Assembly (NCBI GenBank): GCA_014874295.1
Contig: JACWAL010000015.1
Span: 1 to 35,949 of the forward strand
Source of the DNA: Microcaldota archaeon
GTDB taxonomy: Archaea; Micrarchaeota; Micrarchaeia; Micrarchaeales; Micrarchaeaceae
Reading direction: 5' to 3'
DNA length: 35,949 nucleotides
The notes beneath the pieces are model-generated. The model searched no databases. It saw only the letters and a program-made list of their open reading frames with translations, and had not been told where the DNA came from. Shown here piece after piece: positions 1 through 35,949 of this stretch. Position 1 is the first letter of the stretch, and each line of letters begins with the position of its first letter. The translations under genes were made by a program, and so were the position numbers.

Positions 1-2
1 AC

Positions 3-194
3 ACCTCACTGACGGCCAACCAGGTCAAGTACCTCTACAGCGAGGGCATAGGCGGTGCACCGATCTACCTCCAGTATCTTAAAGGATGGTGGCCCCTCAA
101 CGGCGACACCATTGACTACAGCGGCAATAACAACAACGGCGTTCCGACAGGCATTGCGTACAATGGCTCGTGGACTTCCGGGTACTTCCATTGA
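3..194 (+). CDS. C-terminal fragment of LamG-like surface protein (5' end outside window)
   Basis: Frame 3 reads TSLTANQVKYLYSEGIGGAPIYLQYLKGWWPLNGDTIDYSGNNNNGVPTGIAYNGSWTSGYFH*, nearly identical to the C-terminus of the minus-strand protein at 34895-35772. Confidence 0.8.
   Translation, partial: TSLTANQVKYLYSEGIGGAPIYLQYLKGWWPLNGDTIDYSGNNNNGVPTGIAYNGSWTSGYFH
87..145 (+). repeat. Left arm of 59-nt perfect inverted repeat
   Basis: TGGTGGCCCCTCAACGGCGACACCATTGACTACAGCGGCAATAACAACAACGGCGTTCC; reverse complement at 34944-35002. Confidence 0.95.
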
Positions 195-215
195 CACGCA
201 GATAGGTTCGCACGG

Positions 216-1475
216 TCACGAGGACGGCAGCATGGCATCGAGTATTACCTGCGGGTCGTACGGCATTAGGTCGGTATACGCCTCGCCAGTTCCAAGGAAA
301 AGTATAGGAACACCCGTCTCGTTTGCGATTGATATCGCGCCGCCGCCCTTCGCGTCGCAATCCAGCTTCGTCAGTATTATGCCGTCGATGCGTATTGACT
401 TCATGAACTCCTTGACCTGCGTTATTATCGCATTGCCAGCGGTGCTCTCCCCAACATAGATATTGATGTCGGGCTTGATCACCCTGTCCATCTTCTGCAG
501 CTCTCCTATGAGGTTCCTGTTTGTCTCCTGGCGACCGGCGCTGTCGATGAGCACGATCTGCATGCCGTGTGCCTTCGCATAGGCAACCGCGTCGAATGCG
601 ACGCTCGCGGGATCGGCTCCGTACCCGCTCTTGATAATAGGTACATGTAGTGCGTTCGCATGGTACTCCGTCTGCTCTATCGCTGCGGCTCGGAAGGTGT
701 CGCTCGCCGATATCACGATGCTCGCCCCCTTCTGCTTGAGCATGTGCGCTACCTTCGCTATCGTGGTCGTCTTGCCGGTGCCGTTCGGCCCTATGAACAG
801 GATCTTGACAGGCAGGTTTGCCTCCCGTATCCTACCTGCGACGAACGACTCTAGGTTGATGCCCTGCGTCTTGGATATGACGCCGAGCAGCGACTCCCTC
901 ACGCTCCTTACCAGCTCGGAGCGTATGTCCTTCGCGCTGACCTTTGATTCGCGGAGCGACTTTTCCAATCTCTGCAGGAACTCTTCGGTGTCGTTATACG
1001 CGACGTCAGACTCGAGCATCGACACTCTGAGCGTGTCCAGGAAGCCCTCTATGTCGGAGTCGCTCAGTTTTACCTTCCCGAGTATCGCGCCCTTTATCTT
1101 CGTGACGGCCGATAGATGTATGTCACTCTCGCGCGCCTTGGGGTGCTCGATTGCGTGGCGACCATGCTGTGGGCGAGGCTCCTCACGGTGCTGCGGTTCT
1201 TCCACGTGGGCAATGTGCTCTGCAGGGGCTTTCATTTCCTTGGATGTATGCTGTTGCGTGGTGAGTTCAACATGCGCCGTACTTTCGTGATGCTCCGGGG
1301 CCTCATATTTTCTCTCTCCAACGCGTGGCTCTGGGGCGGCAGGCAAGGTTTGTGCCTGCGCTTTCTCCGCCTTTTCCTCTGCCTTCTCCTCCCTCTCGAG
1401 CTCCTTCTCCTCCTTGCTGGAGAAGGCCTTTATGACGCTTGATAGCTTCTTTTTGAGTCCGTCGAACATGCTCAT
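216..1475 (-). CDS. ftsY: Signal recognition particle receptor FtsY
   Basis: GPNGTGKTTTIAKVA, SASDTFRAAAIEQ, DSAGR, TKLDCDAKGGGA motifs of SRP GTPases; charged N-terminal domain; sits in canonical archaeal L31e-aIF6-prefoldin-ftsY cluster. Confidence 0.96.
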   Translation of the reverse strand: MSMFDGLKKKLSSVIKAFSSKEEKELEREEKAEEKAEKAQAQTLPAAPEPRVGERKYEAPEHHESTAHVELTTQQHTSKEMKAPAEHIAHVEEPQHREEPRPQHGRHAIEHPKARESDIHLSAVTKIKGAILGKVKLSDSDIEGFLDTLRVSMLESDVAYNDTEEFLQRLEKSLRESKVSAKDIRSELVRSVRESLLGVISKTQGINLESFVAGRIREANLPVKILFIGPNGTGKTTTIAKVAHMLKQKGASIVISASDTFRAAAIEQTEYHANALHVPIIKSGYGADPASVAFDAVAYAKAHGMQIVLIDSAGRQETNRNLIGELQKMDRVIKPDINIYVGESTAGNAIITQVKEFMKSIRIDGIILTKLDCDAKGGGAISIANETGVPILFLGTGEAYTDLMPYDPQVILDAMLPSS

Positions 1476-1891
1476 GCCGTCGATTCCTGGATCCTGTACG
1501 AGAGCTCGTATATCATGCGCTCGAGCTCCTTCCTCTCATTCATCAGCCTCTTGAGTGCCTCGTCCCTTGCCTTTATCCTGTCAGCGGCTATGACCTTCGC
1601 CTCGCTTATGCTCTTCTCGGCCAGGATGCCGCCACCTATCGCGACAACGGCTTTCGATACCTCGTCTACTCTGGCGCCGACCATGAAACCCATGCCCGTG
1701 TTGATCATGGCACCCTTGCCGGCGCTGCCCGGCAGCCTCGAGAGCGCCGAGTCCACTCCACGCAGTGACGAGATCTCGTCCATCAGCCTCGTCATGCTGG
1801 TATTGATGGACTCATACTTCTCCTGGTAGAGCTGCAGCGCGTACTGCATGCCTGCCAGCTCGCTCTCCTTCGGGGTATCTGCCATGGTCAT
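1472..1891 (-). CDS. pfdA: Prefoldin subunit alpha
   Basis: 139 aa, coiled-coil ends with central beta-hairpin segment (GMGFMVGARVDEVSKAVVAIGGGILAEKS); position between L18a and ftsY. Confidence 0.85.
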   Translation of the reverse strand: MTMADTPKESELAGMQYALQLYQEKYESINTSMTRLMDEISSLRGVDSALSRLPGSAGKGAMINTGMGFMVGARVDEVSKAVVAIGGGILAEKSISEAKVIAADRIKARDEALKRLMNERKELERMIYELSYRIQESTA

Positions 1892-2055
1892 CCCTTCTTT
1901 ACCTCCACTACAGTTATCTTGGTTGCCTTGGCACCCTGGGAGCTGCCTATCTTAGACAGAACAAGCCTCTCAGCGTGCTTCTCGCTCTTTGCATCTACTT
2001 CCATGCTAAACTTCGCCTTCCCGCCTATCGTACCCGAAACCACGTATTTCGCCAT
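1888..2055 (-). CDS. Ribosomal protein L18Ae/LX (eL20-like)
   Basis: Reading reverse complement gives MAKYVVSGTIGGKAKFSMEVDAKSEKHAERLVLSKIGSSQGAKATKITVVEVKKG* (55 aa, below ORF-track cutoff); canonical position after aIF6. Confidence 0.85.
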   Translation of the reverse strand: MAKYVVSGTIGGKAKFSMEVDAKSEKHAERLVLSKIGSSQGAKATKITVVEVKKG

Positions 2056-2059
2056 CGTG

Positions 2060-2740
2060 TCACCTTATGTTGAGACCTTCAAGTATCTTCGCGAACTCAT
2101 AACCGGTGCTGGAGCCGCCTATCACGGCACCGCCGGAGTTCGCCACTGCTGATATGCCTATGCCTACGCTGCCTGTGTTGGCCGTCGTGACCACAGAATC
2201 GAAGCCTGTTGCCGCGTCGAGTTCCTCCTTCTCCCTATCGGTGCAGTGGTTGTTCATCACCAACCCCCTGTTCGTGAGTATGTTGTTGGCGCCTATCGTG
2301 TTGAATCCACCTATGCTGTGCCTAACGACCTCCACATCCAACATATCGCGTATCGCCGCCATGTCCCTCTCGGAGTACTCAGAGTTGATTATCGCCACCT
2401 TGTCGTTCGCTATGACGTTGTTGCCTATGGCATTGAGGGGGCTGTGCAGCACTCCTACCTGCAGCTCCGGGGCCTCCTTCTTGATGTATGAGACCTCGGA
2501 TTCAGTGGCGAGATTGGAGAGCAGCATACCCTTGGAGTTGGCGCGCATCAATATCCCGACAAGGTTCGAGCCACCCAGGGAGATAGGCAGGCAGCGCGTG
2601 CCGAGCGTCTCCGACAGCACGGACCTGTCGTGCTCTGTCAGGCCGTTCCCAACGAAGACGTGCCTGTCTGTCGCGGAGGAGAACACACCAACGCAATCAC
2701 TCCCGCGCAGCAGGTATTTTACGGCACGCATTTGCATCAT
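2060..2740 (-). CDS. Translation initiation factor aIF6
   Basis: 226 aa with repeated pentein-like units (GVFSSATDRHVFVGNG, VVTTANTGSVGIGISAVANSGGAVIG); cluster context. Confidence 0.95.
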   Translation of the reverse strand: MMQMRAVKYLLRGSDCVGVFSSATDRHVFVGNGLTEHDRSVLSETLGTRCLPISLGGSNLVGILMRANSKGMLLSNLATESEVSYIKKEAPELQVGVLHSPLNAIGNNVIANDKVAIINSEYSERDMAAIRDMLDVEVVRHSIGGFNTIGANNILTNRGLVMNNHCTDREKEELDAATGFDSVVTTANTGSVGIGISAVANSGGAVIGGSSTGYEFAKILEGLNIR

Positions 2741-3114
2741 TTCTGTTGCTTTGCCGCAGGGGCCTTCGCCTCCGCCTTGGGCTTCTCCTTCTTTGTGTTG
2801 CCCTTGGCCTCCTGAGGCGCAGTCGTTGCGGCCTTCGCGGGCTTCGGCTGCTCGACCTTGAACAGGTCGACGCTAGCCGTGCCCTTGTCCATCATTATCT
2901 TGAGCTTCAGGGGCTCCATGCTCTTGGCATAGTGCTTGACTATGCTGTTGTTGAGCTCCCTGGAGAGCCTTACGTTCTCAATGTCTGTCTTCGTGTAGTG
3001 CGCGACCCGGTCCCTGACGTAGCCTGCGGCCTTCTTGATCCTCTTGCTCCTGTGCTGCACCACCAGGTACCTGCGCATGTTTATCGTAAGCAAACGTTCT
3101 GCCATGTCACTCAC
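2737..3114 (-). CDS. Ribosomal protein eL31 with Lys/Ala-rich C-terminal tail
   Basis: ERLLTINMRRYLVVQHRSKRIKKAAGYVRDRV... eL31 pattern followed by low-complexity tail; GTG start, alternative ATG at 3105. Confidence 0.9.
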   Translation of the reverse strand: MSDMAERLLTINMRRYLVVQHRSKRIKKAAGYVRDRVAHYTKTDIENVRLSRELNNSIVKHYAKSMEPLKLKIMMDKGTASVDLFKVEQPKPAKAATTAPQEAKGNTKKEKPKAEAKAPAAKQQK

Positions 3115-3265
3115 CTATGTCCAGCTTCTGCCTGCGCCAGTGCCTCGCGAATCTGTTGGACTGGAGGCGCCTGTGCGTCCTGACGGATGCCAGCAGTGGC
3201 ATCCTCCTAGCCTGCTTGAGCTTCTTGCCAAGCTTCATCTTCTTAGAGCGCGTCTTCTTTGACAT
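3107..3265 (-). CDS. Ribosomal protein eL39
   Basis: MSKKTRSKKMKLGKKLKQARRMPLLASVRTHRRLQSNRFARHWRRQKLDIGE (52 aa, below ORF-track cutoff). Confidence 0.92.
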   Translation of the reverse strand: MSKKTRSKKMKLGKKLKQARRMPLLASVRTHRRLQSNRFARHWRRQKLDIGE

Positions 3266-3275
3266 ACATTACACC

Positions 3276-3584
3276 TTACTTGTGCTTGAACGAAATCGTG
3301 GGCTCGTGCCGGGCCGTGACCTTCCTCAGTATTGAGAGCAGCTCGCTCTCGGTTATCTTCCCGGAGAGCCTCTGCGACTGCACGAACGAGATCAGCAGGT
3401 TGAGTACCTGGTTGTACAGGTCCTCGTTGGCGTTCCTTATGTTCATCAGGCGCTCATAGGCGCCGTCGTCGAGGAGCCTCCTTGCCAGCTCCCTCTTCTG
3501 CTGCTCCTCCTGCATATGCCTGACTGCTGCTTCGTACCTCTTCTTGAGCTTCTTCTCGTAATCGTCGCCGTTCTGTTCGGCCAC
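3276..3584 (-). CDS. PDCD5/TFAR19-family DNA-binding protein
   Basis: 102 aa, ARRLLDDGAYERLMNIRNANEDLYNQVLNLLISFVQSQRLSGKITESELLSIL typical of archaeal PDCD5. Confidence 0.92.
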   Translation of the reverse strand: MAEQNGDDYEKKLKKRYEAAVRHMQEEQQKRELARRLLDDGAYERLMNIRNANEDLYNQVLNLLISFVQSQRLSGKITESELLSILRKVTARHEPTISFKHK

Positions 3585-3588
3585 AGGC

Positions 3589-4002
3589 TCACTTCTTTGA
3601 CAGTTCGCCGCTCACCTTGTCGAGGAACGACCTGCCCTTGGGGGTTATCTCCCTGCCCTTGGGGGTCTTCTTGACCAGGTTGGCCTTCTCGAGCGCGTTG
3701 AGCGAATCTGTTATTGCGCTGCCTCCAGCGTCGACGTGGTGCTTCCTGTGCATGACGTGCTCCTTCCTGGAACCGTACCTCTCCCTCAGCCTCGATACGC
3801 CCACGGGACCACTGGTATAGACATAGCGCAGTAGCGAGGCGCTCCTGACGTACCAGAAGTCTGGGTCCTGCGGCTGTCTCTCCTTCCCGGCGCCTGACTT
3901 CGCGTAATGCAGGTAGTCCGGTTGTTCCTTTATCACGGTCTTCAGCCCCTGCGCGGCTGCGCGCACAAGCTCTGAAGCGTCCACTTCGTACACACTTGCC
4001 AT
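3589..4002 (-). CDS. Ribosomal protein eS19
   Basis: DPDFWYVRSASLLRYVYTSGPVGVSRLRERYGSRK...ALEKANLVKKTPKGREITPKGRSFLDKV. Confidence 0.95.
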   Translation of the reverse strand: MASVYEVDASELVRAAAQGLKTVIKEQPDYLHYAKSGAGKERQPQDPDFWYVRSASLLRYVYTSGPVGVSRLRERYGSRKEHVMHRKHHVDAGGSAITDSLNALEKANLVKKTPKGREITPKGRSFLDKVSGELSKK

Positions 4003-4104
4003 AGGATCAACTTACGAAAAGCTGAAAGCAGCAAATCCAGATAATATTGATGGGAAAACCTATAATAGCCTTATCGTGCCCACCATCACAGGGATTTCGG
4101 GGAA

Positions 4105-4125
4105 AGGCTTTAATATTTTCCACAC
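4105..4125 (+). promoter_or_regulatory. Probable TATA box upstream of L29
   Basis: GGCTTTAATATTTTCC shortly upstream of GTG start at 4141. Confidence 0.5.
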
Positions 4126-4140
4126 TGTAAACACACCAGG

Positions 4141-4347
4141 GTGTTTCGCATAAACGTCAAAGAACTCAGGAGCCTGCAGGACTCTGCGCTGAAGGCCAAG
4201 GCTGACGAGCTAGCGCTCGAGCTCTCCATAGAGAAGAGGAAGATAGCGTCAACAGGAGTCTCGAGCAAGGTCATAAAGGTGAGGTCCATAAAGAGGACCA
4301 TAGCACAGATAAATACTATCCTTAACGAGAGGGGTGCCAAGAAGTAA
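4141..4347 (+). CDS. Ribosomal protein uL29
   Basis: 68 aa FRINVKELRSLQDSALKAKADELALELSIEKRKIASTG; GTG start. Confidence 0.9.
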   Translation: MFRINVKELRSLQDSALKAKADELALELSIEKRKIASTGVSSKVIKVRSIKRTIAQINTILNERGAKK

Positions 4348-4652
4348 TGCCTGACATGTGCCCTAGGTGTGGGCTGCCCAAGGAGATCTGCGTTTGCTCT
4401 GTTCTCGACAAGGAGGCCGAGAGCAAGATAAAGGTTTACACGAAGAAGGCGAAGTTCGACAAGATAGTGACCGTAGTGGACGGCATAAACTCCGACGAGC
4501 TCGAGAGCGCCACCAAGAACCTCAAGAAGGCCCTGGCGTGCGGCGGCACGAGCAAGGATGGCGTTGTGGAGCTGCAGGGCAAGCACGTCAACGAGGTCAA
4601 GAAGGCCCTCGTAGGCATGGGTTACAAGGAGTCGAACATCGACACCACGTAG
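4347..4652 (+). CDS. Translation initiation factor aIF1 (SUI1)
   Basis: MCPRCGLPKEICVC zinc knuckle then SUI1 domain with ACGGTSKDGVVELQGKH. Confidence 0.95.
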   Translation: MPDMCPRCGLPKEICVCSVLDKEAESKIKVYTKKAKFDKIVTVVDGINSDELESATKNLKKALACGGTSKDGVVELQGKHVNEVKKALVGMGYKESNIDTT

Positions 4653-4659
4653 CCTTCCC

Positions 4660-5056
4660 TCACTTCCTCTTTATCTTCCACAGAGGCTCGTCGCTGATCG
4701 ACTGCGGGTCCTCTACTATCCTTCTCAGCGAGTAGAGGAATCCATACCTGTTCTCCCTGTCAATCCTGACCTTGACGTTGAATGCGAGCGTGACTACCTT
4801 CTTGAATACAGGGTCATCGGAATATTTCGGCACGTCGTCCCTGTATTCTGGGTACAGGCCCGACGAGTCTATTATCGCGTTAACACCCCCATGGCGTGCA
4901 TGTTGTCCACGAGCTTGGAATTGATCGGCATACCAGTCCCTTCCGCGAGCCTTTCCCTGGAGTTCCCGCCGAGGAACACAGGTATCAAATCTTTGATCCA
5001 CATGAGGCCGTCTCCATGCCGGATGCCTGGACCGCGATCCTGTTCTTCCCTGTCAT
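4660..5056 (-). pseudogene. Hypothetical protein, frameshifted
   Basis: Two overlapping frames (4872..5072 and 4660..5001) join at a G5 tract near 4884: ...KLVDNMHAMG|GVNAIIDSSGLYPEYRDDVPKYSDDPVFKKVV...; family not recognised. Confidence 0.55.
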
Positions 5057-5205
5057 TGCACCGCTTACTCAACTCAAGCGCATCTTAAAAGCGTTGTCAT
5101 TGCTTTGGGGGCCTGCTGGTAACGGCGGCGCGCCACAAGGCAGGACAATGCCTCGCTGCTGCAGAAACCCTTAACTAGCTGCTGCAATAATCTAGCTTGT
5201 TTTGC

Positions 5206-6186
5206 ATGGCTGTGATAGGCATAGAGAGCAGCGCACACACGCTCGGCATAGGCGTGATCGAGGGAGGCAAGGTTCTCGCAAACGAGATGCTGATGTACCC
5301 GATAACGGACAAGGGCATCATACCGATGAAGGTCGCAGATTTCCATACGGAGAATGTCAGGAAGGCAGTTTCAAGCGCGGTGAAGAAGGCAGGCATCTCG
5401 GCGCAGGACATCGAGGCAATAGGCTACACGAAGGGCCCCGGCCTCGGACCCTGCCTCGGCGTCGGCAATCTCATTGCGAAGTCGCTCTCCATGAAGTATA
5501 AGGTGCCGCTGCTTCCCGTCAACCACGCGGTGGCGCACCTCGAGATCGCAAAACATATCAATGGCTTCAGGGACCCGCTCGCACTGTATGTGTCAGGAGG
5601 CAACTCGCAGGTGATAGGTATGGAAGAGGAGCCGTTCAGGCACTATCACATATATGGAGAGACGTTCGACATAGGCGTGGGCAATATGTTCGACAACTTC
5701 GCCAGGAAGGCGAAGCTCGTACCCTCGTGGGGGTCGACGGTGGCAAAGGCCGCGGAATCAGGCAGGTATATTCAAATGCCATACACCGTAAAGGGCATGG
5801 ACTTCACGTTCACGGGATTGTTGACGAACGCGGTCGCGCAGCTCAAGGGGCACAGCGTCAATGACGTGGCCTTCTCAATGCAGGAAACGGCGTTCTCCAT
5901 GCTATGCGAGGCGACAGAGAGGGCGCTGATGCTCACGGAAAAACGCGAGATTATAGTCTGCGGGGGGGTGGCGCAGAGCAAGAGGCTCAAGGAGATGCTG
6001 CTCTCGGTGTGCAATGCGCACGGCACGAAGTTTGGGTTCGCGCCCAACGAATATAACGCGGACAATGGTGCCATGATAGCGCTCGTCGCCGAGAAGATGC
6101 TCCGTTCGGGGCAGCACTACAGCATGATGGACTGCGGTGTCAACCAGCGCTACAGGATAGACTCGGTGAAGATAACATGGAAATGA
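5206..6186 (+). CDS. kae1: KEOPS complex subunit Kae1 (tRNA t6A biosynthesis)
   Basis: IGIESSAHTLGIGVI, KGPGLGPCLGVG, PVNHAVAHLEI, YVSGGNSQVI, GGVAQSKRL; ATG 5206 preferred over track start 5197 (TTG). Confidence 0.95.
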   Translation: MAVIGIESSAHTLGIGVIEGGKVLANEMLMYPITDKGIIPMKVADFHTENVRKAVSSAVKKAGISAQDIEAIGYTKGPGLGPCLGVGNLIAKSLSMKYKVPLLPVNHAVAHLEIAKHINGFRDPLALYVSGGNSQVIGMEEEPFRHYHIYGETFDIGVGNMFDNFARKAKLVPSWGSTVAKAAESGRYIQMPYTVKGMDFTFTGLLTNAVAQLKGHSVNDVAFSMQETAFSMLCEATERALMLTEKREIIVCGGVAQSKRLKEMLLSVCNAHGTKFGFAPNEYNADNGAMIALVAEKMLRSGQHYSMMDCGVNQRYRIDSVKITWK

Positions 6187-6788
6187 TGATGATCGCAGAA
6201 GGCGCTGAAGCAAACGTGTACAGGTGCACCTTCATGAACATGCCTGCGATAGCGAAGAGGCGCATCAGGAAGCAGTACAGGATCGAGAGCCTAGACACGT
6301 ACCTGCGCACCCACAGGACCAAGATCGAGGCCAAGATAATGATGGCGCTCGCGGGCAAGATCAACCTGCCGAGGGTGCTGGCCGTTTCCTCAGATACCAT
6401 TTACATGGACTTCATCGAGGGGAAAAGGCTGTCCATAATGACTGACGAAAAGGCAATTGGAAGGCACGTTGAGGAATCCGGGCACTGGCTGGCGGTTATG
6501 CACGACAATGACATAACGCACGGGGACTTCACGCCGGCAAACATAATGGCGAACGGGAATTCCGCGTACGTGATAGATTTCGGGCTGTCGTATTTCACGG
6601 GATCCATCGAGGACAAGGCGATCGACCTGCTGCTCATGAAGCGCTCGATAAGCAAGGAGCTGTTCTCCATATTCATACATGGATACGATTCCGCTGCTAA
6701 GGACAGCAAGCCCGCGAAGAAGAAGCTCGCGGAGATAGAGTTGCGCGGCAGGTATCAGCTCAGGAGCCTGGCAACCGTAAAGGGCTGA
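6177..6788 (+). CDS. bud32: KEOPS complex kinase Bud32
   Basis: EGAEANVYR, KRRIRKQYRIESLD, ITHGDFTPANIM, YVIDFGLSY; overlaps kae1 by 10 nt. Confidence 0.95.
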   Translation: MEMMMIAEGAEANVYRCTFMNMPAIAKRRIRKQYRIESLDTYLRTHRTKIEAKIMMALAGKINLPRVLAVSSDTIYMDFIEGKRLSIMTDEKAIGRHVEESGHWLAVMHDNDITHGDFTPANIMANGNSAYVIDFGLSYFTGSIEDKAIDLLLMKRSISKELFSIFIHGYDSAAKDSKPAKKKLAEIELRGRYQLRSLATVKG

Positions 6789-6892
6789 GCGTCACGCGCC
6801 TGTATACAAACCTTTTTAAGCTTGCAAGGGGCAAATAGTAGCAATACGAGAAAGGCTGCACAGCTAATCCTACGTATTAAAGGACAGATTCC

Positions 6893-7168
6893 ATGGATGG
6901 AGACGAAGAAGAGAGACAAGAGAATGGAAGAGAGGAAGGTAGGGGCAGGAGGGAAGGCATGCAGATGAGGCCGAACTACTTCATGCCGAAGCCCGTGAAG
7001 GTCGGGGACGTGATTGACGTGAAGATTGAGGCCGTAGCGCAGAAGGGCGACGGCATCGCTAAGGTCGATGGGTTCGTGGTCTTCGTGAAGGGCGTCAAGC
7101 AGGGAGACGAGCTCAAGGTGAGGATCAGCGAGGTAAAGGCGAGGTTCGCCATAGGAGAGCCTGCTTAA
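6893..7168 (+). CDS. TRAM-domain protein
   Basis: PVKVGDVIDVKIEAVAQKGDGIAKVDGFVVFVKGVKQGDELKVRISEVKARFAIGE. Confidence 0.88.
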   Translation: MDGDEEERQENGREEGRGRREGMQMRPNYFMPKPVKVGDVIDVKIEAVAQKGDGIAKVDGFVVFVKGVKQGDELKVRISEVKARFAIGEPA

Positions 7169-7173
7169 TCAAG

Positions 7174-7200
7174 CTAATTTTTAATTTTTCTTTTTATTCA
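7174..7200 (+). terminator. T-rich archaeal-type terminator after TRAM gene
   Basis: CTAATTTTTAATTTTTCTTTTTATTC immediately after stop codon. Confidence 0.6.
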
Positions 7201-7239
7201 TGTTGCATGGCGTAGGACAGCCACAGCTATGGACCGCAA

Positions 7240-7252
7240 TCTGTATATATCA
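7240..7252 (+). promoter_or_regulatory. Probable TATA box for the 7280-8473 cassette
   Basis: CTGTATATATCAC about 30-40 nt upstream of ATG 7280. Confidence 0.5.
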
Positions 7253-7279
7253 CGAGGATTGATGAATTCTTGTGGCATT

Positions 7280-7519
7280 ATGGGAAAGATGAAATCCGCG
7301 GCCATCGGGCCTGTTGTGATCCTATCTGCAGCAATCGCGTTCACCAGCCCGAAAAATGATACCGTCGCAATAGGGACGACCAAGACTGAGAGCATCAGCG
7401 ATTCAGCGGCCAAGGAGCGCGCTGACGCCCTTATGAGGCTTGAGGAGATAGGGGTCGGTATCATAATCAGCGTCGGGGCGGCCGCAGTAATAAGCAGATG
7501 GAAGCCCAGGAGGGAGTGA
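7280..7519 (+). CDS. Small hypothetical membrane protein
   Basis: MGKMKSAAIGPVVILSAAIAF...IGVGIIISVGAAAVISRWKPRRE; hydrophobic segments at both ends; TATA placement favours start 7280 over track start 7229. Confidence 0.5.
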   Translation: MGKMKSAAIGPVVILSAAIAFTSPKNDTVAIGTTKTESISDSAAKERADALMRLEEIGVGIIISVGAAAVISRWKPRRE

Positions 7520-7524
7520 TTCTC

Positions 7525-8025
7525 ATGCAATCAAAAGCGGCAACGACAGCGCAGAGCAGCACCCTCGCCGGAAGGACGTTCTGGTTCCCGCAGTATTCCA
7601 AGGCTATGGGCATTGCTGACGGCGTGACGCTGGCGCAGCTACTCGCTGCGATCAGTGATTCGTGGGGCTTGGATACCACTGGATGCACTCCTGGACTCTA
7701 CATGAGATACAAGGATGTCAACCCATGGCTCGGACAGTGCGAGGCGACAGCACTGGTGACCCATGATTACGTTGGTGGCATGCTGATGGAGGCAATGGTC
7801 AAACTTGAGAAGCCCGAGCTACATACCTTCAATATGGTGGATGGCACCAAGGTGGACTTCACAAGGATGCAGTTCATTCGGGCGCCATTTCCGCAGGGCA
7901 TCGAACTCTGCGGCTCTATCCGCGTTGAGAGGGATGAGATTCTGGGGAGATCACACGCTTACGACAGGTACATGCGCCTTAGGGGGAAGGTCGACGACGT
8001 CCTTGTAAAGATGTTGAGGAGATGA
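7525..8025 (+). CDS. YunG-like family protein
   Basis: NPWLGQCEATALVTHDYVGGML...DGTKVDFTRMQF resembles B. subtilis YunG family core (GQCAVTALlVQDYfGG); track start 7498, ATG 7525 plausible. Confidence 0.65.
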   Translation: MQSKAATTAQSSTLAGRTFWFPQYSKAMGIADGVTLAQLLAAISDSWGLDTTGCTPGLYMRYKDVNPWLGQCEATALVTHDYVGGMLMEAMVKLEKPELHTFNMVDGTKVDFTRMQFIRAPFPQGIELCGSIRVERDEILGRSHAYDRYMRLRGKVDDVLVKMLRR

Positions 8026-8026
8026 G

Positions 8027-8473
8027 ATGAGACTTTACCTCGCACACGCCTCTGTGGACAGACATAGGGTGAGAGAGATCGAGCTGAGGCTTGAGAAGGA
8101 ACTGGGTATAGACCTGCGGAACCCGTTCTACGACAAGGAGCACGTAAACATAAGAAGGGTCGATTCCGGGGAGATCGTGCGCAATTCGCAGCAAGATGCA
8201 GACAGGATTGTCGCGGATGACCTTGAATTTATAGATTCTTGCGATGGTCTCCTTGCCATATTCGGAAAGGAGCCGCAGCCATGGATAGGCATGCCAATGG
8301 AGGTTTTTTACAACAGCCACGTGCTGAGGCACCCGACTTATATAGTCATAGAGAACGAACGCTTTCGCAACCATCCCTGGCTTATGAAGTATGCTACAAG
8401 GACTTTCGACAGTATTGAGGGGTTTAGTGAATGGTACAGGGCCAGAGACACATCAAAGACTAAAAGCATGTGA
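8027..8473 (+). CDS. Nucleoside 2-deoxyribosyltransferase-like protein
   Basis: MRLYLAHASVDRHRVREIE...NPFYDKE...IVADDLEFIDSCDGLLAIFGKEPQPWIGMPMEVFYNSHVLRHPTYIVI resembles NDT-like fold proteins. Confidence 0.6.
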   Translation: MRLYLAHASVDRHRVREIELRLEKELGIDLRNPFYDKEHVNIRRVDSGEIVRNSQQDADRIVADDLEFIDSCDGLLAIFGKEPQPWIGMPMEVFYNSHVLRHPTYIVIENERFRNHPWLMKYATRTFDSIEGFSEWYRARDTSKTKSM

Positions 8474-8569
8474 AATTGGCTCTCACTTGGCCTTAGTCCA
8501 ATGTTCCTAACTCTGAGCATGGGTTTTTGATACCTGAGAACCTGGGGCAATAATGCCGCCATTCTGCAA

Positions 8570-9070
8570 TCAGACCCTCCTTCCGCGCTTGCCGCCCGGC
8601 CTCCTGGTCGTGTCTGTCGGTATTGGGGTAACGTCCTCTATCCTGTTGATTCTCAGACCCGATCTTGCCAGCACTCTCACGACAGCCTGCGCACCTGCTC
8701 CCGGGGTCTTGGCACCGTTGCCACCCGGAGCCCTTATCTGGATCTTGACATTGTAGATGCCGCGCTCCTTGGCCTCTGCGGCTATCTTGTATGCGGCCTG
8801 CATCGCCGCGTAAGGTTCGCCCTCCTGCGAATCGGCATTGACCATCATTCCACCGCTCGCGACTGCTATGGTCTCGGCGCCTGACATGTCTGTGAGCGTT
8901 ATTATCGTGTCGTTCTTGGATGAGTAGACATGCGCGACCGCCCAGCGCTCCGCCTTGGGCTTCACCTTCGCCTCTTCGAGCGCCTTGGCCTCGTACGACT
9001 GGATTGTCTTCTCCTTCTTCTTCGTCGTCGCTTCCTCCTTTCCCTTCTTCTTGTCTTCTGCCATGGACAC
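8570..9070 (-). CDS. Ribosomal protein uS11 with Lys/Glu-rich N-terminal extension
   Basis: [34 protein letters not shown]...[46 protein letters not shown]. Confidence 0.96.
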
Positions 9071-9697
9071 TCACTTTTCCTCTCCTGCTTTTTCTCCCTG
9101 TTCGATCACTGCTTCCGTGCTCGCGGTCTCTTCCGATTGGCCTGCCCCCGCTGCGGCGGCTGGCTCCTCGGCTGTCATCTCGGCGACCTTCTGTGCGGGC
9201 GCCACCTTGACGTTGACATTCACGTCTATAGGTTTGTAATAGGAAATGTGCTGCTCCTCTTCGGAAGTGAGCATGCGGCCTGGCCTGCTCGCTTTCTTGC
9301 CGTTAACAGCTATGAAACCGTGCGCGATGAGCTGCCTTGCTTGCCTCATGCTCCTCGCCATTCCCTTCCTGAAGACTATGGACTGCAGCCTGCGTTCCAG
9401 GAAGGAGTTGACCTTCAGGTCGAGCAGGTCGTCGAGCTTGGCGGTATTGCTCACTATGCCGTACTTCGAGAGGCTCGAGATTATGTTGGCCTCCATCTGC
9501 CTGTTCGGGGCGCTGCCCGAGAGGAGCAGACGCACGTTGCCCCTTATCCTGCTTATGTTGGACTGCACCTTCCACAGCTCCTTCATGTTCTTGAGCGCAT
9601 ACTCATCCTTGAGGGCGTTGTCGGCGTTTATCCTCTGGAGATTCCATATGTCCTTGGGCTTGTCGAACTTTGTCCTGTTCCTCCTCGGCGCTCCCAA
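9071..9697 (-). CDS. Ribosomal protein uS4 with acidic/Ala-rich C-terminal tail
   Basis: ERRLQSIVFRKGMARSMRQARQLIAHGFIAVNGKKASRPG S4 domain. Confidence 0.96.
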   Translation of the reverse strand: MGAPRRNRTKFDKPKDIWNLQRINADNALKDEYALKNMKELWKVQSNISRIRGNVRLLLSGSAPNRQMEANIISSLSKYGIVSNTAKLDDLLDLKVNSFLERRLQSIVFRKGMARSMRQARQLIAHGFIAVNGKKASRPGRMLTSEEEQHISYYKPIDVNVNVKVAPAQKVAEMTAEEPAAAAGAGQSEETASTEAVIEQGEKAGEEK

Positions 9698-9709
9698 ATC
9701 ATCACTTCA

Positions 9710-10261
9710 TTATTTCTTCCCAGCTGTCGCAGGCTTCTCCTTAGTAGCAGCGGCGACCTGCTGCTGCTTCACCGCCTTCTTCATGACGCCCACGGTCGCC
9801 CCGGTCCTTCCGGTGCTCCTCGTGCGCTGCCCGCGCACCTTCTGTCCATACTGGTGCCTGAAACCTCTCCAGGTGCGGTTGTTGACCTCGCGGTTTACGT
9901 CCTGTCTGGTGTTGAACGTTAGGTCGTTGCCTACATAATGCATGTCCTTTCCTGTCTCGTTGTCCTTTCTCTTGTTGAGCAAGTACTTTGGCACACCGAA
10001 GCTATCCGGGCTCTTTATCACGTTTTCTATATCGGCAACCTGCTTCTCTGAAAGCGAGCCTATGCGCGTCGACTTCGGTATGCTCAGCTTGGCCTCCACG
10101 GCGTGCGAGATCGAGTGCGACAGGTTCATGCCTATCCCCTTGACCCTCGAGAGAGCGCGCTCTATGCTGAGCGCTCCGTCTATGTCGCGGCCGGCGATCC
10201 TGATTATCGACTGCGCGCCCTTGTCTTCCTTCTTCTGCCTTGGGTCTTTTCCTTCAGCCAT
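9710..10261 (-). CDS. Ribosomal protein uS13
   Basis: IIRIAGRDIDGALSIERALSRVKGIGMNLS...VNREVNNRTWRGFRHQYGQKVRGQRTRSTGRTGATVGV. Confidence 0.96.
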   Translation of the reverse strand: MAEGKDPRQKKEDKGAQSIIRIAGRDIDGALSIERALSRVKGIGMNLSHSISHAVEAKLSIPKSTRIGSLSEKQVADIENVIKSPDSFGVPKYLLNKRKDNETGKDMHYVGNDLTFNTRQDVNREVNNRTWRGFRHQYGQKVRGQRTRSTGRTGATVGVMKKAVKQQQVAAATKEKPATAGKK

Positions 10262-10355
10262 TTAGAGACCTGAAACTATAGTGATTAAATGCCGTACTTC
10301 CTTAGAATACGCATTTGCATTTTCCAGTAGTGTTCTGTTCCTCACAAATAAATAC

Positions 10356-12116
10356 TTATCGATTATCGTATGTGCCGGGGCGGAGCTTTTCTACAAGGTA
10401 GCCTCCAATCAGCATCGTGTTCGCGCCCGTGTTCTCCAGGGTCCATATCGCATCTGACGGATCCATGGCTATAGGCTTGCCATGCTTGTTGAGGCTCGTG
10501 TTCAGCACAGCACCCACCCCGCTCCTTTTCTTGATGCCTGATATTAGCTCTCTATAGGGTGCATTCTCTGCCACGAGGATCTGCGGCCTTGTGGTGTGAT
10601 CCACATGGGATGCTGCAACAAGGTCCTCGTAGTGCTCTCTTGAGACGCTGTTTGCACTGGTCATGAATGGATTGGGCGAGAGGTAGTCTTCGAGTAGCCC
10701 CGCTGCGTCTTCCTCCAGGATCGTGCTCGCAAAGGGCTGGTAGTAGGGGCGCTTCTTTATCATAAGGTTTATCCTGTTTCTGACCTCTTGGTCGTTCGGC
10801 ATCGCGATTACACTCCTGTTGCCCAGGGCTCTTGGACCGTACTCCATGCGACCCTGAAACCAAAGTATTATCCTGTTGCTCTCAGCAACGAGTTCCGCCC
10901 CGAGCCTTGGGGGGTTCTTTACCTCCTCGTACCTTATCATTGATCCTGATCTCTTCGCCTTCTTGAGGACAGACTCTATCTGCGCGTCCGTGTAGGATGG
11001 CCCGAGATATAGGGTTTCCATCCTGTTTGGATCCATCCTGCCGTTCAGCTTGAAATCGACGTACGCTGCGGCCCCGACAGAGAGACCCCCATCGCCCATC
11101 TGCGGGAACACGAAGTAACCTTTTATTTCGGGCAGCCTCTCGAAAACCCTGTTGCCTATCACGTTCGAAAAGAATCCCCCAGCAGTTGCCACATTGTGGA
11201 TACCTGTCTCCCTTACCCACTGCCTTATCAGCTTCGTGACCTGCTCCTCTACATGCCTCTGCACCGCGTATGCAAAGGGTTCCCTATCGCACTTCGAGAG
11301 CATGTGATCGCGAAGGTACTCTGCGAGGAGAAGCTCGTTCCTGGTACCGTGTCTGGACACGAAGCGCCTGCTTGCAACATCGTACTCGCATATGTCCTTG
11401 AGCCCCTCTACGGCGTGCGGGTAGGAGTACGCTGCGAGGCTCATGAGCTTTCCTTCGTCCTCGCTGAATCTGAGGTCGCATGCCACGGTAGCTGCACCAT
11501 AGAGCAGAGAAAGGCTCGCGCTCGCCTTGAAGCTGGCTAGGCGATGCAGCTCCCCTTTGTCTCCGATGGACACCGTGCCGCTCAGCCCATCGCCTGCGCC
11601 ATCAAGTGTTATGACCAGAGCCTCCTTGAAGCCAGAGGTATAGTAAGCGGATGCTGCATGCGCCAGATGGTGCTCTACGACGTAAATCTTGCTGCCTGAA
11701 AGGCTCCTTGATACCTGCGCGAGGCGCCTTCTCGCGACACTGCTGCTTATCGTGGTACCCACTGCCTTCCAGAGGAACTTTGGGTTCTGGTTCTGTGTAA
11801 GCTTGTAGATGAAATTGGAGAGGTGCATGCTCGCCCTCTGCGGCTTCGGCAGCTCCCTCCTCCAAATCTTCCTCCTCGTCTCACCGTGAGCCGGGAAGAG
11901 CCTTGAGACAAGGGCGTTGCCACCAATCCAACCAAGAGCGACGGCTTCTACCTGCGCATCCGTACTGCCGCATACATATCTCACGGAATGGTACGGGAAG
12001 CCGACTTCGTTCTTCCTCTTCGTGAAGCGCTCCTCGCTCACCGCAGAGAGTACCCTCCCTGAGGCGAGCAGCGCTGCACCTGCATCATGAGAATCAGTTA
12101 TCCCGAGCACCGCCAT
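10356..12116 (-). CDS. NodU/CmcH-family carbamoyltransferase
   Basis: MAVLGITDSHDAGAALL, VVEHHLAHAASAYYTSGF, LVITLDGAGDG, GGFFSNVIGNR, FQGRMEYGPRALGNRSV, SLNKHGKPIAMDPSDA. Confidence 0.93.
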   Translation of the reverse strand: MAVLGITDSHDAGAALLASGRVLSAVSEERFTKRKNEVGFPYHSVRYVCGSTDAQVEAVALGWIGGNALVSRLFPAHGETRRKIWRRELPKPQRASMHLSNFIYKLTQNQNPKFLWKAVGTTISSSVARRRLAQVSRSLSGSKIYVVEHHLAHAASAYYTSGFKEALVITLDGAGDGLSGTVSIGDKGELHRLASFKASASLSLLYGAATVACDLRFSEDEGKLMSLAAYSYPHAVEGLKDICEYDVASRRFVSRHGTRNELLLAEYLRDHMLSKCDREPFAYAVQRHVEEQVTKLIRQWVRETGIHNVATAGGFFSNVIGNRVFERLPEIKGYFVFPQMGDGGLSVGAAAYVDFKLNGRMDPNRMETLYLGPSYTDAQIESVLKKAKRSGSMIRYEEVKNPPRLGAELVAESNRIILWFQGRMEYGPRALGNRSVIAMPNDQEVRNRINLMIKKRPYYQPFASTILEEDAAGLLEDYLSPNPFMTSANSVSREHYEDLVAASHVDHTTRPQILVAENAPYRELISGIKKRSGVGAVLNTSLNKHGKPIAMDPSDAIWTLENTGANTMLIGGYLVEKLRPGTYDNR

Positions 12117-12247
12117 CCCAATACACCAATGCACAGTTCTACTTCCTGCAGCTTGTTAGGCTTCTGTGACTACCTCTATGTGTTAATCTTAGTTTTAATA
12201 TTCTGCTATTTATGCGTGGGCCTTGGCGCGGTAAGCCTTGTAATATG

Positions 12248-12359
12248 CGCCAGGGCTGGGAGTTTCAGCGCGAGGCTTTTGAACCCAGAAGGCCGTGAGG
12301 CCATGCGCTCGCTGGAGTATATTCCAGGCGCACGCGATACCGGTTTCCGCCACCCTGGC
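12248..12359 (-). tRNA. tRNA-Ser(GGA) with two putative introns (12310-12321 at 37/38; 12262-12277 in T-loop)
   Basis: Minus strand: GCCAGGG TG GCGGAAACCGGTATCGC G TGCGC CTGGAA[TATACTCCAGCG]A GCGCA TGGCCTCACGGCCTT CTGGG TTCAAA[AGCCTCGCGCTGAAAC]T CCCAG CCCTGGC G. Removing both gives an 84-nt class II cloverleaf with perfect acceptor, anticodon, variable and T stems. Confidence 0.88.
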
Positions 12360-12470
12360 ACGGTATAGGATTGCAGTCTCAACATTAAAATGCTTGCGGT
12401 CATTCGTGCCGACCTCGCATGGGGTTCCTATTGTGCGGCCATATGATGTGCGGTGGCAAGGGGCAGCGGC

Positions 12471-13526
12471 TCAGACATTGCCGCCTGATACTATCGCGAC
12501 GGCTTTCGCCGATTTTGGCAGTCTGAGCTTCCTGTACGCGGCTATGCCCGCGACTCCGGCAAGCTCAGCTATCATGCCATACTCGCTGAGGAAGCGGTTC
12601 TGCTCCAGCGCCATCTCTTTTTCTGTAACGGTCACGACGCTCCCGTTCTGCCTTTTCAGCATCCCGATCGCCATGTCGCCGAACGTCGGGTAGCCGACAG
12701 CTATCGCGTCAGCCATGGTCTTGGGCGCCTCGTATTTCATGGGCTTGCCGGACCTGAACGCCTTGAACATGGGGCTGCACCTCTCGGCTTCGACGCCTAT
12801 TATTCTCGGAGGCTTTTCAAGCGCGCCTGATACCTTCATCTCCTCTGCCGCCTTTAGCATGCCTGATATCAGAGTGGCGTTGCCCACCGGGGTTATCACG
12901 TGCGTGACGCCCTTGAGCTGCGATGCGATCTCGTAAAACATGGTGCGCTGGCCCTCCTGCCTGTAGCAGTAATCTCCAGCGAGGAACGACCCGCACCTCT
13001 TGGCGTAATTGGAAGCCCTCCTCTGTGCCTCTGTGAAGTCGCCGTCCACCCTGGTTATGTTTGCATCGTGGGTTTCCCTTATGTCCCTTATCTTGTCGCG
13101 GTTGGCGTCCCTGCTGATGAATATCTTCGCCTTTATGCCAGACAGCTTGGCGTAGTACGCGACCGAATATGCCATGTTGCCTGTCGAGGCGCATACTACC
13201 TCCTTGTAGCCGTATTCCTTCGCCTTCGCTATCTCGACCACTGAACCCCTGTCCTTGAACGACCTCGTGGGGTTCTGCAGCTCCAGCTTCAGCCACAGCT
13301 CAGGAATCTTCGACCTGGCGAGCTCGGTGCTGCCGAGCTCGTAGCGCCTGTATCTCGACTTGGGTAATATGGACTCGAGCGACCAGAAATCGCCATCGAA
13401 CCTTGGTGGTTTCACCCTTCCCTTATATGCAACTGAGAGTATGCCACCGCACCTGTCACACGTTTGCTTCCTGTATGAGCTGCTATATGATGCACCGCAG
13501 CTCTCGCACCTTAGAGTATAGTCCAA
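12471..13526 (-). CDS. thrC: Threonine synthase-like PLP enzyme
   Basis: N-terminal CESCG..CDRCGG zinc ribbon, LELQNPTRSFKDRGSVV, ASTGNMAYSVAYYAKLSGI, ITPVGNATLISGM. Confidence 0.88.
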   Translation of the reverse strand: MDYTLRCESCGASYSSSYRKQTCDRCGGILSVAYKGRVKPPRFDGDFWSLESILPKSRYRRYELGSTELARSKIPELWLKLELQNPTRSFKDRGSVVEIAKAKEYGYKEVVCASTGNMAYSVAYYAKLSGIKAKIFISRDANRDKIRDIRETHDANITRVDGDFTEAQRRASNYAKRCGSFLAGDYCYRQEGQRTMFYEIASQLKGVTHVITPVGNATLISGMLKAAEEMKVSGALEKPPRIIGVEAERCSPMFKAFRSGKPMKYEAPKTMADAIAVGYPTFGDMAIGMLKRQNGSVVTVTEKEMALEQNRFLSEYGMIAELAGVAGIAAYRKLRLPKSAKAVAIVSGGNV

Positions 13527-13613
13527 TGAACCACTTTAGTCTTCCACACTTCTGTGGGAAACATAAAAAGTGTTGCGGTTATCACAGCATACCAGATTGA
13601 GGTAGGCCGTGCG

Positions 13614-13706
13614 TCACCTAACTATCACGTGCTCGACCTTGAGCCCGGGTACTACATCAAAATGCCTGTCCGCCGTAACAAGCTTTTCGTCCAGGTGCAC
13701 AAACAT
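13614..13706 (-). pseudogene. Remnant of VapC-like PIN-domain toxin (C-terminus only)
   Basis: Reads MFVHLDEKLVTADRHFDVVPGLKVEHVIVR*, matching the C-terminal LvTaDrhF..vpGL signature of PIN toxins; no N-terminal part upstream in this frame. Confidence 0.55.
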
Positions 13707-13710
13707 GAAC

Positions 13711-13730
13711 GGGGCGGCGCGGGCCGCCCC
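13711..13730. repeat. Perfect GC palindrome/hairpin
   Basis: GGGGCGGC GCGG GCCGCCCC, 8-bp stem, 4-nt loop. Confidence 0.7.
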
Positions 13731-13925
13731 TCTTCTGGGTTGCCGGAAACAACACCGGCGCTATTATATGGAAGCCAAGGAATATATACTTTACTAAGAT
13801 ATCAAATAATATAATAAAGTATAAATAGTTTCTTCCAGTAAATATATCAGGGAAAGCGCAACCGGCGCTATACAAACTGGTACGGCAAGCGGCGCGGATA
13901 CGGTCTCGTTTTCTGGGTGAGTGGA

Positions 13926-14198
13926 ATGGAAGAAACAACAAAACAAGAGATAGCGGAAGCCAGGTCAAGAGTGAAGGAGGCCTTGAAGGCTCTCGTGAGA
14001 GCGAGAAGCAAGGAGAGGCGCATGAACGTGGGCATAGAGGACAGGATGGCGGAGGACATCTGCAATGCGAACGACGATACTGTGTCGGCCGTGATTGCCG
14101 CCAGATCCTATGCGGATGCGGGGCTTGTGGTCGCCTACGACCAGGTCATAAGGGTAAACAGCCTGGGCATAAGCTCCACGCGGATAGTGCATGTCTGA
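13926..14198 (+). CDS. Small charged hypothetical protein
   Basis: MEETTKQEIAEARSRVKEALKALVRARSKERRMNVGIEDRMAEDICNANDDTVSAVIAARSYADAGLVVAYDQVIRVNSLGISSTRIVHV; strong AT-rich TATA-like promoter region upstream (13790-13850) and hairpin/T-run downstream. Confidence 0.7.
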   Translation: MEETTKQEIAEARSRVKEALKALVRARSKERRMNVGIEDRMAEDICNANDDTVSAVIAARSYADAGLVVAYDQVIRVNSLGISSTRIVHV

Positions 14199-14200
14199 TT

Positions 14201-14236
14201 GGGATGGTACTCTCGCCATCCCTCTTTTTTGTTTTG
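14201..14236 (+). terminator. Hairpin plus T-run terminator
   Basis: GGGATGG TACTCTCG CCATCCC followed by TCTTTTTTGTTTTG. Confidence 0.65.
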
Positions 14237-14294
14237 CCCTCTTTGCGACCATCATCTATGATGACGACGCCGCCGGCCATCAAGCGGTGTTTGC

Positions 14295-15863
14295 ATGGAA
14301 ATAAATCGCATTTTGACCAAAATCAAACTTATATTAGGACACATAAAGCGCAAGATAAGGCCAGAAAGAGGTTTCTGCATAGAGATAGGGAAGAAGAAGA
14401 GGAAGCTATGCAATGCATGGGTTGCGGAGCCACGCTTCAACGGGCATTCATTGACGTACATGTACATACGCACGTTCGCGTGGAAGCGCGCGTTCGGCAG
14501 GTTCGGGCTGTTTCCCGAGAGGGAAGCAAACCCGCACGCAGTCATACTTGGTGCCTCGGGCTACGGCAAGTCCACCCTGTTGAAGACGATGCTAGGTGAG
14601 ATAGCAAAGGCCGGCAAGCCAATCGTGTTGTTTGACGGGCACAGCGAGCACGAGGGACTCGTGGAAAGTTTAGGCGGCAAGGCGCACAACGCGAGCAGAG
14701 AGAATATAAGCATATTCGCGCTTGATGGCCTGACAATCGCGCAGAGGATAGAGGAGCTGACGAACTTGCTTTCTGATGTATATAGTCTGGGATATCTGCA
14801 GAGGGGGGTTCTTAACAGCGCCCTTTACTACACGTACAGGAGGTGCACGAGAGATATGGACGGCAACAAACTGGAGAGGGCGCCGACGCTGCATGACCTG
14901 ATAGGAGAACTGGTGATTTTTGCAAGGAACGCGAAGGGTCTGGCTGAGAAGGAGAGGATAGAGCACATAAGGCAGAGGATGGTCTCACTCCAGAAATGCA
15001 TGCCGGTAAGCGGCAATGTTGACATGGGAGGGCTTGCCAGCGGCATCAATTCATTCTCCATGTCGGGCATACAGAACGCTGAAGCGAAGGTCATCTACAT
15101 GCACGAAGCGGTGAAGAGGCTTTACAGGGCGATGAGGGGCAATGCGATGGAGAAGGGCATAAGGCTCTACATAGTCATAGACGAGAGCAAGTTCCTGCTT
15201 GACAACGCTGGCGCGGTGCTGACATCGCTCGTCAATGAGGGCAGGAAGTTCGGCTACGCGATAATCATAGTCACGAACAGCTCTGCCGCATTGCCGAAGG
15301 ACATAATCGCTAACTCGGCCACTTTCATCGCATTCCACATAAACGAGCCGACGGAGATAAACTATGTCGCCAGCGCGATAGCGAAGGGAGATGCGTTCAA
15401 GGCGGTTGCCGTGCGGGGCATGCTTGAGAGACTGAAAATAAACGAGGCCATAGTTTCCGGAGGAGGCATGCCGATAATCGTGAAGACCTCAGCTGCGAGG
15501 GCATCGGAGTCATTCGCCCGCGCGGAAGAGCGGTGCTGCAGCACAAACCCGAGCATGGAGCACGAGACGAGGATAAAGGAGATATCGGACAGGCTGACCG
15601 CAAAGGGCGTGGATCACTACGTCAACCGTAACCGCGTGGGGCCCGATATAATAGCATACAGGGAAGGGAAGATCGCCATAGAGTATGAGACCGGCAGGAA
15701 AAGGTTCGACGATACCGTACGGATGATAGAGGGGAGGAAGCCTGATTACTCAAGGGTGATCGTGGTGGTCAACGATGCGTTCGCCGCCAGGTACGCGGAG
15801 GTACTGGCAAGGGACAACGTGCAGGTCATAGGGTTCAGTGGGCTCAGCAGCCTTTCGATGTGA
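14295..15863 (+). CDS. HerA/VirB4-type ATPase fused to C-terminal PD-(D/E)xK-like nuclease domain
   Basis: Walker A GASGYGKST, Walker B RLYIVIDESKF, sensor-like IIIVTNSS; C-terminus NRNRVGPDIIAYREGKIAIEYETGRKRFDDTVRMI. A TATA-like sequence at ~14328 suggests the start may be downstream (e.g. ATG 14460). Confidence 0.75.
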   Translation: MEINRILTKIKLILGHIKRKIRPERGFCIEIGKKKRKLCNAWVAEPRFNGHSLTYMYIRTFAWKRAFGRFGLFPEREANPHAVILGASGYGKSTLLKTMLGEIAKAGKPIVLFDGHSEHEGLVESLGGKAHNASRENISIFALDGLTIAQRIEELTNLLSDVYSLGYLQRGVLNSALYYTYRRCTRDMDGNKLERAPTLHDLIGELVIFARNAKGLAEKERIEHIRQRMVSLQKCMPVSGNVDMGGLASGINSFSMSGIQNAEAKVIYMHEAVKRLYRAMRGNAMEKGIRLYIVIDESKFLLDNAGAVLTSLVNEGRKFGYAIIIVTNSSAALPKDIIANSATFIAFHINEPTEINYVASAIAKGDAFKAVAVRGMLERLKINEAIVSGGGMPIIVKTSAARASESFARAEERCCSTNPSMEHETRIKEISDRLTAKGVDHYVNRNRVGPDIIAYREGKIAIEYETGRKRFDDTVRMIEGRKPDYSRVIVVVNDAFAARYAEVLARDNVQVIGFSGLSSLSM

Positions 15864-15868
15864 GCCCA

Positions 15869-15897
15869 GAGAGGGGCGCGGCAGTGCCGCGCCTCTT
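15869..15897. terminator. Hairpin between convergent genes (contains 18-nt palindrome 15875-15892)
   Basis: AGAGGGGCGCGGCA G TGCCGCGCCTCTT; GGCGCGGCA/TGCCGCGCC perfect arms extended with G-U pairing. Confidence 0.6.
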
Positions 15898-17039
15898 CAT
15901 TTCTGCTCTATCATCGTAACTGCGACGTTCCTTCCCCTAGGCTCGAGCGTATCGTAGTCGAAGTGCATTATGCGCTCCCCGTCCGCAAGTTCCAGACGGC
16001 CGTCCACGACCTTCGCAACGGTGTACGACCCAGTAAGCGACGCAACCACATGACTCCATCCATTGCCGTCGCCGAGCGGCTCACCCTCCTGGTCGCACTT
16101 GAGCCTGCCCCTCTCCTCGAGCTTGTTGTGGTAGTACTGGTCTGCGCTGAACGGGGCCACAACCTCAAGGTCTGAGAGCAATGCCGGGATGTCGCTTGGG
16201 CGTGTCTTCGTGATGCCTACTGTGGTGTGGAAGGTCGTGACTACGGCATATCCATTGGGCATACCGGATTCGGTCACCTTTGCCTGCACCTTCTCTGTTA
16301 TGTCGCTGCTCCAGAATCCGGGTTCTACCTTGTCCGCCACCTCGAAGAGCTTGATCGCCTTCGCCTTTATGATAGAGGCTGGAAGATAGAAGTTCGGCTC
16401 ATCTATGTTCTCGTCAACGGGAGAGGGCCTGCCCCAGTTGCCGTAGCCGAGCTTGCTGTCCAGGAACGGTATCGGCAGGAAGCTTGGCAGTATGGAGTTT
16501 ATGGAATTGACGCCGTCCATGCTAGCCTCGTGGATCTTCATGAGCGTTGCCTTGAGTGCCTTCTTTAGATCCCTCGCAGACCCGTGCTCGTGCTCCGTGA
16601 ATGCAAGACCTGTGCCGCTGATTATCGCGAGCCCGTCCCTAAGGCCCGTCAGCTTCATCGCCTTCTTCTTGATAGCTTGATCGAACGCCCTGCCCGCATT
16701 TCCGACTATATGCTGGTCGAGGATCTGCTCGTTTATCTTTCTCATCCTGGCCGCATCTTCTTCTGTCTTGGCAGCGTTCATCGCGGCCGCGTACATATAC
16801 TTTGGTATCATACCTATTTCTGACTTCTCACCTTCAACTACAGTAGTGACGCCCAGCAGGAACACGTCTTTTACGAACTTTATCTTCTCGCGGTCGATGG
16901 TCATGAACATAGGCATGCCTCTCACGAAGGCCTTGGTGCCGTACTTGCCTTCTGTGGCGCTGGTCCTGAGCATTGTAGCAATTTCAGGCTGCATGCCACG
17001 GTGTTTCTGATTGCTTGGGTTTATGGCCTCTATTGACAT
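15897..17039 (-). CDS. Fusion protein: unknown ~270-aa N-terminal domain + C-terminal YjbQ/UPF0047-like domain
   Basis: C-term TTFHTTVGITKTRPSD...DLEVVAPFSADQYYHNKLEE...NGWSHVVASLTGSYTVAKVVDGRLELADGERIMHFDYDTLEPRGRNVAV fits YjbQ pattern; ATG 17039 (MSIEAINPSNQ) preferred over track start. Confidence 0.6.
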   Translation of the reverse strand: MSIEAINPSNQKHRGMQPEIATMLRTSATEGKYGTKAFVRGMPMFMTIDREKIKFVKDVFLLGVTTVVEGEKSEIGMIPKYMYAAAMNAAKTEEDAARMRKINEQILDQHIVGNAGRAFDQAIKKKAMKLTGLRDGLAIISGTGLAFTEHEHGSARDLKKALKATLMKIHEASMDGVNSINSILPSFLPIPFLDSKLGYGNWGRPSPVDENIDEPNFYLPASIIKAKAIKLFEVADKVEPGFWSSDITEKVQAKVTESGMPNGYAVVTTFHTTVGITKTRPSDIPALLSDLEVVAPFSADQYYHNKLEERGRLKCDQEGEPLGDGNGWSHVVASLTGSYTVAKVVDGRLELADGERIMHFDYDTLEPRGRNVAVTMIEQK

Positions 17040-17207
17040 AACAATCAAGCAGCATTCAGAGAGAATGATATAAAAAGAGGGTGGCAGACTACGACAAAGG
17101 ACGATGGAAGGGTCGTTGCTGCCCAAACTTACTCTAGTATAGCTGCATCGGTGCTTTACGAAGCCGATGGAAAGATATATCTATCATGGCCGGCAGAGCA
17201 CTAGCAA

Positions 17208-17225
17208 GGCGCGGCAGTGCCGCGC
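17208..17225. repeat. Second identical copy of 18-nt palindrome GGCGCGGCAGTGCCGCGC
   Basis: Exact match to 15875-15892. Confidence 0.9.
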
Positions 17226-17239
17226 GTGGAGTGGAGGTC

Positions 17240-18193
17240 ATGGCGACAAAACACGAGAGGGTATCAAACGTCGGAATCGTTGGAATGGGCGACATGGGCA
17301 GCGCGGTGGCGAACAACCTGATAAGGTCTGACATGCATGCCGTACTGTACAACAGAACGCACGAGAAGTGCGTGGGCTTCAAGGCAAGGCTCGACGCGCA
17401 GGCGCAACCGAAGGTCGAGATAGCGGGCAGCACTGAGGAGCTGTTCGTGAGGCTGCGAGCGCTAAACAGGGGCAGTAAGCAGGCGAATTCGGTTGTCTGG
17501 GCCATGCTACCAGCAGGGGCGATGGACGAGTTCATACTTGGCATACGGGGCTCTGCGATGGTGGGGGACATACTGATAGATGGCGCCAATTCCACATACT
17601 CTGCCGCAGTGGAGAACTATGAATACCTGGCTGGTGTGGGCGTACATTACCTTGATGTGGGGTTTGCGGGGGGACCAACCGACGCGAGGAACAGGACCGC
17701 CCGCCTGCTGGTAGGAGGGGAGGAGAAAGCCTACAGGGCTGTGGAGAGCGTGTTCAAGGCTGTCGCGGGAAAGGGCCACTACGGCCTTGTCGGCGGACCC
17801 GGAGCGGGGCAGCTGATCAAGGGGATAACTAATGCGGCATTCTACGCGAAACTCGCGATAGACGCAGAGATGTACGCTTACATGAGCGAGATTTGTAGCA
17901 TGACCCGAACATTAGGCGTCAACCAAGAAGAGACGTGCAGGCTCGTCAGCGAGATACCACACCTTACATACGAGTCAATGAAGGCAGGGGCAGATGCAAT
18001 GCTGAATGGGAAGCTTCCGGATGGAGTGCCGACACTGAAGGTTTCAGAGCAGGTGAAGGAGACCATCGAGGAAGCGATGATGTCCGGCATGGCCATGCAT
18101 GCCACAGAGTCGGTGCTCGACAGGTACGATGACCTCTCTGCGGTGGCGAAGAGGTTCTATGCCGCGATGAAGCACGCGATAACGGGACATTGA
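17240..18193 (+). CDS. 6-phosphogluconate dehydrogenase-like / beta-hydroxyacid dehydrogenase family
   Basis: VGIVGMGDMGSAVANNL Rossmann, LIDGANSTYSAAVENYEYLAGVGVHYLDVGFAGGPTDARN, GQLIKGITNAAFY. Confidence 0.9.
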   Translation: MATKHERVSNVGIVGMGDMGSAVANNLIRSDMHAVLYNRTHEKCVGFKARLDAQAQPKVEIAGSTEELFVRLRALNRGSKQANSVVWAMLPAGAMDEFILGIRGSAMVGDILIDGANSTYSAAVENYEYLAGVGVHYLDVGFAGGPTDARNRTARLLVGGEEKAYRAVESVFKAVAGKGHYGLVGGPGAGQLIKGITNAAFYAKLAIDAEMYAYMSEICSMTRTLGVNQEETCRLVSEIPHLTYESMKAGADAMLNGKLPDGVPTLKVSEQVKETIEEAMMSGMAMHATESVLDRYDDLSAVAKRFYAAMKHAITGH

Positions 18194-18312
18194 TAGTATC
18201 CAAGGACACGGCAAGGAAGACACAAGGGACAAGGCCTGGATTCCTCGCTGGACTGGACAGCGGCGATTACAGGATAGAGAGGAACGATGGCAAATTAAAG
18301 CCGCTTGTTTAA
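18190..18312 (+). CDS. Possible small ORF (40 aa) coupled to 6PGDH-like gene
   Basis: TTG start overlapping upstream stop; (M)IVSKDTARKTQGTRPGFLAGLDSGDYRIERNDGKLKPLV*. Confidence 0.35.
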   Translation: MIVSKDTARKTQGTRPGFLAGLDSGDYRIERNDGKLKPLV

Positions 18313-18364
18313 CGGCCTCCCCGCAAATGCTCCTCTTAATAAGATTTGCATCGCATAGTCCACC

Positions 18365-18799
18365 ATGCAAAACAAGCTCGGTGGATGCGAGTTCTGCGGG
18401 TTGCAGAAAGGCTCGGAGTTCATAGTCTATGAAGGCAAGGGTGCAATCGCCTTCCTCGATTTCAGACCTGTTTTCCCGGGGCACACGCTCGTCGCTCCGA
18501 GAAAGCACTACGAGACGATAGACGGGATGCCTGATGATGAGATAGGGCCATTCTTCAGAGAGGTGAAGGTCGTCGCAAGGGGCGTCGAGAAGGCGATGAA
18601 TGCCGATGGAGTATTCATCGCGATGAACAACAAGGTCAGCCAGAGCGTGCCGCATATGCATGTACATGTCATACCGAGGAAATTCCACGACGGCATGCAC
18701 GGCTTCTTCTGGCCAAGGGTGAACTATGCGAGTGACGAAGCGATGAAGGGTGTGCAAAAGAAGATAAAGGAAGCTATAAGCGAGATGGCAGGGCATTAA
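18365..18799 (+). CDS. HIT-family hydrolase
   Basis: CEFCGLQKG N-terminus, FPGHTLVAPRKHYETI, VPHMHVHVIPR catalytic HxHxH. Confidence 0.94.
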   Translation: MQNKLGGCEFCGLQKGSEFIVYEGKGAIAFLDFRPVFPGHTLVAPRKHYETIDGMPDDEIGPFFREVKVVARGVEKAMNADGVFIAMNNKVSQSVPHMHVHVIPRKFHDGMHGFFWPRVNYASDEAMKGVQKKIKEAISEMAGH

Positions 18800-18800
18800 T

Positions 18801-19504
18801 ATGTTGGAAGAAAAAGTGCACTTTAATGACTCAAAAAACCGCGTGCTATGCGGCATCCTTTCCATTCCAGATGCAAATCCAGGACTGCCCATCGTCATTC
18901 TCTGCCATGGGCTCAACTCCGACAAAAATAGCAATACGAACATAGCGCTAAAGGAGATTTTAGCGAGGAACAGTGTAATATCATTCAGATTCGATTTTTT
19001 TGCGCATGGGGAGAGTGAGGGAAACCCAAATGACAGGACAGTCGGTGAATTCGTTGATGACGTGCTGTGCGCGATTCTCTATCTGAAAAATAATAAATAT
19101 AGTAGGATTGGTATAATGGGCGCCAGCTTTGGAGGCATTGCTGCGGTGATTGCTGCATCAAAGACAGACAGCTTGAACTTCATGGCATTAAAATCCCCTG
19201 GAATGGGCAAGACATCGCGAAACATGTCAAACTATAAAGATGACTTTGAAAATAAATATGGTTCAATGCAGCAAGGAACATCAGCATACCAACCCTAATC
19301 GTGCATGGGACGGCAGACAATGATGTGGAAGTGGAACTTGGTATGGAACTTGCAGAATATATAAAAAGTAGCAGACTGGAAAAAATTGAGGGAGTAGATC
19401 ACAGATACACAAGGGAAGAGGATTTCAAGAAGATGATAGCATTAATATCTGATTTCATAATTGATAACATCAATGCACCAAAGCAAAAGGCATCGGAATG
19501 GTAA
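18801..19504 (+). pseudogene. Alpha/beta hydrolase, frameshifted/with internal loss
   Basis: Frame 1 (18801..19298) has HGLNSDK, GASFGG nucleophile elbow; frame 2 continues FNAARNISIPTLIVHGTADNDVEVELGMEL...GVDHRYT with catalytic Asp and His. Confidence 0.8.
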
Positions 19505-19508
19505 TATC

Positions 19509-19985
19509 ATGTCCATAAGGTACTGGGAGTTCGAGGATGCGGCGCTCAAGGAGAAGCTGAAGAATCCGAACGTCAAGGAGATAGCGAGGCTCTTCTTCGA
19601 CAACGAGACAGAGGCTTACAGGTTCTCTTACCTGCTGCTCGAGACCAAAAAGAGAGGAGAGCTCAGGCTCAAGGACGTGCCGGATTCAATACCGATAGCG
19701 ACGGCGAAGCGCTACCTCGACTACGCAGTGCAGATAGGTCTGCTGAAGCACGAGAGCAATGCATATTCCCTCACGGACAGGTACAGCAAGCCTTTCAGGA
19801 ATATGTCGACGTACATAAAGGAGTGGATGGAGAGTAAGGCAGAGGAGGACCTCAGCGTCGAGTTCGCGAACGCCAGGATAGTGAAGCAGAACAAGCGCGG
19901 AGGCAGAAAGCAGCCTGCCGCGCCTGCCCCCGCAGAGCAGCAGCCTGCCATGAAGCCCGCGCAACAGGCAGACGTCAAGGCGTGA
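19509..19985 (+). CDS. Winged-helix-like hypothetical protein with Pro/Ala/Gln-rich C-terminal tail
   Basis: MSIRYWEFEDAALKEKLKNPNVKEIARLFFDNETEAYRFSYLLLETKKRGELRLKDVPDSIPIATAKRYLDYAVQIGLLKHESNAYSLTDRY. Confidence 0.7.
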   Translation: MSIRYWEFEDAALKEKLKNPNVKEIARLFFDNETEAYRFSYLLLETKKRGELRLKDVPDSIPIATAKRYLDYAVQIGLLKHESNAYSLTDRYSKPFRNMSTYIKEWMESKAEEDLSVEFANARIVKQNKRGGRKQPAAPAPAEQQPAMKPAQQADVKA

Positions 19986-20002
19986 CCCGACGTATGCCTG
20001 TC

Positions 20003-20315
20003 TTATCTGTTATCGCCGCTCCCATGGAGGCGACCGCGCCTCGCACGGTCTGCTAGCTTCTCGACATTCTTTTCCGCTATGTGGCCGAAGCCGATGCCCA
20101 TATCTGTAGCTGTCTGCGAGAGATACCACAGGACGTCGCCGAGCTCTGAAGCCATGTCCTCCTTGTCAAGCGCTATCCCATCCCTGATTGTCTTTTTGTA
20201 CTTGTTCAGTGTCTCTCCTACCCCCTGCAAGGCCGATGAGCGGATACGTAGTCCTCGCCGTCTCTGGGTATATCGCTGTCTCTTTTGCCCTTCTCTGGTA
20301 TCCCTTGAAGTCCAT
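20003..20315 (-). pseudogene. MazG-like nucleotide pyrophosphohydrolase, frameshifted
   Basis: MDFKGYQRRAKETAIYPETARTTYPLIGLAG| frameshift at G5 near 20222 |VGETLNKYKKTIRDGIALDKEDMASELGDVLWYLSQTATDMGI. Confidence 0.8.
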
Positions 20316-20410
20316 ATTACCACTCCCAACAAACACTGCTTTGCCTTGAAAGGAGTATATAGCATCTGTTCGCTGCAGGAGTCTGGAATCCGCATTGTTT
20401 GGGATGCCGT

Positions 20411-21184
20411 TCACTCTAAGGAGAAGCGCACGTAGATAGGAAGATGGTCAGACACGTTCCTTCTTAGCACCTTGAATTCAGAAATCCGTATGCCCCTGGA
20501 TACGAACACGTAGTCCGTAAGCCCATACGAGCCCGGAAGCGCCAGGGAGTTCCTCGTCGTCTTGATTCCGTTCTCCTTCACGAGGTTTCTCATCTTGCGC
20601 TCGAACATCGCGACGCTCCTTGTGTCCTGCTTAAGGTTGAAGTCGCCGCACAGCAGCGCTGGCTCATTGAACCGGGAAAGCTCAAAAAGTGCTTTCTTGG
20701 ATTGCTGCAACCTTTCCTTGGTATCGAGGTAGTGGAGCGAGGGCTTCTGATTCGGGATGTACAGGCCATGCAGGTGCGCCACCACTGCGCGCTTGCCGTT
20801 CAGCCCTATTTCGGCATACTGCAACCTCGACCACGATTGCAGGTCGCGCCACTTCGGCTTGACCAGGATCGCGGAACCATCTGTAATGGTATCTATGCTG
20901 CCCCGCACGAACATCGACAGGAATAACCCAGTCCTGGTGTATGGTTCTGTGGTGTAAGCTTTGAAGCCCTTCAGCCGCGACTTTACTGCTTCATATGTGC
21001 CGTTGGTGAACTTTATCCTGTCGGGCATGCAGGCCAGCCCGTCGATGGTCTCCTGGAAGCAGAATATGTCCACGCGGCCGCGCATATCGGAAACGAACTT
21101 AAGGAGCCTACCAAGGTGCATTCCGCCCGCCATGTTGAGGGAGATTAGTCTGACTGTGTCTGTGCCCGCATTTTTTGCAGTCAT
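20411..21184 (-). CDS. Endonuclease/exonuclease/phosphatase (EEP) family protein
   Basis: SLNMAGG, FCFQETIDG, LLCGDFNL, GLTDYVFVS, NVSDHLPIYVRF. Confidence 0.88.
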   Translation of the reverse strand: MTAKNAGTDTVRLISLNMAGGMHLGRLLKFVSDMRGRVDIFCFQETIDGLACMPDRIKFTNGTYEAVKSRLKGFKAYTTEPYTRTGLFLSMFVRGSIDTITDGSAILVKPKWRDLQSWSRLQYAEIGLNGKRAVVAHLHGLYIPNQKPSLHYLDTKERLQQSKKALFELSRFNEPALLCGDFNLKQDTRSVAMFERKMRNLVKENGIKTTRNSLALPGSYGLTDYVFVSRGIRISEFKVLRRNVSDHLPIYVRFSLE

Positions 21185-21228
21185 CGTGTCGCCTCCAGGA
21201 TGCACTCTGACAGATAGCATTATTATCT

Positions 21229-22380
21229 CTATCTGTGCCATCCTGGTTTCGCTGCCTTCACTATCTCGATTATAAGCCTCTTCGTATCCTCCAATTCCAT
21301 TATGGTTACACTTTCCCTGTTAGAGTGTGGAAAACTGCCGCCCTTGCAGAGTCCGAGGACAGTATAGCCTTTCTGCGACAGCACATTTCCCTGTATCGTA
21401 GCGAACATCGTCGAGAGCGAGAACTTCAGGCCCGCATTCTTCGCTGCTGTTGAAGCGAGCCTCACTATCGCAGAATTCTCGGGCACCGAAAGCGGCGGCT
21501 CGGCGGATTCAGTGCTCCGCACCAGTCTGTATGCGCATCCAGTCTCCGCGCAGGCCCGGCGCACGGCGCCCTTCACCTCAGAGAGCTTCTTATCGATTCC
21601 GGCGCGGTCGAATGCCCTGACCTCTCCCTCGAGCAGTGCCTCTCCTGGTATTACGTTCAACTTTCTTCCACCAGAAATCCTTCCTATGTTGAGTATCCTT
21701 CCCTTTCCGTCCCTGCCGAGAGACGCGCGGGCGACTGCCATGGAGGCGGCCTTGACCGCATTAGCACCTTTTTCAGGATTCATCGCGGCGTGGGCTTCCC
21801 TACCGCGGATACGCACCTCGAACGCTTGGGTGCCCATGGCCCTGTTAACGAACCTACCAGGCCTGTCGGAACCATCGACATCGAACACGAAGTCGATATT
21901 CCTGTTTGTTTTAATGCACGTTGCACCCATCCTGCCGCTTTCCTCCCGCACGGTGAAGAGACACGTGAACTCTGGCAAGTCTTTGCGTCCCTTCAGTTCC
22001 TTGATTGCTTCGAGGAGTGCGGCAACACCCGCCTTGTCGTCCGACCCGAGTATCGTGGTGCCGTCGCTGCGTATGACACTGCCCTTTACCACGGGTCTTA
22101 TCGCCCTCTTGCCGTTCTCAACCGTATCGACGTGCGCCATAAACAGTAGCCTTGGGCTGCCGCTGCCAATCCTGGCAATCAGATTGCCTGAGTTGCTTCC
22201 CACTATCTTGCCGGCCGCGTCCATATGCGAATCGACCCCGAGGCTCGCGAGATACTGCTGTATATACTTCATGACATTGAGCTCGTTACCGCTGGGCGAC
22301 GGTATCCGCACCAGTTCCATGAAGATCTTTGCGGTCTTACTTTGTCCTGCGCCATTCGATGTAACGGCCACATCTATCAA
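21229..22380 (-). CDS. M20-family metallopeptidase (PepT-like)
   Basis: LLFMAHVDTVENG, ILGSDDKAGVAALLEAI, FTVREESGRMGA, GREAHAAMNPEKGANA. Confidence 0.92.
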   Translation of the reverse strand: MIDVAVTSNGAGQSKTAKIFMELVRIPSPSGNELNVMKYIQQYLASLGVDSHMDAAGKIVGSNSGNLIARIGSGSPRLLFMAHVDTVENGKRAIRPVVKGSVIRSDGTTILGSDDKAGVAALLEAIKELKGRKDLPEFTCLFTVREESGRMGATCIKTNRNIDFVFDVDGSDRPGRFVNRAMGTQAFEVRIRGREAHAAMNPEKGANAVKAASMAVARASLGRDGKGRILNIGRISGGRKLNVIPGEALLEGEVRAFDRAGIDKKLSEVKGAVRRACAETGCAYRLVRSTESAEPPLSVPENSAIVRLASTAAKNAGLKFSLSTMFATIQGNVLSQKGYTVLGLCKGGSFPHSNRESVTIMELEDTKRLIIEIVKAAKPGWHR

Positions 22381-22966
22381 CTTCGTCTGATCTATACAGG
22401 CCTTTCATATAGTAATATCTGTTCCTATAAATAAGGTCTTGAACTCTTGTGTTCTCGTAGCCGAGGCTCTTATACATTGACACCATCTTGCTGTTCTCGT
22501 CAGTCCTGCCGATGAAGATTGCATCTTGCATCATATTGAAGGCCTCGAACCTCTGCTCCATCAGCATGGTACCAATCCCCATTCCCCGGAACCCTGCGTC
22601 CACTGCAAGTTCATCGCCATAGATTATCGGACGCTTGTACAGCCATGATTGTGCCAGGAGGGCCTCTGCCAATTCCGGTGGGAATCTGCCTGGGCCAACC
22701 TGATACGCGACGCTGAACCCAACGACCCTTTCGCCATATGGATCGAACCCCTCCTTCTCCGGGTACGTGGTCGGCAATACGGCGATGGTGAAGCTCAGGT
22801 TTGCCTCGTCAAAATAGCCGTTTACTTCTTTCATTATGTCCTCAGTCGACCACTTTTCGAACCACGGCGGCTCGGCGAAAACCTTCGCGTATAGCGAAGC
22901 GAATCCATCGAAGTCGGTGTACGAGTACTCTCTCGCTACCACTAGCGTGCCATCCCTTCTCAGCAC
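22337..22966 (-). CDS. GNAT-family N-acetyltransferase
   Basis: GDELAVDAGFRGMGIGTMLMEQRFEAF...FIGRTDENSKMVSMYKSLGYENT. Confidence 0.88.
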   Translation of the reverse strand: MLRRDGTLVVAREYSYTDFDGFASLYAKVFAEPPWFEKWSTEDIMKEVNGYFDEANLSFTIAVLPTTYPEKEGFDPYGERVVGFSVAYQVGPGRFPPELAEALLAQSWLYKRPIIYGDELAVDAGFRGMGIGTMLMEQRFEAFNMMQDAIFIGRTDENSKMVSMYKSLGYENTRVQDLIYRNRYYYMKGLYRSDEVDRCGRYIEWRRTK

Positions 22967-23026
22967 CCTCTGGACCCGGCCAGAAGACTCAGTTCTCTCT
23001 ACTTTGGTTTTTTGTGTTCCAAGAAA

Positions 23027-23359
23027 TCACCTTTTAACATTATTGCCAGCCATGAGCGACAGTAGCAACAGCCCAAAGTTCGTTGCGCGGGGCATTCCCT
23101 GCGCGCAATCAATGAGGCCCAGCTCTCTCAGAGTTTTTGCACTGCTCTTTAAAGTCGAAAGCGGAACCCCTGTAGATTCGCTGATGCGAATCAGCATTTG
23201 AGTGATGCCGTAGCTATTCCTGATTACCCTTGAAAGGATGAGGATTTGGGTTTCGGTAAGTGCCCTCTTCAGCACGAGGTTCAGCGCTTCAGCATCGGCG
23301 ATGCTGACATCAAGGCGGAGACTTCCGCCGCGGCGTGTCGGCTTTGCATCACCATGCAC
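23027..23359 (-). CDS. Winged-helix transcriptional regulator-like protein
   Basis: LTETQILILSRVIRNSYGITQMLIRISESTGVPLSTLKSSAKTLRELGLIDCAQ. Confidence 0.65.
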   Translation of the reverse strand: MHGDAKPTRRGGSLRLDVSIADAEALNLVLKRALTETQILILSRVIRNSYGITQMLIRISESTGVPLSTLKSSAKTLRELGLIDCAQGMPRATNFGLLLLSLMAGNNVKR

Positions 23360-23421
23360 TCACACTAACAGTGGTTAATGTTGCAAATAATATATATCGC
23401 TTTTGGGCGAGGTTGTTCGAC

Positions 23422-23950
23422 CTACTTGAACCTCGCACTCTTCATCGCATGAAGGTCCTTGCCATACAACTTGTAGAGCCTGACCGCGCTTATGTTGCCC
23501 ATGGCCTTTCCTTCTATCCCGAGCTCCCTTATACAATTGTATACCTCCTTCGCTGCTACCCTCCACTTCCACGTAAGGAGGGATACGGGACCATGTGTTG
23601 ATGTCGACATTCGCGCCCTTGTAGACACAGGACTCACGCAGGTTCTCCTGATAATAGCGCTCTTTTATGAAGCTCGAGAATATCTGCGCAGCCTTCTCGA
23701 AGTCCTCTACGCCGGTCTCTATCTCCGTGGTGTTGCGCAGACCATTCCCTTTCCTGAACTTGTATGTCAGTGTGGATTTCTTGCCATCGGTGCGGATGCG
23801 CACGTAGTTGTCTTCCCCTTCCTTGTTGGAGAGGTTGAAGACGTACCTCTTGAGGAGGAACTTACCAACAAATTTTGCTTTCCTGGTCCTTAGGCTCTTC
23901 CTGAGTGACGGCACATCTATGCCTATGGCCTTCGTCTCTATCTCAAGCAT
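23422..23950 (-). pseudogene. CYTH-domain (adenylate cyclase class IV/ThTPase-like) protein, frameshifted
   Basis: MLEIETKAIGIDVPSLRK...DNYVRIRTDGKKSTLTYK...TWSRIPPYVEVEGSS| shift near 23555 |AKEVYNCIRELGIEGKAMGNISAVRLYKLYGKDL. Confidence 0.8.
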
Positions 23951-23960
23951 GTGCGCACGC

Positions 23961-24758
23961 TCAGGTAAGCAGCACTCCTCCATCGACGACAATCTGGCTG
24001 CCTGTCATGTACGATGACATGTCAGACGCGAGGAAGAGTGCGACTTTGCCGATATCATCGGGGTCTCCGAACTTCCCCATTGGTATCTTCTTCATGAATG
24101 CGTCCATCATCGCCTTTATGTCTACGCCGGCAGGCATCGTGCTCTGCTGCAGTTTCTGCGTTCCTGGGGTGGTTATGCCCCCTGGAGCTATGGCATTCAC
24201 GTATATCTTGTACTGTGCCAGCTCGAGCGCTATGTTCTTGGTGAAGCCCCACACACCGTGCTTAGACGCGTCATAGTGCGCCAACCCGATCATCGATGGG
24301 TGCAGCGCGTCGATTGACGTGACGTTTATTATCTTGCCTCCCCTGCCCTGCTTTATCATCTGCTGTGACGCGTACTTCGTGCACAGGAACACTCCGTTGA
24401 GGTTCACATCTATGACCTTCTGGAAGTCCTGGAGAGTCATATCCTTGAGCGGAATTTCCGGATAGATGCCGGCGTTGTTGACCAGTATGTCCAGGCCTCC
24501 ATAGGCATCTACCGTGCCAGAGATCATGTTCTTGACGCTCTCCTCGCCCGACACGTCGGTTGGTATGGCCATCGCTTTCCATCCGTTCGCCTTCAGCTTC
24601 TCGACTGCAACCCTGTCTTCCTCTGGGTTCTTGCTTGCCACGATGACATTCGCGCCAGCCTCAGCCAGCCTCGACGATATCCCGAACCCTATGCCTATCG
24701 CCCCCCCAGTGACTATCGCGGTCTTCCCCTTCAGATCTAGCAACTCATTGACCTTCAT
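23961..24758 (-). CDS. SDR-family oxidoreductase (glucose dehydrogenase-like)
   Basis: TAIVTGGAIGIGFGIS, NNAGIYPE, YDASKHGVWGFTKN, PGGITTPGTQ; start at 24758 (MKVNELLDLKGK). Confidence 0.93.
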   Translation of the reverse strand: MKVNELLDLKGKTAIVTGGAIGIGFGISSRLAEAGANVIVASKNPEEDRVAVEKLKANGWKAMAIPTDVSGEESVKNMISGTVDAYGGLDILVNNAGIYPEIPLKDMTLQDFQKVIDVNLNGVFLCTKYASQQMIKQGRGGKIINVTSIDALHPSMIGLAHYDASKHGVWGFTKNIALELAQYKIYVNAIAPGGITTPGTQKLQQSTMPAGVDIKAMMDAFMKKIPMGKFGDPDDIGKVALFLASDMSSYMTGSQIVVDGGVLLT

Positions 24759-24850
24759 CGAATCACGCAATAGCTTCCGATGCAACAAATAAATTAGTTG
24801 CGCTGCCGCACCGGCAGAACGCTTTTTAATATGCGGTGTGAATCGGCAGC

Positions 24851-26224
24851 ATGGCTGGCCCTGCCTCTGAGTCGCATAGCAGAAGCGCTACCGCACGGGA
24901 TGTCATCGCCAGGCTTAACAGGATACCTGTTTGGGCTTTCCCGCCGTCCTTCCTCGCGATAATAGGGATGGGGTACTTCTTCACGTTCTTTGACATAACC
25001 AACATCGGCTTCGCGATGCCAGCGATAGCTGTGCAGTTCGGGCTGACTGGATCGGAGAGTCTCTTCGTGGCGCTCGCCATAGGCCTGATAGGCTACATAT
25101 TTGGGTCCTATATAATCGGCACGCTCTCCGACAGGTACGGAAGGTTCAATATGATGCTCGTGACGATGGTGCTCATAGCGATAGGGTCGTTCGGCGATGC
25201 AGTCGCTACTAGCGTGATAACGCTCTCGCTGTGGAGGTTCGTGACAGGCATGGGTGTCGGCGCCGACCTCAACCTCGTGTCCACATACATCGGCGAGCTC
25301 GCACCGTCGAACAAGCGCGGCAGGATATCGATGTTGACGTTCCTGATAGGCATAGTTGGACAGTCAATAACGCCGTTCGTCGCTTTGGCGCTCGTGCCTG
25401 AGTTCGCGATAGGGTGGAGGCTCCTCTTCGCCATAGGAGGCATTGTGGCCGTGATTGCAATAGCTATGAGGTTCAAGCTCTCCGAGTCGCCGAGATGGCT
25501 TGCACTGCACGGCAGGATGAGGGAAGCTAATGCGGTGGTCACGAAAATGGAGGCATTCGCGAGGAAGAAGGTGAAGACGCTGCCGAAGCCCAAGCCGGGT
25601 GACGTGGACCTCTCGAAGGGCAGGTTTCCGACTTATTACTTGTTCAGGAGGCAATACGCGACCAGGCTGCTCATGTTCGCCTCGATGTGGTTCTTCTGGT
25701 ACATAGGCAACTATGGCTTCCTAGGAGACGCCGCAACGCTGCTGGCCGCGCAAGGTTTGACAATCGAGAACTCGATACTCTTCATAGCGGTGGGAGCTGT
25801 AGGTTATCCTGTGGGCGCGTTCGTCATGGCTAAAGTAGCTGACAGGTTCGAGAGAAAGTGGCTGATACTATGCGCCGCTGCAGTGTGGCTCGTTGGAATG
25901 GCGCTGATAGGCACCCTCTCGTCTTATTCCATAATGCTCGGCTCGTTCCTCGCCGCGCTCTCCCTTGGCCTGTATCTCCAGATAGCGTACACGTTCACGG
26001 CCGAGAGTTACCCGACAAGGGCGAGGGCCTCCGGCTTCGCCCTCAGCGACGGCATAGGCCACATAGGAGGTGCAGTTGGCGCGCTCGCGTTACCCATCAT
26101 GGTCTCTGCCTTTGGCTTTGGGGTGGCGTTCGCAGCCATAGGGGTAACAGGATTAGCTGCAGGGATCATTGCGCTCGCTGGCCCCGTCGCCTCGAGGCTG
26201 AGCCTCGAGGAAGTCTCCGCTTAG
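24851..26224 (+). CDS. MFS transporter (sugar/acid porter-like)
   Basis: 12-TM hydrophobic pattern; GTLSDRYGR, VADRFERKW, ESYPTRARASGFA. Confidence 0.93.
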   Translation: MAGPASESHSRSATARDVIARLNRIPVWAFPPSFLAIIGMGYFFTFFDITNIGFAMPAIAVQFGLTGSESLFVALAIGLIGYIFGSYIIGTLSDRYGRFNMMLVTMVLIAIGSFGDAVATSVITLSLWRFVTGMGVGADLNLVSTYIGELAPSNKRGRISMLTFLIGIVGQSITPFVALALVPEFAIGWRLLFAIGGIVAVIAIAMRFKLSESPRWLALHGRMREANAVVTKMEAFARKKVKTLPKPKPGDVDLSKGRFPTYYLFRRQYATRLLMFASMWFFWYIGNYGFLGDAATLLAAQGLTIENSILFIAVGAVGYPVGAFVMAKVADRFERKWLILCAAAVWLVGMALIGTLSSYSIMLGSFLAALSLGLYLQIAYTFTAESYPTRARASGFALSDGIGHIGGAVGALALPIMVSAFGFGVAFAAIGVTGLAAGIIALAGPVASRLSLEEVSA

Positions 26225-27479
26225 GGCTCTTCCTGCGCAGCAGCGCATAGTAGGCGCTCACGATTACGAGCAGCGCGGCCAGCGCATACAGGCTTATCGG
26301 CGTGAGGAAAAAGACGAGCGTAAGCGCCGACACAACACCCATGGCCGGCACGGCGACGAAGTACTTCGACCTGAAAAGTGTGCTGGTGCTGCGCAGCGTG
26401 AGCCTTATCGCGGCCGCATTCGCTATCGCGTAGCTGAGCAGCGCGGCCGCGTTGCTGAGCGACGCTATCTCGGTGAAGTCTATCGTCAATGCGGACAGCG
26501 CCATCGCCGCGGTGATCACTATTATGGCGATGCCGGGCGTGCCGAACCTGCTTATCCTCCTAGCGACCTTCGGCAGGTTGTCGTCCCTTGACATGGCGAA
26601 CGTCACCCTCGACACGCCGAGTATCATCGAAAGTGTCACGTTTATCGTGGCGAAGAGTGCTCCAATTGCTATTATGTAGCCGAAGATAGGGTTGCCGGTC
26701 GCGTATCTTATAGCCGCTTCAAGCGGCGCCTGCGACGACGCAAGGCCCGTATATGGTATTATCCCGATGAGCACGACCATCACGGCAACGTAAAGCACGG
26801 CAGATATCAGCAGCGAGTAGACTATGGAGCGGGGTATCGTGCGCCGCGGGTCCTTCACCTCATCACCCAGCGCGGTGATTCTCGCGAATCCGGTGTACGC
26901 GAAGAACACGAACGCGGCGGCCACGAACACGCTCCCGAACCCATTGGGCAGGAACGGGACGTAGTTGCCTGCCCTTATGAAGAACGAGCCGACGGCTATG
27001 AATACGACGAGCACCGCAATCTTTATCGCGGTAAGCACGAGCGAGACTTCGGCCGTGGATTTCACGCCCACGTAGTTTATCGCACCGAGCACGGCGACCA
27101 GGATTGCCGCGATGACAGGCACGCCGAGCGTCGTGCCAAACAGGCTTGCAAAGTAGCTGCCGAAGCTGAGCGCCATGACCGCACCTCCAACGATTCCGGA
27201 CGCGACGAACGTGAGGCCGACGATGAATCCAGGGTAGTGGCCGAGCTCCCTCCTTGCGTACTCATAGTTGCCGCCCTCCTTGACGTACGCATGGGAGAGC
27301 TGCGCGAAGCTCAGCCCGGTCAGGATCGAAACCACAGCGCCGACGACCAGCGCCAGTATGACGGCGGGACCCGCTATGCCAGCGGCTAGGCCGCTGATGA
27401 CGAATATGCCCGCTCCTATAATCGCACCTATGTTTATCGCCAGTGCCTCCTTAAGGCCCAACGCTCTCTTCAGCTGCAT
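26166..27479 (-). CDS. APC-family amino acid permease
   Basis: LGLKEALAINIGAIIGAGIFVISGLAAGIAGPAV, FAYTGFARITALGDEVKDPRRTIPRS. Confidence 0.94.
   Translation of the reverse strand: MQLKRALGLKEALAINIGAIIGAGIFVISGLAAGIAGPAVILALVVGAVVSILTGLSFAQLSHAYVKEGGNYEYARRELGHYPGFIVGLTFVASGIVGGAVMALSFGSYFASLFGTTLGVPVIAAILVAVLGAINYVGVKSTAEVSLVLTAIKIAVLVVFIAVGSFFIRAGNYVPFLPNGFGSVFVAAAFVFFAYTGFARITALGDEVKDPRRTIPRSIVYSLLISAVLYVAVMVVLIGIIPYTGLASSQAPLEAAIRYATGNPIFGYIIAIGALFATINVTLSMILGVSRVTFAMSRDDNLPKVARRISRFGTPGIAIIVITAAMALSALTIDFTEIASLSNAAALLSYAIANAAAIRLTLRSTSTLFRSKYFVAVPAMGVVSALTLVFFLTPISLYALAALLVIVSAYYALLRRKSPKRRLPRGSASRRRGQRAQ
26190..26210. terminator. Perfect palindrome inside overlapping 3' ends of convergent genes
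   Basis: CCTCGAGGCT G AGCCTCGAGG, 10+1+10. Confidence 0.55.
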
Positions 27480-27570
27480 ACGCTAGGATTCGCATTCGGG
27501 TTTAAATTACATGAGCCTGCAACTCGCCAACGCTTAAGAATTGTGGCTGAGGTATATCGCGCGTGATGAA

Positions 27571-27744
27571 ATGACAGAAGTGGTTGTGCATTCGCTGAAG
27601 GACGGACCGAACGTGGTGATGGTGGACGGCAAGGCCAAGTTTGCACTGTGCAGGTGCGGCCATTCCGACAACAAGCCGTTCTGCGACGGCACACACACGA
27701 AGATAGGGTTCAAGGCAGACGAGAAGGAAGTAAAGGTCCTGTGA
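27571..27744 (+). CDS. CDGSH iron-sulfur domain protein
   Basis: CRCGHSDNKPFCDGTH motif; ATG 27571. Confidence 0.95.
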   Translation: MTEVVVHSLKDGPNVVMVDGKAKFALCRCGHSDNKPFCDGTHTKIGFKADEKEVKVL

Positions 27745-27746
27745 TG

Positions 27747-27763
27747 ACGGCCACGATGGCCGT
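27747..27763. terminator. Hairpin between convergent genes
   Basis: ACGGCCA CGA TGGCCGT. Confidence 0.55.
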
Positions 27764-27771
27764 ACGTCGCA

Positions 27772-27957
27772 TCATTTCTCGTCTTCGTCCCTTATGGCAG
27801 ACCTGACTGCGGACATGGTCTTCTTGTCTATCTTTGCCATACCGTGCGCCCCCCTGGCATGCTCCACTATCTTGTCCATTAGCTCCTTTTCGCTGTCAGC
27901 GCTTGTCTTGAAGCCGCATGACATGCCTATATCCCTGCATGCAAAACTCTTCGCCAT
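27772..27957 (-). CDS. DUF1059-family small protein
   Basis: MAKSFACRDIGMSCGFKTSADSEKELMDKIVEHARGAHGM. Confidence 0.88.
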   Translation of the reverse strand: MAKSFACRDIGMSCGFKTSADSEKELMDKIVEHARGAHGMAKIDKKTMSAVRSAIRDEDEK

Positions 27958-28093
27958 TGTCTCACCACTCACCTACGTGCAGCTTCGGGTATTTAAAGGC
28001 ATGCCGGAGCGCAAATAGCGGAAGAATCCGGCCGATGCTGGGATATGGGTTTTTATAGGCAGGGGTGGACAGATACGCTGAATAGGTGATGGT

Positions 28094-28231
28094 ATGGAAG
28101 CATATTGCGTGAAATGCAAGCAGAAGAGGGAGATGAAGGACGCGAAGCAGGTAAGCATGAAGAACGGGAAGAAAGCCACGACAGGCGCCTGTCCGGTCTG
28201 TGGCACCAAGATGTTCAAGATAGGCGGCTGA
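28094..28231 (+). CDS. Small zinc-ribbon protein (DUF5679-like)
   Basis: MEAYCVKCKQKREMKDAKQVSMKNGKKATTGACPVCGTKMFKIGG* (45 aa, below ORF-track cutoff). Confidence 0.88.
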   Translation: MEAYCVKCKQKREMKDAKQVSMKNGKKATTGACPVCGTKMFKIGG

Positions 28232-28247
28232 TTACCAAGTACGCTTT

Positions 28248-28268
28248 GCCCTGGACGCCGTCTAGGGC
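28248..28268. terminator. Hairpin between convergent genes
   Basis: GCCCTGGAC GCC GTCTAGGGC, 9-bp stem with one G-U. Confidence 0.5.
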
Positions 28269-28283
28269 CTTCCTTTTCCTTCG

Positions 28284-28625
28284 TCACTTTTTGAAGTCCT
28301 CTATCGCATCCTCGATGAGCTGACTGTACGACAGGGCGGGGCCTCCACCCATGAGCACGGCGACCCAACCAGCCTCCCTTATCTCCTGCTCCGTCGCGCC
28401 TGCATCGAACGAACCCTTGACGTGATACGCAATGCACCACTCGCAGTGGCCGGTGACCGAAAGCGCGACGGCTATGAGCTCCTTCGTCTTCGTGTCAAGC
28501 GCGCCAGGCTTCTCAATGGCCTCGAGCAATTCCATGAACTTCCCTATCTGCGTCGGGCTGTCCTTCTGCCACTTGCCCACTGAATCGTAAAATTCATCCA
28601 ACAATCCCTTCATGTCTTCTTTCAT
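28284..28625 (-). CDS. AhpD/carboxymuconolactone decarboxylase-family protein
   Basis: LIAVALSVTGHCEWCIAYHVKGSFDAGATEQEIREAGWVAVLMGGGPA. Confidence 0.93.
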   Translation of the reverse strand: MKEDMKGLLDEFYDSVGKWQKDSPTQIGKFMELLEAIEKPGALDTKTKELIAVALSVTGHCEWCIAYHVKGSFDAGATEQEIREAGWVAVLMGGGPALSYSQLIEDAIEDFKK

Positions 28626-28707
28626 GTTTTCACCAATAAGTCTTGCGACCCGATCCGTATTGGGGGGAAAGTGCTAAAAAAGTTCAGACCATGAGCCGCT
28701 CAGCAGG

Positions 28708-29247
28708 TCATTTGCTCTTCTGTATCCCGACGACCTCAATCGTGAACACGAGGGTCTTGCCGGCCATCGGCGGGTTGAAGTCAACTGTGGCGGTGTTGGA
28801 ATCGACCGCAGTCACGACTCCCTGCGCCTGCTGGCCGCTCTGCGACGTGCTCGTCACAGCCATCCCGACTTTCACGCTCTGGTTGCCGAACTGGCTGATT
28901 GGCACGGCGATTATAAGGTTGGAGTTGACCGCACCATATGCCTCATCTGGGGGCAACGTCACGGTCTTGTTCTCGCCCACCTTCATGCCTATCACGGCGT
29001 TGTCGAAGCCGCTTATCATCTGACCTGACCCTACGGTAAAATTGAGGGTCTCCTTCCCAGCATTGGAATCGAACACCGTTCCATTCGTGAACTTCCCTGT
29101 ATAGTACACCTCCACAGTGTCGCCGACCGCGACGGTCTGCGCACCAGAATTGCCGGCCACAAGATACACCACTATCGCCGCGACCGCTATCACGGCTATT
29201 ATTATCACAGCCAATCCCGGCATCGTCGTCCATTTCATGTGTATCAC
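28708..29247 (-). CDS. Membrane-anchored FKBP-type peptidyl-prolyl isomerase
   Basis: N-terminal TM; VEVYYTGKFTNGTVFDSN...MISGFDNAVIGMKVGENKTVTLPPDEAYG. Confidence 0.93.
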   Translation of the reverse strand: MIHMKWTTMPGLAVIIIAVIAVAAIVVYLVAGNSGAQTVAVGDTVEVYYTGKFTNGTVFDSNAGKETLNFTVGSGQMISGFDNAVIGMKVGENKTVTLPPDEAYGAVNSNLIIAVPISQFGNQSVKVGMAVTSTSQSGQQAQGVVTAVDSNTATVDFNPPMAGKTLVFTIEVVGIQKSK

Positions 29248-29261
29248 CGCAACGCGGCGGG

Positions 29262-30956
29262 TCAGCCTGGCACTTTGACCGCGGCGCTTGCTGTCGAATT
29301 ATGCAGGGGTACAAAATATAATACAGCATGGTTGTAGTAGGCGAAGCCCTCAATGTTTGGAGAGTAGTTCCCAGGCGCATTGGGGTAGAGTGCCGTGCGC
29401 CAGTAAGGGCATTTCGAGAGGACATCTGGAGTGTAGTTCAGGCCCGGAAGGGGTGCATACTTGGTGAGCACGACATATGAACCTGATGGTATGTCCGTGC
29501 AGTTGCGTATGCCATCAACCGCGTAGAACCTGTTCATGTTGTCGAACTTCATGTAGATTATTATGTTAGAGAACATCTGTGAGTATGCTACTGGAAGATA
29601 AATGCGTGTCGTGTTTGGAAGGGAACTCAGGTACTGCGATATTGTGTATGTATCATACCTTGCAAGGAATGAGGCCTGCTGTTGCATATTTATAACCTGC
29701 AGCGACGTGACCAGCAGGAACGCAAGCGCGGCGATTGCTATGCAGTATGACACGTGTCTGTGCAGCCTGTTCCTCTTGTTGCTCTGCAGAAACTTGGCGA
29801 TGCCTATCGCTATTATTACGGTGGTTGGCACGGCTATCAGCGTAAGGAAGCGCTGCAGCCTGTGTAGGAGCAGGTAGTGCGGGGGAGAGATACCGAAGCT
29901 CATCGGTCCGAATTCGAGGTACAGGAATGCGGCCACGAACCAGAATATTGCGAAGTAGGATTTTCGCTCGCGTCTGAACAGGAGATATAGGGCAGCTATG
30001 ACCGCGGCATAGAAGAAGAATCCGACGGAATTGCCCAGATTGGAGCCAGCATTAAGAAATGCTGATATGCTTGGCGCGCCGGACTGCAGCTCTGATGATG
30101 CGATTCCTGTCAGGTCGTACGGGAACATCCACTGCGGGTAAAACTCGAGGTTTTGGCTTGCTCCAGGAATAGTAGTATAGCTGCCCGTCGTCGCATTGAT
30201 GGCGCCTATCTTGCTGAAGAACTGGGAGTTGACCGAGAACGTTATGAAGGGGTTCCCGCAATTCAGCTGATTGAATGTAAAGAGCAGCAGAAATGCAAGT
30301 GCGGCACCGTAGACGAAGTGCAGCGACACCCCGTTTATCTTTATCTTCCTGCGGATTACCTCAATAAGCAGATAGAGGAGCGCTACGGGTACTATTATCG
30401 CGCCTTCAGGGGTGGTGAGCACGGGCGCCACAAGCAACGCCCCTGCCGCCAGGTACCACCACCTCGACGACCTATGCTCTGCATAAAGTATGGCCAGCAT
30501 GAGCATGGAGGTTAACAGCATCATCGGTATGTCATCGCTGATGGTCACGCCGAGTATCGCGGTAAGCGGAAATATGAGCATGAGGAATGCTGAGAGAAGA
30601 CCGGCCTTCTCGTTGTAGAGCTCCTTGCCTATATAGAATGCAACGATTATCGAACCCACGTACGAGATGATGTCCCACAGCGCACCGGATAGCATGCTTA
30701 TCCCCATCAGCTTGTAGAATAGGGCTATCGGATAGATCATCAGGAGCCTTATGCTGAATATATAGGAACTCTGCTGGAAGCCCCCGGACAGGACCTGCAT
30801 GGCTATTGTTAGGTACGTGACATCGTCGCCGTACGACGATGGGCCTATCGTGAACGAGACCGAGTACACGACCGCAGATATCACAATAGCGGCGAGTATC
30901 ACGTATCCGAGCTTCGTAGTCTTGTTGTGACCTCCGTGTTTGGCTGTACTGTGCAT
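29262..30956 (-). CDS. GT39-like polytopic membrane glycosyltransferase
   Basis: 564 aa, multiple TM; SSYGDDVTYLTIAMQ early loop and overall layout of PMT/GT39-like proteins. Confidence 0.65.
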   Translation of the reverse strand: MHSTAKHGGHNKTTKLGYVILAAIVISAVVYSVSFTIGPSSYGDDVTYLTIAMQVLSGGFQQSSYIFSIRLLMIYPIALFYKLMGISMLSGALWDIISYVGSIIVAFYIGKELYNEKAGLLSAFLMLIFPLTAILGVTISDDIPMMLLTSMLMLAILYAEHRSSRWWYLAAGALLVAPVLTTPEGAIIVPVALLYLLIEVIRRKIKINGVSLHFVYGAALAFLLLFTFNQLNCGNPFITFSVNSQFFSKIGAINATTGSYTTIPGASQNLEFYPQWMFPYDLTGIASSELQSGAPSISAFLNAGSNLGNSVGFFFYAAVIAALYLLFRRERKSYFAIFWFVAAFLYLEFGPMSFGISPPHYLLLHRLQRFLTLIAVPTTVIIAIGIAKFLQSNKRNRLHRHVSYCIAIAALAFLLVTSLQVINMQQQASFLARYDTYTISQYLSSLPNTTRIYLPVAYSQMFSNIIIYMKFDNMNRFYAVDGIRNCTDIPSGSYVVLTKYAPLPGLNYTPDVLSKCPYWRTALYPNAPGNYSPNIEGFAYYNHAVLYFVPLHNSTASAAVKVPG

Positions 30957-31008
30957 CCTCTCATCGGCAATGCTTTGTTTACACTCACACCATTAAAAAG
31001 GCAGCGCG

Positions 31009-31746
31009 TCAGCGATTCATGTCATTGAATATTTCTTCCCTCTCTTCCCTAGAGGCCTCCATCCATCTCGCTATGCTGCCCATTGGGATTTCGTACTTGT
31101 CAGAAGCGATGGCGGCGATTGCCGCATCAGCAACCTCTGCCACGGACAGGCTCCATTCGCCCTTCTCTACGGGCTTGCCCTTCAGCTCAGTGTCGTGCAC
31201 CGTTGGGGGAAGCAGTTCGAATACCTTTATCTTGGTAGATGAAAGCTGCTGCCTGAGTGACATGCTGAATGAATGCATCGCGGCCTTTGTCGCGCAGTAC
31301 AGCGGGAACCTGGCAAGCGGTACGATCGCGAGTCCCGAGGACACGTTCACTATCTCTGGGCTTTCCCTCTCCATGAGCAGGGGTATGAACGACGCCGTCA
31401 GCCGCACTTGCGCCCTGAGGTTCGTTTCAATCTCATCCTCGCCCTCGAGCATGCTGTCCAGGCCCATCTTCATGTCTATGCTCCTTTGTATACCCGCATT
31501 GTTCACGAGCACATTGACGCCAAGGTCTGATGCCGCCTTGCACAGCGCTTCCCTATCGTCGCTCTTGGATATATCACACCTGAGGGACGACACCCTAGGA
31601 AGTCTTGCGGCCGCTTCCCGCAGCTTGTAGTCCCTCCTGCCGCAGATCAGCACCCGGTTGCCCAGCGATGCAAACCTCTGGGCGAGCGCAAACCCTATGC
31701 CCGTCGCGCCGCCTGTTATCGCAACGACGTTGCCGGAAATCTCCAT
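31009..31746 (-). CDS. SDR-family oxidoreductase
   Basis: VVAITGGATGIGFALAQRFA, LVNNAGIQRS, VNVSSGLAI, YCATKAAMHSFSMSLRQQL. Confidence 0.93.
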   Translation of the reverse strand: MEISGNVVAITGGATGIGFALAQRFASLGNRVLICGRRDYKLREAAARLPRVSSLRCDISKSDDREALCKAASDLGVNVLVNNAGIQRSIDMKMGLDSMLEGEDEIETNLRAQVRLTASFIPLLMERESPEIVNVSSGLAIVPLARFPLYCATKAAMHSFSMSLRQQLSSTKIKVFELLPPTVHDTELKGKPVEKGEWSLSVAEVADAAIAAIASDKYEIPMGSIARWMEASREEREEIFNDMNR

Positions 31747-31859
31747 ACAACCAGCAATCAGTAATGCGCCTGCATGTAATTTATCCCTTTTGCAAGTGGT
31801 GCGCCGCAGCTGGGGAAAACAATAAAAAGCCTCACAGGCAAACTCGCTTTAGTCTTTGG

Positions 31860-33134
31860 ATGTTATCGGTAGGCTTGGTTTTTGTCGCTCTTGCGGGCAT
31901 CTCGTTCCTCGGATTCGCGATAAACGCGCTGTTCGGCAGGATAAGGATGACGAACGTTGTGCCACTTATGCTGATAGGTATACTGATAGGGCCGGTGCTA
32001 GGGTTTGTCAGCGTCGGTCCGAATGGCATAATCGCGCAGCTCACGCCGTTCGTGACTGCCATAGCTATAGCATTCATCCTGTTCGACGTCGGGCTCAACA
32101 TAAACATAGATAACCTGGACAAGGTGGCGGTGAAGGGCAATGCGTTCGCGTTTGCGGTGCAGATAACCACGGCCCTCTCCATAGCTGCGGTCTCGTATTT
32201 CGCGTTTAGCTGGAACCCCATGGTTGCGCTGATCCTAGGATTCGCGCTGTCCAGCTCGAGCACGGCGGTGGTGCAATCGATAGTCAAGGTCGTCAAGGTT
32301 CCGGACGCGATAAAAACGATACTGGTCTACGAGAGCGTCGCGACCGATGCCCTTGCGCTGATAGTGCCGCTCATCCTCATAAATCTGCTCGTAGGCGGCA
32401 ATGCCACATATGCTTACGGCTTCTCGATGGCCTTCACGGTCATAGTCGGGGCGGCGGTGCTTGGAGCCGTGTCCGCGCTGTTCTGGCTGTATGTCCTGAC
32501 CAAATTCGAGAAACAGAGCAAAGGTTACATGTGGATATTAACAATGACGATGCTCGTTGCAACATACGGCATAGCTGACGTGCTGGGGCTGAACACCGCA
32601 ATAACCATATTCGTCTTCGGCATTACCTTCGCGACGCTCGGCACGCTGAAGGACAGGTTGGCGAGCGACGACTGGATTGCGCAGCACTTCACCTTCAGCG
32701 TCAACATGAAATACATAAGGAACTACCAGAAGGAGATCACGTTCTTCACCAGCACCTTCTTCTTCGTCTACATAGGCATGCTGTTCGCCATAGGAGACAT
32801 AAACGCATACGTGACGGCGTATGCCGTTACCGCATCCCTAATCATACTTGCCGTAAGGTATGCGCTGGCACCCATCATAGGTGGTTATATGAGCAAGGAC
32901 ATGAACAAGCGGTCCGTCGAAAAGGGCATAACCAGCTTCAGCCTTGGGCGGGGCCTCTCCCCGGCGGTGATAGCGACGGTGCCGATAACGCTCGGGCTTC
33001 TGATACCGAACTTTCTCGATGCCATCTTCCTCGTCATACTCTTCACTAACATGATATCTACGATGGGTGTGTTCCTCGAGACGAGGAAGACGGGCGGGTT
33101 CCAGGCCACGCTGAGGAGCGCTGCAAAAAACTGA
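31860..33134 (+). CDS. CPA-type Na+/H+ (or K+/H+) antiporter
   Basis: FLGFAINALFGRIRMTNVVPLMLIGILIGPVLGFV...FILFDVGLNINIDNL...ALSSSSTAVVQSI; ATG 31860. Confidence 0.88.
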   Translation: MLSVGLVFVALAGISFLGFAINALFGRIRMTNVVPLMLIGILIGPVLGFVSVGPNGIIAQLTPFVTAIAIAFILFDVGLNINIDNLDKVAVKGNAFAFAVQITTALSIAAVSYFAFSWNPMVALILGFALSSSSTAVVQSIVKVVKVPDAIKTILVYESVATDALALIVPLILINLLVGGNATYAYGFSMAFTVIVGAAVLGAVSALFWLYVLTKFEKQSKGYMWILTMTMLVATYGIADVLGLNTAITIFVFGITFATLGTLKDRLASDDWIAQHFTFSVNMKYIRNYQKEITFFTSTFFFVYIGMLFAIGDINAYVTAYAVTASLIILAVRYALAPIIGGYMSKDMNKRSVEKGITSFSLGRGLSPAVIATVPITLGLLIPNFLDAIFLVILFTNMISTMGVFLETRKTGGFQATLRSAAKN

Positions 33135-33292
33135 ATCACTGCGGGCAACCTCCGATTTCAACCACTTAGTTTTGCCAGGCATGATTTGTTTTAACAGAGT
33201 GAGCGAGAAATCCCACACCCTCTTCAGAAGCAGGTGAGAGGATGTCACAAGCCAAAATTTGGTTGATTGTTGGAATAGGTTCTGAAAGTAAT

Positions 33293-33364
33293 CGCCCGAG
33301 GCAGGAATCGGACCTGCAGCCTAGTGGTTAACAGCCACTCGCTCTACCATTGAGCTACTCGGGC
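33293..33364 (-). tRNA. tRNA-Asn(GTT)
   Basis: GCCCGAG TA GCTC AATGGTA GAGC G AGTGG CTGTTAA CCACT AGGCT GCAGG TCCGATT CCTGC CTCGGGC G; anticodon GTT. Confidence 0.95.
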
Positions 33365-34014
33365 ATGAAGAACTTGAAAGGTTCCTTGAGGTTTATCACA
33401 GGCACGTACATATCAGTGGTGCGCGCCACGCCCTGTTCCGCGGTCACGACGTCCTGGTTGTACCCGTACCTGAAGAAGCCGAAGCGCTTTGCGTCAGGCA
33501 TCTCTGCATACACGAAGACCTGTGCTTCGTGGTCAACCTGGACAAGCGATCCGACTATCCGCTTTCTTTTGTGTACGAACGAATATATGACTTGCGTTGT
33601 CTCCTCCTCGACAGCCTTGTAGGCCTGCTCCCTTACGAGGTCCGTGTAGTCGACCATCTTGATTGACGGGACATCAACCTTCGCCGTAGAGACCGAGAAA
33701 GGGCTTTTTGACAGCTCTATGATATGGACTTTCTGGCTCTGCAGGTCCAGGTCCTTCGCAGACACGTGAAACCTGAACGCCTCCGTGTCGAACGTCGAGT
33801 AGCTGCCATATCTTGCCACGCTGTCGGAATGTGTGAAGAAAACAACAACGCACTTCCCGGCGCGCTCTGCCGCCAGGCAGAGCCTGTACCTCCTGCCATC
33901 CTTGATCGCGTATATGGACGCGTTCTCTGTTCTGCACGCGAGCCTTGCCAGGTCCAAGGCCGATTCTACCTCGACCATCTGGGCCTTTATCCCCTTTCCG
34001 GCCATGGAAAACAC
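33355..34014 (-). CDS. Hypothetical protein; 3' end overlaps tRNA-Asn
   Basis: 219-aa ORF; ends ...FKFFMPE* with TAG at 33357-33355 inside the tRNA; no recognised domain. Confidence 0.75.
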   Translation of the reverse strand: MFSMAGKGIKAQMVEVESALDLARLACRTENASIYAIKDGRRYRLCLAAERAGKCVVVFFTHSDSVARYGSYSTFDTEAFRFHVSAKDLDLQSQKVHIIELSKSPFSVSTAKVDVPSIKMVDYTDLVREQAYKAVEEETTQVIYSFVHKRKRIVGSLVQVDHEAQVFVYAEMPDAKRFGFFRYGYNQDVVTAEQGVARTTDMYVPVINLKEPFKFFMPE

Positions 34015-34020
34015 CCTGCG

Positions 34021-34845
34021 TCATACGTAAGAGAAAAGCAGCCTTATAAAGTACATGACTGCGTAGGCAGGCTCATATATTATCGGGAACGCGACGCTGC
34101 CCGAGCCAATCGCACTGTAGTCATTCGGCACTGACGCCTGGACCAGCAGGCTGATACTGGATTCCTTGTGAATTAATGGACTGGCTACGGAGCTCACGTA
34201 CATCGTGGCGGTGTACAGCCCGGGCTCGTCCTCATAGACAGGATAGGAGAATGACTTGCTGGTGTCGTGCAGCGCTATGACCTCCATGCTGCTGTTCCAT
34301 GCGGGAAGGCCCTTCGCGGTTATGTAGAACGGCGAGTCGGACACGCCAGTGTTGTTTATCGTGACCTGTATGCTAGCCGGCTGGCCCGGGCCCACGGATA
34401 TGTTTGTCGGGGAGACGCTGAGTGCGAAGACGTTGGGAGTGACGTTCACGTACGCCGTGAACTCGATGCTGCCGAGCTTCGAGTAGTTGCCGAAATTCTG
34501 GGCAATGATCTTGAACTGGTATGTGCCGTTGGGTGCATTCGCATACGGGGTGACCTTAACCGACAGGTACTTCGAGTATATTGATGAATTAGAGACGACC
34601 CAGCCCTGTGGCAGCCCGGATGCGTACATCTGGTTCCACCCACGCTGTATGATGGTGCCGCTTGCATTTGCAGTGGCCGATTCGGCCGTTATGTAGAATG
34701 GCTGGCCCGGACCGACCTTGCCAAGGTATATCGTGCCGTTGTTGTACAACGTCGCGTTGTACGGCTCCACTATGTTTATGTAAGCGGCGCTGGCCATTGC
34801 GGCCATCGAAAGCAGCATAACTGGAACAATGTAAAGAAGCCTCAT
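34021..34845 (-). CDS. Secreted/anchored surface protein with Ig-like (NEW3/CARDB-type) domain
   Basis: N-terminal signal sequence MRLLYIVPVMLLSMAAMASA; many N-x-S/T sites; SVSPTNISVGPGQPASIQVTINNTGVSDSPFYITAKGLPAW; C-terminal hydrophobic segment. Confidence 0.75.
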   Translation of the reverse strand: MRLLYIVPVMLLSMAAMASAAYINIVEPYNATLYNNGTIYLGKVGPGQPFYITAESATANASGTIIQRGWNQMYASGLPQGWVVSNSSIYSKYLSVKVTPYANAPNGTYQFKIIAQNFGNYSKLGSIEFTAYVNVTPNVFALSVSPTNISVGPGQPASIQVTINNTGVSDSPFYITAKGLPAWNSSMEVIALHDTSKSFSYPVYEDEPGLYTATMYVSSVASPLIHKESSISLLVQASVPNDYSAIGSGSVAFPIIYEPAYAVMYFIRLLFSYV

Positions 34846-34894
34846 GCTATCCTTAGGATACCCTCACATGGAAGGAATTTAAGCATATAGCCTG

Positions 34895-35772
34895 TCAGGG
34901 ATAGTACCCACCCGCCCAATTCCCGTTAAAAGTTATTCCTGCAGGAACGCCGTTGTTGTTATTGCCGCTGTAGTCAATGGTGTCGCCGTTGAGGGGCCAC
35001 CACCCAACAAGGCGCTGCAGGTAGATCGGTGCACCGCCTATGCCCTCCTTGTAGAGGTACTGAACCTGGTCTGCCGTTAATGAAGCGTTGTAGATCTGGA
35101 CGTTGGCGATGGAACCATAAAAACCGGAATAACCACAGTAGTTGCCAAAGTAAATGACACCACCCGTCGTTGAGCCAACACTACTTTGTGTCCATGTGCT
35201 TGGGCTCCTATTGTTGACAAAGATGTTTATTGTATTTGAAAGGATACCTGTATATGTAACCGCAAGAAAAGCCCACGTATTAAGCGGATTGCCGCCCGTT
35301 GCGTGGAGGTTCTGTTGACCGTCGAGCTGGAATGTCGGGTTACCGTTGGCATCCACCATTATTCTTTCTGTGCTCGATGAGCCAGCTAAGTAAATACAGT
35401 TGTATGTTGTAGCGTAAGATGCGAGATTGAACATAATGTTATTGTCTGTGGTGCATTTGCCCCTAATGCCAGAGTGCTGCTTGCTGATACAGTCACGGCT
35501 GTTTGGCCGTTGAACTGTGCGACGTACTGCGGGAGGTAACCAGCGCAGCTGCCTGTAAGCGCCACGTTCCACGAAGAGCCGGGACCATTAGGTCGGAAGA
35601 CGTGGCAGGCGCCTGGGCCGATCTTGGGCATAAATGCTGACATGTTGAAGACTCCGAGAGAATAGAGGGCGCCCAGCACGACTGCTATGATAAGGATTGC
35701 CCAACCATAGGTCATCAGGTACTCCATGGCGGACTGCGACGCTGCACTGCGTTTTCGTGGCAAGCGACTCAC
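34895..35772 (-). pseudogene. Class III-signal pilin-like + LamG surface protein, frameshifted
   Basis: N-part (35386..35772) SQSAMEYLMTYGWAILIIAVVLGALYSLGVF; C-part (34895..) LamG-like with NLASYATTYNCIYLAGSSSTERI...GWWPLNGDTIDYSGNNNNG; frames switch near 35435-35450. Confidence 0.75.
34944..35002 (-). repeat. Right arm of 59-nt perfect inverted repeat
   Basis: Reverse complement of 87-145. Confidence 0.95.
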
Positions 35773-35826
35773 TTTACCTCCCTATTGTATGGGAAACAAG
35801 TGATAAAATAGGGCCTTGTAGAAATC

Positions 35827-35936
35827 CTCTATTCATTATAAAAACCGAAGGATTTTAACCCTTCGGTATGTCTGTTATTTGGCGACAGACATGGAAAGAA
35901 ATAGAGAACCTAGATATAAGAGGTTTATTGACCTCT
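35827..35936. promoter_or_regulatory. Cluster of dyad-symmetric elements upstream of the pilin-like gene
   Basis: ACCGAAGG/CCTTCGGT (35844-35851/35860-35867), ATGTCTGT/ACAGACAT (35868-35875/35885-35892), AGAGGT/ACCTCT (35919-35924/35931-35936), enclosing CTCTATT/AATAGAG (35827-35833/35900-35906); TATA-like TTTTTATAATG on minus strand adjacent. Confidence 0.5.
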
Positions 35937-35949
35937 GTAGAATACCGGT

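Follow-up and report, generated by a model that had tools for sequence, protein, structure and literature searches.

The tRNA-Ser(GGA) gene on the minus strand at 12248..12359 of the window (the whole stretch of DNA analysed, 35,949 nt) is, judging from its sequence and those of its relatives, very probably functional and apparently single-copy, with both of its introns predicted to be spliced out by an epsilon2 EndA and its exons to be joined by RtcB. It measures 112 nt with introns and 84 nt when spliced, includes the discriminator G73 and does not encode the CCA.

Structure and surroundings of the gene

Read from the minus strand, the acceptor arm pairs as GCCAGGG/CCCTGGC and the long variable arm as GGCC-TCAC-GGCC, the anticodon stem TGCGC/GCGCA encloses a loop of 19 nt, and the T-stem CTGGG/CCCAG encloses one of 23 nt. 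Arms, stems and loop sizes are all present where the initial annotation had placed them, and its coordinates for the two introns are likewise correct. Exon 1 (12322..12359, on the minus strand like all parts of the gene) comprises the 5' acceptor strand, the D-arm and the anticodon stem and loop through position 37 (CTGGAA, anticodon GGA). It is followed at 37/38 by intron 1 (12310..12321; 12 nt, TATACTCCAGCG), which forms a bulge-helix-loop (BHL) with the helix CTGG/CCAG. Exon 2 (12278..12309) carries position 38, the 3' anticodon-stem strand, the long variable arm, the 5' T-stem strand and the T-loop through position 59 (TTCAAA). Intron 2 (12262..12277; 16 nt, AGCCTCGCGCTGAAAC) interrupts the T-loop at 59/60 with a central helix TTCA/TGAA and an inner helix GC/GC, and exon 3 (12248..12261) supplies T60, the 3' strands of T-stem and acceptor, and G73. 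When both introns are cut out, the canonical loops CTGGAAA and TTCAAAT result. The parts of the gene follow each other 5' to 3'; its 3' half does not lie upstream of its 5' half, the arrangement that marks permuted tRNAs.

A TATA-like box, TTTTAAT, is located at 12384..12390 on the minus strand, i.e., at -31..-25 relative to the gene, and the upstream regions of 68 orthologues display an A+T peak of 0.84-0.94 at -31..-26. We interpret this box as the probable promoter of tRNA-Ser(GGA). An S13-like ribosomal protein ORF lies downstream of the tRNA in 14 of the family-1 loci examined, and the S13 gene of the window was confirmed by Pfam. There, tRNA-Ser(GGA) and S13 are separated by a carbamoyltransferase gene (10356-12134, minus strand, PF02543/PF16861); in many relatives the S13 gene follows the tRNA directly.

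Detection and copy number

That standard annotation may miss the gene had been anticipated, and it does: in a scan of the window, ARAGORN and Rfam (at the gathering score) both reported only a tRNA-Asn at about 33.3 kb. ARAGORN does not handle the T-loop introns of Ser(GGA) genes. Allowed to place introns in the orthologues, it misassigned a few (to Ala or Pro) or called them in part only, and with introns disallowed it called none of the 66 unspliced family-1 genes. The spliced models were called tRNA-Ser(gga) in 65 of 66 cases in family 1 and in 39 of 39 in family 2 (104/105), and the single non-call is likely L096, from which our parser cut 7 nt and whose real T-loop intron is longer.

The initial annotation had named two findings that would speak against a two-intron gene, a second tRNA-Ser(GGA) and a lack of exon conservation in relatives. 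Both outcomes favour the gene: the exons are conserved, and Rfam search and BLAST found no second Ser(GGA) in the organism's own genome (0.82 Mb, 42 contigs, 94.5% complete). The Rfam search placed 41 tRNAs above the cut-off, with Ser(GGA) not among them; the genome does contain the other serine tRNAs, Ser(GCU), Ser(UGA) and Ser(CGA). The same search did not reveal tRNAs for Trp, Cys and Pro(GGG), so that either the assembly or the search must be incomplete for tRNAs. One ARAGORN "Ser-gga" call (C18:17317, L017) has an anticodon loop beginning CTGATA and was rejected as a second copy; we read it as an intron-bearing Ile(GAU).

Orthologues and conservation of the intron motifs

BLAST with Ser(GGA) gave matches in 73 of the 85 genomes of the family, and an exon-only query in 158 of the 164 genomes of the order, some of the weak matches being other serine tRNAs. 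The exact pattern from D-arm to anticodon occurs in at least 120 stretches of public species genomes; among the 80 matches listed, nearly all bear the title Ca. Micrarchaeota, Micrarchaeum or Micrarchaeaceae, and a few Marsarchaeota, Mancarchaeum or uncultured archaeon. Together with the ARMAN-2-like EndA described below, this places the host in Micrarchaeota and not in Thermoproteales. We parsed 105 orthologues, 66 from family 1 and 39 from family 2; they share conserved exons but differ in their introns. The anticodon intron is found in all 105 (10-24 nt), the T-loop intron in 56 of the 66 in family 1 (L096 included) and 25 of the 39 in family 2 (13-43 nt). In the remaining 24 (10 in family 1, 14 in family 2) the T-loop intron is precisely absent and the loop reads TTCAAAT. 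Five further loci lie outside the parsed set (L053, L097, L098, L289 and L112, which ends at a contig end), and in the first four a T-loop insert is visible by eye. In a relative, Ca. Micrarchaeum sp. A_DKE, Ser(GGA) likewise has the two introns together. Orthologues, covariation, precise absence of the T-loop intron and the splicing endonuclease described below argue for the two-intron reading and for the exact splice sites proposed in the initial annotation.

That annotation had fitted a bulge-helix-bulge (BHB) to each intron. At the T-loop this interpretation holds, as two bulges of 3 nt flank a helix of 4 bp at the exon-intron borders and a short inner helix, GC/GC, is present. Across the 47 distinct introns of family 1, exon TTCA pairs with intron positions -6 to -3 in every one of 188 cells; shuffled introns reach 73 on average (none of 2000 attains 188), and six other registers at most 96 of 188. 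In family 2 the central helix pairs in 91 of 92 cells. All 94 cells of the inner helix, in which intron +2,+3 face -7,-8, are paired, compared with at most 43 in slid versions, and the changes in this helix are compensatory: the first pair occurs as G-C, T-A or A-T, the second as C-G, A-T or T-A. Covariation in relatives had been proposed as a check by the initial annotation. A compensatory change between exon and intron is seen in a class-level relative (L307), in which exon base 57 is G and its intron partner C (TTCG/CGAG). Folded on its own at minimum energy, the precursor does not show the TTCA/TGAA helix, a result to which we give little weight against the covariation.

At the anticodon the BHB interpretation did not stand. 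In the window gene no inner helix is formed, and AAT and ATACT make up a single loop of 8 nt, so that the motif is a BHL rather than a full BHB; such relaxed BHL forms are also accepted among archaeal BHB-type introns. Pairing in the predicted register amounts to 208 of 248 cells (shuffles: mean 105, 0 of 2000 reaching 208), with C32 facing G in 62 of 62 and G34 facing C or U in 61 of 62. The pair of U33 is mismatched in more than half of the relatives, which makes the anticodon motif a weak one.

Splicing machinery and proposed processing

The initial annotation had predicted a splicing endonuclease of broad specificity, and an epsilon2 EndA was subsequently found in the organism's own genome. 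It is a single ORF of 405 aa with two PF01974 stretches and corresponds to the epsilon2 type, i.e., one gene of about 390 aa with alphaN-alpha-betaC units. Residues 17-405 align to the ARMAN-2 EndA (4fz2_A, E 7.6e-166), and the alignment shows the same residues at the catalytic positions Y236, H251 and K282 and at lysine K161 of the loop (residue numbers from PMC6379350, in which K161 is the RNA-binding lysine of an ARMAN-specific loop). The epsilon2 endonuclease is reported to be of broad specificity and to cut both BHB and BHL (PMC6379350, PMC12397907). An RtcB ligase gene is likewise present (C24:1312-2616). A similar three-unit EndA occurs in 280 of 301 genomes of the phylum and in nearly all sampled families, with much weaker matches in one family, f6. 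The two Ser(GGA) genes seen in f6 keep the T-loop intron and have no anticodon intron.

The precursor would be transcribed from the TATA-type promoter, and the epsilon2-type endonuclease would cut after the second bulge base at four sites, its substrates being the relaxed BHL in the anticodon arm and the BHB in the T-arm. RtcB would then ligate the three exons into a tRNA of 84 nt with the loops CTGGAAA and TTCAAAT, and the mature tRNA-Ser(GGA), once charged, would read the serine codons UCU and UCC.

Alternatively, the anticodon intron alone might be removed and the T-loop insert retained, giving a mature tRNA with an enlarged T-loop, which the presence of the insert in about three quarters of the parsed orthologues could be taken to suggest. 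We regard this as very unlikely, given the full BHB geometry with its compensatory changes, the variation in length from 13 to 43 nt and the disappearance of the insert without trace in 24 relatives. The elbow between D-loop and T-loop is likewise an established part of tRNA structure, which a T-loop of 23 nt is expected to disrupt. That the locus is a decayed pseudogene or a chance tRNA-like sequence, with UCC and UCU read by another tRNA, would explain why ARAGORN and Rfam do not report it and why both unspliced loops are far too long, but can practically be dismissed, as every arm pairs, two families preserve the exons but let the introns drift, searches of the genome detected no other Ser(GGA) and the TATA-like box upstream is conserved. 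Splicing of both introns is accordingly the reading we retain; T-loop introns of this type have been described elsewhere in archaea (PMC6379350).

Possible origin and loss of the T-loop intron

Outside the order, Ser(GGA) genes with T-loop inserts were found in L307 and L309 (family f6, both lacking the anticodon intron), L311 (f15), L312 (f14), L313 (f3), L314 (f19) and L317 (f9), and genes without such an insert in L308 and L310 (f15) and L316 (f4). In the set of two families, genes with the T-stem TAGGG lack the T-loop intron in 16 cases and carry it in 4, and those with other T-stems lack it in 8 and carry it in 77 (Fisher p 8e-10, uncorrected for kinship). TAGGG-TTCAAAT-CCCTA is also the T-arm of the sister genes Ser(UGA/CGA) in the intronless genomes checked. 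The organism's own genome combines TAGGG-TTCGAAT in the sister serine tRNAs with CTGGG in the intron-bearing Ser(GGA). We infer from this pattern that gene conversion from a sister serine tRNA may account for the precise loss of the T-loop intron. The wider scenario, which we put forward tentatively as quite possible, is that the 59/60 intron of Ser(GGA) is ancient in Micrarchaeota, was inherited vertically in one isoacceptor and was repeatedly erased by conversion events that overwrote the 3' portion of Ser(GGA) with that of a sister serine tRNA.

Alternatively, the T-loop introns may have been gained separately, at a hot spot, in different families of Micrarchaeota, a question that leaves the splicing of the gene untouched. 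The common T-loop TTCAAAT provides an identical exon strand in many tRNAs, T-loop inserts occur as well in two other tRNAs of the organism's own genome, Leu(CAA) and Arg(CCU), and intron presence is mixed inside several genera. On the other hand, across most of family 1 and in part of family 2 the introns share isoacceptor and position and have similar ends, TTCAAA-(A/T)GC ... GCTGAA-TA-T, and the T-arm of intronless genes often agrees with that of a sister serine tRNA, an indication of loss. We consider separate gains rather unlikely. If an ancient 59/60 intron was indeed erased by conversion, this would show concretely how an archaeal tRNA gene can lose an intron with precision.

Introns in other tRNA genes of the genome

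Several other tRNA genes of this genome (G000) have apparent introns at unusual positions. The tRNA-Leu(CAA) (L037, C15:3578-3675, minus strand) has a T-loop of 20 nt (TTCAAAATCATTGAACAAAT) and thus a second T-loop intron of about 13 nt. In tRNA-Arg(CCU) (L041:201-310, C31, plus strand) the T-loop insert is about 36 nt long, with a central helix TTCA/TGGA and an inner helix of 7 bp, ATGCTTC/GAAGCGT, and the Rfam match ends at the T-loop. The tRNA-Val(UAC) (L040, C39:22080-22174, plus strand) has a seeming intron of 24 nt in the 5' anticodon-stem strand (CC-intron-AGC). The tRNA-Leu(UAA) (L305, C19:10168-10229, minus strand) does not reach the Rfam cut-off; an intron of about 17-18 nt in its D-loop forms a clean BHB (TCTG/CAGA, inner TGGC/GCCA). 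A piece resembling a tRNA 3' half (L306, C20:4731-4799, plus strand) combines an anticodon arm like that of Arg(GCG) with the end of the T-arm and the 3' acceptor strand of tRNA-Glu(UUC), and is possibly an integration scar or a split-tRNA half.

The gene L023 (C26:23978-24087, minus strand) is an isoleucine tRNA with the anticodon UAU. In most archaea AUA is read by a modified CAU anticodon. Similar introns at 37/38 are found in L023 Ile(UAU), L028 Thr(GGU), L029 Gly(UCC), L032 Thr(UGU) and L033 Arg(UCU), each with a hairpin near AAACTTC/GAAGTTT followed by a stretch near ATCAAGAA. These introns look as if they had been copied between unrelated tRNAs; a spread of introns among unrelated tRNAs has been reported for Thermoproteales (PMC4033280).

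Relation to known systems and implications

Multiple and non-canonical tRNA introns together with an epsilon2 endonuclease are known from ARMAN-1 and ARMAN-2 (Ca. Micrarchaeum acidiphilum; Fujishima et al. 2011, as cited in PMC4033280 and PMC6379350). As far as these citing papers describe them, they share with the organism studied here the phylum, a homologous epsilon2 EndA, several introns at several positions and both BHB and BHL motifs; the window gene comes from a different lineage of the phylum. Thermoproteales such as Pyrobaculum and Thermofilum likewise have two or three BHB introns per gene at non-canonical positions and similar introns common to different tRNAs (PMC3218864, PMC4033280), but they belong to another phylum, and their endonuclease is (alpha-beta)2 instead of epsilon2. 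The permuted tRNAs of Thermofilum pendens and of the red alga Cyanidioschyzon merolae (PMC3218864) have their junction at the same bond, 59/60; by contrast, their halves are reversed, whereas Ser(GGA) has the normal order and a plain T-loop intron. Since multiple ARMAN-1/2 tRNA introns and the epsilon2 enzyme are published and 59/60 is a known junction, the introns of Ser(GGA) are of an already known kind.

The literature searched, which left out Fujishima et al. 2011, contained no paper on the T-loop intron of Ser(GGA) or on its spread in Micrarchaeota. Possibly new are the recurrence of this intron across several families of the class and the finding that genes lacking it mostly share their T-arm with a sister serine tRNA, a trace to be expected from gene conversion.

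An apparently single-copy tRNA that is missed by both ARAGORN and the Rfam tRNA model implies that the tRNA sets of Micrarchaeota may be understated. In the orthologues a single BHB/BHL substrate pair is represented by more than 100 natural variants, among them clean alleles that carry or lack the T-loop intron, and the structure of the enzyme has been solved (4FZ2). Two questions thereby become directly testable: how broad a range of substrates the epsilon2 endonuclease accepts, and by which route tRNA introns are lost.
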